The translations under genes were made by a program, and so were the position numbers. The notes beneath the pieces were generated by a model. The model had not been told where the DNA came from and ran no database searches. It saw only the letters and a list, made by a program, of their open reading frames with translations. Positions 1-64,000 of a stretch of DNA of 64,000 nucleotides are shown here, one piece after another; position 1 is the first letter of the stretch, and each line of letters starts with the position of its first letter. Source of the DNA: Arenimonas maotaiensis (GTDB lineage: Bacteria; Pseudomonadota; Gammaproteobacteria; Xanthomonadales; Xanthomonadaceae). The DNA lies in NCBI RefSeq assembly GCF_014638745.1, contig NZ_BMFO01000004.1, positions 1-64,000 on the forward strand. Direction: 5' to 3'.

Positions 1-62
1 TGACGTATCAAATTAACCGCTTCGCGTTTAAACTCTTCGCTGTACTTCTTTCGTTTTGCCAT
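1..62 (-). CDS. IS3-family transposase OrfA, N-terminal part only
   Basis: Reading the minus strand from the ATG at 62, the protein begins MAKRKKYSEEFKREAV, the hallmark start of IS3/IS911-type OrfA proteins, whose N-terminal helix-turn-helix binds the element ends. A strong ribosome binding site (GGAGGAG) lies just upstream at about 66-74. Only about 20 residues are present; the rest lies beyond the window edge. In this family OrfA and OrfB are normally joined by programmed frameshifting to make the active transposase, which cannot be checked here. Confidence 0.75.
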   Translation of the reverse strand, partial: MAKRKKYSEEFKREAVNLIR

Positions 63-126
63 GACACTCCTCCTGCCCCATTTTGAGGCTTTTTTGAAGT
101 GTCCGCATTAACGGGGTAGAACCCCA
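1..126 (-). mobile_element. End of an IS3-family insertion sequence (partial)
   Basis: The left edge of the window holds one end of an insertion sequence whose transposase reads leftwards out of the window. Outside the transposase start lies a GGACAC-containing terminal region, followed outward by a T-rich/ACCCC stretch, arranged much like the end of IS3 itself. The element most likely stops at the CA at 125-126, because from 127 onward the sequence reads in frame as the conserved LHAY-LMGNHYH part of a REP-associated transposase. The other end, the target duplication and orfB are outside the window, so the exact boundary is inferred. Confidence 0.6.
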
Positions 127-618
127 CTGCACGCTTATGCGCTGATGGGTAACCACTATCATCTGTTGCTGACCTCGCCGGTCCCCGGTCGTTTGGCCTG
201 CGCCATGCGCCGCGTCGGCTCCCGCTATGTGCCCTATTACAACTGGAGGCACGGCCGCAGCGGTGCGCTTTGGGAGGGGCGGTTCAAATCCTGCCTAGTG
301 CAATCCAGCCGGTACTTTCTGAATGTGCAACGGTACATCGAGCTTAATCCGGTCAGGGCCGGCCTGGTATCGGATCCAGCCTTGTACCAGTGGTCTTCCG
401 CTCGCGTAAGCCTGGGTACTGCCGCCGATCCGTCTTTGGTTCCGCATGTGTGCTATCTGGAATTGGGTGCGACCCGTGAGGAGCGCGCAGCGGTTTACAG
501 CGACTTTCTACAGCAGCCGATTGCCGCCGGCGAGCTCGGCTATATTCGTCAGCATGTCAGGCAGAGCCGGGCAATCGGACTAGTAGCAGGGGATGGAGGC
601 ACCTCCGTCCCTGTTTAA
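127..618 (+). pseudogene. REP-associated tyrosine transposase (RAYT), 5'-truncated by the IS3 insertion
   Basis: This is the Y1-type (IS200-like HUH) transposase domain of a RAYT, the enzyme family that processes REP palindromes. The HUH motif is visible as NHYHLLL just after the in-frame ATG at 145, followed by YNWRHGRSGALWEGRFKS and the signature YIELNPVRAGLV. The roughly 40 residues that normally precede the LHAY-LM segment are missing, and the reading frame runs directly into the end of the IS3 element at about 126, so the gene was interrupted. Translation from 145 would give 157 residues starting inside the catalytic domain, so activity is unlikely. The last codons (DGGTSVPV) are encoded by a REP-like palindrome at 587-613. 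Confidence 0.75.
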
Positions 619-840
619 TGCACCCTCGCTCAGGCACCGCTGGTTCACCTTGGCCTCGGTGCTGAAGTAGTGGCGGGCCGGATGGCGGCGTATGGCCTCG
701 TATTCCCGACGGCTGATGCGCAGGCGCCGGCCGTCGGCGATGTAGTCGAACACCGGGCGGTGGTTTTCGTCGGTGCCGGGCACCAGTTCGATGAAGATAT
801 AGCGGACGGCGGATTCGCCGATCCGGATGCGGATGCGCAT
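580..840 (-). CDS. Small hypothetical protein, 86 aa
   Basis: Unrecognised. The start at 840 (MRIRIRIGESAVRYIF) is chosen because AGGAG lies 8-12 bases upstream on the minus strand; an earlier in-frame ATG at 924 has no such site. The protein has an amphipathic N-terminus and a middle part rich in arginine and tyrosine (RRLRISRREYEAIRRHPARHYF). Its last residues (NRDGGASIPCY) are encoded by the REP-like palindrome at 587-613, so the original 3' end may have been replaced when the repeat was inserted. It overlaps the end of the RAYT fragment antiparallel. It may be a real small gene or a remnant; no function can be assigned. Confidence 0.45.
   Translation of the reverse strand: MRIRIRIGESAVRYIFIELVPGTDENHRPVFDYIADGRRLRISRREYEAIRRHPARHYFSTEAKVNQRCLSEGALNRDGGASIPCY
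587..613. repeat. REP-like imperfect palindrome at the 3' end of the RAYT
   Basis: An imperfect inverted repeat with the core GGAGG-CA-CCTCC, preceded by GTAG at 583-586, the tetranucleotide that typically precedes REP units. It overlaps the last codons of the RAYT fragment and of the small gene on the other strand. It shares the GGACGGAGG/CCTCCGTCC half-sites with the palindrome at 936-957. Confidence 0.6.
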
Positions 841-935
841 GCTCAGTCTCCTGTTTAGCCGGTTTGGCGCTGCGCCGGGCCCGGCAAGTCGGGTTAAATC
901 CGCCCGGCCCGTGGAGTGGGCCAATCTTTCGGTCG

Positions 936-957
936 GGGACGGAGGTACCTCCGTCCC
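936..957. repeat. REP-like perfect palindrome
   Basis: A 22-base perfect palindrome with half-site GGGACGGAGGT, lying between the small gene ending at 580 and yaeQ. The same half-site occurs at 587-613 next to the RAYT fragment. I did not notice a third copy elsewhere in the window, so the pair appears local to the transposase. Confidence 0.6.
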
Positions 958-999
958 TTGATTGCCATTTTACACCCGCCCGTCTCACCGGGCGAGAAC

Positions 1000-1551
1000 T
1001 CAGCCCGCGTGCTGGCGCCAGTTCGGGCGCATGGTCACGGTCACGTCTTCGCTCATCAGCTGCAGCTCGCCGTCCTGGATCATGGCGGTCAGGCGCATGC
1101 CGCGCTGCAGGAAGGCCGCGGTGGCGGCTTCCAGGTCCTCGGCGGCGATGTCCACCACGCTCAGGTTCTTGAAGCGGCCCAGGGCGCCCGCGTTCTTGCC
1201 CCACCAGATGTCGAAGGCGTTGCCGTTGTAGCCGAACACCACCGCGTGCTTGGCCCGCGCGCAAGCCTTCTTCACCCGCGACTCGTCCGGCTGGCCCAGG
1301 TCGATCCACAGGTCCACCTCGCCGGTGTAGTCGCGCAGCCACAGGTCCGGGTCCTCCTCGGTGCTCAGGCCGCGGCCCATTTCCAGGCGCTCCTCGGCGA
1401 ACAGGGCGAAGGCGATCAGGCGCGCCATCAGCCGGCCGTCGGTTTCCGACGGGTGCTGGGCCAGGGTCAGGTTGTGGCTGGCGTAGTAGTGCCGGTCCAT
1501 GTCGGTGACCTGGAGTTCGCACTTGTAGACGGTGGCGTTGGGGGCGGCCAT
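1000..1551 (-). CDS. yaeQ: YaeQ family protein
   Basis: A 183-residue protein matching the YaeQ family in length and sequence, starting MAAPNATVYKCELQVTDMDRHYY and containing LAQHPSETDGRLMARLIAFAL and DLWIDLGQPDESRVKKA. YaeQ proteins have a PD-(D/E)XK-type nuclease fold; YaeQ was first described as suppressing rfaH haemolysin defects in E. coli, but its biochemical role is not settled. It stands alone, with a REP palindrome downstream and the AT-rich nuclease-helicase cassette diverging from its start. One copy of the short repeat flanking that cassette lies in its 5' leader (1556-1565). Confidence 0.9.
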   Translation of the reverse strand: MAAPNATVYKCELQVTDMDRHYYASHNLTLAQHPSETDGRLMARLIAFALFAEERLEMGRGLSTEEDPDLWLRDYTGEVDLWIDLGQPDESRVKKACARAKHAVVFGYNGNAFDIWWGKNAGALGRFKNLSVVDIAAEDLEAATAAFLQRGMRLTAMIQDGELQLMSEDVTVTMRPNWRQHAG

Positions 1552-1555
1552 GGGG

Positions 1556-1565
1556 TGCTCAAAGG
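1556..1565 (+). repeat. Left copy of a short imperfect direct repeat flanking the AT-rich cassette
   Basis: TGCTCAAAGG, immediately 5' of yaeQ. A near-identical TGCTCAAAAGG occurs at 4223-4233 just after the lipoprotein gene. The two bracket exactly the compositionally foreign segment. At this length chance is a real possibility. Confidence 0.3.
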
Positions 1566-1621
1566 ATTTTAATGCGGTAGTCTAACCGAGCTGCCGGTCG
1601 TGAAATAGATGAGGTAAAGGA

Positions 1622-3622
1622 ATGCCTATTCTCAAGTCATACTACTCAGAAGATGTTTCTAGCTTCTTGCAGGACCCTGCTGACATTGTTCTCGGGCGCA
1701 TGTCTAAGAACACAAACTTTGACTTAGACATAGCAACAAGAAACTCTTGGATACAAGAGGTTGAGATTTTAAAAGACCAGCTAAATGGTGTTGTAACGCA
1801 AGGTAAATTATTTTTCGAGTTTTCGATTCCACGCTTAGGAAAGCGTATCGACGTTTTGTTGATAACCGGTTCAGTTATTTATGTGTTGGAATTCAAAACG
1901 GGCGATTCGGAATATACGAATCAGGCGCTTGATCAGGCTTGGGACTATGCTTTGGATCTTAAGGCATTCCACAAGACCAGTCACGGCAAGACGATTTGCC
2001 CAATATTAGTCATAACGGGTAAAAAATCTAAGAAAATTAAAGTGCCTGAAAAAATTCATGTGGATCACGATGGGGTATGCAAGCCATTTGCCATCGATTC
2101 AAGCATGATTGGTGATTCAATTGCTTTGGTGCGCGATTCCTTCCCTGAGGGGAAGTTTATTGATATAGGCGATTGGGAGAATGGTTCGTATGAGCCAACA
2201 CCCACAATTATCGAGGCCGCTAGCGCGCTCTACAAAAATCATGATGTTAAGGATATTTCTACGCACTCGGCTGAGAAGATAAATTTAACTGAAACAACTG
2301 AAGCTATAGAAAAAATTATTGAGTACTCAAAAGCGAATAGCCGTAAAGCTATTTGTTTCGTTACCGGCGTTCCTGGCGCCGGGAAAACGTTGGTTGGTCT
2401 TAATATCGCGACAAAGCACAGAAATAAAGACGACCGATTTCACAGCGTTTTCTTGTCTGGTAATGGGCCGCTGGTAACTGTTCTTAGGGAGTCTTTGGTT
2501 AGGGATTGTGTTTCGGAGGCTAAGAAGTCTGGCCTAAGGCTTACGAAAAAAGATGCGGCTAGGCCGGTAGAGCAATTTATTCAGAATGTGCACCATTTTC
2601 GTGATGCGTACATTGCTGATGACAAGTCACCGCCATCTGATCATGTTGTAATTTTTGATGAGGCTCAGCGGGCATGGAATGTTGAGCAGACATCCAATTT
2701 CATGAGCAGGAAAAAGGGAATTCCAGGATTTAATCAGTCAGAGCCTGATTTCTTGATTTCTTGTATGGACCGCCATCAGGATTGGGCGGTAATTGTTTGT
2801 CTGGTTGGTGGTGGTCAAGAAATCAATACGGGTGAGGCTGGTATTTCAGCGTGGATAGATGCCATTTACTCAAATTATCCAGAGTGGGATGCATATATCT
2901 CTACACATATGACCGATTCTGAATATCGGGCAGAGTCCGCAATTAAAAAGCTAAGCGCCAGAAAAAATAGCCATGTGAGAGATAGTTTGCATCTTTCTGT
3001 TTCTATGCGTTCCTATCGTGCGGAGAAAGTTTCTAGTTTCGTTAAATCGCTTTTGGATATGAATCATGATGATGCGACAGCCTTAGTTTCCGGGTTCAAT
3101 GATAAATATCCAATTAAAGTTACACGCAATTTAGATTCTGCAAAAAATTGGATTCGATCTACAGCGCGTGCAAATCAGCGTTACGGAATGATCGTTTCCT
3201 CGCAGGCTTCGCGTTTAAAGCCGTTAGCAATTGATATCCGAGTCAATGTTGACCCCAAGCATTGGTTTCTTGGCGATAAATCGGATGTTCGGTCGTCTTG
3301 GTATCTAGAGGATGTCGCTACTGAATTTGTCGTTCAAGGCCTAGAGTTGGACTGGGTTTGTGTTGTTTGGGATGCGGATTTTCGAATGACAGATTCCGGC
3401 TGGAAGCACTCATCTTTTGTAGGTGAGAAATGGCAAAACATTAACAAGAATGAGCGAAAGGCATATTTAAAGAACGCGTATCGTGTTCTGTTGACTCGGG
3501 CAAGGCAGGGTATGGTGATTGTTGTTCCGGAAGGTTCTACTGATGATCCTACTCGTTACCCTCATTTCTATGATGAGACCTTTAAGTATTTGAAAAGCGT
3601 TGGTTTGGAGGTCATCCAATGA
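1622..3622 (+). CDS. PD-(D/E)XK nuclease fused to a Schlafen-group-3-type (DUF2075) SF1 helicase
   Basis: A 666-residue two-domain protein. The N-terminal domain shows a PD-(D/E)XK nuclease core: Asp77 in RIDVLLI, then Glu90 and Lys92 in VLEFK. The C-terminal two thirds is the DUF2075 helicase: Walker A GVPGAGKT (249-256), Walker B VIFDEAQR (around 346), GGGQEIN near 397, a late VQGLELDW segment and the motif-VI-like VLLTRARQGM near 640. Such fusions are predicted to act on DNA or RNA and are often found in defence or mobile contexts. AGGTAAAGGA precedes the ATG. Codon use is markedly AT-rich compared with neighbours, indicating recent transfer. It overlaps the following lipoprotein gene by ATGA, so the two are probably translated together. 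The substrate is unknown. Confidence 0.8.
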   Translation: MPILKSYYSEDVSSFLQDPADIVLGRMSKNTNFDLDIATRNSWIQEVEILKDQLNGVVTQGKLFFEFSIPRLGKRIDVLLITGSVIYVLEFKTGDSEYTNQALDQAWDYALDLKAFHKTSHGKTICPILVITGKKSKKIKVPEKIHVDHDGVCKPFAIDSSMIGDSIALVRDSFPEGKFIDIGDWENGSYEPTPTIIEAASALYKNHDVKDISTHSAEKINLTETTEAIEKIIEYSKANSRKAICFVTGVPGAGKTLVGLNIATKHRNKDDRFHSVFLSGNGPLVTVLRESLVRDCVSEAKKSGLRLTKKDAARPVEQFIQNVHHFRDAYIADDKSPPSDHVVIFDEAQRAWNVEQTSNFMSRKKGIPGFNQSEPDFLISCMDRHQDWAVIVCLVGGGQEINTGEAGISAWIDAIYSNYPEWDAYISTHMTDSEYRAESAIKKLSARKNSHVRDSLHLSVSMRSYRAEKVSSFVKSLLDMNHDDATALVSGFNDKYPIKVTRNLDSAKNWIRSTARANQRYGMIVSSQASRLKPLAIDIRVNVDPKHWFLGDKSDVRSSWYLEDVATEFVVQGLELDWVCVVWDADFRMTDSGWKHSSFVGEKWQNINKNERKAYLKNAYRVLLTRARQGMVIVVPEGSTDDPTRYPHFYDETFKYLKSVGLEVIQ

Positions 3623-4212
3623 ACAAATCGCTATTCATTTTGTTTGGATTAATCGGATTGGTTATCACATCTGGTTGTTCCGAATCTCAAAATCAAAATG
3701 AAACTCTGCAAAAAGCCGGCCAGCCCTTGAATCCTCTAAGTACGGCCTCGAAAGTCGCGGGTGTGCATGCGGCAGCGCTTGCGGGCGACCAGCAGTCAGT
3801 GCAAGCAGGTGTTCAAGGTATTACGGATGACTTCAAGCGTTCTATAAAGCTTGCTGATCCGGCAAGAGCGGTTGACCGGGAAAAAGCCCGGGAGGTAGCC
3901 AAAACCGTTCCGGGCGTTCGTTCCGTGGTCTGGTTTGACCGCGAGAATCTTTTTGCAATAGTTGAACAGAATGATCAAAAATCTTACAAAACCATTGATG
4001 CCATCTGTTTGAAGCTGGAGCCATTAGGCGACACATTGGGCGTAGTTGTGAATCTTCAGAGCGGAGCGGCACGAAACGGTGATGAACTCGAAATTCTTAG
4101 CCGAAACTGTCAACTTGAGCCCGGCGACAGAGCCTTCATGCAGAAGGAACGCCAAATCGATGTCATCGATCCTGGGATTCGAAAACAACATAAAGCAAAC
4201 AACGCACGCTGA
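3619..4212 (+). CDS. Predicted lipoprotein, partner of the nuclease-helicase
   Basis: A 197-residue protein with a lipoprotein signal: basic MNKS, a hydrophobic stretch and a cysteine at residue 20 (ITSGCSES). Serine after the cysteine fits outer-membrane sorting. The mature part has an alanine-rich segment (residues 40-65), then TVPGVRSVVWFDRENLFAIV and a region with two cysteines (AICLKLE, SRNCQLE). I do not recognise a family. Its start overlaps the stop of the nuclease-helicase by four bases, so expression is coupled although one product is cytoplasmic and the other an envelope protein. Base composition is lower in GC than the flanking chromosome, like its partner. It could be a defence accessory, or a passenger of the same transferred block. 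Confidence 0.65.
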   Translation: MNKSLFILFGLIGLVITSGCSESQNQNETLQKAGQPLNPLSTASKVAGVHAAALAGDQQSVQAGVQGITDDFKRSIKLADPARAVDREKAREVAKTVPGVRSVVWFDRENLFAIVEQNDQKSYKTIDAICLKLEPLGDTLGVVVNLQSGAARNGDELEILSRNCQLEPGDRAFMQKERQIDVIDPGIRKQHKANNAR

Positions 4213-4222
4213 AAATTAACGT

Positions 4223-4233
4223 TGCTCAAAAGG
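4223..4233 (+). repeat. Right copy of the short imperfect direct repeat flanking the AT-rich cassette
   Basis: TGCTCAAAAGG, 10 bases after the lipoprotein stop. It pairs with TGCTCAAAGG at 1556-1565 as the possible boundary of the inserted segment. A tyrosine recombinase or tRNA target is not seen. Confidence 0.3.
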
Positions 4234-4266
4234 TAGGTCGAGCCCTCAATCGGCGATAATGGCCGC

Positions 4267-5121
4267 ATGAGAACCCCCGCCGGCCTGCAGGCCCTGATCG
4301 ACGATGGCGTCATCGACGCCGTATTGCGTCCGCTGAAAAGCGGCAAGGAAGCCGCCGTGTATGTGGTGCAGCGCGGTGACGAGGTGCTGTGCGCCAAGGT
4401 CTACAAGGACATGGCCCAGCGCAGCTTCCAGGCCCGCGTGCAATACCAGGAAGGCCGCAAAGTGCGTGGCAGCCGCGCCATGCGGGCTATGGGCAAGGCT
4501 ACCAAGTTCGGCCGCAAGGAACAGGAAACCGCCTGGAAGAACACCGAAGTGGACGCGCTGTACGCCCTGCACGAGGCCGGCGTGAGCGTGCCGCGGCCGC
4601 ACGGCTATTTCCACGGCGTGCTGCTGATGGAACTGGTGACCGACGACGAGGGCGCCAGCGCGCCGCGCCTGGGCGAGGTGGAGCTGGAGGCCGAGCAGGC
4701 GCGGTGGTTCCATGCCGAACTGGTGCGCGACGTGGTGCGCATGCTCAGCCTGGGCCTGATCCACGGCGATTTGAGCGAATACAACGTGCTGGTCACCGGG
4801 CAGGGTCCGGTCATCATCGACTTCCCGCAGGTGGTCAGCGCCGCCGGCAACAACGCCGCGCGCGCCATGCTGCTACGCGACGTGCACAACCTGCGCGCCA
4901 GCCTGGCGCGCTTCGCGCCGGAACTGGCCGACACGCATTTCGGCGAGGAGATGTGGGCGCTGTACGAGAAAGGCGACCTGCTGGCCGATTCCGCGCTGAG
5001 CGGCGAGTTCGTGTTCGACAGCCACGAGGCCGATCTGGACGCGGTGCTGATGTCGATCGAGGACGCGCGCCAGGAGGCCATCATCCGCCAGCAGGGCCGC
5101 GAAGCCGCCGAGCAGGAATAA
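4267..5121 (+). CDS. RIO1-family serine protein kinase (PA4780 type)
   Basis: A 284-residue RIO kinase. A glycine-containing SGKEAAVY segment near residue 25 stands in for the nucleotide loop, AKVYK supplies the ATP-binding lysine, the catalytic loop is LIHGDLSEYN and the metal-binding loop IIDFPQ. This matches the bacterial RIO group found in Pseudomonas and Xanthomonas, whose substrates are mostly unknown. A GATAAT at 4255-4260 sits seven bases from the ATG and no ribosome binding site is visible, so the message may be leaderless. A bidirectional terminator follows at 5134-5159. GC content is back to chromosomal normal here, marking the end of the foreign segment upstream. Confidence 0.88.
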   Translation: MRTPAGLQALIDDGVIDAVLRPLKSGKEAAVYVVQRGDEVLCAKVYKDMAQRSFQARVQYQEGRKVRGSRAMRAMGKATKFGRKEQETAWKNTEVDALYALHEAGVSVPRPHGYFHGVLLMELVTDDEGASAPRLGEVELEAEQARWFHAELVRDVVRMLSLGLIHGDLSEYNVLVTGQGPVIIDFPQVVSAAGNNAARAMLLRDVHNLRASLARFAPELADTHFGEEMWALYEKGDLLADSALSGEFVFDSHEADLDAVLMSIEDARQEAIIRQQGREAAEQE

Positions 5122-5133
5122 GCCCGGGCATGA

Positions 5134-5159
5134 AAAAAGCAGGCCGAAGCCTGCTTTTT
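5134..5159. terminator. Bidirectional intrinsic terminator
   Basis: An 11-base-pair stem (AAAAAGCAGGC with GCCTGCTTTTT) and a CGAA loop between two convergent genes, the RIO kinase and the VWA protein. Runs of A and T on both sides make it usable in both directions. Confidence 0.85.
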
Positions 5160-5178
5160 CCGGTTGCCGCTCCGACGC

Positions 5179-5820
5179 TTACGCGCCGTCGTCCAAGCGC
5201 TTGCGCTCGCCGTCGCTGAACTTCACCCGTTCGCGGCGCTGGTGGTAGACCACCACTTTCTCCGCCGCCACTTCCATGCTTTCGCGGGTATTACGCTTGG
5301 AGAAGCGGATGGAGGAATCGGTCTGCACGTTGAAATCGCGGGCTTCCTGCACCGCCGACAAATCGCTGGACAGGAACACGAACTCCCAGCCCGTGGCCTG
5401 CTTGGCCTTGATAAGGTCGGCCACGTGGGCGCGGGTGAACTTGCGGCTGGCGTTCTCCATGCCGTCGGTCACGATCACGAACACGATGCCGCCGGGGCGA
5501 TCGGCGGTCGGCAACTCGTTCAGTTGCCTCTCAAGGCGATGGATGCCGTTGCCGATGGCGTCCAGCAACGGGGTGTCGGCGCGCGGCACGTAGGTCGCGG
5601 CGGTCAGCGGCCGCACTTCGGCCACGGGCACGTTGTCGGCCAGCAGTTCGAACGGATCCTGGCCGTCGAACTGCACCAGGGTGGCGGTCACCGGGCCGTC
5701 CTGCGCGGCCTGGGTGTCGAAGAAGGCGTTCACGCCGCCGATGATGTCGTCCTGGATGTCGCCCATCGAGCCGGAACGGTCGAGGATCAGGGTGATGTGG
5801 GTGGATTTCGCGTTTGTCAT
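5179..5820 (-). CDS. von Willebrand factor A domain protein
   Basis: A 213-residue cytoplasmic protein made almost entirely of one VWA domain. The metal-ion-dependent adhesion site is intact: DRSGSMGD near residue 14, a threonine around the ADTPLLDAIG segment and VTDGMENAS. No signal peptide or membrane segment is seen. VWA proteins of this size usually work as partners in metal-dependent protein complexes, often beside MoxR-type ATPases, but none is adjacent here, so the role is open. A ribosome binding site (GGAGAATAAC) precedes the ATG at 5820. Confidence 0.8.
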   Translation of the reverse strand: MTNAKSTHITLILDRSGSMGDIQDDIIGGVNAFFDTQAAQDGPVTATLVQFDGQDPFELLADNVPVAEVRPLTAATYVPRADTPLLDAIGNGIHRLERQLNELPTADRPGGIVFVIVTDGMENASRKFTRAHVADLIKAKQATGWEFVFLSSDLSAVQEARDFNVQTDSSIRFSKRNTRESMEVAAEKVVVYHQRRERVKFSDGERKRLDDGA

Positions 5821-5918
5821 TGTTATTCTCCGTGTCGTGGCCGGCGGTTGTCGGCAGATGCACGATACGGGACCGGCGTCTCAGAAGCTGAGAGGCCGGG
5901 TTTGGGGCCGGGTAAAAC

Positions 5919-6362
5919 TTAGTGCTTCGCCCAGACCTTGGTCGAACCGTCCTTCAGCACCAGCAGGGTGTCGTACGGCTGCGGCCGCGCCGATTCCATG
6001 CCCGGCGAGCCCAGCGGCATGCCCGGCACGGCCAGGCCCACGGCCTTCGGCTTCTCTTTCAGCAGGCGGCGGATGTCGGCGGCCGGCACGTGGCCCTCGA
6101 TGACGTAGCCGCCCACCACCGCGGTGTGGCAGGAGCCGAGTTTGGCCGGCATGCCCAGGCGCTGGCGCTGCGGCGCGGTGTCGTCCACGTCCTTGGCGGT
6201 CACTTGGAAGCCGTTTTTCTGCAGGTGTTCGATCCACAGATGGCAGCAACCGCAGTACGGGCTCTTGTACACGGTGACGCCGAGCAGGGATTGCGCGAAC
6301 GCGGCGCCGGCCACGGTCAGGGCGAGCAGGGCGGTCAACAGGCGCAGGCGGAAAGCGGTCAT
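5919..6362 (-). CDS. DUF411 periplasmic metal-binding protein
   Basis: A 147-residue exported protein. The start at 6362 (MTAFRLRLLTALLALTVAG) is chosen because it gives a clean signal peptide ending AFAQ and has CGGAG upstream; a longer frame would add a non-signal extension. The mature part has YKSPYCGCCHLWIEHL, LGMPAKLGSCHTAVVGGYVIEGHVPA and the C-terminal GMPLGSPGME segment typical of DUF411. The cysteines, histidines and methionines suggest binding of copper or a similar metal. Related genes often sit near copper-resistance functions, which is not the case here. It lies upstream of the RND pump operon on the opposite strand. Confidence 0.82.
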   Translation of the reverse strand: MTAFRLRLLTALLALTVAGAAFAQSLLGVTVYKSPYCGCCHLWIEHLQKNGFQVTAKDVDDTAPQRQRLGMPAKLGSCHTAVVGGYVIEGHVPAADIRRLLKEKPKAVGLAVPGMPLGSPGMESARPQPYDTLLVLKDGSTKVWAKH

Positions 6363-6521
6363 GGCGGGCTCCGGAATCTGGGGATGCAGGCATTCTACCC
6401 ATCGGCGCGGTGCGCGGGGTGGCCATCGCGTGAGCGCTTGACCTGCATCATGACCAATGGCCCTGTTCCCGGCCCCGGATTGGTGATTAGCTACGCAGGC
6501 AGGGCTCGGCCCTGAGCGAAG

Positions 6522-6567
6522 GTTCATTCTTGCTTGGCTTTGGATTATTGCCAAAAAGAGAATGAAC
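6522..6567. promoter_or_regulatory. Extended inverted repeat upstream of the RND efflux operon, candidate operator
   Basis: Two matching arms, GTTCATTCT...TTGGC (6522-6538) and GCCAA...AGAATGAAC (6550-6567), form a 14-base symmetric element with an AT-rich centre. It sits 43 bases before the favoured start of the adaptor gene, where a TetR-family repressor would be expected to bind; such a regulator is encoded at the end of the operon. A weak promoter can be drawn inside it (TTGGCT at 6534, GAGAAT at 6558, spacing 18). Binding by that regulator is inferred from position only. Confidence 0.45.
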
Positions 6568-6609
6568 GTTTACACTACGCCCCTAATTTCTGACCTTCCG
6601 GACCCTTCT

Positions 6610-7749
6610 ATGGCCATCTCCATGCCCCGTCTGACCCCGCTTGCCCTGGCTCTCGTGCTCGCCGCCTGTAGCGGTGGCGAGGGCGCACCGCCGCCGCCCG
6701 GCGCCACCGAGGTGGCCGTGGTCACCCTGAAAGCCGCGCCGGTCACCCTGACCCGCGAACTGCCGGGCCGCACCATGGCCTCGGCCGTGGCCGAAGTCCG
6801 GCCGCAGGTCAGCGGCATCATCCAGCGCCGGCTGTTCACCGAGGGCGGCCGCGTGCGCCAAGGCGAAGCCCTGTACCAGATCGACGACGCCGTGTACCGC
6901 GCCAGCGACGACAGCGCCCGCGCCACCTTGGCCCGCGCCCAGGCCGCGCTGACCACCGCCCGCCTGAACGCGCAGCGCAGCGCCGAATTGGTCAAGATCG
7001 ACGCCGTCAGCAAGCAGGACGACGACGCCGCGCAGGCCGCCCTGCGCCAGGCCGAAGCCGACGTGAAGGCGGCCCAAGCCGCGGTCCGCGCCAGCGGCAT
7101 CAATGTCGGTTACGCCCGCATCAGCTCGCCGATCAGCGGTCGCATCGGCCGCTCCACCGTCACCCAAGGCGCTTTGGTCAGCGCCGGCCAGGCCGAGGCC
7201 TTGGCCACCGTGCAGCAGATCGATCCGATGCACGTCGACCTGACCCAATCCAGCGCCGAACTGCTGGCCCTGCGCAAAGGCATCGCCGCCGGCACCTTGA
7301 GCGGCGCCGACACCTTGCCGGTCAAGATCCTGCTGGAAGACGGCAGCGAATACGCGCAGACCGGCCGCCTGGCGTTCTCGGAGGCCACGGTCGATCCGTC
7401 CACCGGCAGCAGCACCCTGCGCGTGGTGGTGCCGAATCCGGACGGCCTGTTGCTGCCCGGCATGTACGTGCGCGCGGTGATCGGCAGCGGCCTGCGCGCC
7501 GACGCCGTGCTGGTGCCGCAACAGGGCATCGCCCGCGATCCGCGCGGCGCCGCCACCGCGATGGTGGTCGGCAAGGACGGCAAGGTCGAAGCCCGCACCG
7601 TCACCGTCAGCCGCACCGTCGGCGACCAGTGGCTGGTCGAGTCCGGCCTGAAAGCCGGCGACAAGGTCATCGTCGAAGGTCTGCAGAAGATCGCCCCCGG
7701 CGCGCCGGTGAAAGCCGTCGAGGCCAAAGCCGCTCCGGCCGCCAACTAA
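6610..7749 (+). CDS. RND efflux periplasmic adaptor lipoprotein (AcrA/MexA type)
   Basis: The membrane-fusion subunit of a tripartite multidrug pump, linking the inner-membrane RND transporter to the outer-membrane channel. The start at 6610 (MAISMPRLTPLALALVLAAC) places the lipobox LAAC correctly; the earlier ATG at 6562 falls inside a probable operator. The mature protein shows the lipoyl half-motifs (VRPQVSGIIQRRLFTEGG and YARISSPISGRIGRS), the alanine-rich hairpin between them (about 80-140), the beta-barrel and the C-terminal membrane-proximal domain (VVVPNPDGLLLPGMYV). It is followed 12 bases later by the pump gene. The substrate range cannot be told from sequence. Confidence 0.92.
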   Translation: MAISMPRLTPLALALVLAACSGGEGAPPPPGATEVAVVTLKAAPVTLTRELPGRTMASAVAEVRPQVSGIIQRRLFTEGGRVRQGEALYQIDDAVYRASDDSARATLARAQAALTTARLNAQRSAELVKIDAVSKQDDDAAQAALRQAEADVKAAQAAVRASGINVGYARISSPISGRIGRSTVTQGALVSAGQAEALATVQQIDPMHVDLTQSSAELLALRKGIAAGTLSGADTLPVKILLEDGSEYAQTGRLAFSEATVDPSTGSSTLRVVVPNPDGLLLPGMYVRAVIGSGLRADAVLVPQQGIARDPRGAATAMVVGKDGKVEARTVTVSRTVGDQWLVESGLKAGDKVIVEGLQKIAPGAPVKAVEAKAAPAAN

Positions 7750-7761
7750 GGAAACGCATCC

Positions 7762-10700
7762 ATGGCACGCTTCTTCATCGACCGGCCGATCTTCGCCTGG
7801 GTCATCGCCATCATCATCATGCTGGCCGGCGCCCTGGCGCTGACCCGCCTGCCGATCTCGCGCTACCCGCAGATCGCGCCGCCCACGGTCTCCATCAACG
7901 CGGTCTATCCGGGCGCCTCGGCGCAGGCGGTCGAGAACTCGGTGACCCAGATCATCGAGCAGTCGATGACCGGCCTGGACGGCCTGGACTACATGTCCTC
8001 GACCAGCGATTCCAACGGCGCGGTCGGCATCACGCTGACCTTCAAGACCGGCACCGACCCCGACACCGCGCAGGTGCAGGTGCAGAACAAGCTGCAGGCC
8101 GCCACGCCGCTGCTGCCGGCGGTGGTGCAGCAGCAGGGCATCAGCGTCAACAAGGCCAGCACCGGCTTCCTGCAGGTGCTCGGCTTCGTGTCCGAAGACG
8201 GCAGCATGGACCGCAACGACATCTCCGACTACGTGTCCTCGACCATCGTCGAGCCGCTGTCGCGCGTGCCCGGCGTGGGCGGCGTGCAGGTGTTCGGCGG
8301 CAAGTACGCCATGCGCATCTGGCTGAACCCGGACAAGCTGGCGGCCTACAAGCTGGCGCCGGCCGAGGTCATCGCCGCCATCCAGGCGCAGAACGCGCAG
8401 ATCGCGGTCGGCCAGCTCGGCGGCACGCCGGCCATCGACGGCCAGCAGATCAACGCCACCATCACCGTACAGGACCGCCTGCAGACCCCCGAGCAGTTCC
8501 GCGACATCGTGGTGCGCGCCAACGCCGACGGCTCGGCGCTCAAGCTCGGCGACGTGGCCCGGGTCGAACTCGGCTCGGAGAGCTATTCGGTGATCAGCCG
8601 CTACAACGGCCAGCCGGCCTCGGGCGTCGCCGTCTCGCTGGCCACCAACGCCAACGCGCTGCAGACCTCCGACGCCGTGGCCGCGCTGATGGAGCAGATG
8701 AAGCCCTCGTTCCCGAAAGGCCTGAAGGTGGTGGTGCCGTTCGACACCACGCCGTTCGTGCGGGTCTCGATCAACGAGGTGCTGAAGACCCTGCTGGAAG
8801 CGGTGGTGCTGGTGTTCCTGGTGATCTTCCTGTTCCTGCAGAATTTCCGCGCCACCCTGATCCCGACCATCGCGGTGCCGGTGGTGCTGCTCGGCACGCT
8901 CGGCATCCTGCTGGCGCTCGGCTTCTCCATCAACATGCTGACCATGTTCGCCATGGTGCTGGCCATCGGCCTGTTGGTCGACGACGCCATCGTGGTGGTC
9001 GAGAACGTGGAGCGCTTGATGAGCGAGGAGGGCCTGAGTCCGCTCGAGGCCACCCGCAAATCGATGGACCAGATCACCGGCGCGCTGGTCGGCATCGGCC
9101 TGGTGCTGGCCGCGGTGTTCGTGCCGATGGCGTTCCTGACCGGCTCGACCGGCGTCATCTACCGCCAGTTCACCGCCACCATCGTCTCGGCCATGGCGCT
9201 GTCGGTGCTGGTCGCCATCGTGCTGACCCCGGCCCTGTGCGCCACGTTGCTCAAGCCGCTGAAGAAAGGCGAGCACCACGGCGAGAAGGGCTTCTTCAAG
9301 TGGTTCAACGCCAAGTTCGACAGCGGCAACGCGCGCTACCAAGGCACCGTGCGCCGCATGCTGGCGCGCAGCGGCCGCTTCCTGCTGGTCTACGCCGCGC
9401 TGGCCGGCGCCATGGCGCTGCTGTACGCGCGCGTGCCGTCCTCGTTCCTGCCGGACGAAGACCAGGGCGTGCTGTTCACCATCGTGCAGACGCCGGTCGG
9501 CGCCACCCAGCAGCGCACCCAGAAGGTGATGGAGCAGGTCGAGTCGCACTACCTCAAGAACGAAAGCACCCACATCGAATCGACCTTCGCGGTACAGGGC
9601 TTCAGTTTCGCCGGCAGCGGCCAGAACAACGGCATGGTGTTCGTCAAGCTCAAGGACTGGGAGGAACGCACCAGCGCCGACGCCAGCGTGAACGCGATGG
9701 CCGGCCGCGCCATGGGCGCCTTCAGCCAGATCAAGGACGCCATGGTGTTCGCCATCGCGCCGCCGCCGGTCACCGAGCTCGGCACCACCGGCGGCTTCAA
9801 CCTGTACCTGAAGGACAGCAACAACCAGGGCCACGACGCGCTGATGGCGGCGCGCAACCAGCTGCTCGGTGCTGCGGCGCAGAGCAAGCTGCTGCAGGGC
9901 GTGCGCCCTAACGGCCAGGAGGACACGCCGCAGTTCCGCCTCGACATCGACACCGAGAAGGCGGCCGCGCTCGGCGTCACCGTCGACGCCATCAACAGCG
10001 CGCTGTCGGTGGCCTGGGGCGGACGCTACATCGACGACTTCATCGACCGCGGCCGGGTCAAGCGCGTGTACGTGCAATCGGACGCCGAATATCGCATGGT
10101 GCCGGAGGACTTCCAACGCTGGTCGGTGCGCAACAAGGCGGGCGACATGGTGCCGGTGTCGTCGTTCTCCAGCCAGCGCTGGGAATACGGCTCGCCGCGC
10201 CTGGAACGCTACAACGGCGTGCCGGCGGTGAACGTCACCGGCCAGGCCGCGCCGGGCGTGTCCTCGGGCGACGCCATGGCCGAGATGGAACGCTTGGCCG
10301 CGCAGCTGCCGCCGGGCTTCACGTTGGAATGGAGCGGCCAGTCCTATCAGGAACGCGTGGCCAACGCGCAGACGCCGATGCTGTACGCGCTGTCGCTGCT
10401 GGTGGTGTTCCTGTGCCTGGCGGCGCTGTACGAAAGCTGGTCGATCCCGAGCTCGGTGCTGATGGTGGTGCCGCTCGGCATCCTCGGCACCGTGCTGTTC
10501 ACCTGGCTGCGCGGTCTGGAGCGCGACGTGTACTTCCAGGTCGGCATGCTGACCACCGTCGGCCTGTCGAGCAAGAACGCGGTGCTGATCATCGAGTTCG
10601 CCAAGTCCAACCTGGAGAAGGGCATGGGCCTGGTCGAGGGCACCGTCGCCGCCATCCGCGACCGCCTGCGCCCGATCCTGATGACCTCGATCGCGTTCGG

Positions 10701-10902
10701 CTTCGGCGTGTTGCCGCTGGCCCTGGCCACCGGCGCCGGCTCCGGCGCGCAACGCGCCATCGGCACCGGCGTGATCGGCGGCATGCTGGCCGGCACCTTC
10801 CTCGGCATTTTCTTCATCCCGCTGTTCTTCGTGAGCGTGCGGCGTTTGATCGACCGGCTGTCGTCCGCGCGCGGCGGCCAAGGAGCGGATTCCCATGATT
10901 GA
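7762..10902 (+). CDS. RND multidrug efflux transporter, HAE1 family (AcrB/MexB type)
   Basis: A 1046-residue inner-membrane proton-driven pump, the usual length for HAE1. It begins [17 protein letters not shown], has the two large periplasmic loops and twelve expected membrane helices. The proton-relay aspartates are visible in [12 protein letters not shown] (helix 4) and the partner lysine in [11 protein letters not shown] (helix 10). The stretch [18 protein letters not shown] is diagnostic of the AcrB group. It lies between adaptor and channel genes, and its end overlaps the channel gene by eight bases. Regulation is probably through the TetR protein encoded downstream. Confidence 0.95.
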
Positions 10903-12292
10903 CGCGACTCCCAAGCGCCTGGCCCTGGCCGTCGCGCTGCTGGCCGGCGGCTGTGCCGCCCTGGAACCGAAACTGCCCGCGGCCGACGCCGGCATTCCGG
11001 CGCAGTTGCCGGTGGCGGCGGCCGAGCGCGCCGTCGACGCCGAAGCCGGCGAGGTGGCCGACATCGGCTGGCGCGGCTTCTTCCGCGATCCGGTGCTGCA
11101 GGACCTGATCGGGCAGGCGCTGGAACACAACCGCGACCTGCGCGTGGCGGTACTGAACGTCGAACGCGCGCGGGCGCAGTACCGCATCCGGCGCGCCGAC
11201 CGCCTGCCGTCGGTCGATGCCACGGCGCAGATGCGCCGCGGCGGCGGCGACGCCGTGCCGGTCAGCGAAGACTTCAGCGCCGGTTTCGGCCTGGCCGCGT
11301 TCGAGCTCGACCTGTTCGGGCGCGTGCGCAACCTGAGCGAAGCCGGTCGCCAGCGCTACTTCGCGCAGGTCGAGAACCGGCAGGCGGCACAGATCAGCCT
11401 GGTCGCGGAAGTGGCCACGGCCTATCTGGGCCTGAGCGCCAACCGCGAGCTGCAGCAGCTGGCCGAACGCACCCTGCGCAGCCGCGAACAGGCGTTGGAA
11501 CTCGATCGCAAACGCCATCAGGCCGGTGCGATTTCGGCGCTGGAACTGGCGCAGGCCGAAACCCAGGTCGAATCGGCGCGCGCCGAAGCGGCACGCATCG
11601 CCGGCGTGACCGCGCAGGCCGGCAACGCGCTCGATCTGCTGGTCGGCAAGCCGGTCTCGGCCGGATTGACCGCGGCCGCGCTGGACGACGGCGCCACCGG
11701 TCTGTTGCCGCTGCCGGCCGAATTGCCGTCGTCGGTGCTGCTGCGCCGACCCGACATCCGCGCCGCGGAAAACACCTTGCGCGCCGCCAACGCCGACATC
11801 GGCGCCGCCCGTGCGGCGTTCTTCCCGTCGATCACCCTGACCGGCGCGACCGAAACCGCCAGCCCGGAGCTGTCCGGCCTGTTCGATGCCGGTACCCGCG
11901 GCTGGAGCTTCGTGCCGAAACTGAATCTGCCGATCTTCCAGGGCGGCCGCTTGCTGGCCAACCTGTCGTTGTCCAAGGTCGATCGCGACATCGCCTTGGC
12001 CGGCTATGAGCGCGCCATCCAGGCCGGATTCCGTGATGTGGCCGATGCCTTGGCGCTGACCGGCACCTTGGCCCGCCAACGGCAGGCGCAGGAAGCCCTG
12101 GTGGCCGCCGCCGAACGCGCCGATACCTTGGCTGCGGCCCGCTACCGTGCCGGCCGCGACAGCCAGCTGGCGCGCCTGGATGCCGAGCGCACATTGTTCG
12201 CCGCCCGCCAAGGGCTGGTGGCCGTGCGTCTGGCCGAGCAGGGTAACCGCATCGCGCTGTACCGCGTGCTGGGCGGCGGCTGGAAGGAGTGA
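10895..12292 (+). CDS. Outer-membrane efflux channel lipoprotein (OprM/NodT family)
   Basis: The TolC-like exit duct of the pump, 465 residues. The signal ends in a lipobox ([11 protein letters not shown], Cys25). The family repeats are present: [28 protein letters not shown] and the second half [12 protein letters not shown], with the [12 protein letters not shown] motif of the NodT/OprM group. Its start overlaps the pump gene by eight bases, so translation is coupled. The protein should trimerise and insert in the outer membrane. Confidence 0.93.
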
Positions 12293-12294
12293 GC

Positions 12295-12927
12295 GTGAGC
12301 GCGGAACGGGCCAAGAGCGACAAGGCGCTGGCGCGTACCGAGGCCCAGCGCGAGCGCATCCTGTCGGCCGCGCAGCGGTGCTTCATCGAGCAGGGCTTCC
12401 ATGCCGCCGGCATGGCGCGCATCGCGGAGGCCGCCGGCATGAGCCCGGGTTTGATCTACCGCTATTTCGACAATAAAGCCGCCATCATCCGCGCCATCAT
12501 CGCGCGCCAGCTCGAACGCCTGAACCAGGACATCAGCCTGCATCGGCCGATCGACCTGGCCGCGGAGATGACCGCCAAGTTCGTCGGTGGCCACGGCTGC
12601 GACCGCAACGACCTGAGCCCGGCGCTGCTGCTAGAGCTGTCGGCCGAAGCCACCCGCGACCCGGAAATCCACGCCGTGGTCCGCCATTTCGACCAGAATC
12701 TGCGCGATGCCCTGGTGCAGTGGTTGATGCGCGGCAAGCACGCCGGCGGCCATGGCCTGCCGGAAGCGCGCGCACGCGAGGCCGCCTTGCTGCTGCAGCT
12801 GCTGTTCGAAGGCATGAAAGTGCGCCAGACGCGCGATCCGACGCTGGATCCGGCCCTGTTGGAAGCCAGCCTGCGCCGCTTCCTGCCGTTCGTGCTGGCC
12901 GGCGGTGCGCCCGCGCCGGCTGGTTAA
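12295..12927 (+). CDS. TetR/AcrR-family transcriptional regulator
   Basis: A repressor-type regulator of about 210 residues, probably controlling the efflux operon it terminates. The N-terminal helix-turn-helix reads ILSAAQRCFIEQGFHAAGM, then IAEAAGMSPGLIYRYFDNKAAI. The C-terminal ligand-binding part resembles the AcrR C-terminal group (ALLLELSAEATRDPEI). The GTG at 12295 is preferred over that at 12289 because GGAAGGAG lies six bases before it. Placement at the end of the pump operon rather than divergent from it would give autoregulation together with the pump. A candidate operator is the inverted repeat at 6522-6567. Confidence 0.88.
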   Translation: MSAERAKSDKALARTEAQRERILSAAQRCFIEQGFHAAGMARIAEAAGMSPGLIYRYFDNKAAIIRAIIARQLERLNQDISLHRPIDLAAEMTAKFVGGHGCDRNDLSPALLLELSAEATRDPEIHAVVRHFDQNLRDALVQWLMRGKHAGGHGLPEARAREAALLLQLLFEGMKVRQTRDPTLDPALLEASLRRFLPFVLAGGAPAPAG

Positions 12928-12956
12928 ATCCAAAGTGCCTGCGTAAGCTATACGCC

Positions 12957-13661
12957 ATGAAACCGATTTGCCGTCACCTCTGCCATCTATCGCTGATTGC
13001 CGTGTGGCTGTGCCTGTCGGCGTCCGCCACGGCGCAGAACCGTACGCCGGCCATCGGCACCGGGAGCGGCGCGCAACCGGCGCATCTGCCGGGCGCGCCG
13101 GATTTCGCCGGCATCGAGCCTTCGCCGGACGCCGAAGCAGTCGCGTCCTGGGTGCTGAGCGTGGCCGACCACGGCCAGTTGCCGTTCGCCATCATCGACA
13201 AGCGCGCGGCCCGGGTGTTCGTGTTCGACGGCCGCGGCCGCCTGCGCGGCGACGCGCCGGTATTGCTCGGCCTGGCGGTCGGCGACGAGGACGTGCCCGG
13301 CATCGGCAGCCTGCCGCTGTCGCAGATCACGCCCGAGATGCGCATCACCCCGGCCGGCCGCTTCCGCGTGCAGATCGGGCGCAACCTGAAAGGCGAAGAT
13401 ATCCTGTGGGTCGATTACGACTCCGCGCTCTCGCTGCACCGGGTCGCCACCGGCAATCCACGCGAGGCGCGCCAGCAGCGCCTCGACAGTCCGACGGTGG
13501 ACGACAACCGCATCTCGTTCGGTTGCATCAACGTGCCGGCGCGCTTCTTCGACGAGGTGGTGCGCAGCCAATTCGCCGGCACCAACGGCACGGTCTACAT
13601 CCTGCCGGAAACCCGTCCGGTGTCCGAACTGTTCGGCCCGCAGGCGCAGGTCGCGCGCTGA
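12957..13661 (+). CDS. L,D-transpeptidase-family protein (YkuD fold), exported
   Basis: A 234-residue protein with a signal peptide (WLCLSASATAQ, cleavage near residue 27) and a YkuD-like catalytic domain. The nucleophile is in SFGCINVPARFF, and an upstream histidine occurs in SLHRV, as expected for the His-Cys pair. The active-site motif is a variant: the usual SHGCIR arrangement has Asn after Ile and no adjacent His. The family cross-links peptidoglycan or attaches lipoproteins to it in the periplasm, but divergent members may have other functions. It starts 29 bases after the TetR gene and may share its transcript. Confidence 0.75.
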   Translation: MKPICRHLCHLSLIAVWLCLSASATAQNRTPAIGTGSGAQPAHLPGAPDFAGIEPSPDAEAVASWVLSVADHGQLPFAIIDKRAARVFVFDGRGRLRGDAPVLLGLAVGDEDVPGIGSLPLSQITPEMRITPAGRFRVQIGRNLKGEDILWVDYDSALSLHRVATGNPREARQQRLDSPTVDDNRISFGCINVPARFFDEVVRSQFAGTNGTVYILPETRPVSELFGPQAQVAR

Positions 13662-13664
13662 GGC

Positions 13665-14048
13665 TCAGTCTTCCGGCGGCGGCTGGGTCAGCAGCACCCA
13701 CTGCGCGGCCGAATCGGCGTATTGCGGGATGAAGCGGCAATTGACGTTGGGTTCGTTCTGTTCCGGCTTGAACGCGAACACGCCCTCGCTGCCCTCGCGC
13801 GCGCCGACGCGGTCGTAGCGGTAGGCGTTGCAGGTTTCGCTCAGGAAATTCACCGTCACCGCCACGGTGTCGCCGTCTTCGGTGATGCGCTGGCAGGGCC
13901 GGTCGGTGTCGTTGGCCTGGCCGTACTGCAGGTCGTTGATCTGGATCCGGCAGGTGTCCTCGTGGGTGAACACGATCTGGTGCTTGGGCGGTTCGCTGCA
14001 GGCCGACAGCGCGAGCAGGGCGGCGAGGGCGGTGATGGCGTTTTTCAT
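13665..14048 (-). CDS. Small hypothetical lipoprotein
   Basis: A 127-residue predicted lipoprotein. The start at 14048 gives MKNAITALAALLALSAC, an excellent lipobox with Cys17, and is preceded by AAGGAG; longer starts would spoil the signal. The mature part contains four more cysteines (EDTCRIQI, DRPCQRIT, SETCNAYR, NVNCRFIP), which could form two disulfides in the periplasm. I do not recognise a family. It is convergent with the L,D-transpeptidase gene with only three bases between stop codons. Confidence 0.7.
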   Translation of the reverse strand: MKNAITALAALLALSACSEPPKHQIVFTHEDTCRIQINDLQYGQANDTDRPCQRITEDGDTVAVTVNFLSETCNAYRYDRVGAREGSEGVFAFKPEQNEPNVNCRFIPQYADSAAQWVLLTQPPPED

Positions 14049-14103
14049 GGCGTCTCCTTGTCGCGCCATTGTATCGCCGCGGCAAGGCAACGCGGGGTGA
14101 AGC

Positions 14104-14778
14104 TCAGGGCGGCGCGATCGGTTCGATCAACGCGGCGTCGTCCTCGCGGCCGGCGTTCACGCGTTTGGCCACCGCGTGCATCTTCAGCGCCGGCAGGGCG
14201 CGGGTCAGCAGGAACGGCATCGAGGGCCCGGGCGCCAGCGTCAGCCACTTCGCCACGTCACGCGGCTCCAGGAACACCGGCATGCGCGGATGCACCTCGG
14301 CCGGCAGGCCGTCGGCGGCCTGGGTGATCAGGGTGAAACTGCCTTCGCGGCCGTCTTCCAACAGCGGGTGCTTCGGCTCCCACAGCGCCGCCACCCACAG
14401 AGTATCGCCGGCGCGTTCGGGATGGAAATAGTAGGGTTGCTTGCCCTCGGGCGTGGAGCGCCACTCGTAGTAGCCGGCCATCGGCACCGCGGCATGCCGG
14501 GCCTTGAACGCGGCACGGAACGCGGGTTTGTCGTCCAGCGTCTCCAGCCGGGCGTTGAAGGTGTGCTGGCCCAAGGCCAGCTCCTTGGCCCAGAACGGCA
14601 TCAGGCCCCAGTGCATGTTCTTCAGCGCCGGCGCGTCGCCGTCCTGTACCAGCACCGCGGCGCTTTGCCCCGGCGCCAGGTTGTAGCGTGCCGGCAGCAG
14701 CGCGAACCCGGCACGCAGGTCCGGCCAGGGCAGGGGCGCCCCGGCATGGATCGGGAGTTGGACGAAACGGCCGCACAT
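14104..14778 (-). CDS. yedK: SOS-response-associated peptidase (SRAP, YedK/HMCES type)
   Basis: A 224-residue SRAP protein that forms a covalent thiazolidine link with abasic sites in single-stranded DNA, protecting them at replication forks. The catalytic residues known for E. coli YedK are all visible: Cys2 (MCGRF), Asn76 in TFNARLET, Glu105 in AGYYEW and the histidine in AEVHPRMPV. Length is normal for the family. No LexA-type operator was noticed upstream. It lies between the small lipoprotein and tRNA-Arg on the same strand. Confidence 0.93.
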   Translation of the reverse strand: MCGRFVQLPIHAGAPLPWPDLRAGFALLPARYNLAPGQSAAVLVQDGDAPALKNMHWGLMPFWAKELALGQHTFNARLETLDDKPAFRAAFKARHAAVPMAGYYEWRSTPEGKQPYYFHPERAGDTLWVAALWEPKHPLLEDGREGSFTLITQAADGLPAEVHPRMPVFLEPRDVAKWLTLAPGPSMPFLLTRALPALKMHAVAKRVNAGREDDAALIEPIAPP

Positions 14779-14815
14779 GCGCCGATTCTAGCGCGTGTCG
14801 GGCATCGGCGCGAAA

Positions 14816-14892
14816 TGGCGTCCCCGGCGCGATTCGAACGCACGACCTGCTTCTTAGGAGGAAGCCGCTCTATCCAGCTGAGCTACGGGGAC
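14816..14892 (-). tRNA. tRNA-Arg (anticodon CCT)
   Basis: A 77-base tRNA with encoded CCA, read on the minus strand. Acceptor stem GTCCCCG, D-arm with GCTC/GAGC, anticodon stem GCTTC/GAAGC around loop CTCCTAA giving anticodon CCT, and a TTCGAAT T-loop. It reads AGG codons, which are rare in this GC-rich genome. Confidence 0.95.
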
Positions 14893-14901
14893 CTGCGCCG
14901 T

Positions 14902-14930
14902 ATTATGATGCCCGTTGGCCCCGATAACAA
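14902..14930 (-). promoter_or_regulatory. Sigma-70-type promoter for tRNA-Arg
   Basis: On the minus strand TTGTTA (14925-14930), a 17-base spacer and CATAAT (14902-14907), nine bases before the mature tRNA. The element lies inside the short region before the divergent S9 peptidase gene, so the two starts share control DNA. Confidence 0.55.
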
Positions 14931-14937
14931 TCCGAAC

Positions 14938-16953
14938 ATGCGCCCAGCCGTCCTGAACGCTTTGTCCGCCGCCGTCTTGGTATTGGCCGCGATGTCGGTT
15001 GCGGCCGCCGCGCCGCCGACGCGCGGCTTTCGCCCGGACGATGTGAACCGGCTGCAGAACGTGTCCGATCCGGTGTTCGCGCCGGACGGCAAACACCTGG
15101 CCTATAGCGTGGAAACCGCCGACGCCGGGCGCGACGTATTCAGCAGCGACCTGTGGACGGTGGCCTTGGACGGCACGCCGCCGCGGCGGCTGACCGCCAC
15201 CCCGCACAGTGAATGGCAGCCGGTGTACGCACCCGACGGGCACGCGTTGTATTTCCTGTCCGACGCCGGCGAGGACGGCATCACCCAGGTCTGGCGCATG
15301 ACCTTGCATGGTGGCGGCCCGGCGCTGGCGGTGACCCGCGTGCCGCAGGGCGTGGACGATTACGCGCTATCGCCCGACGGCCGCCATCTGGCGCTGATCG
15401 TGCGCGACGCCGAGTACCCGGACGGCAAGCGGCCGCCGAATCCCAAGCCGTTCGTCAGCACGCGTTTCCAGTTCATGGAAGACGTGACCGGTTACTTGGA
15501 TGAACGCCGCCTGCATCTGTATCTGCTCGATCTGGCCGGCGGCGAACCGGTGGCGCTGACCCGTGGCCCCTACGACCACTACCTGCCGGCGTTTTCGCCG
15601 GACGGCACGCGCATCGCCTATGTCAGCAAGCGCGGCAAAGATCCGGACCGGCACAGCAATTGGGACCTGTTCATGGTCGAGGCCGTGGCCGGCGGCGCCG
15701 AAACCCAGCTCACCCGCTATCCGGGCAGCGACCTCGATCCGTATTGGGAAACCCGCCCGGCCTGGAGCCCGGACGGCCGCCGCATCGCCTATGTGCGCAG
15801 CGAAGCCGGCCAGTGGATTTACTACGCGCCCTGGCAGTTGGCGGTGCTCGAGTTGGATACCGGCCGCGAATACCCGCCGGCGCTGGCCGACCGCTTCAGC
15901 ATCAAGCCGCAGTGGTTGCCGGACAGCCGGCACTTGGCGGTATTGGTCGAAGCGCCGCAGGCCATGCACGCGGTCAAGGTCGATGTCGGCAGCGGCAAGA
16001 CGACGATGCTGACCCGTGGCGGCCGATACGACTATGGACTGGCGGTGAGCCGGCAGGGCGAGGTGGTGGTGAACGGCAGTACGCCGCTGCGGCCGTTCGA
16101 GCTCAGCCGGGTGCGCGCCGGCGGCCGATTGACGGCGCTGACCGCTCACAACGCCTGGCTGTCGGCGCTGACGCTGGCGCCGGTCGAAGACATCCGGTTC
16201 CGCAGCGCCGACGGCACCGAAATCGACGGTTTATTGCTCAAGCCCCTGGATGCCGTGCCCGGCCGCCGCTATCCGACCATCCTGCGCCTGCATGGCGGGC
16301 CGGTCTACCAGTTCAGCCGCGAATTCATGGCCGATTGGCAGGCCTATGCCGCCGCCGGTTTCGCGGTGTTGGCGGTCAATCCGCGCGGCAGCTCCGGCCG
16401 CGGCTTCGAATTCGCCAAGGCCATCTACGCCGATTGGGGCAACCGGGACGTGCAGGACGTGCTGGCCGGCGTCGATCATGCGGTCGCGCTCGGCGTGGCC
16501 GATCCGCAGCGGCTGGGCGTGGGCGGCTGGAGCTACGGCGGCATCCTCACCAACTACGTCATCGCCGCCGATGCGCGCTTCCAGGCCGCGGTCAGCGGCG
16601 CCGGCGCCACCAACACCTTCGCGTCCTACGGCTTCGACCAATACACCCGCGAGTACGAAGCCGAGCTCGGCACGCCGTGGGACAATCCCGACGCCTACGC
16701 GCGGGTCAGCCGTCCGTTCCTGCAGGCCGGCCGCATCGCCACGCCGACCCTGTTCCAGTGCGCCGAACGCGACTTCAACGTGCCCTGTCTGGGCGCCATG
16801 CAGATGTACCAAGCCCTGCGTTCGCGCGGCGTGCCGACCCAGCTGGTGGTGTATCCGGGCCAATACCATGGCCTGTCGGTGCCGTCGTATCTGGTCGACC
16901 GCCTGCAACGCCACATCGACTGGTATTCCCGTTATCTGATGCCGAGGAATTGA
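14938..16953 (+). CDS. S9-family prolyl oligopeptidase, exported
   Basis: A 671-residue serine peptidase. The start at 14938 gives a signal peptide (VLNALSAAVLVLAAMSVAAAAP). The N-terminal half is a TolB/WD40-like propeller with repeated SPDG/APDG blades; the C-terminal alpha/beta-hydrolase domain carries the nucleophile in GGWSYGG and the catalytic histidine in GQYHGLS near the end, with the acidic residue between. It should act in the periplasm, releasing dipeptides or short peptides. No clear ribosome binding site is visible. The next gene starts two bases after its stop, so it heads a five-gene unit devoted to peptides. Confidence 0.9.
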   Translation: MRPAVLNALSAAVLVLAAMSVAAAAPPTRGFRPDDVNRLQNVSDPVFAPDGKHLAYSVETADAGRDVFSSDLWTVALDGTPPRRLTATPHSEWQPVYAPDGHALYFLSDAGEDGITQVWRMTLHGGGPALAVTRVPQGVDDYALSPDGRHLALIVRDAEYPDGKRPPNPKPFVSTRFQFMEDVTGYLDERRLHLYLLDLAGGEPVALTRGPYDHYLPAFSPDGTRIAYVSKRGKDPDRHSNWDLFMVEAVAGGAETQLTRYPGSDLDPYWETRPAWSPDGRRIAYVRSEAGQWIYYAPWQLAVLELDTGREYPPALADRFSIKPQWLPDSRHLAVLVEAPQAMHAVKVDVGSGKTTMLTRGGRYDYGLAVSRQGEVVVNGSTPLRPFELSRVRAGGRLTALTAHNAWLSALTLAPVEDIRFRSADGTEIDGLLLKPLDAVPGRRYPTILRLHGGPVYQFSREFMADWQAYAAAGFAVLAVNPRGSSGRGFEFAKAIYADWGNRDVQDVLAGVDHAVALGVADPQRLGVGGWSYGGILTNYVIAADARFQAAVSGAGATNTFASYGFDQYTREYEAELGTPWDNPDAYARVSRPFLQAGRIATPTLFQCAERDFNVPCLGAMQMYQALRSRGVPTQLVVYPGQYHGLSVPSYLVDRLQRHIDWYSRYLMPRN

Positions 16954-16955
16954 AT

Positions 16956-18113
16956 ATGAAACCCTGCCTGACCCTGCTTCTGGCCCTGAGCCTGCCGCTG
17001 TCGGCGGCTGAGCGCGCGCGTGACCTCGGCGTGCCGTTCGACGGCGCGCCCGGTCCGCTGAACGCCATCACCGATGTCGCCGGCGTGACCGTCGGGCACA
17101 GCACCCTGCATGGCCGCTCCGGCGCCGGCAAGGCCATCCACACCGGCGTCACCGCGGTGCTGCCGCGCGGCGCGGATACCGCCGATACGCCGGTATTCGG
17201 CGCCTGGTTCGCGCAGAACGGCAATGGCGAGATGACCGGCACCGCCTGGATCGAGGAGTCCGGCCAGGTGGAAGGGCCGATCCTGCTGACCAACACCCAC
17301 AGCGTCGGCGTGGTGCGCGACGCCACCATCGCCTGGCGGGTGGCGCGCGGCGGCGCCGACGACACCGGCTACTGGTGGTCGTTGCCGGTGGTGGCCGAAA
17401 CCTGGGACGGACACCTGAACGACATCAACGGCTTCCACGTCACGCCCGAGCACGCGGTGCAGGCCATCGAGGGCGCGCGTTCCGGCCCGGTGGCCGAAGG
17501 CAACGTCGGCGGCGGCAGCGGCATGGTCTGCCACGAATTCAAGTGCGGCATCGGCACCGCTTCGCGCCGCATCCGCGTCGACGGCGCCGATTACACGCTG
17601 GGCGTGCTGGTGCAGGCCAATTACGGCTTGCGCGATTCGCTGCTGGTCGCCGGCGTGCCGGTCGGCCGGCATCTGCGCGCCGACCGCGTGTACAGCGAAT
17701 CGATGGAAACCCCGGCCGACACCGGCTCGATCATCATCGTGGTCGCCACCGACGCGCCCTTGCTGCCGCACCAGCTGAAACGCATCGCCAAGCGCGCCAC
17801 CATGGGGCTGGCGCGCATGGGCTCGTACGCCGGCAACGGCTCGGGCGACATCTTCATCGCATTCTCCACCGCCAACACCGGCGCCCGGCAGGGCGGCCTG
17901 CGCCAGGCCGGGTTCCTGGCCAACGACGCGCTCGATCCGCTGTTCGAGGCCACCGTGCAGGCCTGCGAGGAAGCCATCGTCAATTCCCTGGTCGCCGCCG
18001 AGGACGTGATGGACGGCGTCGACGGCCGCTACGCCAAGGCCATCGAGCATGCCGCTCTGGTAGACTTGCTGAAGCAGTATCGGCGCTACCGCAAGCCGAC
18101 GAAGACCCCTTGA
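16956..18113 (+). CDS. P1-family (DmpA/BapA-type) aminopeptidase, exported
   Basis: A 385-residue Ntn-type self-processing aminopeptidase with a short signal peptide (LLLALSLPLSAAE). Family landmarks: GPLNAITDVAGVTVGHST, GGGSGMVCHEFKCGIGTASR and TGSIIIVVATDAPLLPHQLK. The precursor is expected to cut itself before Ser258 (in DTGSIII), which becomes the N-terminal nucleophile. Known relatives remove N-terminal residues, including D- and beta-amino acids such as beta-alanine. GAGGAA stands before the start. It lies between the S9 peptidase and the amidohydrolase, sharing one base with the latter (TGATG), which argues for a joint role in peptide breakdown. Confidence 0.9.
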   Translation: MKPCLTLLLALSLPLSAAERARDLGVPFDGAPGPLNAITDVAGVTVGHSTLHGRSGAGKAIHTGVTAVLPRGADTADTPVFGAWFAQNGNGEMTGTAWIEESGQVEGPILLTNTHSVGVVRDATIAWRVARGGADDTGYWWSLPVVAETWDGHLNDINGFHVTPEHAVQAIEGARSGPVAEGNVGGGSGMVCHEFKCGIGTASRRIRVDGADYTLGVLVQANYGLRDSLLVAGVPVGRHLRADRVYSESMETPADTGSIIIVVATDAPLLPHQLKRIAKRATMGLARMGSYAGNGSGDIFIAFSTANTGARQGGLRQAGFLANDALDPLFEATVQACEEAIVNSLVAAEDVMDGVDGRYAKAIEHAALVDLLKQYRRYRKPTKTP

Positions 18114-19426
18114 TGAACCACTCCCTGTTGCACACGATTGCCCGCAGCGCCGCCGTCCTGGCGGCGTTTTGCCTCGCGCCCGGCGTACAAGCCGAATCCC
18201 TGCTGATACGTGCCGGCCGTCTGGTCGACGTCGACCGCGGCCAGGTGCTCGGCGACCAAGCCGTGCGCGTCGAAAACGGCCGCATCGTCTCGGTCGCGCC
18301 ATACCGCAGCGGTGCTGAAAAGGGCGCGCGTCTGCTTGATTGGTCGGCCTACACCGTGACGCCGGGCTTCATGGACATGCATACGCACTTGCTCGGCGAC
18401 ATCCTGTACGCCGACGTCGAGGACTACCTGAAGGCCACGCCCGAGGGCGACGTGCTGGCCGGCGTCGCCAACGCGCGCGTCACCCTGCAGGCCGGCTTCA
18501 CCACCGTGCGCGACGTCGGTGCCTACAACGGCTTCAGCGATATCGTCCTGCGCGACGCCATCGCCAAGGGCCAAGTGCCGGGGCCGCGCATGTTCGTGTC
18601 CGGCGCGTATCTCACGGTGCCCGGCGGTGGCGGTGAAGTGTCCGGCTTGGTGGATGCCGAGCGCATCCCGGCGCGCATGCGCCAAGGTGTGGCGCGCGGC
18701 GCGGACGAGGTCGCTGCCCGCACCGACGCCATCCTCGACCATGGCGTGGATTGGGTGAAGATGATTGTCACCGGCGCGGTGCTGACCGACGGTACCGACG
18801 TCAAGACCTCGGAATACGGCGAAGACGAAATCCGCGCCGCGGTGGCCGCCGCGTCCCGGCGCCAGCGCGACGTGGCCGGCCACGCGCACGGCGCCGAAGG
18901 CATCCGATCCGCCATCCGCGCCGGCGTGCGTTCGGTCGAGCACGCCTCGCTGCTCGATGACGACGGCATCGCGCTGGCCGCCGCGCACGGTACCTGGCTG
19001 GTGATGGACATCTACAACGGCGATTACATCGACAGCGTCGGCCGCGCCCAAGGCTGGAGCGACGAGGCGCTGCGCAAGAACCTGGCTACCACCCGCGCCC
19101 AGCGCGAGGCCTTCGCCAAGGCGGTGCGGGCCGGCGCACGCATCGCCTACGGCACCGACGCCGGCGTGTATCCGCACGGCGACAACGCCAAGCAGTTCCC
19201 GTACATGGTCCGTTACGGCATGACGCCGATGCAGGCCATCCAGTCGGCCACCGTGCGCGCGGCCGAGCTGCTGCGCCGCGAACGCGAGCTCGGCTCGATC
19301 GCGCCGGGCAAAGCCGCCGACCTGGTGGCCTTGGCCTGCGATCCGGTCGAGCGCATCGAATGCACCGCCCGCGTGCGCTGGGTGGTCAAGGACGGCGTGC
19401 TGCACGCCGGCAAGGAGTCGTTATGA
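18113..19426 (+). CDS. Exported metal-dependent amidohydrolase, prolidase-like (Xaa-Pro/Arg/Lys dipeptidase group)
   Basis: A 437-residue amidohydrolase-superfamily enzyme with a signal peptide (AAVLAAFCLAPGVQA). Metal ligands: HTH in GFMDMHTHLLGD, the carboxylated lysine in DWVKMIVTGA, histidines in GHAHGAEG and EHASLLDDDG, and the aspartate in YGTDAGVYPHGDN. The closest characterised relatives I recall are enzymes first annotated as prolidases that hydrolyse dipeptides with C-terminal Arg or Lys. It overlaps both neighbours (1 base upstream, ATGA downstream with the permease), so it is probably the dipeptide-splitting step of the operon. The exact side-chain preference cannot be read. Confidence 0.82.
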   Translation: MNHSLLHTIARSAAVLAAFCLAPGVQAESLLIRAGRLVDVDRGQVLGDQAVRVENGRIVSVAPYRSGAEKGARLLDWSAYTVTPGFMDMHTHLLGDILYADVEDYLKATPEGDVLAGVANARVTLQAGFTTVRDVGAYNGFSDIVLRDAIAKGQVPGPRMFVSGAYLTVPGGGGEVSGLVDAERIPARMRQGVARGADEVAARTDAILDHGVDWVKMIVTGAVLTDGTDVKTSEYGEDEIRAAVAAASRRQRDVAGHAHGAEGIRSAIRAGVRSVEHASLLDDDGIALAAAHGTWLVMDIYNGDYIDSVGRAQGWSDEALRKNLATTRAQREAFAKAVRAGARIAYGTDAGVYPHGDNAKQFPYMVRYGMTPMQAIQSATVRAAELLRRERELGSIAPGKAADLVALACDPVERIECTARVRWVVKDGVLHAGKESL

Positions 19427-20799
19427 GCCGCGGCAAGCAACTCGGATTCTGGATGTGCCTGGCGCTGGTGATGGGCAATATGATCGGCTCGGGCGTGTTC
19501 CTGCTGCCGGCCTCGCTGGCGCCGTACGGCCTGGACAGCGTGCTCGGCTGGGTGCTGACCGCCGCCGGCAGCCTGTTGATGGCGGCGGTGTTCTCCTCGC
19601 TGTCGCAGCGCGTGCCGCAGGAGCAGGGGCCGTACGCTTACACGCGCATGGCCTTCGGCGAACTGCCCGGCTTCGTGGTGGCTTGGGGCTATTGGGTTTC
19701 GCTGGTGATCGGCAACGCCGCCATCGCCACCATGGCGGTCAGCTACCTGTCCAACCTGTTTCCGGCCATCGCGTCGTCCACTGCGCTGGCGGCCACGGTC
19801 ACGCTCGGCTTCGTCTGGGCCTTCATCGCCTTGAACGTGCGCGGCGCCCGCGAGACCGGCGGCCTGCAGATCGTCACCACCGCGCTCAAGCTGTTGCCGC
19901 TTCTGGCGGTGATCGCGCTCGGCGTCTGGCTACTGCTGCAGGGCGATGCGCGCCTGCAGCCGGCGCGCATCCTGGCGCACGAGTACCGGCTGGAAGGCGT
20001 GACCGCCGCCGCCACGCTGACGCTGTGGGCGTTCCTCGGCCTGGAGTCGGCCTCGGTCGCCGGCGAGCGGGTAATCGATCCCGAGCGCAATATCCCGCGC
20101 GCCACGCTCTGGGGCACGGCGATCACCGCCGTGGTCTATATCAGCGTCTGCACCCTGATTCTGCTGCTGGTGCCGAGCGACACCCTGGCGGCGTCGAACG
20201 CGCCGTTCGCCGAGGTCATCGGCCGCTTCTGGGGCGAATCCAGCGGCCACTGGCTGGCGGCGTTCGCGGCCATCAGCGGCTTGGGCGCGCTCAGCGGCTG
20301 GATCCTGCTGCAGGGCGAACTGCCGTACCAGATGGCCAAGGCCGGCGTGTTCCCGGCCGCGTTCGGCCGGCTGTCGGCGCACGGCACGCCGGCGTTCGGG
20401 TTGGTGGTGTCCGGTGTGCTGCTGAGCGCGGTGGTGCTGACTAACTACGGCAAGTCGATGGTGCAGATCTTCAACTTTCTGATTTTGATCTCGACCACCG
20501 CAACGCTGGTGATGTATCTGGGCTGCGCGCTCGGCGCGCTGGTCTTGCACCACCGCGGCGTGCTGCGCCTCGGCGGACGGCTGCCGCTGTTGCTGCCGAT
20601 CGCCGCGTTGGCGGCGCTGTATGTGCTCTGGGCCTTGGCCGGCGCCGGCCGCGATGCCGTGCAATGGGGCTTCTTCCTGCTCTCCCTGGCGGTACCGCTG
20701 TTCTTCCTGCGCCGCGGCCGCCGCTTGGCGGCGTTGGCCAGCCTGCCGCTGGTGCTGGCAGTGCCGGCTTTGCACGTATTGACCCATTTCTCCGTTTGA
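19423..20799 (+). CDS. APC-family amino acid permease
   Basis: A 458-residue inner-membrane transporter with about twelve hydrophobic helices. The helix-1 signature is LALVMGNMIGSGVFLLPASLAPYG, typical of the AdiC/CadB-like branch of APC transporters, and helix 6 contains LWAFLGLESASVAGE. It should import, or exchange, amino acids or small amines. The gene starts in the stop codon of the amidohydrolase (ATGA) and ends 11 bases before the flavoprotein gene, so it probably takes up products made in the periplasm by the three upstream hydrolases. Confidence 0.88.
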   Translation: MSRGKQLGFWMCLALVMGNMIGSGVFLLPASLAPYGLDSVLGWVLTAAGSLLMAAVFSSLSQRVPQEQGPYAYTRMAFGELPGFVVAWGYWVSLVIGNAAIATMAVSYLSNLFPAIASSTALAATVTLGFVWAFIALNVRGARETGGLQIVTTALKLLPLLAVIALGVWLLLQGDARLQPARILAHEYRLEGVTAAATLTLWAFLGLESASVAGERVIDPERNIPRATLWGTAITAVVYISVCTLILLLVPSDTLAASNAPFAEVIGRFWGESSGHWLAAFAAISGLGALSGWILLQGELPYQMAKAGVFPAAFGRLSAHGTPAFGLVVSGVLLSAVVLTNYGKSMVQIFNFLILISTTATLVMYLGCALGALVLHHRGVLRLGGRLPLLLPIAALAALYVLWALAGAGRDAVQWGFFLLSLAVPLFFLRRGRRLAALASLPLVLAVPALHVLTHFSV

Positions 20800-20810
20800 G
20801 ATCGATTTCC

Positions 20811-22883
20811 ATGGCACGCGATCCCCGTTACGACATCCTGTTCGAGCCGGTCCAAATCGGCCCGGTCACCGCCCGCAACCGCTTCTATCAGGTACCGCAC
20901 TGCAACGGCATGGGCCATCAGATGCCCGAGGCGCACGCCGCCATGCGCGAGATCAAGGCCCAGGGCGGCTGGGCCGTGGTCAGCACCGAAGAATGCGAAA
21001 TCCACCCCAGCGGCGATGTCACGCCGTACGTGGAAGCCCGGCTGTGGGACGACGGCGACATCCCGACCTTGGCGCTGATGTGCGAGAAGGTCAAGGCGCA
21101 CGGCGCGCTGTCGGCCGTGGAGCTGACCCACAACGGCTACACCGCCTCCAACCTGTACAGCCGGGAAGTGCCGCTGTCGCCGTCGCCGACGCCGCTGAAG
21201 TACGGCTATCCGCTGCAGGCGCGGGCGATGACCCTGCACGATATCCGCGAGTACCGGCGTTGGCACAAAAACGCGGCCATCCGCGCCAAGCGGGCCGGCT
21301 TCGACATCGTGTACGTGTACGCCGCGCACGACCTGTCGCTGGCCATGCACTTTTTGCAGCGCCGCCGCAACCAGCGCACCGACGACTACGGCGGCAGCCT
21401 GGAGAACCGCCTGCGCCTGCTGCGCGAGGTGCTGCAGGACACCAAGGACGCGGTCGGCGACACCTGCGCGGTGGCGTTGCGTTTCGCCACCGAGGAGTTC
21501 CTGGGCGAAGGCGGCGTGCAGAACGCCGAGGCCAAGGAGATCGTGCAGCATCTGGCCGACCTGCCGGATCTGTGGGATGTCAACGTCGCGGCCTGGTACA
21601 ACGATTCGCTGACCTCGCGCTTCGGCGCCGAAGGCTACCAGCAGCCGTTCACCGCCTGGGTCAAGCAGGCCACCTCCAAGCCGGTGGTCGGCGTCGGCCG
21701 CTTCACCTCGCCGGACACCATGGCGCGCCTGGTGCGCGAAGGCGCGCTCGATTTGATCGGCGCGGCGCGGCCGTCGATCGCCGATCCGTTCCTGCCGAAG
21801 AAGATCGAGACTGGCGCCATCGACAGCATCCGCGAGTGCATCGGCTGCAACATCTGCGTGTCCGGCGACATGACCATCACCCCGATCCGCTGCACGCAGA
21901 ACCCGAGCATGGGCGAGGAGTGGCGCAAGGGCTGGCATCCGGAACACATCCCGGCGCGCAAGTCGGAGAAGCGCGTGCTGGTGGTCGGCGCCGGTCCGGC
22001 CGGGCTGGAGGCCACGCGCGCGCTGGGCCAGCGCGGTTACGAGGTGATGCTGGCCGAAGCCGGCGAGCAGCTCGGCGGTCGGGTGCTGAAGGAATCGGCG
22101 CTGCCGGGCCTGAGCGAATGGCGCCGGGTGCGCGATTGGCGGGTCGGCCGTATCGAGCCGATGCCGAACGTGTCGGTGTTCCGCGGCAACGAGCTGGGCG
22201 CCGAGGATGTGCTGGCCATCGGCGCCGACGCCGTGGTCATCGCCACCGGCGCGCACTGGGTGCGCACCGGCATCGGCCGCGCGGCCAGCGCGCCGTTCAT
22301 CGGCCATGATTCGGCGCAGGTGTTCACCCCCGACGACCTGATGGCCGGCCGTTTCCCGGACGCCGGCCCGGTATTGCTGTACGACGACGACGGTTTCTAC
22401 CTGGCCAGCGTGCTGGCCGAAGTGCTGGCCGCGCGCGGCCATGAAGTGCATTACGTCACGCCGGAAGATACCATCGCCGGCTGGACGGCCAATACGCTGG
22501 ATTACCGGCATATCCAGAAGCGCCTGCGCAAACTCGGCGTGCATCTGCACACCGCGAAAACGCTGGAGGCGTTCGACGGCGGCCAGGCGCGATTGGCCTG
22601 CGTCTGGTCCGAGGACACGCTGCGGCTGCCGGTGAGTTCGGTGGTGACCGTCACCATGCGTCTGCCGAACGATGCGCTGTATCAGGATCTGCTGGCGCGC
22701 CAAGGCGACTGGCAGGCCGCCGGCATCACGCAGGTGCGCTGCCTGGGCGACGCCGAAGCGCCGGGCCTGATCGCGCATGCCGTGTACGCCGGCCACCGCT
22801 TCGCGCGCGAATTCGAGGCCGCCCCGGGCGAGAACGGCGATGCCGGCGACGTGCCGTTCCGGCGGGTGCGTCAGCGCTTCTGA
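20811..22883 (+). CDS. TMADH-family iron-sulfur flavoprotein dehydrogenase (histamine/dimethylamine dehydrogenase-like)
   Basis: A 690-residue protein with an N-terminal flavin TIM barrel, a 4Fe-4S cluster (Cys343, 346, 349, 361 in CIGCNIC...RC) and a C-terminal ADP-binding domain (VLVVGAGPAGLEA). Cys31 in VPHCNG corresponds to the residue that carries the covalent 6-S-cysteinyl FMN in trimethylamine dehydrogenase, and the catalytic Tyr170, His173 and Asp265 are conserved. The aromatic cage for trimethylammonium is not: Tyr60 is replaced by Glu61 and Trp355 by Asp353, while Trp262 remains. An acidic pocket resembles what I recall for histamine dehydrogenase. The substrate is probably a primary or larger amine rather than trimethylamine. 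It is the last gene of the peptide operon. Confidence 0.85.
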   Translation: MARDPRYDILFEPVQIGPVTARNRFYQVPHCNGMGHQMPEAHAAMREIKAQGGWAVVSTEECEIHPSGDVTPYVEARLWDDGDIPTLALMCEKVKAHGALSAVELTHNGYTASNLYSREVPLSPSPTPLKYGYPLQARAMTLHDIREYRRWHKNAAIRAKRAGFDIVYVYAAHDLSLAMHFLQRRRNQRTDDYGGSLENRLRLLREVLQDTKDAVGDTCAVALRFATEEFLGEGGVQNAEAKEIVQHLADLPDLWDVNVAAWYNDSLTSRFGAEGYQQPFTAWVKQATSKPVVGVGRFTSPDTMARLVREGALDLIGAARPSIADPFLPKKIETGAIDSIRECIGCNICVSGDMTITPIRCTQNPSMGEEWRKGWHPEHIPARKSEKRVLVVGAGPAGLEATRALGQRGYEVMLAEAGEQLGGRVLKESALPGLSEWRRVRDWRVGRIEPMPNVSVFRGNELGAEDVLAIGADAVVIATGAHWVRTGIGRAASAPFIGHDSAQVFTPDDLMAGRFPDAGPVLLYDDDGFYLASVLAEVLAARGHEVHYVTPEDTIAGWTANTLDYRHIQKRLRKLGVHLHTAKTLEAFDGGQARLACVWSEDTLRLPVSSVVTVTMRLPNDALYQDLLARQGDWQAAGITQVRCLGDAEAPGLIAHAVYAGHRFAREFEAAPGENGDAGDVPFRRVRQRF

Positions 22884-22945
22884 GGCCGCGGGCGGTCAGG
22901 CCGGCGGCGCGCGGGTTAAAATAGCCGCCCCACGCGAGCGCACCC

Positions 22946-23695
22946 ATGCCCGACATCCAGAACATCGCCGCCTACCGTTTCGTCCGCATCGCCGACGTCG
23001 ATGCCGTCGCCGCGTGGATCACGGATCTGTGCCGGGCGCAGGATCTGCTCGGCACCGTGCTGGTGTCGCCGGAGGGCATCAACATCTTCCTGGCGGGCAG
23101 TGATGCCGGCATCGTCGGGTTCCTGGCGGAGCTGCAGGCCGATCCGCGCTTCGCCGGGCTGGAGGTGAAGTACAGCCGCAGCGCGTTCGTGCCATTCGGG
23201 CGCCTGCGGGTCAAGCGCAAGGCCGAAATCATCACCTATCGCGACCCGAGCCTGCGCCCCGATGAGGGCCGCGCCCCGTCGGTGGCGCCGGAAACTCTGG
23301 CGCGCTGGCTGGCGCAGGGGCATGACGACGACGGCCGGGAAGTGGCGTTGCTGGACACCCGCAACGCCGAGGAGGTCGAATACGGCACCTTCCGAGGCGC
23401 ACTGAACTTCGGTATCACGCGCTTCACCGAGCTGCCGCAGGCCATCGCCGAACGGCGTGAGGCGCTGGCCGGCAAAACCGTGGTCAGTTTCTGTACCGGC
23501 GGCATCCGCTGCGAGAAATCGGTGTTGGGCATGCAGGCCGAAGGCTACGCGCACTGCTACCAGTTGGAAGGCGGCATCCTGGGCTATTTCGAGAAAGTGG
23601 GCGGCGCCCATTACGACGGCCGCTGTTTCGTGTTCGACGACCGCATCGCGCTCGATCCGCAACTGCAACCGCTGATCGCCGATCCGGGTTTCTGA
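22946..23695 (+). CDS. trhO: tRNA uridine(34) hydroxylase TrhO (rhodanese-like, YceA)
   Basis: A 249-residue protein catalysing oxygen-dependent 5-hydroxylation of U34 in tRNAs, the first step to 5-carboxymethoxyuridine. The N-terminal ferredoxin-like UPF0176 domain (VSPEGINIFLAG) precedes a rhodanese domain with active-site loop FCTGGIRCEKS. Length is at the short end of the family. A TAAAAT at 22917-22922 may be its -10 box. It stands alone between the peptide operon and a small exported protein gene on the opposite strand. Confidence 0.93.
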   Translation: MPDIQNIAAYRFVRIADVDAVAAWITDLCRAQDLLGTVLVSPEGINIFLAGSDAGIVGFLAELQADPRFAGLEVKYSRSAFVPFGRLRVKRKAEIITYRDPSLRPDEGRAPSVAPETLARWLAQGHDDDGREVALLDTRNAEEVEYGTFRGALNFGITRFTELPQAIAERREALAGKTVVSFCTGGIRCEKSVLGMQAEGYAHCYQLEGGILGYFEKVGGAHYDGRCFVFDDRIALDPQLQPLIADPGF

Positions 23696-23707
23696 GGCGC
23701 GGGGGCC

Positions 23708-24037
23708 TTACAGCATGCTCAGGCCGTCTTTCGGCGAATAGGTGCCGACGGTCTTGCCGCTTTTGGCGTCGCGCAGCGCGATGGTGGCCAGCAGTTTGTT
23801 TTTCGCCTGGCTTTCGGCGAACACCGGCGCCAACAGGGTTTCCTTCTCCCAGATGTACAGCTCGTAGAACTCGCCGGTCACGTATACCGTCAGCACCGCG
23901 CCCTTGACCGTGCCGAGCTTGTAGTAGAAGCGCGGGTACGGGCTGTTGACCGATTTCGGTTCGGCGGCGGATTGTTGCGCCTGCGCCGCGCCGGGGGCGA
24001 GCAGGGCAAGGGCCAGAAGCAGGGGGCGGGCGGCCAT
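23708..24037 (-). CDS. Small exported hypothetical protein
   Basis: A 109-residue secreted or periplasmic protein. The start at 24037 ([21 protein letters not shown]) gives a signal peptide with AQA-Q cleavage and has ACGGAGGAA in front; an upstream in-frame ATG at 24058 would add seven polar residues. The mature part ([35 protein letters not shown]) suggests a small beta-rich fold. No family is recognised. It is the next gene after tRNA-Ala on the same strand, separated by a hairpin at 24064-24088. Confidence 0.65.
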
Positions 24038-24063
24038 CGGCGGTTCCTCCGTCGTCAACAGTG

Positions 24064-24088
24064 GAAAGGCCGCCCGGAGGCGGCCTTT
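24064..24088 (-). terminator. Hairpin after tRNA-Ala, possible terminator
   Basis: A ten-base-pair stem (AAAGGCCGCC/GGCGGCCTTT) lies five bases beyond the 3' end of tRNA-Ala on the minus strand. Only three T residues close the stem and none follow, so termination may be weak or may instead mark processing. Confidence 0.5.
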
Positions 24089-24093
24089 GGATT

Positions 24094-24169
<76 letters not shown>

Positions 24170-24177
24170 GTACGCAT

Positions 24178-24206
24178 ATGCTAATCCAATCGGGGTTCCG
24201 GTTCAA
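24178..24206 (-). promoter_or_regulatory. Promoter for tRNA-Ala, overlapping the end of rnd
   Basis: On the minus strand TTGAAC (24201-24206), 17 bases, then TAGCAT (24178-24183), eight bases before the tRNA. The -35 element overlaps the last codons of rnd on the same strand. Confidence 0.55.
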
Positions 24207-25309
24207 GCCGTGGCCAGGATCGGCGCGAAGGATCCGGCCAGCAATTCGCGCCGCCAGCCGGCCAGCACCGGCGGCCATTCGCCGGTATCCAGCAGGTATT
24301 CCAGGTGCTTGCGCGAACACAGCAGTCCGTCCGGCACGCCCAGTTCGGCCGCCTTGGCCGCCACCGCCTGCTGCAGGGCCTTGAGCCGGGCCTTTTGCGC
24401 CGCATCCGGTTCGCCGGCCAGCGGAATCCGGCGCTCCTCGGCGTCGATCGGTTTTTCCAGCAGTGCGAACAGGTGTTGGCGCGCGCTTTTCGGCGATTTC
24501 GGGTAGCGCGACAGGATCGCGTCCAGGTCCTCGATGCGGGCGATCGGGGCACGGGCCAAGGCGAAAGCGGCGTCGTTGTCGATGATCCAGCGTTTGGGTT
24601 TGTCGCGTTCGATGGCGCGCGCATCGCGCCACAGCAGCAGGCGGCGCAGGCGGATCTGGGCTTCGGCGTCCAGCGGCTGGTTGCTGCGAATCGACAGGTG
24701 CGGATTGGCGTCCGGGCGCTCCTCGGCGGCTGCGGCCGAGGCCCGCGCGCAATCGGCCTGCAACCAGGCTTCCCGGCCCAGAGCCGCCAGCCGTTCCTGC
24801 AGCTGCGCGTAAATCGGCATCAGGAAGCGCACGTCGTCGGCGGCGTAATGCCTCTGCGACTCGGTCAGCGGACGTTGCAGCCAGTCGGAGCGGGTCTCGC
24901 CCTTTTCCAACGTCACCCCGCACAGCTGTTCGACCAGCTTGAGGTAGCTCAGGCCGGCGCCCAAGCCGCACAGCGCGGCGGCGATCTGGGTATCGAACAC
25001 GGGGCTCGGTACCGATCGGCAACCGGCCTTGAAAGCCTGCAGGTCTTCGCTGCAGGAATGCATGATCTTGAGGATGCCGGGATCTTCCAGCATCGGCTTG
25101 AGCAGCGCCGCCACCTCGGGCTTGGCGGCGTCGATCAGGGCGATATCGTCGTCGATGACGATCTGTACCAGCGCCAATTGCGGAAAATAGGTGCGTTCGC
25201 GGACGAATTCGGTATCCATCCCGACGAAGCGGGGGCTGGGGTGTTTTTGTAAAAATCGGGTTAAGTCGTCAGGCGTGTCCAGCCAAAGCATAGCGGTTTC
25301 TTGTGTCAT
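24203..25309 (-). CDS. rnd: Ribonuclease D
   Basis: A 368-residue 3'-5' exoribonuclease for tRNA 3'-end maturation. The DEDDy exonuclease domain shows GMDTEFVRERTYFP (Asp/Glu pair), DLQAFKAGC and the YAADDVRFL segment with the catalytic Tyr and Asp. HRDC-type helical domains follow, including RRLLLWRDARAIERDKPKRWII. Length matches the family. The start at 25309 (MTQETAMLW) is taken; ATG 25291 (MLWLD) is also possible and has a slightly better upstream purine run. It is followed on the same strand by tRNA-Ala, a plausible substrate, though that is coincidental. Confidence 0.93.
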   Translation of the reverse strand: MTQETAMLWLDTPDDLTRFLQKHPSPRFVGMDTEFVRERTYFPQLALVQIVIDDDIALIDAAKPEVAALLKPMLEDPGILKIMHSCSEDLQAFKAGCRSVPSPVFDTQIAAALCGLGAGLSYLKLVEQLCGVTLEKGETRSDWLQRPLTESQRHYAADDVRFLMPIYAQLQERLAALGREAWLQADCARASAAAAEERPDANPHLSIRSNQPLDAEAQIRLRRLLLWRDARAIERDKPKRWIIDNDAAFALARAPIARIEDLDAILSRYPKSPKSARQHLFALLEKPIDAEERRIPLAGEPDAAQKARLKALQQAVAAKAAELGVPDGLLCSRKHLEYLLDTGEWPPVLAGWRRELLAGSFAPILATA

Positions 25310-25355
25310 GGGATAAGGTAGCTTAACACTTGCCCCACCCAAGCCCGCACCGCCG

Positions 25356-26360
25356 ATGCCGCACCGTTCGCCGTCCCCCGCGTGGATTCTGTTGCTCGTC
25401 CTGCTGTTGCCGGCCGGCTGCGGCCGACGCGAGCGCGCGCCGGCGATCGCGCCGGCCATGTCCGCCACGTCCGACGGCGATCTGGTGCCCGGCCGCATCT
25501 TCGCCGACCGTCTGGCGCCGGGATGGTACGGGCCGGATCTGGTGGTGATTCCGGCCGGCGACTTCGACCTCGGCGCCTCGAAACGCGATAAGCAGGCGCC
25601 CGACAGCGAGAAGCCGGCGCATCGGGTCGTGTTCGCCCAGCCGTTCGCGCTGGCGCGCACCGAAACCACGGTGGCGCAGTTCGCCGAATTCGTGCGCCGC
25701 AGCGGGTACGTCAGCCTGGCCGAGCGGCGCGGCTACAGCGAGGTGTTCGATCTGGCCAGCGGCCGGTTGGTGCGCGGCGTGGGGGTCGACTGGCGCCACG
25801 ACCACCTCGGCAAGCCGGCGCGACCCGAACAGCCGGTGGTGCATGTGGCGTATGCCGATGCGCATGCTTACACGCGCTGGTTGTCGGAGCGCAGCGGCCG
25901 CCGCTATCGCCTGCCGAGCGAAGCCGAGTGGGAATACGTGCTGCGCGCCGGCGGCGAGAGCGTCTATCCCTGGGGCGACAAACCGAAGCATCCGCGGCAG
26001 GGCAATCTGGCCGGCGATCGCGACCGCTTTCCGAACGGCCGCAACTGGCGCAACGCCATCACCAACTACGCCGACGGCCATTGGGCGCTGGCGCCGGTGC
26101 GCAGCTACGCCAGCGAGCCGTTCGGCACCTTCGACATGCTCGGCAACGTCTCGGAGTGGGTCGAGGACTGCTGGCATGAAAACTACCGCCGCGCGCCGGC
26201 CGACGGCGACGCTTGGGTCAATCCCGGTTGCCGGCAGCGCGTGCAGCGCGGTAGCGCCTGGCTGAGTTCGGTCGATCAATCCCGGATGTCCTTCCGTCTG
26301 CCGGCCGATGCCGACCGCAGCAACCCGCGTCTGGGCTTCAGGGTCGCGCGCGAGCTGTAA
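25356..26360 (+). CDS. SUMF1/formylglycine-generating-enzyme-family lipoprotein
   Basis: A 334-residue protein with a lipobox (LLLVLLLPAGC, Cys22) and a C-type-lectin-like SUMF1 domain: VVIPAGDFDLGA, RTETTVAQFAEFVRRSGY, RLPSEAEWEYVLRAGG, DMLGNVSEWVEDCW and RVQRGSAWLSS. True formylglycine-generating enzymes need a copper-binding cysteine pair near the C-terminus; here only scattered cysteines (CWHEN, NPGCRQ) are seen, so a catalytic role is uncertain and a structural or binding role in the envelope is as likely. The start is 46 bases from the divergent rnd. The end overlaps the convergent gluQ by 23 bases. Confidence 0.82.
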   Translation: MPHRSPSPAWILLLVLLLPAGCGRRERAPAIAPAMSATSDGDLVPGRIFADRLAPGWYGPDLVVIPAGDFDLGASKRDKQAPDSEKPAHRVVFAQPFALARTETTVAQFAEFVRRSGYVSLAERRGYSEVFDLASGRLVRGVGVDWRHDHLGKPARPEQPVVHVAYADAHAYTRWLSERSGRRYRLPSEAEWEYVLRAGGESVYPWGDKPKHPRQGNLAGDRDRFPNGRNWRNAITNYADGHWALAPVRSYASEPFGTFDMLGNVSEWVEDCWHENYRRAPADGDAWVNPGCRQRVQRGSAWLSSVDQSRMSFRLPADADRSNPRLGFRVAREL

Positions 26361-27216
26361 CCGTCACGGCCAGCGCCGCATGATCGAAATGCGCGACGGC
26401 CGCGGCCAGATTGGCCGCCATCGGGCGTCCGCGCGCCAGTACCGCCGCGTCCTGGCCCAGATGCCGCCAGGCGGCGCGGAACGCCTCGAACCGGTCTTCA
26501 TCGGCGAGGGCCGCGGCCCAGTGCGATTTCGACAGCTTGTGGCCGCCGACGTCCAGCACCAGCGGGATGTGCGCATATTCAGGCTGCGGGTAGCCGAGCT
26601 GGCGTTGCAGGAAGATCTGGCGCGGGGTCGAGTCCAGCAGGTCGGCGCCGCGCACGACCTGGGTGATGCCCTGCAACGCATCGTCCACCACCACCGCCAA
26701 CTGATAGGCGTACAGGCCGTCGGCGCGCTTGAGCACCACATCGCCGACGGCTTCGTCGAGCCGTTGCATCTGCCGGCCGTACAGCAGGTCGTCGAAGCCG
26801 ATTTCGGCATCCGGCACCCGTAGCCGGATGGCGGCGTGCCGCGGATCGACCGGCGCCACGCAGGCGCGGTGGATGCCGCCGGCGGCGGCCAATTGCGTAC
26901 GGGTGCAGCTGCAGTAAAACGCCTTGCCGTCGGCCAACAAGCGCGCCAATGCCGCATCGTAGTGCATCGAACGCCCGGACTGGTACAGCACCGGTTCATC
27001 CGATTCCAGCCCGAAGCGGGCCAGTTCGTCCAGCTGACGGCGCGCCATGCCGGCGATTTCGCGCGGTGGATCGATGTCCTCGACGCGGATAAGCCATTGC
27101 CCGCTGTGGCTTTTCGCCATCAGGTAGCTGCCCAGCGCCGCCACCAGCGAGCCCAAGTGCAGCGGGCCGGTGGGCGAGGGCGCGAAGCGGCCGCGGGGCG
27201 GGGAGGTCTGGGTCAC
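26338..27216 (-). CDS. gluQ: Glutamyl-Q tRNA(Asp) synthetase
   Basis: A 292-residue truncated paralogue of glutamyl-tRNA synthetase that attaches glutamate to queuosine in tRNA-Asp. It begins RGRFAPSPTGPLHLGSLVAAL with the HLGS form of HIGH, carries the zinc-type CSC segment (AFYCSCTRTQL) and the GHKLSKS signature loop, and lacks an anticodon-binding domain. The length is typical of GluQ-RS. It is convergent with the SUMF1-type gene, with overlapping 3' ends, and divergent from htpX. Confidence 0.95.
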   Translation of the reverse strand: MTQTSPPRGRFAPSPTGPLHLGSLVAALGSYLMAKSHSGQWLIRVEDIDPPREIAGMARRQLDELARFGLESDEPVLYQSGRSMHYDAALARLLADGKAFYCSCTRTQLAAAGGIHRACVAPVDPRHAAIRLRVPDAEIGFDDLLYGRQMQRLDEAVGDVVLKRADGLYAYQLAVVVDDALQGITQVVRGADLLDSTPRQIFLQRQLGYPQPEYAHIPLVLDVGGHKLSKSHWAAALADEDRFEAFRAAWRHLGQDAAVLARGRPMAANLAAAVAHFDHAALAVTVTARARP

Positions 27217-27247
27217 GGAAATTTCACTTGATTTTTCGGAATTTGGC

Positions 27248-27253
27248 TACAAT
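27248..27253 (+). promoter_or_regulatory. Candidate -10 box of htpX
   Basis: TACAAT, 42 bases upstream of the htpX start, in an AT-rich stretch unusual for this genome. A weak CACTTG at 27225-27230 stands 17 bases upstream. HtpX genes are often heat-shock or envelope-stress regulated, but no clear sigma-32 or Cpx-type site is recognisable. Confidence 0.4.
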
Positions 27254-27294
27254 TCATTATCGTCAATCCAAGCCAATCCACAAAGGGTTTCACC

Positions 27295-28188
27295 ATGTTC
27301 AAACGCATCGCGTTGTTCCTCGCCACCAACCTGGCCGTCCTGCTGCTGCTCAGCATCGTGCTCAGCGTGCTGCAGAACGTGTTCGGCATCACCCTCGGCA
27401 ATAACGGCACCCTGCTGGTGTTCGCGGTCGTTTTCGGCTTCGGCGGTTCGCTGATTTCGCTGATGATCTCGAAATGGGTCGCCAAGCGCCAGACCGGCAT
27501 GCACATCATCGAAACGCCGCAGGGCGAACTCGAGCAGTGGCTGGTGTCCACCGTTCGCCGCCAGGCCGAGAAAGCCGGCATCGCCATGCCGGAAGTCGGC
27601 ATCTACGACGCGCCGGAAATCAACGCCTTCGCCACCGGCCCGAGCCGCAACAACTCGCTGGTGGCGGTGTCCACCGGCCTGCTGCGCTCGATGAGCCGCG
27701 ACGAGGCCGAGGCCGTGCTCGGCCACGAGGTCAGCCACGTCGCCAACGGCGACATGGTGACTATGGCCCTGCTGCAGGGCGTGATGAACACCTTCGTCAT
27801 CGTGCTGTCGCGCGTGGTCGGCCGCGTGGTCGATTCCGTGGTGTTCGGCAACCGCGACAACGGCCCGGGCTTCGGCTACTTCATCGTGGTGTTCGTGCTC
27901 GACCTGGTGTTCGGCCTGTTCGCGTCCTTCATCACCGCCTGGTTCAGCCGCCAGCGCGAGTTCCGCGCCGATGCCGGCGGCGCCAGCCTGGCCGGCCGCG
28001 AGAAGATGATCGCCGCGCTGCAGCGCTTGGCCCAAAACCACGGCCAAAGTAGCCTGCCGACCCAAATCGCCGCGTTCGGCATCTCCGGCGGCCTGAAGTC
28101 GGGCATCGGCGCGCTGATGATGACCCACCCGCCGCTGGAAGTCCGCATCCAGGCCCTGCGCGACGCCGGTTCGGCGGTCAGCCGCTGA
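27295..28188 (+). CDS. htpX: Membrane zinc metalloprotease HtpX
   Basis: A 297-residue M48 protease that degrades damaged inner-membrane proteins together with FtsH. Two N-terminal hydrophobic helices ([19 protein letters not shown] and the following one) precede the catalytic HEVSH motif, with the third zinc ligand expected in the EFRADAGGA segment; two further hydrophobic stretches lie between them. The C-terminal [10 protein letters not shown]-type segment is present as [11 protein letters not shown]. The length matches E. coli HtpX. A bidirectional terminator follows at 28211-28238. Confidence 0.96.
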
Positions 28189-28210
28189 GCCCGGCGGCGT
28201 TCCGAAACGA

Positions 28211-28238
28211 AAAAAACCGCCGGCGACGGCGGTTTTTT
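28211..28238. terminator. Bidirectional intrinsic terminator between htpX and fimX
   Basis: A 12-base-pair stem (AAAAAACCGCCG/CGGCGGTTTTTT) with a GCGA loop and T runs on both strands, between convergent genes. Confidence 0.88.
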
Positions 28239-28257
28239 CATGGCCGGCGTCCGCGGC

Positions 28258-30336
28258 TCAGGTGCTGAAGTCGAAGGTCATCTGGGTCAGCGGCGGCGAC
28301 AGGAAATTGCCTTGGATCCAGTCGACGCCGGCGCTGAACAGCAGGCCGACGGTGGCGGCGTCGGACACGAATTCGGCCATGGTGGCCTTGTCCAGGTCGC
28401 GCGCGTGCTGCACGAATTCGCGGATCTTGGCCTGGTGTTGCGGGTTCTTGTCCAGGTCCTCGATGAAGCTGCGGTCGATCTTGATCATGTCCGCGTCGAA
28501 GTGGCCGAGCATCTTCAGCGAGTCGACGCTGGTGCCGAACTGGGTCAGGCTCAGGCGCACGCCGAGCGGCTTGATGGCGGCCTTGAACGCCTGCACGTCC
28601 TTCAGGCGGGTGATGATCTGCGATTCCGGCAATTCCAGGATCAGACGCCGGCCTTCGACCTCGTGCGCGCGCAGGGCGGCGGAAATCAGATGCGCCAGCG
28701 AGATGTCCTGCACCGATTCCGGCGAGATCTTGACGAAGATCTGGGTGTCGATACCGCGGCGTTGGCGCTCGGCCAGCAGGGCGATGGCCTGGCCGACCAC
28801 CCAGCGGTCGATGTCGTCGATCAGGCCGTGGCGCTGCGCGATCGGCAGGAAATGGTCGGGCGCGATCTGCTCGCCTTCCTGCGAGGGCAGGCGGATCAGC
28901 AGCTCATAGCTCTCGATGTCGCTTTCCTGCGTCAGATTGATGACCGGCTGGTAGTTCAGCACGAACTCGCCGCCGGCCAACGCCTTCAGGATGCGTTCGC
29001 GCCAGGCTTTGTCGAGTTCGGCGTCGGCGCGTTCGCCGGCCGCCGGGTCGAACACCTCGAAGCGGTTGCCGCCCAGGCCGTCCATCGACTGCAGCAGCCG
29101 GTTGGCGGTGTTCAGGATTTCCGGCACGCTGGCGTTCTGTTCGGTGATCTGCACGCCGGCCACGCTGACGCTGAAGCCGATCGAGCTGTCGCCGACTTCC
29201 AGCAGCACGTTGTCGAAGCCGGCGTGGATGCGTTCGCACAGGGCCACGGTGTCCTCGAAACGGCTGTCGGGGCAGAGCACGGCCAGCGTGTGGTCGCGCA
29301 GGTGGAAGCAGACGCCGTCCTCGGCGGTCAGCGTCGTCAGCTTCGCGGCGAACTCGATCATCAGCTGGTCGACCAAGCCGATGTCCAGGTTGCGGGTGCG
29401 CTGCTCGAACTGGTTCGGCTCCACCAGCAGCACCGCCTGGTTGCCGGTGCCGGCGCCGGCGCGGCCGACGGCGGTCTCCAGCTGGCCCATGAAGTACTTG
29501 CGGTTGAACAGCATGGTGTTCGGATCGCGGTCCTTGAGTTCGCGCAGCTGCTCGCTGAGCTGGCTGTCGGCCAATTGCGGGCGCGCCACCAGCTGTAGGC
29601 AGAGTTCGCCGTCGTAGCTGGCCGGCATCATCTCGAATTCGACCTCGGCCGCGGAGCCGTCGGCCGGATGGATGCCGACGCGGATCGAGGGCGGGCATTG
29701 GCGGGTCTTGGCGAAGTCCTTGACGATCTGCTTGAACGCGGCCTGCTGGCCGGCGTCGATCAGGTCGAGGATCGGCATGCCCTCCAGCTCGTCGAAGCTC
29801 TCGTAGCCGAACATCTGCAGGTAGGATTCGTTGGCGCGGATGTGCATGCCGTCGTGGATGTAGGCGATTGGGTCGCGCGAGGATTCGATCAACGCGTCGC
29901 AGCGGCGCTCCGATTCGCGCAGGTCGGCCTCGAAATGGCGCACCGAGCGGCGGTTGAGCAGGGCCAGGAACTGCCGGCGGATGACGTGCCGGATGTGCGC
30001 CGGCTCGCCGCGGATGACCGCGTCGGCGGCGCCCTTGCCGAGCGCGTCCAGCACCGCTTCGTCGCTCAGGTGCTCGAGCACGGCGATCACCGGAATGTCC
30101 TTGCCCTGGCGTTTGATGCGCTCGACCGCCTGCTCCAGCGGCAGCACCGGATTGGCGGCGACCAGCACGATGTCGGTCCGGCTGTTGGCCACGATGTCGT
30201 CGAACTGGGCGTCGTCCTCGGCGCGCTCCGGCCGCACGGCGATGCCGCCGTTGCGGATGTGGCTGATCATGAACTCGGCCTGTTCCAGCTGCACTTCGAC
30301 GATCAGCAGGCGCAGCGCCTGTTCGAGTTTCGACAT
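28258..30336 (-). CDS. fimX: FimX-like degenerate GGDEF-EAL c-di-GMP receptor
   Basis: A 692-residue protein with the REC-PAS-GGDEF-EAL layout and length of Pseudomonas/Xanthomonas FimX, a cytoplasmic c-di-GMP sensor controlling type IV pilus assembly with PilZ and PilB. The receiver-like N-terminus lacks the normal phosphorylation pocket; PAS spans roughly 140-260. The GGDEF signature is absent (the position reads LRDHTLAVL). The EAL domain is also degenerate: EAL is ELL (SYELLIRL), the conserved NLSP is VKISP and DDFG is TQFG, so phosphodiesterase activity is unlikely while ligand binding may persist. A plausible promoter lies at 30350-30378. epmB is upstream on the same strand, 59 bases away. 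Confidence 0.82.
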   Translation of the reverse strand: MSKLEQALRLLIVEVQLEQAEFMISHIRNGGIAVRPERAEDDAQFDDIVANSRTDIVLVAANPVLPLEQAVERIKRQGKDIPVIAVLEHLSDEAVLDALGKGAADAVIRGEPAHIRHVIRRQFLALLNRRSVRHFEADLRESERRCDALIESSRDPIAYIHDGMHIRANESYLQMFGYESFDELEGMPILDLIDAGQQAAFKQIVKDFAKTRQCPPSIRVGIHPADGSAAEVEFEMMPASYDGELCLQLVARPQLADSQLSEQLRELKDRDPNTMLFNRKYFMGQLETAVGRAGAGTGNQAVLLVEPNQFEQRTRNLDIGLVDQLMIEFAAKLTTLTAEDGVCFHLRDHTLAVLCPDSRFEDTVALCERIHAGFDNVLLEVGDSSIGFSVSVAGVQITEQNASVPEILNTANRLLQSMDGLGGNRFEVFDPAAGERADAELDKAWRERILKALAGGEFVLNYQPVINLTQESDIESYELLIRLPSQEGEQIAPDHFLPIAQRHGLIDDIDRWVVGQAIALLAERQRRGIDTQIFVKISPESVQDISLAHLISAALRAHEVEGRRLILELPESQIITRLKDVQAFKAAIKPLGVRLSLTQFGTSVDSLKMLGHFDADMIKIDRSFIEDLDKNPQHQAKIREFVQHARDLDKATMAEFVSDAATVGLLFSAGVDWIQGNFLSPPLTQMTFDFST

Positions 30337-30349
30337 GGGGAGACTTCCG

Positions 30350-30378
30350 TATTCTCTTGCTGTCCGTAACAATAGCAA
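30350..30378 (-). promoter_or_regulatory. Candidate promoter for fimX
   Basis: On the minus strand TTGCTA (30373-30378), a 17-base spacer and AGAATA (30350-30355), 13 bases before the start codon. It lies in the gap between epmB and fimX, suggesting fimX is transcribed separately. Confidence 0.45.
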
Positions 30379-30395
30379 AAAACCGGCGGAAAGGG

Positions 30396-31403
30396 CTAAG
30401 CCAGCGGGGTTTTATGCGGCTCGCCGGCGATTTCGCGCACCAGCTTCGGCACCAGGTAACCGGGCAGTCGCCGCATCAACTCCTGATGCAGGCCGCGCGC
30501 GCGGGCGTCCTCGACCGCGAAATGCGCCGCGCCGCGCACTTTGTCGAGCTGGTGCAGGTAATAAGGCAGCACGCCGCATTCGAACAGGCGCTCCGACAGC
30601 GCGCTCAGCGCGTCGCCGTCGTCGTTGACGCCGGCCAGTAGCACCGATTGGTTGAGCAGGACGGCGCCGGCCGCGCGCAAGCGCGCCAGCGCCGCGGCCA
30701 CCTCGCCGCACAGTTCGTTGCCGTGGTTGGCATGCACCACCACCGTGGTCGGCCAAGGCAGGGCCGCCAGCCAGCCGGTGAATTCGGCATCGACGCGCTC
30801 CGGCAGCACGATCGGCAACCGGGTGTGGATACGCAGGCGGCGCAGATGCGGAATGCCGGCCAAGGCGTCGGTCAGGGTCTTGAGCTTGGCGGTCGACAGC
30901 GACAGCGGATCGCCGCCGGACAGCAGCACCTCGTGGATCGATTCGTCGTCCGCCAGATAGTCGACGGCGGCCTGCCACTGGCCGGCCGCCGCGGTTTCCT
31001 CGGCATACGGGAAGTGGCGGCGGAAGCAATAGCGGCAGTTGACGGCGCAGGCGCCGGTGGCCACCAGCAGGGCGCGGCCGCGGTATTTGTGCAGGATGCC
31101 CGGGCCGCCGCGCGCGGCCAGGTCGCCGACCGCATCGACGCCGAATCCGGCCACGTCCAGTTCCTCTCCGCGCAGGGGCAGCACCTGCCGCAGCAGCGGG
31201 TCGTCGATGTCGCCCGGGCGCATCTTGGCGGCGAACCCGCGCGGCACCCGGAACGCGAATTCGGTGCGCCCGGCCTCCGATAGACGGTCGGCGTAGCCCT
31301 CCAGTCCCAGCAGCCGCAGCAGTTCGGCCGGATCGCGCAGGCTGTCGCGCCAGAGCCGCTGCCAGTCCGGCATTTGAGGGGAAGGGGGTTTGGCGGTTAT
31401 CAT
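30396..31403 (-). CDS. epmB: EF-P beta-lysylation protein EpmB (lysine 2,3-aminomutase-like)
   Basis: A 335-residue radical-SAM, PLP-dependent enzyme converting alpha-lysine to (R)-beta-lysine, which EpmA then attaches to EF-P. The cluster motif is [15 protein letters not shown], followed by [10 protein letters not shown], and the C-terminus holds the PLP-lysine region ([12 protein letters not shown]). It diverges from efp, its substrate, with 87 bases between starts. The start is ambiguous: 31403 (MITAKPP) is used, but 31373 (MPDWQRLW) is also possible, and neither has a convincing ribosome binding site. epmA is not in this window. Confidence 0.94.
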
Positions 31404-31490
31404 AGAGGGCTAGGGCGGCCGTCCGGCCGCGTCGATCAACGACTTATTGTACCCCGCCGGCTTCGGCGCGGGGAATTCGGGAGCGAAAGT

Positions 31491-32057
31491 ATGGCCAGCT
31501 ATGGCATGAACGATGTGAAGAACGGCATGAAGATCCTGGTCAACAACGAACCCTGCGTCATCACCGAAACCGAGTACGTGAAGCCGGGCAAGGGTCAGGC
31601 CTTCACCCGCATGAAGTTCCGCTTCATCAAGTCCGGCCGCATCCAGGAAATCACCATGAAGGCGACCGACAACGTCGAGGCCGCCGACGTCATGGATACC
31701 GACATGCAGTTCCTGTACAGCGACGGCGAATACTGGCACTTCATGCAGCAGGAGACCTTCGAGCAGGTGCAGGCCGACAAGAACGCCACCGGCGACGCCT
31801 GGAAATGGCTGAAGGGCGAAGAGGATTGCGTGGTCACCCTGTGGAACGGCCAGCCGATCGCGGTCACGCCGCCGAACTTCGTCGAGCTCAAGATCGTCGA
31901 GACCGACCCCGGCCTGCGCGGCGACACCTCCGGCGGCGGCGGCAAGCCGGCCAAGCTGGAGACCGGCGCCACGGTGCGCGTGCCGCTGTTCGTCGGCCAG
32001 GACGAAATCATCAAGGTCGACACCCGTTCCGGCGAATACGTCAGCCGGGTCAAGTAA
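31491..32057 (+). CDS. efp: Elongation factor P
   Basis: A 188-residue translation factor that relieves ribosome stalling at polyproline. The tip loop has Lys34 in VKPGKGQAF, the residue modified by the EpmA/EpmB pathway; epmB is divergent next door. The three beta-barrel domains are complete, ending [12 protein letters not shown]-like ([13 protein letters not shown]). The ATG at 31491 follows GGGAG and matches other EF-P starts. A second paralogue of the EfpL type is encoded at 61444-62007. The MTA deaminase gene begins three bases later. Confidence 0.97.
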
Positions 32058-32060
32058 GCC

Positions 32061-33398
32061 ATGACCGGCGCCCCGCAGGCCTGTGATCTGCTGATCGAAG
32101 CCGGCTGGGTGATTCCGGTCCGGCCCGCCGGCGCGGTACTGGAAAACCACGCCGTCGCGGTCAGCGCCGGCCGCATCGTCGCCGTATTGCCTGTAGCCGA
32201 GGCGCGTGCGCGCTTCGCGCTGGCCGAGACCGTCAGCCGCCCGGACGCCGCGCTGTTGCCCGGGCTGGTCAACGCCCATTGCCACAATCCGATGACGCTG
32301 CTGCGCGGCGTCGCCGACGATTTGGCGCTGATGCCTTGGCTCAACGAGCACATCTGGCCGATCGAGCGCGCGGTGATGGCACCGGACTTCATCGCCGACG
32401 GCGTGGAGCTGGCGGTGGCCGAGATGCTGCGCGGCGGCACCACCTGCTGCAACGAGAACTATTTCTTCCCCGACGCCCTGGCGCGCACCTACCGCCGCCT
32501 CGGCTTCCGTGCCGCGGTCAGCATCCCGGTCATCGATTTCCCCTCGGCTTGGGCCGCCAGCCAGGACGAATACTTCGACAAGGGTCTGGCCGTGCATGAC
32601 GCCTACCGCAGCGATCCGCTGCTGAGCTTCAGCATGACGCCGCACGCGCCGTACACGGTGAACGACGCCGGCTTCGAGCGCATCCGCCGCTACGCCGAGC
32701 AGCTCGACCTGCCGGTGCATTGCCATGTGCACGAGACCGCGCAGGAAATCGCCGACTCGATGCAACAATACGGCCAGCGGCCGTTGGCGCGGCTAGAGCG
32801 CCTGGGCTTGGTGAATGAGCGCCTGACCGCCGTGCACATGACCCAGCTGGATCCGGCCGAAATCGCCCTGTGCGCCGAACGTGGCGTGTCGGTGGTGCAT
32901 TGCCCGCAGTCCAACCTGAAACTGGCCTCGGGTTTCTGCCCGACCGGCGACCTGCTGGCCGCCGGCGTCAACGTCGCCATCGGCACCGACGGCTGCGCCA
33001 GCAACAACGACCTCGACATGTTCGACGAACTGCGCACCGCCGCGCTGCTGGCCAAGGCGGTGTCGCGTGACGCCACGGTGTTCAACGCCGACCAGGCGCT
33101 GTACGCCGCGACCCTGGGCGGCGCCCGCGCCATGGGCCTGGAGTCCGAAATCGGCTCGCTGGAAGTCGGCAAGCAGGCCGATCTGATCACCGTCGAGCTG
33201 TCGGCGTTGGAGGCCCTGCCGCTGTACGATGCGGTGTCGCAGTTGGTGTATGCCGGCGCCCGCCATTGGGTGCGCGACGTCTGGATCGCCGGCAGCGCCA
33301 AACTGCGCGACCGCCGGCTCGTCGACATCGACACCGACCGCTTGGCCGCCAATGCCCGCCACTGGCAACAGACCATCCGACAGGTACCCCGCGCATGA
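32061..33398 (+). CDS. 5'-methylthioadenosine/S-adenosylhomocysteine deaminase (TRZ/ATZ family)
   Basis: A 445-residue amidohydrolase. Metal ligands: NAHCHNPM, the histidine in [17 protein letters not shown] and the aspartate in [15 protein letters not shown]. The pattern MTPHAPYTV is typical of MTA/SAH deaminases. The order deaminase-ubiG-phosphatase matches that around PA3170 in Pseudomonas, a characterised MTA deaminase. It would divert methylthioadenosine to methylthioinosine, a side route to the mtnBDC salvage genes at 55489-57367. The stop overlaps the ubiG start (ATGA). Confidence 0.88.
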
Positions 33399-34099
33399 AC
33401 GCCAACGTCAACCCGCAGGAAATCGCCAAATTCGGCGCGCTCGCCAGCCGCTGGTGGGATCCGAACGGCCCGCAACGGCCGCTGCATGAACTCAATCCGG
33501 TCCGTCTGGACTACGTCCGCCGGCACCACGCTCTGCGCGGAGCACGCGTGCTCGACGTCGGCTGCGGCGCCGGTCTGTTGAGCGAAGCCATGGCCGGCGA
33601 GGGCGCCCGGGTCACCGGCATCGACCTGTCGCCGGAATTGATCGACGTGGCGCAGCTGCATCTGCTCGAATCCGGCCGTCAGGCCGAATACCGCGTGGTC
33701 TCTGCCGAAGACCTGGCCGCGGAATGTCCCGGCAGCTTCGATGCGGTCACCTGCATGGAGATGCTGGAACACGTGCCCGATCCGGCGTCGGTGTTGCGCG
33801 CCTGTTTCACCTTGCTCGCGCCCGGCGGCATGCTGCTGTTGTCCACCCTGAACCGCACCCCGGCCGCCTTCGCGTTGGCCATCGTCGGCGCCGAATACGT
33901 GGCGCGCCTGCTGCCCAAGGGCACGCACGACTACCGCAGCTTCATCAAGCCCTCGGAGCTGGCGGCGGCGTTGCGCGCGGCCGGCTTCGAACTGCGCGAC
34001 GTCAGCGGCCTGTCTTACAATCCGATCACCCGCCGCGCCGCGATCACCGGCAACGCCGCGGTGAACTATCTGATGGCGGCCGAAAAACCGAATGTCTGA
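33395..34099 (+). CDS. ubiG: Ubiquinone biosynthesis O-methyltransferase UbiG
   Basis: A 234-residue SAM-dependent methyltransferase carrying out both O-methylations of ubiquinone synthesis. N-terminal [18 protein letters not shown] is diagnostic of UbiG; motif I is [15 protein letters not shown], with [13 protein letters not shown] and [16 protein letters not shown]. Starts in the stop of the deaminase gene and overlaps the phosphatase gene by eight bases, so the block is one transcript. Confidence 0.96.
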
Positions 34100-34763
34100 A
34101 ACCATCGCCCCGTTGGTGCTGTTCGACCTGGACGGCACCCTGCTCGACAGCGCGCGCGACCTGCATGCCGCGATGGACGCCCTGTTGGCCGCGAAGTCCG
34201 AGCCGCCGGTGGCGTTTGAGGAATTCCGCCCGGTGGTGTCCAAAGGCGCCCGCGCCATGCTCAAGCAGAGCTTCAAGCAGGCCGACGAGGCCGCGCGCGA
34301 GTCCTTGCTGCCGGAATTCCTGGCCGAGTACGAGCGCCGTCTGGCCGAGCACAGCCGCCTGTTCGACGGCGTCGCCGACCTGCTCGAGCGCATCGAGGCG
34401 CTCGGTCCGCGCTGGGGCATCGTCACCAATAAGCCGTACTATCTGGCCGAGCCGCTGGTGCGCAAGCTCGGCTGGCAGTCGCGCAGCGCCATCCTGCTCG
34501 GCGGCGACAGCCTGCCGCGCAAGAAGCCCGAGCCCGACCAGCTGCTGCATGCCTGCGCGCAACTGACGGTACCGCCGGTGCGTACGGTATATGTCGGCGA
34601 CGACGAGCGCGACGTGCAGGCCGCCAACGCCGCCGGCATGCGCTCGGTCGGCGCGCTCTGGGGTTACCGTCCGCTCGACGATGACCCGGCCCGTTGGCGG
34701 GCCGATGCCCTGATCGAGGCGCCGCTGGAGCTGATCGAACGCGGCCTGCTGCACGGTCTGTGA
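34092..34763 (+). CDS. HAD phosphatase (Gph/MupP type)
   Basis: A 223-residue HAD-family phosphatase: motif [16 protein letters not shown], motif II threonine in GIVTNKP, motif III lysine in KKPEPDQ, motif [15 protein letters not shown]. By sequence it could be phosphoglycolate phosphatase; by position next to ubiG it matches the Pseudomonas gene for MupP, the N-acetylmuramate-6-phosphate phosphatase of cell-wall recycling. Sequence alone does not separate the two. It overlaps ubiG by eight bases and the next gene by one. Confidence 0.88.
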
Positions 34764-35509
34764 TGGACGCCGGCGATTCCCTGCAGGCATTCGCCGCCAA
34801 ATGGCGCGCCGCCTGGCCGGAACAGACGGTGCTGGACCTGTTCGTGCCGCCGGCGCAGCGGCTGTCGGCCGCGGCCTGGGCCAGTCTGCTGTTCGAACTG
34901 CATTCGGCTGCGTTCACCTTGGAGCATGAGGCCGTGCGCGACGGCAAGACCGGTTGGTGGGCCGAGGAACTGCAGCGCCTGCAAGGCGGCGCGCCGCGCC
35001 ATCCGCTCACGCAGGCCTTGGCCGATGTCGATGCGCCGTTCGCGGCGATGGCGGTGCCGATGCTGTCCGTGGTCCGCGACGTGCCGCTCCTCGCCGGCGA
35101 CACCACCTCATTGTTCGCCCGACTGCGGCCGTTCGCCGAGGCCGTATCGGCCTGCGAGGCCGCGGTGTTCGCCAGCCGCGCGCACGCCACGGATGCCGAT
35201 AGCCTGATCGCCGAATGGCTGGTGTTGCGGCTGCCGGATGGTTTGGCCGCTTTCGACCGCGGCATGCTGCCGTTGCATCTGCGCGCGCGTTATGCGGCGT
35301 TCGCCGACAATGCGCCGCCGCCGGCGTTGCGCCGCGATTGGTTGGCTGAACTCGAGGCGGCGGTGCCGCGTACGGCGGCCGGCAACTGGTTCCGCGAGGC
35401 GCAGCGGCGCTTCCTGCGCCGTCGCATCAGGGCGCTTGCTGCCGATGCCGGCCCACGCCCCGGCCCGGGGCATGTCTGGGATGCCTGGCGCGCCGTGCGT
35501 TCGCGCTAA
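34763..35509 (+). CDS. Squalene/phytoene-synthase-like protein without the usual catalytic motifs
   Basis: A 248-residue alpha-helical protein. The segment WWAEELQRLQGGAPRHPLTQAL is close to the corresponding region of squalene/phytoene synthases, and the overall length and helix pattern fit. The two aspartate-rich DXXXD motifs of active head-to-head prenyl synthases are not seen at the expected positions, so it is probably a non-catalytic or functionally altered relative. It starts in the stop of the phosphatase gene (TGATG) and is the last gene of the efp-to-here run. It ends three bases from the convergent pyrC. Confidence 0.6.
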   Translation: MDAGDSLQAFAAKWRAAWPEQTVLDLFVPPAQRLSAAAWASLLFELHSAAFTLEHEAVRDGKTGWWAEELQRLQGGAPRHPLTQALADVDAPFAAMAVPMLSVVRDVPLLAGDTTSLFARLRPFAEAVSACEAAVFASRAHATDADSLIAEWLVLRLPDGLAAFDRGMLPLHLRARYAAFADNAPPPALRRDWLAELEAAVPRTAAGNWFREAQRRFLRRRIRALAADAGPRPGPGHVWDAWRAVRSR

Positions 35510-35512
35510 AAT

Positions 35513-36544
35513 TTAGACCACTTTCCAGCGCAGCGATTCGCCGGCTTTCAGCGGCGACAGCGATTCTTCGCCCAAGGGCAGGGTTTGCGGCACGGTCCAG
35601 GCTTCGCGTTTCAACGTGATGGTGTCGGTATTGCGCGGCAAGCCGTAGAAGTCCGGGCCATGCAGGCTGGCGAAGCTTTCCAGACGGTCGAGTGCGCCGG
35701 CGTCCTCGAACGCCTCGGCGTACAGCTCGATGGCGGCGTGCGCGGTGTAGATGCCGGCGCAGCCGCAGGCCGATTCCTTGGCGCCGAGCGCATGCGGCGC
35801 GCTGTCGGTGCCGAGGAAGAATTTCGGACTGCCGCCGGTGGCGGCCGCCACCAGCGCCAGCCGGTGCGGTTCGCGCTTGAGCACGGGCAGGCAATACATA
35901 TGCGGCCGGATGCCGCCCTGGAAGATCGCGTTGCGGTTGTACAGCAGGTGATGCGCGGTGATGGTGGCGGCCACGTTCGCCGGCGCGGCCGCCACGAACT
36001 CCGCGGCCTGGCGGGTGGTGATGTGCTCGAGCACGATCTTCAGGTTCGGAAAGTCGCGCAGCAGCGGGACCAGATGGCGTTCGATGAACACCGCTTCGCG
36101 ATCGAAGATATCGACCTCGGCATCGGTGACTTCGCCGTGCAGCAGCAACGGCATGCCGCATTCCTCCAACGCCGCGATGGCCTTGGCGGCCTTGGCGATG
36201 TCGGTCACCCCGGAGTCGGAATTGGTGGTGGCGCCGGCCGGATAGTACTTCACCGCCTGCACGACGCCGCTGGCCTGCGCGGCCCGGATGTCTTCCGGCC
36301 GGGTGTTGTCGGTCAGGTACAGCGTCATCAGCGGTTGGAACGCGGTGCCGCGCGCGGCCTGCAGCAGCCGGTCGCGGTAAGCTTGGGCGTCGGCCAGGGT
36401 CAGCACCGGCGGCTTCAGGTTCGGCATCGCGATGGCGCGGGCGAACACGCGCGCGGTATCCGGCAGCACGCTGTGCATGGCGGCGCCGTCGCGGAAATGG
36501 ATGTGCCAGTCGTCCGGGCGGATCAGGGTCAGGGTATCGGTCAT
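35513..36544 (-). CDS. pyrC: Dihydroorotase, class II
   Basis: A 343-residue zinc amidohydrolase closing carbamoyl aspartate to dihydroorotate in pyrimidine synthesis. Metal ligands: [10 protein letters not shown], the carboxylated lysine in AVKYYPAG, the histidine in [20 protein letters not shown], and the aspartate in LGTDSAPH. The length matches E. coli PyrC. It is downstream of yidD on the same strand, 19 bases apart. Confidence 0.97.
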
Positions 36545-36563
36545 GGCGTCGGTTCGGCGGGAA

Positions 36564-36800
36564 TCAATGGCGGATCGTACCGGTGCGCTCGGGCACCGGA
36601 TCGTAGCCGCCGGGGTGGAAGGGATGGCAGCGTGCGATCCGGCGCGCGGTCAGCCAGCCGCCGCGGAAGAAGCCGAAGCGCTCGATGGCCTGCATGGCGT
36701 AGGCCGAACAGGTTGGCGAGAAGCGGCAATTGCTGCCGAGCATCGGGCTGATCATCAGCTGATATCCGCGTATCAATAGCAAGGCCAGCGATTTCAGCAT
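36564..36800 (-). CDS. yidD: Membrane protein insertion efficiency factor YidD
   Basis: A 78-residue protein peripherally bound to the inner membrane that assists YidC. The family core is complete: [25 protein letters not shown], then [29 protein letters not shown]. In many bacteria it lies between rnpA and yidC; here it sits alone upstream of pyrC, an uncommon location. Confidence 0.95.
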
Positions 36801-36818
36801 AAAATAGCACCGCGCATC

Positions 36819-36847
36819 TTGCGAAGGTCTATAGTGTAGGCTATAAA
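36819..36847 (+). promoter_or_regulatory. Promoter of the dksA-like gene
   Basis: TTGCGA (36819-36824), a 17-base spacer and TATAAA (36842-36847), near consensus for sigma-70. Transcription would start near 36854, about 17 bases before the AGAGGAAA ribosome binding site. Confidence 0.6.
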
Positions 36848-36885
36848 AGGTGTCTCGAGCCTAAACACGAAGAGGAAACCCCCAC

Positions 36886-37971
36886 GTGGCCAACAAGAAA
36901 ACGGTAAAACCCGGCAAGAAGCCGGTCAAGAAAGCCGCCGCCAAGCCCGTCAAGAAACCGGCCGTGAAAGCCAAGCCGCCCGTGAAAAAGGCCGTGGTCA
37001 AAAAAGCCGCCGCCAAGAAGGCGCCGGTCAAAAAAGCTCCCGTGAAGAAGGCCGCGGCCAAGAAGCCCGCCGTCAAAAAAGCGCCGGCGAAGAAAGCCGT
37101 CGTCAAGAAAGCGCCGATCAAAAAAGCGCCGATCAAAAAAGCGCCGCAGAAAAAGCCCGCCGCCAAGCCGCAGAAGAAAGCGGTCAAGCCGGCGCCGGCG
37201 AAAACCAAAAAGCCCTTGCCGAAGAAGCCGGCGGCGAAACCCGCCAAAAAGCCCGTCGTCAAGGCACCGGTCAAGAAGGTCGCCGTCAAGGCGCCCGTCA
37301 AGCCGGCCCCCAAGCCCGTACCGAAGTCCGCAGTAAAACCGAGCAAGCCCATCGCCAAGGTTCCTGCCGTAAAGACGTCCGAAGTCCAGAAACCGCAAGC
37401 GAAGAAGATCGTGCCCCAAGCCGTAAAGACCCCCGAAAAAGCCGTGCCCGCCGTACCCGTTCCGAAACCCGCCGCCAAGCCTGCCCGCAAAGGCGCGCGT
37501 GCCGGTTACGTCAAACGCGAGATCGTCGCCGAAACCGCCCTGAAGCAGAAGTCGGTGCGGCGCGTCCAGTTGCCGCCCGGCTACAAGCCGAGCGAGAGCG
37601 AAGAGTACATGAACGATTACCAGCTCGAGTATTTCCGCCAGAAGCTGCTGGCCGAACGCGAGAAGCTGCTGAGCGCCACCCAGGAAACCATCAACGAGCT
37701 GAAGGAAGAAGCGCGCGACGTTGGCGACGAGGCCGAACGCGCCTCGCGCGAGACCGAGAACTTCTTCGAGCTGCGCACCCGCGACCGTTACCGAAAGCTG
37801 CTGTACAAGATCGACAAGATCATCGCCACCATCGACGACGGCACCTACGGCTATTGCGTCGATACCGGCGAGGAGATCGGCATCAAGCGCCTGGAAGGGC
37901 GCCCGATGGCCGAGCGCACCGTCGACGCCCAGGAGCGCTGGGAACACAAGAAGAAACAGCTCGGCGATTGA
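36886..37971 (+). CDS. dksA: DksA/TraR-family RNA polymerase-binding protein with a long lysine-rich N-terminus
   Basis: A 361-residue protein starting at GTG (AGAGGAAA upstream). Residues 1 to about 210 are low-complexity Lys/Ala/Pro/Val repeats (KKAPVKK, KKPAAK types) like histone H1 or AlgP tails and should bind nucleic acid. The last 120 residues are a DksA domain: a coiled coil with tip residues Asp278, Asp281 and Ala283 (DVGDEA), corresponding to the catalytic tip of E. coli DksA, and a C-terminal globular part. Only one of four zinc cysteines remains (Cys324 in YGYC; the others are Thr, Thr and Ala), as in alphaproteobacterial DksA. It probably modulates RNA polymerase with ppGpp, without zinc. 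Confidence 0.88.
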   Translation: MANKKTVKPGKKPVKKAAAKPVKKPAVKAKPPVKKAVVKKAAAKKAPVKKAPVKKAAAKKPAVKKAPAKKAVVKKAPIKKAPIKKAPQKKPAAKPQKKAVKPAPAKTKKPLPKKPAAKPAKKPVVKAPVKKVAVKAPVKPAPKPVPKSAVKPSKPIAKVPAVKTSEVQKPQAKKIVPQAVKTPEKAVPAVPVPKPAAKPARKGARAGYVKREIVAETALKQKSVRRVQLPPGYKPSESEEYMNDYQLEYFRQKLLAEREKLLSATQETINELKEEARDVGDEAERASRETENFFELRTRDRYRKLLYKIDKIIATIDDGTYGYCVDTGEEIGIKRLEGRPMAERTVDAQERWEHKKKQLGD

Positions 37972-37986
37972 TTTCCGCCAGGCCGG

Positions 37987-38014
37987 AAAAAACGCCCCGT
38001 TCGGGGCGTTTTTT
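37987..38014. terminator. Bidirectional intrinsic terminator
   Basis: A 12-base-pair stem (AAAAAACGCCCC/GGGGCGTTTTTT) with a GTTC loop between the convergent dksA-like and DUF885 genes; the last base overlaps the DUF885 stop codon. Confidence 0.88.
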
Positions 38015-39768
38015 CATTTCGCGTCCAGCGCCGGATAGAAGCGCCAATGCGGCGCCAGCGGCGCGTCCGGCACCTCGCCGCGCAGCCGGTCGCGCACCAT
38101 CGAGACCGGCATCGGGCCGCCTTTCAGGATGGCGTCGTGGAACTCGCGCTCGCCCATCCGGCCGGATTCGACCAGTTCCCGGCGCAGTTCGCGGAACTGC
38201 AGGCCGCCGAGCATGTAGGCCGCCTGATACAGCGGGCCGTAGTCGCCGGCGAAGCTGCGGCGCACTTCCGCCGCGGCGTTCTCGCGCTCGTGGCCGACGC
38301 GTTCGACCAGCAGGTCGATGGCCTGCTGCGGCGTCATTTGCCCCATGTGGAACGACAGCGAGAACAGGATGCGCGCGGCCCGGTGGCTGCGCCAGAACAG
38401 CATGCCCATCTTCTGCTCGGGCGTCGCGGCGAAGCCCTTTTCGTACATCACGAATTCCCAGTACAGGGCCCAGCCTTCGGTCCAGAACGGGGTGTCGAAC
38501 AGCTGGCGCTGGGTGTTGTAGCGGCTGTTGTAGAAATGCTGCAGGTGATGTCCGGGAATCAGCTCGTGGTGCACCACCGCCCGCGAGAAATGGCGGTTGT
38601 TGCCGCGCAGGGCCATGGCCTGTTTCCCGGCCGGCATGCTGTCGTGCGGGTAGGCGACCCAGACGTCCTCGCCGCCGAGGAAGAACGGCGCCTGCAACTG
38701 GTATTCGGGGGTCAGCATGGTCATCCGCCAGTCGCGCTTGGCCAGTTCCGGCACGGTCACCGAACCGTTGCGCTCCAGCCAGGCGATGGCTTCGTCGGCC
38801 AACTCGACCACGTATGGCGGCTGGCCGCCGCGCGGCGGACCGTCCTGCTTCACCTTCTCCAGGGCCTCGTGCCAGTCGGCATAGCCCATCTCGGCGGCGG
38901 CCTTGCGCATCTCGTCCTGGCACCAGGCCAGTTCGCGTTCGGCCAGGCGTACGATCTCTTCCGGCGTATAGGGAATCAGTTCGTAGCGCAGCGCCGCTTC
39001 CACGGCGTCACGGCCGATCGGATCGCCGATGATGGTTTCCGGGTCGGCGGCTTTGGCCACGTCGTTGCGCAGGAAGGTGCCGTAGGCCTCCATGCGCTTG
39101 TCCAGCGCCGTATAGGCGGCGGCCACATGTTTGGTGTAGGCCGGATCGTAGCCGTCGTAGAAGGTGTGCCATTGCCTGAAGTCTTCGCGGAACGCGGCCA
39201 GCAGGCGCGCCGCGCGCAGGGCGACGATGGGCGAGGTGCCGGCGGCATCGGTTTGCAGCTCGGCCTGCCTGGCCTGCAGCGACGCGTCGGCCGCTTCGAT
39301 CAGGCGTTTGGCCTGCAGCGGCAACACCGGCTTCAGCGCCCGGCGCTGTTCGGCCAGATCGATCAGCGGCGCCAGCTCCGGCAGCAGAGCCAGCGCCTGC
39401 TCATGGCGTTGGCGCTCGAAGTCCAGCTGCTTCAGCCGATAGCCCAATTCGCGGTCGAACAGGGCGTAATCGACGCGGTCCTCCAAGGTCAGCTCGGCCG
39501 GCTTGAACCCGTGCAGGCGCGTCTGCCAGCCCGTGTACAGCGCGCGCAATGCGGCTTCGCGGCCGCGGCCGGCGTCGATGTCGTACACGTGTTCGGTGCT
39601 GGCCAGGTCGGCGCTGAAGCGTTCCACGAAAAACGCCAGCATGTGCTGCTGGCGCGGAATCTCGGACGCGTATGGGACGACGGCCGGCGCCATCGGACTG
39701 CTGGCCTGCGAGGGCAGGGCGAGGGCGGCGGCGATGGCCAAGGACAGGCCGGCGGCGGGGATTCTCAT
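38014..39768 (-). CDS. DUF885 exported zinc peptidase-like protein
   Basis: A 584-residue protein with a signal peptide (AGLSLAIAAALALPSQAS). The metal site is HHELIPGHHLQHF, the HExxxH motif of the DUF885 group of predicted zinc carboxypeptidases, followed by FWTEGWALYWEFVMYEKGF, where a glutamate would be the third ligand. These proteins act in the periplasm or outside; substrates are largely uncharacterised. It begins in the stop codon of sufE (ATGA) and so is translated with cysS and sufE. Confidence 0.85.
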   Translation of the reverse strand: MRIPAAGLSLAIAAALALPSQASSPMAPAVVPYASEIPRQQHMLAFFVERFSADLASTEHVYDIDAGRGREAALRALYTGWQTRLHGFKPAELTLEDRVDYALFDRELGYRLKQLDFERQRHEQALALLPELAPLIDLAEQRRALKPVLPLQAKRLIEAADASLQARQAELQTDAAGTSPIVALRAARLLAAFREDFRQWHTFYDGYDPAYTKHVAAAYTALDKRMEAYGTFLRNDVAKAADPETIIGDPIGRDAVEAALRYELIPYTPEEIVRLAERELAWCQDEMRKAAAEMGYADWHEALEKVKQDGPPRGGQPPYVVELADEAIAWLERNGSVTVPELAKRDWRMTMLTPEYQLQAPFFLGGEDVWVAYPHDSMPAGKQAMALRGNNRHFSRAVVHHELIPGHHLQHFYNSRYNTQRQLFDTPFWTEGWALYWEFVMYEKGFAATPEQKMGMLFWRSHRAARILFSLSFHMGQMTPQQAIDLLVERVGHERENAAAEVRRSFAGDYGPLYQAAYMLGGLQFRELRRELVESGRMGEREFHDAILKGGPMPVSMVRDRLRGEVPDAPLAPHWRFYPALDAK

Positions 39769-40193
39769 GCGGACTCCGCGGTATGTTGGATGAAGGCGAG
39801 CAGGGCGGCGAAGCCGTTGCTGCGGGTGGGGGAGAGGTGCTTGGACAGGCCGATGGCTTGCACGAAATCCGGCGCGGTGGCGCGTATCTCGGCCGGCGTG
39901 CGCCCGGAATACACGCGTAGGGCCAGATACACCAGGCCGGACACGATGCTGGAGTCGGAGGCGGCGGCGAAGAACAGCCGGCCGTCGCGCGCCTCCGGCA
40001 CGATCCAGACTTTCGACTGGCAACCCTGCAGGCGGTTGGCCTCGGTCTTCCAGTCGTCCGGGAAGGCCGGCAGGCGCTTGCCCAGGTCGATCAGGTATTG
40101 ATAGCGTTCGGACCAGTCGCCGAAGAAGCCGAACTCCTCGACGATGGCGGCCTGCGCTTCGGCGGCGCTGGCTTCGGGCGGCGTCAGCATCAT
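39765..40193 (-). CDS. sufE: Cysteine desulfuration protein SufE
   Basis: A 142-residue sulfur acceptor that takes persulfide from a cysteine desulfurase for iron-sulfur cluster assembly. The acceptor is Cys58 in [12 protein letters not shown], the conserved SufE motif, and [15 protein letters not shown]-type C-terminal sequence ([18 protein letters not shown]) is present. It overlaps cysS upstream and the DUF885 gene downstream by four bases each. A SufS partner is not in the window. Confidence 0.95.
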
Positions 40194-41560
40194 GCCCGTT
40201 TCCAGCGCACGCCCTGCGGCGTGTCCTCCAGCAGAATGCCCTCATCCGCCAGCTGCTTGCGGATGGCGTCGGCACGCGCGAAATCCTTGCCGGCCTTGGC
40301 GGCGGTGCGTTCGTCGACCAGGCCCTGGATGCGGCTGTCGTCGCTGCCGTCGGCGCCGCGGGTGAACCAGGCTTCCGGCGACTGCTGCAGCAGGCCGAGC
40401 GCTTCACCTGCGGCCAGCAACTGCGATTTCAGCGCCGCGCGCTCGGCCGCGTCTTCGCTGCGGCGCGCCTGGCCGGCCAGATTGGCGAGTTCGGCCAAGG
40501 CCTGCGGGGTGTTGAGGTCGTCGCACAGCACGGCTTCGACGGCCTCGGGGATTTCGCCCGGCGTGGCGTCGACGTCGGCGAGGTCGCGCAGGGTGCCGTA
40601 CAGGCGGTCGAGCGTCTTGACGCTCTGTTCGATCAGCGCATCCGACCAATCCAGCGGCTGCCGGTAATGCGCCGAGAGCAGGGCATAGCGCAGCGCTTCC
40701 GGCGGATGTTTGGCCAGCAGCTCGTGCAGCACGCTGACGTTGCCGACCGACTTCGACATCTTGCTGCCGCCGAAGTTGAGCATGCCGTTGTGCAGCCAGA
40801 AGCGCGCGAACACCTTGCCGCCGTGCGCGCAGGTGCTCTGCGCGATCTCGTTCTCGTGGTGCGGGAACTGCAGGTCGACGCCACCGGCGTGGATGTCGAT
40901 GGTCTCGCCCAGATGGGCTTCGCTCATCGCCGAGCACTCGATGTGCCAGCCCGGCCGGCCCACGCCCCACGGCGAATCCCAGCCCGGCAGGTCGGGCGTG
41001 GACGGTTTCCATAGCACGAAATCGCCTGGATGGCGCTTGTACGGCGCCACGTCCACGCGCGCGCCGGCGATCATTTCGTCCAGGCTGCGGCGCGAGAGAT
41101 GGCCGTATTCGGCGTAGCTGTCGACCGCGAACAGCACATGGCCTTCGGCGGCATAGGCGTGCCCGGAATCGATCAGGCGCTCGATCATCGCGATGATGTG
41201 CGGGATGTGCGCGGTGGCGTGCGGTTCGATGTCCGGCGGCTGGATGCCGAGCGCGGCCATGTCGGCGCGGTAGATGGCGGTGTATTTGTCGGTGATGGCC
41301 GAAATCGGCACGCCGGCGTCCTTGGCCGCGGCGTTGATCTTGTCGTCGACGTCGGTGATGTTGCGGGCGTAGGTCACTTTCGGGTAGCGCCGGCGCAGCA
41401 GCTTGACCAGCACGTCGAACACCACCGGGCCGCGGGCGTTGCCGATATGCACGTAGCTGTACACCGTAGGGCCGCACAGGTACACGGTGACGTTGGACGG
41501 ATCGGCGGGTTCGAAGACCTGCAGACGGCGGGTCAGGTTGTTGTGGAAATGGATGCTCAT
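40190..41560 (-). CDS. cysS: Cysteinyl-tRNA synthetase
   Basis: A 456-residue class I synthetase. The zinc/HIGH region is [18 protein letters not shown] and the KMSKS loop [11 protein letters not shown]; the C-terminal DALR domain is present. The length matches E. coli CysS. It heads a three-gene unit with sufE and the DUF885 peptidase, each pair overlapping by ATGA, and diverges from the arginine operon leader. Confidence 0.97.
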
Positions 41561-41615
41561 GCCGGCATTTTAGCAAGCTTTGGCCGCCGATTTAGCCCGA
41601 ATTCAGCGCCGCGCC

Positions 41616-41644
41616 TTGCCCGTACGCGGGTTTTGGCCCATAAT
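41616..41644 (+). promoter_or_regulatory. Promoter of the arginine operon leader
   Basis: TTGCCC (41616-41621), 17 bases, CATAAT (41639-41644). Transcription would begin near 41651, immediately before the leader-peptide ATG at 41652, about 180 bases upstream of argF'. Confidence 0.55.
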
Positions 41645-41651
41645 CGCCGGC

Positions 41652-41747
41652 ATGTGCCCGAATTTCTCCGCCGTCGAGTTCCTGTCGTCCGCCCGCATGG
41701 CGTCGTCGATGACCTCGCGTGCCCGCCGACCGTTGCCGACAAGATAG
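41652..41747 (+). CDS. Candidate arginine leader peptide, 31 aa
   Basis: A short frame from ATG 41652 to TAG 41745-41747 whose final part reads TSRARRPLPTR-stop: four arginines in the last ten codons (CGT, CGC, CGA, AGA), plus one earlier. CGA and AGA are rare in this genome. It lies between a good promoter and an intrinsic terminator upstream of the arginine biosynthesis genes, the layout of a ribosome-mediated attenuator. No ribosome binding site is visible; the predicted transcript starts at or one base before the ATG, so translation may be leaderless, or internal ATGs (41697, 41709) may be used. This is an inference from sequence. Confidence 0.45.
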   Translation: MCPNFSAVEFLSSARMASSMTSRARRPLPTR

Positions 41748-41804
41748 CTGGGTCTCCGGAGCATTCGCATTTTCCATAGAAACCCAGCCCAGGCTGGGTT
41801 TTTT
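41747..41804 (+). promoter_or_regulatory. Candidate attenuator of the arginine operon: terminator with competing antiterminator
   Basis: An eight-base-pair stem (AACCCAGC 41781-41788 with GCTGGGTT 41793-41800, loop CCAG) followed by six or seven T residues is a clear rightward terminator, though no gene precedes it. GCTGGGT at 41747-41753, starting within the leader stop codon, is complementary to ACCCAGC at 41782-41788 and could form an antiterminator. A ribosome at the stop codon would cover 41747-41753 and allow termination; a ribosome stalled at the CGT-CGC-CGA codons (41718-41729) would leave it free. Confidence 0.6.
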
Positions 41805-41833
41805 CGTTTCCGCGCCCCCACAAGGATCCCACC

Positions 41834-42850
41834 ATGCAGCATTTCCTCAACACCCAGGATTGGTCGGTCGACGGCCTGCAGCACCTGCTGGCCAAGGCCA
41901 GCGAGTTCAAGGCCAACAAACTCGGCGACCAGCTCAAGGGCCGTTCGATCGCGCTGCTGTTCTTCAATCCCTCGATGCGCACCCGCACCAGCTTCGAGCT
42001 CGGCGCCTTCCAGCTGGGGGCGCACGCCGTGGTGCTGCAGCCCGGCAAGGACGCCTGGCCGATCGAGTTCGAACTCGGCACCGCGATGGACGGCGACACC
42101 GAGGAGCACATCATCGAGGTCGCCAAGGTGCTGTCCTCCTATGTCGACATGATCGCGGTGCGGGCCTTCCCGAAATTCATCGATTGGCAGGACGACCGCC
42201 AGGACAAGGTGCTGAACGCCTTCGCGCGCTACGCCACGGTGCCGGTCATCAACATGGAGACCATCACGCATCCCTGCCAGGAACTGGCGCACATCCTGGC
42301 CCTGCAGGAACAATTCGCCACCCGCGACCTGCGCGGCAAGAAATACGTGCTGACCTGGACCTATCACCCGAAGGCGCTGAATACCGCCGTGGCCAACTCG
42401 GCGCTGACCATCGCCACCCGCATGGGCATGGACGTGACCCTGCTGTGCCCGAACGCGCAGTACCTGCTGGACGAACGCTATATGGGCTGGGCCGAGGACA
42501 ACGCCCGCGCCGCCGGCGGTTCGTTCACGGTCAGCCACGACATCGAGCGCAGCTATGCCGGCGCGCACGTGGTGTACGCCAAGAGCTGGGGCGCGCTGCC
42601 GTATTTCGGCAACTGGGGCGCCGAACAGCCGATGCGCGAGCAATACAAGCACTTCATCGTCGACGAGGCCAAGATGGCGCTGACCGACGGCGGCGTGTTC
42701 TCGCACTGCCTGCCGCTGCGCCGCAACATCAAGGCCACCGACGCGGTCATGGACTCGCCGGCCTGCATCGCCGTGCAGGAAGCCGAAAACCGCCTGCATG
42801 TGCAGAAGGCGGTCATGGACACCCTCATCAACCATCCCGAAATCCGCTAA
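41834..42850 (+). CDS. argF: N-acetylornithine carbamoyltransferase
   Basis: A 338-residue transcarbamylase of the argF' type, making N-acetylcitrulline from N-acetylornithine and carbamoyl phosphate. The carbamoyl-phosphate loop is SMRTRTSFELG. The distinctive AOTCase segment PIEFELGTAMDGDTEEHI replaces the ornithine-transcarbamylase substrate loop, and the C-terminal HCLPLRRNIKAT segment is typical. It is the first structural gene after the leader; AAGGAT stands before the ATG. Known from Xanthomonas and a few other lineages, it requires a deacetylase acting on acetylcitrulline, provided by the argE-type gene at 44056. Confidence 0.96.
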   Translation: MQHFLNTQDWSVDGLQHLLAKASEFKANKLGDQLKGRSIALLFFNPSMRTRTSFELGAFQLGAHAVVLQPGKDAWPIEFELGTAMDGDTEEHIIEVAKVLSSYVDMIAVRAFPKFIDWQDDRQDKVLNAFARYATVPVINMETITHPCQELAHILALQEQFATRDLRGKKYVLTWTYHPKALNTAVANSALTIATRMGMDVTLLCPNAQYLLDERYMGWAEDNARAAGGSFTVSHDIERSYAGAHVVYAKSWGALPYFGNWGAEQPMREQYKHFIVDEAKMALTDGGVFSHCLPLRRNIKATDAVMDSPACIAVQEAENRLHVQKAVMDTLINHPEIR

Positions 42851-42862
42851 GGAAAATCCCCC

Positions 42863-44059
42863 ATGAAAGACGTCGTCCTCTCGTTCTCCGGTGGCCTGGA
42901 CACCAGCTTCTGCATTCCCTACCTGCAGGCGCAGGGCTACCGCGTGCATACCGTGTTCGCCAACACCGGCGGCGTCAGCGCCGAGGAGCTGGCCTACATC
43001 GAGCAGCGCGCGGCCGAACTCGGCGCGGCGTCGCACCGCACGCTGGATCTGGCCCAGGATCTGTTCGAATCCTTCGTCACGCCCTTCGTCTGGGCCGGCG
43101 AGAACTACCAGAACCAGTATCCGCTGCTGGTGTCCGACCGCTACCTGATTGTGCAGCATACCTTGGCCCGTTGCCGCGAGCTCGGCACCCGCTACGTGGC
43201 GCACGGCTGCACCGGCATGGGCAACGACCAGGTCCGCTTCGACGTCGCCATCCAGTCGCTGGGCGATTACACCATCCTGGCGCCGATCCGCGAGATCCAG
43301 AAGCAGCACACCCATGTGCGCCAGTACGAGCAGGAATACCTGGAAGCCCGCGGCTTCGCGGTGCCGGCCAAGCAGAAGGCCTACACCATCAACGAGAACG
43401 TGTTGGGCATCACTCTGTCCGGCGGCGAGATCGACCAATGGCAGGCGCCGGCGCCGGAACTGAAGGGCTGGTGCGCCAAGCGCGCCGAGTGGCCGATCGA
43501 GGCCCTGCAGGTCCGCCTCGGCTTCGAGAACGGCGTGGCCGTGCGCCTGAACGGCCAGCCGATGGCCGGGGGCGCGATGCTCAAGGAACTGAACCGCCTG
43601 TTCGCCGCCTACGGTGTGGGCACCGGCCTGTACACCGGCGACACCACCATCGGCCTCAAGGGCCGCATCGTGTTCGAAGCCCCGGGACTGACCGCCCTGC
43701 AGACCGCGCACCGCGCGCTGGAAGAGGCGGTGCTGAGCAAACAGCAGAACCGCTTCAAGCCCACCGTCGGCCGTAAATGGGTGGAGCTGGTGTACGAAGG
43801 CTTCTTCTTCGATCCGCTGAAGACCGATCTGGAGGCCTATCTGCGCGCCAGCCAGGGTTGCATCAACGGCGAGGTCACCCTGCGCACCGAGGGCGGCTCG
43901 GTCACCGCCGTGGCGGTCGAATCCGCGCATATCCTGCAGGCCAAGGGCGCCACTTACGCGCAGTCCGCGAACTGGGGCGCGGCCGAGGCCGAGGGCTTCA
44001 TCCAACTGTTCGGCATGAGCTCGAACCTGTGGGCCAAGGTCAACGGAGACCGTGCATGA
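42863..44059 (+). CDS. argG: Argininosuccinate synthase
   Basis: A 398-residue ATP-dependent ligase joining citrulline and aspartate. The PP-loop is [16 protein letters not shown], with [15 protein letters not shown] and [12 protein letters not shown]. The sequence and starting segment resemble the short Xanthomonas/Bacteroidetes-like type rather than the E. coli form. It is 12 bases after argF' and overlaps the deacetylase gene by four bases. Confidence 0.95.
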
Positions 44060-45156
44060 GCGAGGCCCTGCTGGCGCGGACGCTCGAGCACCTGAGGCAT
44101 CTGGTCGCGTTCGATACCCGCAATCCGCCGCGTGCCATCGGCACCGGCGGCATCTTCGATTACCTGCGCGCCAACCTGCCGGACTTCAGCTGCACGCTGA
44201 CCGACCACGGCGCCGGCGCGGTGTCCCTGTTGGCCGTGCGCGGCGCGCCGACCACGCTGTTCAACGTACATCTGGACACGGTGCCGTCGGCGCCGGGTTG
44301 GAGCCGGAATCCGCATGAACTGCTGGTCGAAGACGGCCGTGCCATCGGCTTGGGCGCCTGCGATATCAAGGGCGCCGCCGCCGGCCTGCTGGCCGCGGCC
44401 GAATCGGCGACCGGCGACGCCGCGTTCCTGTTCAGCAGCGACGAGGAGGCCAATGACCCGCGCTGCATCGCGGCCTTCCTGGCCGGCGATCACGGCTTTA
44501 CCGATGTCATCGTGTCCGAGCCGACCCGCTGCGAAGCGGTGTTGGCGCACCGCGGCATCGCCGCGGCGATGGTCCGGTTCCGCGGCGAATCCGGCCATGC
44601 CTCGAAAATCCGTAATCCGATGCAGAGCGCCGTGCACCAGGCCCTGCTTTGGGGCGGGCAGGCGCTGGCGTTGGCCGAACGGGAAAACCATCAGCGCTTC
44701 GGCGGCCTGACCGGCATGCCGTTCAACATCGGCAGGATGGACGGCGGCATCAAGGCCAACATGATTGCCGGCGAAGCCGAGCTGCGCCTGGGCTTCCGGC
44801 CGTTGCCGACGCAGTCGCCGGAGGCGTTGCACGCCGCGTTCGCGGCCCTGTTGCCGGAGGTCGCGAAAGACTACGAAATCACCTTCGCCGGTCCGACGTT
44901 GCCGGCCGGCGACACCGCCCAAGCTGAAGCCCGCCGGTTGCGCGCCCGTGATTTCGCCGAGGCGCTGGAGTTGCCGGTCGGCCACGCGGTCGACTTCTGG
45001 ACCGAGGCCTCGCTGTTCTCGGCCGCCGGCCTGAACGCCCTCGTGTTCGGCCCCGGCGACATCGCGCAGGCGCACACCGCCGACGAGTGGGTGGCGCTGG
45101 AGCAGCTGCAAACCGCCGTCCGCCATTACGTCCGCATCCTCGGAGGCCGCGCATGA
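44056..45156 (+). CDS. argE: Acetylcitrulline/acetylornithine deacetylase (M20 family)
   Basis: A 366-residue zinc-dependent deacetylase. Ligands: [12 protein letters not shown], the aspartate in [13 protein letters not shown], the glutamates in SSDEEANDP, and ESGHASKI in the dimer domain. In Xanthomonas the equivalent enzyme acts on N-acetylcitrulline, matching the carbamoyltransferase encoded two genes upstream. It overlaps argG and argB/A by ATGA on both sides. Confidence 0.92.
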
Positions 45157-46477
45157 GCGCCGATAGCCAAGTCCGCGACACCATCGTGCGCCTGCTCAGC
45201 AACATCGGCAGCGCCAAGGAGATCCAACAGTACCTGAAGCGCTTCTCGCAGCGCGACGCCTCGCGCTTCGCCGTGGTCAAGGTCGGCGGCGCCATCCTGC
45301 GCGACGACCTCGACGCGTTGGTGTCCTCGCTCGGGTTCCTGCAGCAGGTCGGCCTGACGCCGATCGTGCTGCACGGCGCCGGTCCGCAGCTGGATGCCGA
45401 GCTGGCCGCGCAGGGCGTGCGCAAGCGCACCGTCGACGGCCTGCGGGTGACCACCGGCAAGGTGTTGAAGACCGTGCGCCGGGTCTGCCTGCAGGAGAAC
45501 CTGCGCCTGGTCGAAGCGCTGCAGGTGCAGGGCATCCGCGCCGTGTCGCTGAATTCCGGCGTGTTGGAAGCCAAACTGCTGGATGCCAAGCGCTACGGCA
45601 TGGTCGGCAAGGTGGTGACGGTGCATACCGAGGCCATCTATTCGGCGATCAAGTCCGGCTCGATCCCGGTCATCTCCTCGCTGGGCGAAACCGCCGACGG
45701 CCAGATCGTCAACATCAACGCCGACTGGGCCGCCAACGAAGTGGTCAAGACCCTCAAGCCGTACAAGATCATCTTCCTGACCGGCACCGGCGGCTTGCTC
45801 GACGGCGAGGGACGCATCATCGATTCGATCAACCTGTCCACCGACTACGCGCAGCTGATCCGCCAGCCCTGGCTGCATTCGGGCATGAAGGTCAAGATCG
45901 AACAGATCGCCGCCCTGCTGGAGGATCTGCCGAAGGAAAGCTCGGTGTCGATCACCAAGCCGTCCGAGTTGGCCAAGGAGCTGTTCACCCACCGCGGTTC
46001 CGGCACCTTGGTGCGCAAGGGCCAGCGCATCCAGTCGGCGAAGGGCTGGTCCAGGATCGACAAGGTAAAACTGCAGAAGCTGCTGGAGTCCGGCTTCGGC
46101 AAGAAGATGCGCGCCGGCTATTTCCGCGACAACAGCCCGGCCAAGGTCTATTACAGTGCCGATTACCGCGCCGCGCTGGTGTTGCTGGACGCGCCCGGCG
46201 GCCGTTATCTCGACAAGTTCGCGGTCGCCGATGACGCGCAGGGCGAGGGCCTGGGCGCCGCCGCCTGGTCGGTGATGCGGCAGGAGACGCCCAAGCTGTT
46301 CTGGCGTTCGCGGCACGATAATCCGATCAATGCCTTCTACCTGCAGGCCGCCGACGGCTGCCTGAAGTGCGGGCATTGGACGGTGTTCTGGTACGGGCTG
46401 GAGGGTTTCGCCGAAATCGAACGGGCGGTGGCCTACTGCCTGGACAAGCCGGCCAGCTTCCACGAAGCGGAGGGCGC

Positions 46478-46481
<4 letters not shown>
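45153..46481 (+). CDS. argB: Bifunctional N-acetylglutamate kinase/synthase
   Basis: A 442-residue fusion. The N-terminal amino-acid-kinase domain (about 30-290) shows [25 protein letters not shown] and [13 protein letters not shown]. The C-terminal part (about 300-442) is the vertebrate-like GNAT synthase domain with [24 protein letters not shown] and [18 protein letters not shown]. It carries out the first two steps of arginine synthesis and is usually feedback-inhibited by arginine. It overlaps both neighbouring genes by four bases. Confidence 0.95.
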
Positions 46482-47430
<949 letters not shown>

Positions 47431-47434
<4 letters not shown>

Positions 47435-48729
47435 ACGACAACGTCATCTGGGCCAAGCCCGGCTTCGAAATCGACGCCGCCATCCAGCGCTTCCTGGCCG
47501 GCGAGGACATCCAGTCCGACCGCGCCCTGTTCGTGTACGACATCGCGGCCAGCAAGGCGCATGCCGAGGGCCTGCAGCGCATCGGCATCCTGAGCGAAGC
47601 CGAATGCGCCGATTTGCTGCGCGAGCTGGATGCCTTGGCCGCGCTGTACGCCGCCGGCGGCTTCACGCTCGATGAGCGCTTCGAGGACGGCCACAGCGCC
47701 ATCGAGCAGTTCCTGACCGAGCGCTTGGGCGATACCGGCCGCAAGATCCACACCGGCCGCAGCCGCAACGACCAGGTGCTGGTCGCCTCGCGCCTGTGGC
47801 TGAAGGCCCAGCTGCACGAGCTCGCGTCGCTGTGCGCCGGCATCGCCGCCGGCGCCCTGCAACGCGCCCGCGCCGAAGCGCTGGTGCCGATGCCGGGCTA
47901 TACCCACCTGCAGCGCGCCATGGTGTCCTCGCTCGGCATGTGGTGGGGCGCTTGGGCCGAGGCCTTCCTCGATGATGCCGAACGCGCCCGCCAGACGCTG
48001 ACTTGGATCGACGCCAATCCGCTCGGCTCGGCGTCCGGCTTCGGCGTCAACCTGCCGCTCGACCGCGCGCACAGCACGCAGGCGCTCGGCTTCGCGCGCA
48101 CCCAGCAGGTCGCCACCTATGCCCAGCTGTCGCGCGGCAAGTTCGAGCTGGCGGCGCTGGAGGCCTTGTTGTCGGCGATGGGCGACCTGCGCCGGTTGGC
48201 GTGGGACCTGTCGCTGTTCACCAGCAGCGAGTTCGGCTTCGTGCGCTTGCCGCCGGCCTACCAGACCGGCAGTTCGCTGATGCCGAACAAGCGCAATCCG
48301 GATCTGGTCGAATTGCTGCGCGCTTCCTATGCCGTGGTGTCCGGCGCGCGCAATGAGCTGGAGCAGGTACTGTCGTTGCCGTCCGGCTACCACCGCGATC
48401 TGCAGTTCACCAAGGCGCCGGTGCTGCGCGGTTTCGGACATGGCTTGGCGGCCTTGGCCTTGGTGCCGGAACTGCTGGCCAAGCTGGAATGGCATCCGGA
48501 GGCCTTGGACGCGGCCATCGAGCCGTCGATGCACGCCACCGACCTGGCCATCGAGTTCGCGCGCGACGGCCTGCCGTTCCGCGAGGCTTACGTGAAAGCG
48601 GCCGATCCTGCGCTGTGGCAGGGTCGCTCGGCCGATGACAGCCTGCAGGCGCGGACCTCGGCCGGTTCCGGCGTCAATTTGGGGTTGGACGTGTTGGCGG
48701 CGCGGCTGGCGGTCTTCACCGCCGGTTGA
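47431..48729 (+). CDS. argH: Argininosuccinate lyase
   Basis: A 432-residue member of the fumarase/aspartase superfamily that releases arginine and fumarate. Signature segments: [47 protein letters not shown] and [12 protein letters not shown], which contains the catalytic serine loop. It is slightly shorter than the E. coli enzyme. It is the last gene of the operon; its stop is directly adjacent to the convergent GspE-type gene, and no terminator is visible between them. Confidence 0.96.
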
Positions 48730-50418
<1,689 letters not shown>

Positions 50419-50441
50419 ATGCGGTCCTGACGATGTTGAAT

Positions 50442-50518
<77 letters not shown>

Positions 50519-50685
50519 ATGTCCGGATATTTTACTGCATTTCGGTGCCGGAGGAAAAGGGTTTCGCGCGAAAAATTCCGGGGAAGCCTCCGCAACCGCC
50601 ATGCGAGCCGGTTTTCGGCGGTCGCCAAAACGCCCGCCTCCGCGCCAAACCGTTAGAATGGCGGCTTGGAACTCTGGAGACACCC

Positions 50686-52044
50686 GTGATCAAGCCCCGT
50701 ACCCCGGCCGGCACCTTGGAACTGTTGCCCGGCGAACAACGCGCCTTCAACCACATGCTCGAGGTCATCGGCCGCAATTACCGCCGTTTCGGCTTCCAGC
50801 CGATCGAAACCCCGGTATTCGAACTTACCGAGGTGCTGCTGACCAAGACCGGCGGCGAGACCGAGCGCCAGGTCTATTTCGTGCAGTCGACCGGCGCGCT
50901 GGAGCAGGGCGGCGCGCCCGAACTGGCGCTGCGCTTTGACCTGACCGTGCCCTTGGCCCGTTATGTGGCCGAGCACGAGCACCAGCTGGCGTTTCCGTTC
51001 CGCCGCTACCAGATCCAGCGCGTGTACCGCGGCGAGCGCGCGCAGAAAGGGCGCTTCCGCGAGTTCTACCAGTGCGACATCGACGTCATCGGCAAGGATT
51101 CGCTGCCGGTGCGCTACGACGCCGAGATCCCGGCGGTCATCCACGCCGTGTTCTCCGAACTGGCCATCGGTCCGTTCACCATCTCGCTCAACAACCGCAA
51201 GATCCTGCGCGGTTTCTTCGAGGCCATGGGCATCAGCGACGGCGAGCATCAGGCGCTGGTGCTGCGCGAAATCGACAAGATCGACAAACGCGGTGCCGAA
51301 GCGGTGGCGCAGACCCTGAAAGGCGAGGGCTTCAACCTGCCGCACGCCGCCGTCGAGAAGATCCTCGGCTTCGTGCTGCGCCGCTCCAGCACGCACGATT
51401 CGGCCATGGCGATCCTGGCCGAGCTCAAGGCCGAGCACCCGCAGACCGCCGAGGGCGTCGATGAGCTGGCCGAGGTGCTGACTTTGATCAAAGCCCTAGG
51501 CGTGCCGGAAAACCGCTACGCGCTGAACTTCTCGATCGCGCGCGGCCTGGATTACTACACCGGCACGGTGTACGAGACCACGCTCGACGACTACCCGCAG
51601 ATCGGCTCGATCTGTTCCGGCGGCCGTTACGAGAACCTGGCCAGCCATTACAGCAAGTCCAAGCTGCCCGGCGTCGGCATTTCGATCGGCGCCAGCCGGC
51701 TGTTCTGGCAATTGCGCGAGGCGGGCCTGATTACCCCGGACGCGCAGAGCCACATGGTGCTGGTCGGTCTGATGCGCGACGAGGACCTGCCAGAGGCCTT
51801 GGCCATCGCGCGCGAACTGCGCGGCGCCGGCATAGACTGCGAAGTGCAGCTGGAGGCCAAGAAGCTGGCCAAGCAGTTCCAGTACGCCGACAAGGTCGGC
51901 TTCAGCTACATGGTGCTGTACGGCGAGAGCGAGCAGGCCAAGGGCGTGGTCAGCCTGAAGAACCTGGCGACCGGCAAGCAGGTCGAGATCGCCCGCGGCG
52001 ATCTGCTGCCGTGCCTGAGCCAAGCGCGCGACTGGGGGTTGTGA
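50686..52044 (+). CDS. hisS: Histidyl-tRNA synthetase
   Basis: A 452-residue class II synthetase. Motif 2 region [31 protein letters not shown], histidine-binding [20 protein letters not shown] and motif 3 [13 protein letters not shown] are present, followed by the anticodon-binding domain. The start is GTG at 50686 (GTG-ATC-AAG), eight bases after GGAGA; no suitable ATG exists. TAGAAT at 50654-50659 may be the -10 box. The stop overlaps the histidine-ammonia-lyase-like gene (TGATG). Confidence 0.95.
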
Positions 52045-53927
52045 TGAAGTCGATCACGCTCGACGGCAATTCCCTGAACCACGACCAGCTGGTCGCCGTC
52101 GCCTACGGCGCCAGCGTGGTGCTGGATCCGGCGCAGCTGCCGAACGTGGCGGACACCGCCGAGTTCCTGGCCGAACAGGTCAAGCAGCAGGAGCCGCTGT
52201 ACGGCGTGTCCACCGGCTTCGGCTCGAACGCCGACAAGCTGCTGGGCGCCCACCACATCCGCGACAGCCGGCGCGGCGGCGGATCCTTGCTGGAAGAGCT
52301 GCAGCGCAACCTGATCATCACCCATGCGGTCTGCGTCGGCGAGCCGTTCGCGCCGGAGGTGGTGCGCGCGATGATGGCGATCCGCATCAACACATTGATG
52401 CGCGGCCACTCCGGCATCCGGGTCGAGACCCTGCAGGCCCTGGCCGCCATGCTCAACGCCGGCGTCGTGCCGGTGGTGCCGATGCTCGGTTCGGTCGGCG
52501 CCAGCGGCGATCTGGCGCCGCTGTCGCATCTGGCCATCGTGCTGCTCGGCGGCGGCGAGGCGTTCTACCAAGGCCGGCGTCTGCCGGGCGCCGAGGCCTT
52601 GTCGCAGGCCGGTCTGGCGCCGATCGCGTTGTCGCATAAGGAAGGTCTGGCGCTGAACAACGGCACTGCGCAGATGCTGGCCACCGGCGTGTTGGCCGTG
52701 GCCCGGTTGGAAGAGTTGTGCGATACCGCCGATTTGGCCGCGGCGATGACTCTCGACGCCTTCGCCGGCCGTCTGCGTGCCTTCGACGAGCATGTGCACG
52801 CGCTGCGCCCGCATCCGGGGCAGGTGCACGTCGCCGCGCACCTGCAGACGCTGTTGCGCGGCTCGACGCTGACCGATATCGCCTACCACCTGGTGCCGAA
52901 GTTCAAGAGCTGGTTGCCGGGTTGCTGGCCGGATGCCGAGCTGGACGCGCTGAATTTCGACATCGCTTGGGATTGGGTGCCGCCGGGCCAGCGCCACGGC
53001 CGCGAGAAGTTCTATACCCGTTTCATGCCATTCCGCGGTGGCAAGAAGCACCAGCCGCAGGACAGCTATTCGCTGCGGTGCATCCCGCAGGTGCACGGCG
53101 CGGTGCGCGACGCCATCGCGCAGGCCAAGCGCGTGCTGGAGATCGAGCTGAACGCGGTCACCGACAACCCGCTGATCTTCCCGGACCTGCCGGGCGCGCG
53201 CAACATCGAGGACCGCATCGTCTCGGCCGGCCATTTCCACGGCATGCCGCTGGCGCTGGTGATGAGCTACGTCAAGGCCGCCATCCCGGTGCTGGCCTCG
53301 ATCTCGGAGCGCCGCCTGAACAAGCTGGTCGATCCGGCCACCAACGACGGCTTGCCGGCGTTCCTGATCGGCAACGAAGACGGCACCGAAAGCGGCTTCA
53401 TGATCGTGCAGTACACCGCCGCCGCCATCGTCAACGACCTCGCCACGCGCGCGCATCCGGCCTCGGTGTATTCGGTGCCGACCAGCGCCAACGCCGAGGA
53501 TCACGTGTCGATGGGCGCCAACGAGGCGCGGCACGTGCTCGACATGACGCACGACCTGGCCAAGGTCATCGCGCTGGAGATCTATACCGCCGCGCAGGCC
53601 CTGGATTTCCGCCGCGATATGATCAACGCCGCGCGCAGTCTGGCGGCGCGGCATGGGGTTGAAGCACTGGCCGGCAAGATCAACGGCGCGCCCACACCGG
53701 AGCATCCCGACTATCCGGTGTTCCTGCAGGAGGTCGCGGCGTTGCGGGCCGAATTGGCCGAGGCCGGCGAGTTCAGCGCCGGCGAGGCCGTGCGCGCCGC
53801 GCTCGGGGCCTTGCGCAGGCACATCGCCTTCATGCCGGCCGACCGCGCGATGGATGGCGAGGTCCAGCGCATGGTCGAGCTGATCAAGCACGGCGAGCTG
53901 TTGATGGCCGCGCGCGCCGCCGCATGA
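52044..53927 (+). CDS. Histidine-ammonia-lyase-like aromatic amino acid lyase with an insertion
   Basis: A 627-residue MIO enzyme, over 100 residues longer than ordinary histidase. The MIO triad is Ala153-Ser154-Gly155 in GSVGASGDLAPLSH. Residues corresponding to the P. putida HAL active site are present: Tyr53 (YGVSTGFG), His94 (IITHAV), an asparagine in ALNNGTAQ, Tyr342 and Arg345 (DSYSLRC) and the Glu in ANAEDHVSM. This argues for histidine rather than phenylalanine or tyrosine as substrate. An extra block at about 278-338 (PKFKSWLPGCW through RGGKKHQPQ) and a long C-terminus set it apart. No other hut gene is nearby. It lies between hisS and a phosphoesterase gene, overlapping both. Confidence 0.82.
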   Translation: MKSITLDGNSLNHDQLVAVAYGASVVLDPAQLPNVADTAEFLAEQVKQQEPLYGVSTGFGSNADKLLGAHHIRDSRRGGGSLLEELQRNLIITHAVCVGEPFAPEVVRAMMAIRINTLMRGHSGIRVETLQALAAMLNAGVVPVVPMLGSVGASGDLAPLSHLAIVLLGGGEAFYQGRRLPGAEALSQAGLAPIALSHKEGLALNNGTAQMLATGVLAVARLEELCDTADLAAAMTLDAFAGRLRAFDEHVHALRPHPGQVHVAAHLQTLLRGSTLTDIAYHLVPKFKSWLPGCWPDAELDALNFDIAWDWVPPGQRHGREKFYTRFMPFRGGKKHQPQDSYSLRCIPQVHGAVRDAIAQAKRVLEIELNAVTDNPLIFPDLPGARNIEDRIVSAGHFHGMPLALVMSYVKAAIPVLASISERRLNKLVDPATNDGLPAFLIGNEDGTESGFMIVQYTAAAIVNDLATRAHPASVYSVPTSANAEDHVSMGANEARHVLDMTHDLAKVIALEIYTAAQALDFRRDMINAARSLAARHGVEALAGKINGAPTPEHPDYPVFLQEVAALRAELAEAGEFSAGEAVRAALGALRRHIAFMPADRAMDGEVQRMVELIKHGELLMAARAAA

Positions 53928-55492
53928 ACCGCTCGGCGCGCATCGCGCTGGCCGTGCTGCTGTCGTCCTTGGCGCTGGCGGCTTCGGCCCGCGACTGCCG
54001 CAGCCATGTGTTTCTCGATGCCGACGGCGACGGCGTGTTCGATGCCGGCGAACGCGGCCTGCGCAATATCGCGGTGTCCGACGGCCAGCATATCGTGCGT
54101 ACCGACGGCGCCGGCCGTTATCGGCTGAAGGCGCGCCCCGGCCGAACCCTGTTCGTGATCAAACCGCCTGGATTCGATCTGCCGCGCCGTGCCGACGGCC
54201 TGCCGGACCGCTTCGCCAACCAAGCCGGCGACCTGAAGTACGGCGGCGTGCGCCGCTCGGACAGCGCCTGCCGCGACTTCGCCTTACTGCCCGAGGCGGC
54301 CGCGACCTCGCCGCTGTCGGTGCTGGTGTTCGGCGACCCGCAGCCGAAATCGGCGCAGGACGTCGACTATTACCGCCGCGATATCGTCGAACCGCTGATC
54401 GGCAACGCCAACGCGCGTCTGGGCATCAGCTTGGGCGACATCGTGCACGACGACCTGATGCTGCTGCCGGCGGTCAAGGCCGTCGATAAATCCCTGGGCG
54501 TGCCGTGGCTGTATGCCCCGGGCAACCACGATCTCGATTTCGACGCGCCGGACGACGCGCGCTCGCTGGAAAGCTTCCGCGCTCAGTTCGGCCCGGACAC
54601 CTTCGCCTGGGAAGAGCGCGAGGCCAATTTCATCGTGCTCGACGACGTCATCTACCGTCCGGGCGCAACGCCGGATTACATCGGCGGCCTGCGCGAAAGC
54701 CAGTTCCATTTCCTGGCCCGCTACTTGGCCGGCGCCGACAAAAACAAGCTGCTGGTGATCGCCGCGCACATCCCGCTGTTCCAGACCCGCAGCGACCGCG
54801 ACACCTTCCGCCGCGCCGACCGCCAGCGCCTGTTCCGGCTGCTGGAGCCGTTCCGCGACGTGCTGCTGCTGACCGCGCATTCGCACACGCAGACGCATCT
54901 GCGCCACGGACCCGACAGCGACTGGTACGGGGCAGGCCGCCTGCACGAATACAACGCCGGCGCCGCCTGCGGTGCGTTCTGGTCCGGCGTGAAAGACGCC
55001 GCCGGCATTCCGGACAGCACCATGAGCGACGGCACGCCGAACGGCTATGCGCGGCTGACCGTCGCCGCCCGCGATTACCGCCTGCAGTGGTTCAACGCCC
55101 GGCAAGCGCCGCAGGCCGCGATGGCACTGCATGCACCGAAGGTGCTGCGCCGCGGCGCCTATCCCGGTTTCGGTCTGTACGCCAACGTGTTCATGGCCCG
55201 GCCGGATACCGTGGTCGAAGCCCGCGTCGATGGCGGCGCATGGCGGCCGATGACGCGTGTGCTGCAACCCGATCCGCGCGTGCTGGCCGAGAATCTGGCC
55301 GATGATGACGCGAACGCGTTGCGCGGCGATGACCGCCTGCCGGAAGCCACGCCGTCCAGCCATCTCTGGCGCCTGCCGTTACCGACCGATTTACCGGTCG
55401 GCGAGCACCAAATCGACGTCCGGGCCCGTGACCCGTGGTTGGGCGAGGTGCTGGAGACTGCCGTTTACCGCCTGCAGGACGCCGGCCCTTAA
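53924..55492 (+). CDS. Exported calcineurin-like metallophosphoesterase
   Basis: A 522-residue protein with a signal peptide ([17 protein letters not shown]). An N-terminal SdrD/transthyretin-like beta domain ([18 protein letters not shown]) precedes the metallophosphoesterase core: [31 protein letters not shown] and TAHSHTQTH supply the two-metal site. A C-terminal beta domain (about 390-520) follows. The architecture matches the N- and C-terminal accessory domains described for this phosphoesterase group; substrates are unknown. It starts in the stop of the lyase gene (ATGA) and its stop overlaps that of the convergent mtnC. Confidence 0.87.
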
Positions 55493-56193
55493 AGCCCGGC
55501 GATCTGGTCGAAGCGTTCCACCCGTGGGTGGCCGTTGGCGGCCTCGCGGGTGCGCGCTTCGGGATAATCGCTGCGGCGGTCGACCAGCACCGTGCGCCAG
55601 CCGGCTTCGCGCGCGGCGTCCAGCTCTTCCACGATGTCCGACAGGAACAGCAGTTCCGCGGCCGGCTTGCCGATCGCCGTGGCGATGGCGCGGTAGCTGG
55701 CGGCGTCGCGCTTGCCGCCGGTTTCGGTGTCGAAGTAGCCGCTGAACAGCGGACGCAGGTCGCCGTGTTCGGTGAAGCCGAAGAACAGCTTCTGCGCCGG
55801 CACCGAGCCAGAGCTGTACACATACAGCGGAATGCCGCGCGCGTGCCAGGCGCGCAGGGCCTCGGCGGCGTCGCCATACACCGGTGCGGCATAGGTCGCC
55901 TTCTCGTAGCCGTCGACCCAGATCATGCCCTGCAAGGCCTTCAGCGCGGTGTGCTTGCGGTCGGCGTCGGTCCAGGCCAGCAGGGTTTCGGTGATGCCGT
56001 CCAGGTCGTCGGCCGATTGCTGCGTTTCCTCCGCCACGCGCCGCAGCCACTGCGCCACGTCCGGGCGGTCGTGGTGTTCTTGCAGGAAGCCGGGCAGGGC
56101 GCGGCGGGCGTACGGGAACAGCACCTCGCGTACGAACGCGATCGAGCTGGTGGTGCCCTCGATGTCGGTGACGACGGCGCCGATGCCGCTCAT
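55489..56193 (-). CDS. mtnC: Enolase-phosphatase E1
   Basis: A 234-residue HAD enzyme of the methionine salvage pathway that enolises and dephosphorylates 2,3-diketo-5-methylthiopentyl-1-phosphate. Motif I is [15 protein letters not shown], characteristic of Mtn[14 protein letters not shown] and [12 protein letters not shown] carry motifs II and IV. The start at 56193 (MSGIGAVV) overlaps the mtnD stop by ATGA. The stop overlaps that of the convergent phosphoesterase gene by four bases. Confidence 0.95.
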
Positions 56194-56738
56194 GCCGCCG
56201 GCTCGTAGCGCGGGAAGCGGGCGGCGATGCCGGAGCCGGTGAAGTAACCGACCCAGCCGTCCGGCTCGGTGAAGAAGCGGATGGCGGTGAACAGCGGTTC
56301 CGGTCCCATGTCGAACCAGTGCTTGGTGCCGTCCGGCACGCGGATCAGGTCCTGCGCTTCGCACAGCACCTCATGCACCTGATGCCCGATGTGCAGGGTG
56401 AACAGGCCGCTGCCGCGCACGAAGAAGCGCACTTCGTCTTCTTTGTGGCTGTGTTCCTCGAGGAACTTGGCGCGCATCGCCTCGCGGTCCGGATGATCCG
56501 GATTGATGCTGACCACGTCGACCGAGCGGAAGCCGTTCTCGGCCACCAGCCGGTCGATCTCCGGCCGATACAGTTCCATGATCCGCTCCGGCGTGGCGTC
56601 CGGGGCGATGTCGCGCACCGGCCAGCGTTCGAAGCTGATGCCGAGCGCGCCGAGGCGGGCGGCGATTTCGATGCCGTCACCGCTTTCGAACAGCACGGTG
56701 GACGGATCGGTTTCGGAAAAGGTGCGTAAACGGCTCAT
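56190..56738 (-). CDS. mtnD: Acireductone dioxygenase
   Basis: A 182-residue cupin metalloenzyme that cleaves acireductone to the methionine keto-acid precursor. Metal ligands: the histidines and glutamate of [14 protein letters not shown] and the later histidine in GTKHWFDMG. The identity of the bound metal (iron or nickel) decides the product and cannot be read. It overlaps mtnB and mtnC by ATGA. Confidence 0.95.
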
Positions 56739-57367
56739 GCGCGGAACCCCAGTTTGGTCATTTCGGCGGTCAGCAGGAATTCGAAGGCGTCCAGATGGCG
56801 GCGCGCTTCGGCCAGATCGCGGCCCCAGGCGTACAGGCCGTGGCCGGCGATCAGATAGCCCCAGAACGGCTCGTCGGCGAATGCCGGTTCGATGGCGGCG
56901 CACAGCGCCGGCATGTCTTGGGAGTTCGGCACCACCGGCACGCGCACGCGGGCATCGTGGGTCTTGATGCCGTGCAGGGCTTTCAGCAGCTCGTAGCCGG
57001 CGAGTTCGATGTAGCCGGCGCGCTCGTGCCGCATCGACAGCAGGGTCTGCGCCAGCGAGTGCGTGTGCAGCACCGCGCTTGCCTCCGGCCGCAATCGGTA
57101 GATCTGGGTGTGCAGCAGGGTTTCGGCCGACGACACGCGCCCCGGTTCCACCGGTTTGCCGTCCATGTCGACGTCCATGAAATCATCCGGCGTCAGCCGG
57201 CCCTTGTCGCGGCCGCTGACGGTGATGACACAACGGCTGTCGTCCAGACGCGCGGAGAAATTGCTGCTGGTGGCCGGCGTCAGACCGGCACGCGCCAACT
57301 CGCCGGTGTGCCGGATCAGCTCGTCGACCAATTGTGCTTTACGGTCTGTCATCGTAATAAGATTCAT
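56735..57367 (-). CDS. mtnB: Methylthioribulose-1-phosphate dehydratase
   Basis: A 210-residue class II aldolase-fold zinc enzyme. [12 protein letters not shown] and [13 protein letters not shown] (two zinc histidines) and the third in [10 protein letters not shown] are conserved. The ATG at 57367 is used; a TTG six bases earlier and an internal ATG at 57352 (MTDRK) are alternatives, and no strong ribosome binding site picks between them. It is first gene of mtnBDC. mtnA and mtnP are not in the window, while an MTA deaminase is encoded at 32061. Confidence 0.93.
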
Positions 57368-57401
57368 TCTCAATTGATTGAAAAGTCAGGAGAAAAAACA
57401 C

Positions 57402-57446
57402 ACGCTTTCTTGATTTGGATTAAGCCACGATACACGCGGAAAGCGT
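57402..57446. promoter_or_regulatory. Inverted repeat between mtnB and the HiPIP gene
   Basis: ACGCTTTC (57402-57409) and GAAAGCGT (57439-57446) are perfect inverted repeats 29 bases apart in the divergent promoter region. TATGAT at 57446-57451 could be a -10 box for the HiPIP gene. A regulator is not known; the arrangement may be chance. Confidence 0.3.
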
Positions 57447-57493
57447 ATGATTCACCCGAGTTCCATTTTCTCATGAATACAGGAGAGTTTGCC

Positions 57494-57805
57494 ATGAAAG
57501 CCGAACAAAACAGCCGTCGCCAGTTCCTGATCCGCGGCCTGGTTTCCGCCGCCGCCCTGCCGTTCGTCGGCGCCATGATGAGCGCCACCGTGTCGGCCCA
57601 GGCCCTGAAGCCGCTGCCGGCCACCAATCCGCAGGCCGTGGCGCTGAAATACGTGGCCGACGCCAAGAAAGCCGTGGGCGCCAAGCCGGGCAGCAACTGC
57701 GCCAACTGCAAGTTGTACGTACCCGCCACCAAGGGCTGCAGCATCTTCCCGGGCTTCGCCGTGGCGCCGGCCGGCTGGTGCTCGGCTTGGGTCAAGAAAG
57801 CCTGA
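57494..57805 (+). CDS. High-potential iron-sulfur protein (HiPIP)
   Basis: A 103-residue periplasmic electron carrier. A twin-arginine signal (SRRQFLIRGLVSAAAL) indicates export in folded form, as usual for HiPIPs. The 4Fe-4S ligands are four cysteines in the pattern NCANCKLY, TKGCSIFPG and AGWCSAW. The start at 57494 is preceded by AGGAGAG; an upstream ATG at 57473 would only lengthen the signal. A terminator follows at 57857-57892. Confidence 0.95.
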   Translation: MKAEQNSRRQFLIRGLVSAAALPFVGAMMSATVSAQALKPLPATNPQAVALKYVADAKKAVGAKPGSNCANCKLYVPATKGCSIFPGFAVAPAGWCSAWVKKA

Positions 57806-57856
57806 TCCATCCCGCAATCGCGGCGGTCTCGGGTTACGAGACCGCCATGCCGTAAG

Positions 57857-57892
57857 ATAAGCCAAGTTCCCTTCGAGCTTGGCTTATTTTTT
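57857..57892 (+). terminator. Intrinsic terminator directly abutting the rmuC start codon
   Basis: A perfect ten-base-pair stem (ATAAGCCAAG/CTTGGCTTAT) with an 11-base loop, followed by TTTTTT that runs straight into the rmuC ATG at 57893. It terminates the HiPIP transcript. Confidence 0.8.
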
Positions 57893-59173
57893 ATGTCCAT
57901 TCAATTCGTCGTCATCGTGTCCGTTGCCATATTGGCCGGATTGGTCCTTGCCCTGATCTGGAATGTACGCGCATTGCGCCAAGCAGATCCGGCCGCGTCC
58001 GTTTCGGGGGCCTTCGAGCCCGCCATGAACCGTTTACGCGAGGACATCGACCGCCTCGAACGCGGCATGCGCGAGGAGATCCGCGGAAGCCGGCAGGAGA
58101 ACACCACCGCCTTGGACGGCATCCGCGCGCAGCTGGCCGCCCAGCTTGAAAGCGTGCAGTTGACGACCAACAACCGCTTGGGTGAAGTGCGCCTGACGCT
58201 GGAAGGGCGCCTCAAGGAGTTGCAGACCGAGAATGCGTCGAAACTCGACCAGATGCGGCAGACGGTCGATGAAAAGTTGCAAAGCACCCTGCAGACGCGG
58301 CTGGACGCTTCCTTCAAGCAGGTTTCCGAGCGGCTTGAGCAGGTCCACCGCGGACTCGGCGAGATGCAATCGCTTGCGGTCGGCGTCGGCGATCTTAAAC
58401 GCGTACTTGGCAACGTCAAGACCCGCGGCATCTTCGGCGAAGTGCAGTTGGCCGCGATCCTGGAGGAAATGCTCACGCCGGACCAGTACGGCGCCAATAT
58501 CGCCACCCGTCCGGGCTCGAATGACCGCGTCGAGTTCGCCATCCGCCTGCCCGGCCGGAAAGACGACGAAACCCCGGTCTGGATTCCGGTCGACGCCAAA
58601 TTCCCGCGTGAGGACTATGAGCGCCTGCTGGACGCCCAGGAAAGAGCGGATGCCGAAGCCGCGGCGGCGGCCGGTGCCGCGTTGGAGAGGCGGCTGAAGG
58701 ACGAGGCCAAAAGCATCGCGCAAAAATACGTTTCGCCGCCGCACACCACCGATTTCGCCATCCTGTTCCTGCCGACCGAGGGCCTGTTCGCGGAAGCATT
58801 GCGGCGGCCGGGTCTGGTCGAGTCCCTCCAGCGCGAATACCGGGTCATGGTGACCGGCCCGACCACGCTGGCGGCGACGCTCAATTCACTGAAGATGGGC
58901 TTCCGCACGCTGGCGATCGAGAAACGCTCGAGCGAGGTATGGCGGGTCCTGGGTGCGGTGAAGACCGAATTCGGCAAGTTCGGCGACGTGCTTGCCAAGA
59001 CCCGGAAGAAATTGGACGAGGCATCCAATATCATCGACGGCGCCGGCACGCGAAGCCGCGCGATCGAGCGCAAGCTCAAAGGCGTGGAAGGACTCGGCGA
59101 GCAGGATGCCCTGCGTATGCTCGGGCTGGATTCCGGGCCGGAGCCTGCCGGCGAAGACGATCCGCAGGAATGA
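57893..59173 (+). CDS. rmuC: DNA recombination protein RmuC
   Basis: A 426-residue protein with an N-terminal membrane anchor (FVVIVSVAILAGLVLALIW), a long coiled coil (about 35-150) and the RmuC endonuclease-like domain: FGEVQLAAILEEMLTPDQY, WIPVDAKFPREDYERLL, FLPTEGLFAEAL and VTGPTTLAATLNSLKMGFRTLAIEK. Family members limit inversions at inverted repeats. The ATG follows the terminator T run with no ribosome binding site; it is kept because it gives the expected membrane anchor. Expression may depend on read-through, an internal promoter, or leaderless initiation. Confidence 0.93.
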   Translation: MSIQFVVIVSVAILAGLVLALIWNVRALRQADPAASVSGAFEPAMNRLREDIDRLERGMREEIRGSRQENTTALDGIRAQLAAQLESVQLTTNNRLGEVRLTLEGRLKELQTENASKLDQMRQTVDEKLQSTLQTRLDASFKQVSERLEQVHRGLGEMQSLAVGVGDLKRVLGNVKTRGIFGEVQLAAILEEMLTPDQYGANIATRPGSNDRVEFAIRLPGRKDDETPVWIPVDAKFPREDYERLLDAQERADAEAAAAAGAALERRLKDEAKSIAQKYVSPPHTTDFAILFLPTEGLFAEALRRPGLVESLQREYRVMVTGPTTLAATLNSLKMGFRTLAIEKRSSEVWRVLGAVKTEFGKFGDVLAKTRKKLDEASNIIDGAGTRSRAIERKLKGVEGLGEQDALRMLGLDSGPEPAGEDDPQE

Positions 59174-59204
59174 AAAACGGCGCCCGAGGGCGCCGTTTCC
59201 GTTT
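59174..59204. terminator. Hairpin terminator between rmuC and the permease remnant
   Basis: A GC-rich stem (AACGGCGCCC/GGGCGCCGTT) with five T residues following on the minus strand and TTTCC on the plus strand, placed between convergent genes. Confidence 0.7.
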
Positions 59205-59221
59205 CACTGCAGCAGTCGGCA

Positions 59222-60687
59222 TCAGTCGTGCTGTTGCAGGCCTTTCTGCAGCTGCGAGTTGCGCAGGCCGTAAAGGAAGTACAGCACCACCGCGGCCAGC
59301 ACGTACCAGCCGAAGAACACCAGTACGCGGTTCTCCACGGTGAAGATCAGCGCGAAGCAGGCGATGATGCCCAGCGCCGGCAGCACCGGATACAGCGGGA
59401 CCTTGAAGCCGCGCGGGATTTCCGGGTGGGTGGTGCGCAGCCAGATCACCGACAGGCAGACGATGCCGAACGCGGCCAGGGTGCCGACCGAGGTCATGTC
59501 GCCGAGCGTGTTGATGTCGAAGAACGCGGCCGACACGGCGGTCAGCACGGCCACCAGGATGGTGTTGACCCACGGGGTCTGGAACTTCGGATGCACGGTC
59601 GAGAACACCCGCGGCAGCAGGCCGTCGCGGGCCATGGTGTAGAAGATGCGGGTCTGGCCGTACATCAGCACCAGGATGACGGAAGTCAGGCCGATGATGG
59701 CGCCGATCTTGATGATCTTGGCGAACCAGCCCCAGGCCGGGCCGAGCGCGTCGACCGCGACCGCGACCGGATCCGGCACGTTCAGCAGCTTGTAGTTGAC
59801 CATCAGGGTCATCACGATCGACACCAGGATGTACAGCACGGTGCAGATCAGCAGCGAACCGATGATGCCGAACGGCATGTCGCGTTTCGGGTTCTTGGCC
59901 TCCTGGCCGGCGGTGGACACCGCCTCGAAGCCGATGTAGGCGAAGAACACGATCGACGCGGCGCGGAAGATGCCGCCCCAGCCGTATTCGCCTTCCTTGC
60001 CGGTCGGTTCCGGGATGAAAGGATCCCAGTTGGCCTTCAGGGTGTCGAGGTGCTGGATCACGTACCAGCCCACGATGATGATGAAGGCGATGATGACCGA
60101 GGCCTTGATGGCGACAATGATGTTGTTGACCTTGGCGCTTTCCGAGACGCCGATGATCAGCAGGCCGCCGAGCAGCAGGCAGATCAGGAAGGCCGGCAGG
60201 TTGAACAGGGTGGTGACCGGATTGCCGTCGGCGCCGAGCACCGCCGCGCCGTCACGCATCAGCGCGTGGCCGTAGGGACCGGTCAGCTCCGGCGGAATCA
60301 CCAGACCGTCAGCCCATATTCGAGCAGCAGCAGCCCGCCCATGATCCAGGCCGCGAATTCGCCGACCGTGGTGTAGCTGTAGGTGTAGGCCGAGCCGGAA
60401 ACCGGCAGGGTCGAGGACAGTTCGGCGTAGCACAGGCCGGCCAGGGCGCAGACGATGCCGGCCACCAGGAAGGACAGCAGCACGGCCGGACCGGCATGCA
60501 GCGCGGCGGCGTTGCCGGTACGGACGAAGATGCCGGCGCCGATGATGCAGCCCACGCCCAGGAACACGAGGTTCCAGGGACCGAGCGTCCGCTTCAAGGT
60601 GCTGGTTTCGCTTTCCCGTTGGACCTGCTCCACGCTTTTCCGCATCAGCATGCGCGAAAGGAGTCCCGGGTTGGGATTGTTGGCCAT
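59222..60687 (-). pseudogene. APC-family cationic amino acid permease, broken by an internal deletion/frameshift
   Basis: Two fragments of one permease on the minus strand. The N-terminal part (60687 to a stop at 60298-60300) begins MANNPNPGLLSRML and contains TLGPWNLVFLGVGCIIGAGIFV and YTYSYTTVGEFAAWIMGGLLLLEYG, then LTVW-stop. The C-terminal part resumes in another frame at about 60307 (GLVIPPELTGPYGHAL) and runs to the end with helices 4-12 intact. Between them the normal family sequence of roughly 16-20 residues (a TVAVGWSGY-like segment of helix 3) is missing, so a short out-of-frame deletion, rather than a simple indel, broke the gene. GGGCAG precedes the start. A sequencing or assembly error is possible. 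Confidence 0.75.
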
Positions 60688-60820
60688 TAATTCTGCCCTC
60701 TGAATTGTTTTATTTAGGAAAAATACGTCGTTCCGGCACAATGCCGTTGAACCCGATTACCATAAGGCAGTTGGGCGCGGCGGTAAAGCCCCTTGGCCGA
60801 AAAACGGAGGGCAAACCGCC

Positions 60821-61384
60821 ATGCTGGACGCGATTCAACGCAAGTTGCTGGAATCCTTGGCGCAGTACCGGCCGGAAGACCCCGGCCAGAACGCCCTGCG
60901 TGCCGATTTCGCGGCATTCGTCATAGCCCATCCCGCGTGCTGCGAGCGTAGCCTGGCCCATGGCCACCTGACCGGCTCGGCCTGGCTGGTCTCGGCCGAC
61001 GGCCGGCGTGCGCTATTGATGCACCACCGCAAGTTGGACCGCTGGCTGCAGCCGGGCGGGCATGCCGACGGCGACGCCGATCTGGCGGCGGTAGCCCTGC
61101 GCGAGGCCGGGGAGGAGACCGGTTTGGCTGGACTGGTGTGCGAGGGCGGCATCTTCGATCTGGACCGGCATCAGATTCCGGCGCGTGGCACGGAACCGGC
61201 GCACTGGCATTACGACCTGCGCTTCGTGGTGCGTGCCGCCGACGGCGAGGACTTCAGCCAAAACGCGGAATCCCTGGCGCTGGCCTGGTTCGACATCGCC
61301 GAACTGGCCGAGCGGCCGGACCTGGACGAATCCCTGCGGCGCATGGCGCGGCGCTGGTTGGCACATCGGTCGCCAGCGGCCTGA
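60821..61384 (+). CDS. Nudix hydrolase
   Basis: A 187-residue Nudix-family pyrophosphatase. The Nudix box runs from LQPGGHADGD to REAGEETGL, giving the metal-binding REXXEE as REAGEE. It belongs to the group with an N-terminal helical extension seen in proteobacterial Nudix proteins with HxxGGH-like starts. The substrate (nucleoside diphosphate derivative) is unknown. It stands alone, convergent with efpL. Confidence 0.9.
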   Translation: MLDAIQRKLLESLAQYRPEDPGQNALRADFAAFVIAHPACCERSLAHGHLTGSAWLVSADGRRALLMHHRKLDRWLQPGGHADGDADLAAVALREAGEETGLAGLVCEGGIFDLDRHQIPARGTEPAHWHYDLRFVVRAADGEDFSQNAESLALAWFDIAELAERPDLDESLRRMARRWLAHRSPAA

Positions 61385-61388
61385 GCAA

Positions 61389-61416
61389 AAAACAAAGGCG
61401 TGCCGGAGCACGCCTT
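61389..61416 (-). terminator. Terminator downstream of efpL
   Basis: A nine-base-pair stem (AAGGCGTGC/GCACGCCTT) with loop CGGA; on the minus strand it is followed by TTGTTTTTTG. It ends the efpL transcript and may also receive the convergent Nudix transcript. Confidence 0.7.
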
Positions 61417-61443
61417 CGCGGGCGAATCGCCTGAGGCGTCGGA

Positions 61444-62007
61444 TCAGACCCGGCCGTTGAACTCGCCGGTGACGGTGGAGACGTAGATCTTCTCGCCGTT
61501 GCTGATGTATTCCGGCACCTGGATCTCCAAGCCGGTGCTGAGCTTGGCCGGCTTCGGGCGCTTGGTGGCGGTGCCGCCCTTGAGCTCGGGCGGGGTGTCG
61601 ACCACTTCCAGCACCACGCTCGGCGGCAGCTGGATGGCCACCGGCGCGTCGTCGATCAATTGCACGTACACGCCTTCCAGTCCCTCGGTGATGTAGCCGG
61701 CCATGTCGCCGACCACGTTGGCGTCGAGCTGGTAGGGCGTGAAGTCCTCGGCGTCGAGGAACACGAAGGCGTCGCCGTCCATGTACGAGAAGCTGGCCTC
61801 GCGCCGGACCAGTTCGATTTCCTTCAGTTCGTCGTCGGCGCGCAGGCTCAGGTCGAACTTGTTGCCGGCCGGCACCGAGTACAGCGTGAACCGGAAGGTG
61901 ACGTTGCCGCCGCGGCCCTGCGGCGAGGAGCGCTCGATGTCGCGCACCTGGTATACGGTGTTGTTGTGTTCGACCACGTTGCCTTTCTTGACGTCAGCAG
62001 CTTTCAT
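61444..62007 (-). CDS. efpL: Elongation factor P-like protein EfpL (YeiP)
   Basis: A 187-residue EF-P paralogue. The tip loop reads [12 protein letters not shown] with an arginine (Arg32) where EF-P has the modified lysine, the hallmark of the YeiP/EfpL branch, which needs no EpmA/EpmB modification. The remainder matches the three-domain EF-P fold, including [19 protein letters not shown]. EfpL relieves a set of stalling motifs overlapping with EF-P. Canonical efp is at 31491-32057. Confidence 0.93.
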
Positions 62008-62031
62008 GGGAGGTTCTCGTGAATGAGGGGA

Positions 62032-62802
62032 TTATTTGGCGGCCAGGCGCACCGAGCCGTCCAAGCGGATGGTTTCGCCGTTGAGGTAGCGGTTCTGCAG
62101 GATGAAGGCGACGGTGGCGGCGAATTCCTCCGGCCGGCCCAGACGCGACGGGAACGGAATCGATGCCGACAGCGACTCCTGCACCGCCTGCGGCATCGAG
62201 TCCACCATTGGGGTCCAGAAGATGCCGGGCGCCACGGTCATCACGCGGATGCCGAAACGCGCCAGCTCGCGCGCCATCGGCAGGGTCATGCCGACCACGC
62301 CGCCTTTCGAGGCCGAGTACGCGGCTTGGCCGATCTGGCCGTCGAACGCCGCGACCGAGGCCGTGTTGACGATCACGCCGCGCTCGCCGTCTTCGCCCGG
62401 CGCGTTGTGCTGCATCAGTTCGCTGGCGGCTTTGGCCACGTTGAAGCTGCCGATCAGGTTGACCTTCACCGTGGTGGCGAACTGCGCCAGCGGCATGCTG
62501 GCTTCGCGGCCGAGCACGCGGCCGGCGCCGAGGATGCCGGCGCAGTTGACCGCGGCGTTCAGGCCGCCGAGGAAGTCCTTGGCCTTGGCCAGATTGGCGG
62601 CGACGTCGGCTTCGTCGGACACGTCGGTTTTGAAGAACGCGGCCTGGCCGGCGCCGAGCAGGCTGACGGCTTCCTCGCCTTTGGCGTCATTGAGGTCGAA
62701 CAGGGCGACCTTGCCGCCGTGTTGCACGAGATGTTGGGCGACGGCGAAACCGAGGCCGGAGACGCCGCCGGTGACGACGGCACGGACTTCCGCAAGATTC
62801 AT
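62032..62802 (-). CDS. Short-chain dehydrogenase (3-hydroxyacyl-CoA dehydrogenase type 2-like)
   Basis: A 256-residue SDR. Cofactor motif VTGGVSGLGFAVAQHL with Asp at the end of beta-2 (ALFDLND) favours NAD over NADP. NCAGI, the catalytic serine in NTASVAAFDG, YSASKGG and APGIFWTPMV follow. The overall sequence resembles HSD10/FadB2-type 3-hydroxyacyl-CoA dehydrogenases of branched-chain amino acid and fatty acid breakdown. The start at 62802 is chosen for the family-typical N-terminus. It lies downstream of the GNAT and HMG-CoA lyase genes on the same strand, consistent with leucine or isoleucine degradation. Confidence 0.88.
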   Translation of the reverse strand: MNLAEVRAVVTGGVSGLGFAVAQHLVQHGGKVALFDLNDAKGEEAVSLLGAGQAAFFKTDVSDEADVAANLAKAKDFLGGLNAAVNCAGILGAGRVLGREASMPLAQFATTVKVNLIGSFNVAKAASELMQHNAPGEDGERGVIVNTASVAAFDGQIGQAAYSASKGGVVGMTLPMARELARFGIRVMTVAPGIFWTPMVDSMPQAVQESLSASIPFPSRLGRPEEFAATVAFILQNRYLNGETIRLDGSVRLAAK

Positions 62803-62867
62803 GGCAAAGCCTTTGATCGAAAAGGCGTATTTTAGCAAAATCCGGCGCCGGCCATTCGCTGTGCCGG

Positions 62868-63362
62868 TCAGAGGCTTTTGACGAAGTAACGGTCGCAGCC
62901 GCCGTGGCCGGTGTCGCCCATCGGCTTGTCGATCGAGCGGAAGCCGGCCTTCTGGTACAGCGCGATGGCGCTGTCCATGCCGGTCAGGGTTTCCAGATAG
63001 CACAGCTCGAAGCCCAGTTCGCGGGCCTTGGCCAGGCAGGTCTCGATCAGCGCCATGCCGGCGCCCTGACCGCGCAAGGCGGGCAGGAAGTACATCTTGC
63101 GCAGTTCGCAGATGCGCGGGTTGCTGGCGCCTTCCAGCGGCGCCACGCCGCCGCCGCCCAGCACCTGGCCTTCCAGTTCGACCACGAAATACGCGCAGCG
63201 CGGGGCGTTATAGGCCCTGCTCATCCAGTCCACTTCCGGGTCGTTGATGGCGAAGCCGTCGCCGCCGGCGCCGAATTCGGGCATCACGGTACGGATGATG
63301 TAGGCCATGCGCATGTCGTCATGCGGCGTGATCGGGCGGATTTTCCAGTTCTGTTCTTTCAT
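62868..63362 (-). CDS. GNAT-family N-acetyltransferase
   Basis: A 164-residue GNAT enzyme. Acetyl-CoA site: LRKMYFLPALRGQGAGMAL (R/QxxGxG/A as RGQGAG). The C-terminal YLETLTGMDSAIALYQKAGF segment is typical for small-molecule or MarR-associated GNATs. The start at 63362 (MKEQNWKIRPI) is in the stop of the HMG-CoA lyase gene (ATGA). The substrate is unknown. Confidence 0.88.
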   Translation of the reverse strand: MKEQNWKIRPITPHDDMRMAYIIRTVMPEFGAGGDGFAINDPEVDWMSRAYNAPRCAYFVVELEGQVLGGGGVAPLEGASNPRICELRKMYFLPALRGQGAGMALIETCLAKARELGFELCYLETLTGMDSAIALYQKAGFRSIDKPMGDTGHGGCDRYFVKSL

Positions 63363-64000
63363 GCGTGCAGGGCCCGGTTGGCTTTGCTGAGGGAGTCGCG
63401 GCCGAGCTTGGCGCTCAGCCAACTGCCGGTTTCGACCAGTGTAGCCAAGTCGATGCCGGTGTCAAAGCCCAGGCCGTGCAGGGCGTACACCAGGTCCTCG
63501 GTCGCCAGATTGCCGCTGGCGCCTTTGGCGTACGGGCAGCCGCCGGTGCCGGACACCGAGGCGTCGACCGTGCGTACGCCGGCCTCCAGGCAGGCGAATA
63601 CGTTGGCCAGCGCTTGGCCGTAGGTGTCGTGGAAATGCACCGCCAAGGCGGCCATCGGGATGTCGCCGGCCACCGCCTGCAGCATGGCGCGCGCCGCGCC
63701 GGCGGTGCCGACGCCGATGGTATCGCCGAGCGAGATCTCGTAGCAGCCCATGGCGTGCAGACGCGCCGCCACGCGCACCACGTCAGACACCGGCACCGCG
63801 CCCTGATACGGGCAGCCCAGCACGGTCGAGACGTAGCCGCGCACCGCCACGCCGTCGGCGCGGGCGCGTTCCAGCACCGGTTCGAAGCGTTGCAGGCTTT
63901 CCTCGATGCCGGCGTTGATGTTCTTGCGGGTGAACGCCTCCGAGGCGGCGGTGAACACCGCGACCTCGCGCACGCCGCAGGCCACGGCGCGCTCGTAGCC
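63359..64000 (-). CDS. mvaB: Hydroxymethylglutaryl-CoA lyase (5' end beyond the window)
   Basis: The C-terminal two thirds of an HMG-CoA lyase, the enzyme of leucine breakdown that splits HMG-CoA to acetoacetate and acetyl-CoA. Visible: VAVFTAASEAFTRKNIN, RGYVSTVLGCPYQG, LGDTIGVGTAG, VHFHDTYGQALANV and the catalytic-cysteine motif GTGGCPYAKGASGN. The start codon lies to the right of the window. It is upstream of the GNAT and SDR genes. Confidence 0.93.
   Translation of the reverse strand, partial: GYERAVACGVREVAVFTAASEAFTRKNINAGIEESLQRFEPVLERARADGVAVRGYVSTVLGCPYQGAVPVSDVVRVAARLHAMGCYEISLGDTIGVGTAGAARAMLQAVAGDIPMAALAVHFHDTYGQALANVFACLEAGVRTVDASVSGTGGCPYAKGASGNLATEDLVYALHGLGFDTGIDLATLVETGSWLSAKLGRDSLSKANRALHA

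Follow-up and report, generated by a model that had tools for sequence, protein, structure and literature searches.

The leader that precedes argF' in Arenimonas maotaiensis is very probably a ribosome-mediated transcription attenuator of the trp/his type, which would take charged arginine tRNA as its signal, most likely the isoacceptor that reads CGU, CGC and CGA. An arginine-sensing attenuator had been proposed here in a preliminary description made from the DNA letters, and comparison with related genomes supports that reading: both the Arg codons and the competing base pairing have been kept, even where the leader peptide has otherwise changed completely or where the pairing strand GCTGGGT is non-coding.

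The argF' leader of A. maotaiensis

The window, by which we mean the whole stretch of 64,000 nucleotides that was analysed, derives from a genome of 2.16 Mb and contains an arginine operon whose order, by assigned protein families, is argF'-argG-argE-argB/A-argC-argH. All six genes lie on the forward strand: argF', encoding N-acetylornithine carbamoyltransferase (41834..42850; NF003384, 589.6 bits at a cut-off of 288), argG, encoding argininosuccinate synthase (42863..44059; NF003385), argE, encoding acetylornithine deacetylase (43777..45156 for the reading frame as listed; NF006439, match from residue 97), argB/A, encoding acetylglutamate kinase with a C-terminal extension (45087..46481 as listed; NF003386), argC (46367..47434 as listed; TIGR01850, match from residue 46) and argH, encoding argininosuccinate lyase (47431..48729; TIGR00838, 275.6 bits, slightly below the cut-off of 279.5). 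The closest relative of argF' among the best 80 of 332 was found in an Arenimonas MAG (93% identical). The gene on the other side of the leader, cysS (40190-41560), is divergent, which rules out a terminator belonging to an upstream gene and agrees with the earlier remark that no rightward gene directly precedes it.

The various elements of the leader were recovered in order on the forward strand. The promoter TTGCCC-N17-CATAAT (41616..41644) has counterparts in relatives and is, as the preliminary description had it, present; it is the sole sigma-70-like site in the 1.5 kb between 41000 and 42500, where shuffled sequences lead to an expectation of 0.3. Judging from the spacing to the -10 box and from the start of the Xoo5 model discussed below, transcription would start at 41650..41652, i.e. 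at the leader ATG or up to 2 nt 5' of it. The leader reading frame (41652..41747), identified from its translation and from codon selection, comprises 31 codons and a TAG (41745-41747), encodes MCPNFSAVEFLSSARMASSMTSRARRPLPTR and has no Shine-Dalgarno sequence, its ATG at 41652 lying 7 nt behind the -10 box; the 31-residue peptide gave no Pfam match up to E = 1. It ends in SRARRPLPTR with the four Arg in ten residues that had been pointed out before, of which the first three alone are conserved. These three belong to the conserved core MTSRARR (41709..41729) and are encoded by CGT (41718-41720), CGC (41724-41726) and CGA (41727-41729).

Downstream of the core follow the two strands of a putative antiterminator: strand 2, GCTGGGT (41747..41753), whose first base is also the third base of the leader TAG, and strand 3, ACCCAGC (41782..41788), which is common to antiterminator and terminator. 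The rightward intrinsic terminator that had been claimed is indeed there (41778..41804), formed by strands 3 and 4 and a T run: the 5' arm ends in ACCCAGC (41782-41788) and is followed by the loop CCAG, the 3' arm GCTGGGT (41793-41799) and six T. The single-sequence fold of the window leader (184 nt) was ordinary (z = -0.52 versus shuffles) and hence uninformative as evidence for a switch, so that the case for the switch rests on comparison.

Conservation of the leader in the family and the order

Relatives were collected by a scan with the argF' protein, of which the best 80 of 332 were kept, and the core was present within two mismatches at all 81 argF' loci (window included), so that relatives have kept the first three of the Arg codons that the preliminary description had singled out. 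The exact core at the DNA level (ATG ACN TCN CGN GCN CGN CGN) was found in 280 of the 297 family genomes and in 49 of the 54 genera, as a single copy in each except for two in one genome (G078); the reversed pattern, used as a control, gave two matches in the same 297 genomes, and the exact core was found in none of 226 gammaproteobacterial genomes outside the family (229 searched). These numbers rule out a chance origin, as do the 7-mer partners and the Arg-rich reading frames described below, which also exceed shuffled sequences. Ten of the 17 family genomes without the exact core have a full argF' (E below 1e-170), nine of them with the core within two mismatches and the tenth with its contig cut 93 nt upstream; one locus, L159, was left out since only 93 nt of contig precede its argF'. 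In the remaining seven no argF' was found, their best matches being no stronger than 9e-9 (28% identity); three of these genomes are 72-85% complete.

Within the same order but outside the family, the exact core occurred in 25 of 102 genomes (f2, 3 of 3; f3, 5 of 10; f12, 17 of 18), and three apparent misses in f3 and f12 (G298, G309 and G324) showed MTSRARR on inspection. The loci that were fetched by the core pattern (L082-L151) contained argF' in 69 of 70 cases; the exception, L137, is the second core match in G078 and was left out for want of argF'. A permissive scan returned a terminator-like match in all 158 core loci, the best-scoring match in L018 and L152 probably not being the true one.

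The six codons of MTSRAR had a pN/pS of 0.008 (pS 0.405), compared to 0.283 for codons 20-120 of argF' and to 2.0 and 3.5 for the out-of-frame readings. As the seven codons 5' of the core gave 0.463 and the whole 14-codon stretch 0.286, the unusual constraint is limited to the core. It exceeds what the Arg codons alone need, since codon sensing does not require an invariant M, T, S and A; within the MTSRARR clade the nascent chain may contribute, or the peptide may act in trans as shown for peTrpL (PMC7298713).

Codon choice was counted in related, non-independent sequences, for which reason no probability is attached to it. Arg1 and Arg2 were CGC or CGT in 231 of the 232 positions of 116 distinct core leaders (one CGA, no CGG and no AGR), and Arg3 was CGA in 107 of these leaders; CGA and CGG made up 1.5% and 10.2%, respectively, of the Arg codons in the argF' genes of those same loci. 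The Arg-dense segments of the leaders in other families contained 62 CGC, 52 CGA, 24 CGT, 3 CGG and 2 AGA. Typing of 30 of the 42 tRNA loci in the window genome, together with neighbouring loci, showed tRNA-Arg genes with the anticodons ACG, TCT and CCG; the anticodon CCT is present as well. An ACG anticodon modified to inosine reads CGU, CGC and CGA, the latter poorly, and we infer from the codons that the device may read the charging of this one tRNA-Arg isoacceptor.

In five other families of the order (f4, f6, f7, f9 and f10) argF' is 59-67% identical and the leader peptide is not MTSRARR. Many of their members carry unrelated Arg-run leader peptides upstream of argF', for instance NPRRRRVLQSTAG, ALRRRRRLSQRRAG, PGRRARRTRRPLLAG and IRRLRRPRTGNRAG. 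Among the 42 regions upstream of argF' in f4-f7, f9 and f10, 34 contained a strong terminator and eight did not (L227 of f5; L233, L254, L256, L257, L258, L260 and L263 of f9). When reading frames were counted that end 5-75 nt before the strong terminator, a frame with at least three Arg in eight codons was present in 33 of these 34 regions (none in L255, despite its strong terminator) and one with at least four Arg in 25, compared to 19% and 5% in shuffles. The Arg codons are thus kept while the peptide drifts, which is the signature of codon-reading attenuation.

The promoter position was analysed with a scan for a TTG -35 and an NANNNT -10 element at a spacing of 16-18 nt. Of 153 distinct core leaders, 129 had a promoter whose end lies 6-11 nt upstream of the leader start (controls 19, 11 and 0), and in the other families 21 of 33 leaders had one at 6-10 nt (controls 2, 0 and 0); the match to the full hexamers was mostly weak (6 of 12 bases in 96 of the 153 core leaders), with none in 17. 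A Shine-Dalgarno-like 4-mer preceded 14 of 153 core and 2 of 33 other leader starts, against 44 and 19 of the argF' starts. The missing ribosome binding site and nearly leaderless start, to which the preliminary description had drawn attention as unusual, recur in relatives, and a leaderless attenuator frame has a precedent in Sinorhizobium meliloti trpL, whose RNA begins with the leader ATG and yields a small RNA, as the relevant part of PMC7298713 has it.

The repressor ArgR is a protein that acts on the same arginine pathway, whereas the leader switch would be RNA. Its domain PF01316 was found in none of 79 family genomes by a search that recovers it in 9 of 14 known control genomes, nor was it found in the tested members of f4, f6, f7, f9 and f10. 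In 34 further genomes of the order it occurred solely in the four tested from f11, where it is transcribed divergently from an argF' homologue (37-42% identity) about 1.2 kb away; no leader was found in the two f11 upstream regions examined. In the literature, the relevant section of PMC5343134 describes ArgR regulons in six taxa and none for Xanthomonas, the pertinent part of PMC1382215 names the X. campestris acetylornithine enzyme and holds nothing on its control, and the main text of PMC2965389 contains no mention of argG, argF, argC, argH, argS or arginine.

Alternative pairings and a modelled ribosome

In the proposed mechanism transcription would start at the leader AUG or immediately upstream of it, which would allow a ribosome to load without a Shine-Dalgarno sequence and trail RNA polymerase. 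With plentiful arginine it would pass the Arg codons, reach the stop codon and cover GCUGGGU, upon which ACCCAGC would pair with the downstream GCUGGGU, the terminator would form and a short RNA of ~155-160 nt would be released. With scarce arginine it would stall on CGY-GCN-CGY-CGA and leave the upstream GCUGGGU free to capture ACCCAGC in the antiterminator, and polymerase would then read through and the arginine operon would be made.

The pairings on which this scheme depends were scored in 145 of the 147 distinct leaders from the 158 core loci (L018 and L079 were left out because they have no strand-3 motif). The best ungapped 7-mer partner of the terminator 5' arm matched on average at 6.57 of 7 positions versus 4.97 in shuffles, and outperformed the shuffles at p <= 0.05 in 116 leaders; the match was below 6 in 16 leaders, where the pairing appears shifted in some. 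In 118 of the 145 leaders the start of strand 2 precedes the stop codon by 6 nt, and in eight it lies 2 nt after the first stop-codon base, which is the register of the window. The best partner does not start before the stop codon in 17 leaders, and in eight of these, window included, it is still GCTGGGT, with its first base on the last stop-codon base or behind it; being kept where it is non-coding, this motif is conserved as RNA.

Base pairs were counted in an alignment of 45 of the 158 sequences that were chosen for diversity and of which one (L112) is visibly misaligned. Standard pairs made up 94.0% of the antiterminator, compared to 24-54% in slid versions, and so the pairing between the GCTGGGT at the leader stop codon and the ACCCAGC of the terminator, which had been correctly placed in the window, recurs in the relatives; its central pair was UA in 28, CG in 10 and UG in 4 sequences and unpaired in 3. 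The terminator had 100% standard pairs, with four pairs changed on both sides, and it alone was returned by RNAalifold. For a test on the argF' tree, one of the 145 leaders (with a short argF') and 11 out-of-register rows were left out. At the central pair of the antiterminator about two of six independent pairs were concordant, which is not significant, and in nearly every one of 200 pairings no pair went against the direction; at the outer pair of the terminator 4-6 of 7 were concordant and none against (median p 0.06). The preliminary description had called for a test of conserved Arg codons and of covariation in both stems: Arg codons and alternative pairing are both kept, and the covariation has mostly the right direction with too few independent changes for significance.

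To model a translating ribosome, the RNA was masked to 12 nt 3' of the A-site codon before the nascent strand was folded (n = 144, one row with strand 2 more than 20 nt from the stop codon being left out); the folds are equilibrium folds with an assumed footprint. The modelled probability of strand 3 pairing with strand 2 was on average 0.936 for a ribosome stalled at Arg3 versus 0.008 for one at the stop codon (window 0.978 and 0), and the mutually exclusive structures that had been postulated are thus reproduced by the model, with an antiterminator in the first position and none in the second. In the stalled state strand 3 paired with anything upstream at 0.957 (shuffled sequence 0.441), and with the ribosome at the stop codon it still paired with other partners at a mean of 0.37 (window 0.04). 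The leaders of the other families behaved similarly in the folding model, with strand 3 paired upstream at 0.80 when stalled versus 0.15 at the stop (n = 33). Without a ribosome the protector hairpin 1:2 reached P > 0.5 in 36% of the sequences and 0.09 in the window, whose strand 3 then pairs with strand 2 at 0.85. A universal protector hairpin is therefore unsupported, as it is weak in many clades, and given this weakness the model suggests that an untranslated leader might read through.

Xoo5, competing explanations and known systems

In a permissive Rfam search the window scored 23.3 bits against RF02242 (Xoo5), below the gathering threshold of 50. Seven of 14 relatives tried scored above the threshold on their argF' leader, up to 144 bits, and the other seven (L001, L006, L112, L128, L131, L226 and L236) missed it. 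The sRNA-Xoo5 of X. oryzae sits between PXO_00354 and PXO_00353 (Liang et al. 2011, PMC3039613), and Table 4 of that paper gives the latter as N-acetylornithine carbamoyltransferase. The sections of the same paper on this RNA report a 5' end determined by RACE, a length of 124 nt, Northern bands of ~130 and ~100 nt (both early, the short one alone late) and a place among five likely Hfq-independent sRNAs with functions to be elucidated. Rfam types RF02242 as 'Gene; sRNA', with a model that is 124 long, begins with cuAUG and stops before the terminator; from this length and start, the Xoo5 RNA would begin 2 nt before the leader AUG. Judged by the model match and by its location, the leader corresponds to the Xoo5 RNA, which Rfam treats as an independent sRNA and which is here read as an attenuator. 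The RACE end supports the leader promoter in X. oryzae, as by the Rfam model it lies 2 nt before the ATG and not beyond the terminator, where transcript starts would have spoken against the attenuator. The cloned 3' end (124 nt) and the Northern bands fall short of the ~159 nt that a closely matching leader would give if it ended at the T run, possibly because of trimming, processing or cloning bias.

The Northern confirmation, the mapped 5' end and the Rfam filing would suit a small RNA that acts in trans, in which case the terminator would merely close an sRNA gene and there would be no attenuator at argF', and the attenuated trp leader RNA of S. meliloti does act in trans according to the relevant part of PMC7298713. 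We consider this highly improbable in view of the codon-level selection on MTSRAR, the Arg-codon runs and alternative pairing that outlast the loss of sequence similarity, the presence of argF' at nearly every locus fetched by the pattern and the listing of Xoo5 among the likely Hfq-independent sRNAs; a trans role of Xoo5 may nevertheless exist in addition to attenuation. Hardly credible at all is a constitutive 5' terminator that sets a basal level without sensing, for which a single-sequence fold no better than chance can be brought forward, but to which the conserved competing pairing, the prevalent stop-codon register and the enrichment in Arg codons are opposed.

The nearly invariant peptide brings in a further explanation, in which the nascent MTSRARR arrests the ribosome, its ligand perhaps being arginine or an intermediate of the pathway, and so replaces or adds to the effect of hungry Arg codons. 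In its favour, M, T, S and A are almost as invariant as R in the families with this core, with codons (except Met) that vary synonymously, but in f4, f6, f7, f9 and f10 the peptides are unrelated and the Arg codons alone remain. Moreover, the core start lies at a variable distance from the stop codon (24 to 48 nt among the leaders listed; 69 in L152 and 141 in L155), so that a fixed motif is unlikely to cause arrest at the stop, constraint on the seven residues preceding the core is looser than on argF', and the CGY/CGA bias suggests tRNA sensing; altogether we regard arrest as an unlikely basis of the switch. Somewhat less doubtful, and put forward tentatively, is the possibility that in the Xanthomonadaceae and three related families the leader is a two-input sensor, in which charging of the CGY/CGA tRNA is combined with a nascent MTSRARR that delays or halts the ribosome, or has a role in trans once released, with Xoo5 as a perhaps regulatory by-product and the whole as a stand-in for ArgR across much of the order.

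The attenuator reading can be set beside known systems. The trp, his and leu attenuators of proteobacteria combine codons for the end product in a leader reading frame, a terminator before the first gene, a competing antiterminator and a stop codon at strand 2. The argF' leader follows the same logic, with an Arg-rich leader frame, a terminator before argF', an exclusive antiterminator and a stop codon at which a ribosome would mask strand 2. It is unlike them in the amino acid, in a start within ~2 nt of the AUG, in a protector hairpin that is not universal, in the bias to the codons of one isoacceptor including the rare CGA and in the near-invariant MTSRARR of four families. T-boxes sense tRNA charging by direct tRNA binding, and arginine T-boxes are thus likewise RNA-level sensors of tRNA-Arg, differing from the argF' leader in this direct binding and in having no leader peptide. 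The window matched two tRNAs only at the Rfam gathering score, and no T-box was found at that score or among the four weak matches of 41600-41850, which speaks against any riboswitch or T-box of a known class.

The open-access literature searched gave no leader-peptide attenuator for arginine at a biosynthetic operon. An earlier report may exist in older papers or in comparative surveys, of which Vitreschak et al. 2004 would be an example. The preliminary description knew of no arginine leader-peptide attenuator, and within the literature searched this holds for biosynthetic operons, with the qualification that the RNA itself had been catalogued before as an sRNA family and that the speF leader senses arginine through Arg codons. 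In Salmonella, pausing on consecutive Arg codons of the 34-codon leader frame orf34 of speF senses low arginine, as described in the pertinent part of PMC6386406; it controls ornithine decarboxylase via Rho, RNase G and translation, whereas the argF' leader has an intrinsic terminator, and the orf34 peptide (DUF2618) is unrelated to the window leader. The S. meliloti trpL (rnTrpL) is leaderless like the argF' leader, and differs in sensing tryptophan and in a peptide that is unconserved between species save for Trp (relevant part of PMC7298713). The cysS leader uORFC-8-2 of the Rhodobacterales was likewise predicted by comparison from conserved codons and an intrinsic terminator, and differs in its cysteine codons, the tRNA synthetase gene downstream and its occurrence in alphaproteobacteria (relevant part of PMC8632094). 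For carA of Pseudomonas a pyrimidine-linked attenuation is described, which in P. aeruginosa has a leader peptide (section on carA in PMC4997734), and a survey of Actinobacteria, in its part on arginine operons, gives no RNA element there and cites arginine T-boxes elsewhere (PMC1262725).

If the attenuator reading is true, arginine would join the amino acids whose biosynthetic operons are under leader-peptide attenuation, and an Rfam small RNA described in 2011 with no function attached would gain one. The natural gradation from a fixed MTSRARR to drifting Arg runs, mostly for one isoacceptor and enriched in CGA, would make the theory of codon choice in attenuators testable. For the organisms themselves, the leader would explain how arginine synthesis might be controlled without ArgR in a large group that includes Stenotrophomonas, Lysobacter, Xanthomonas and their relatives.

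Register of the leader stop codon and the antiterminator strand

The leader frame of the window (41652-41747) and those of four other argF' upstream loci (L025, L045, L061 and L144) end three codons before the usual position, with the stop codon at core+36 instead of core+45 (in nucleotides from the start of the MTSRARR codons). Although the stop codon comes earlier, the second antiterminator strand, GCTGGGT or GCTGGGC, has not moved in any of the five; the coding frame has thus been displaced relative to the RNA element.

Aberrant leaders and the ends of sRNA-Xoo5

Various single loci deviate from the common arrangement. In L155 (genome G168) the ATG of the core is replaced by CTG and the usual leader stop codon is lost, with the terminator intact; this leader may be decaying or contain a sequencing error. 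L226 (G302, family f7) carries two copies of the leader segment upstream of argF', the first containing an N, which represents either a duplication or an assembly artefact. Within argF' of L210 (G374) the search result showed one in-frame TGA.

For sRNA-Xoo5, the small RNA of Xanthomonas oryzae that matches the argF' leader, the cloned 3' end listed in Table 2 of PMC3039613 lies ~10 nt 5' of the 5' arm of the terminator, as judged on L142, and that paper describes a shorter band of ~100 nt as the sole one left late in growth. Both may reflect processing.

Absence of the terminator and the ArgR repressor

A strong leader terminator was absent before argF' in L227 (f5) and in L233, L254, L256, L257, L258, L260 and L263 (f9). 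The search for the ArgR family (PF01316) gave no match in the f5 genome G300, nor in the f9 genome G304. The argF' homologue of four f11 genomes (G306, G315, G323 and G330) is just 37-42% identical, and a PF01316 ArgR gene is located ~1.2 kb away from it in divergent orientation. Neither leader nor strong terminator was seen in the two f11 upstream regions read (L234 and L235, from G306 and G323). The presence of ArgR where both are absent suggests that attenuator and repressor substitute for one another.
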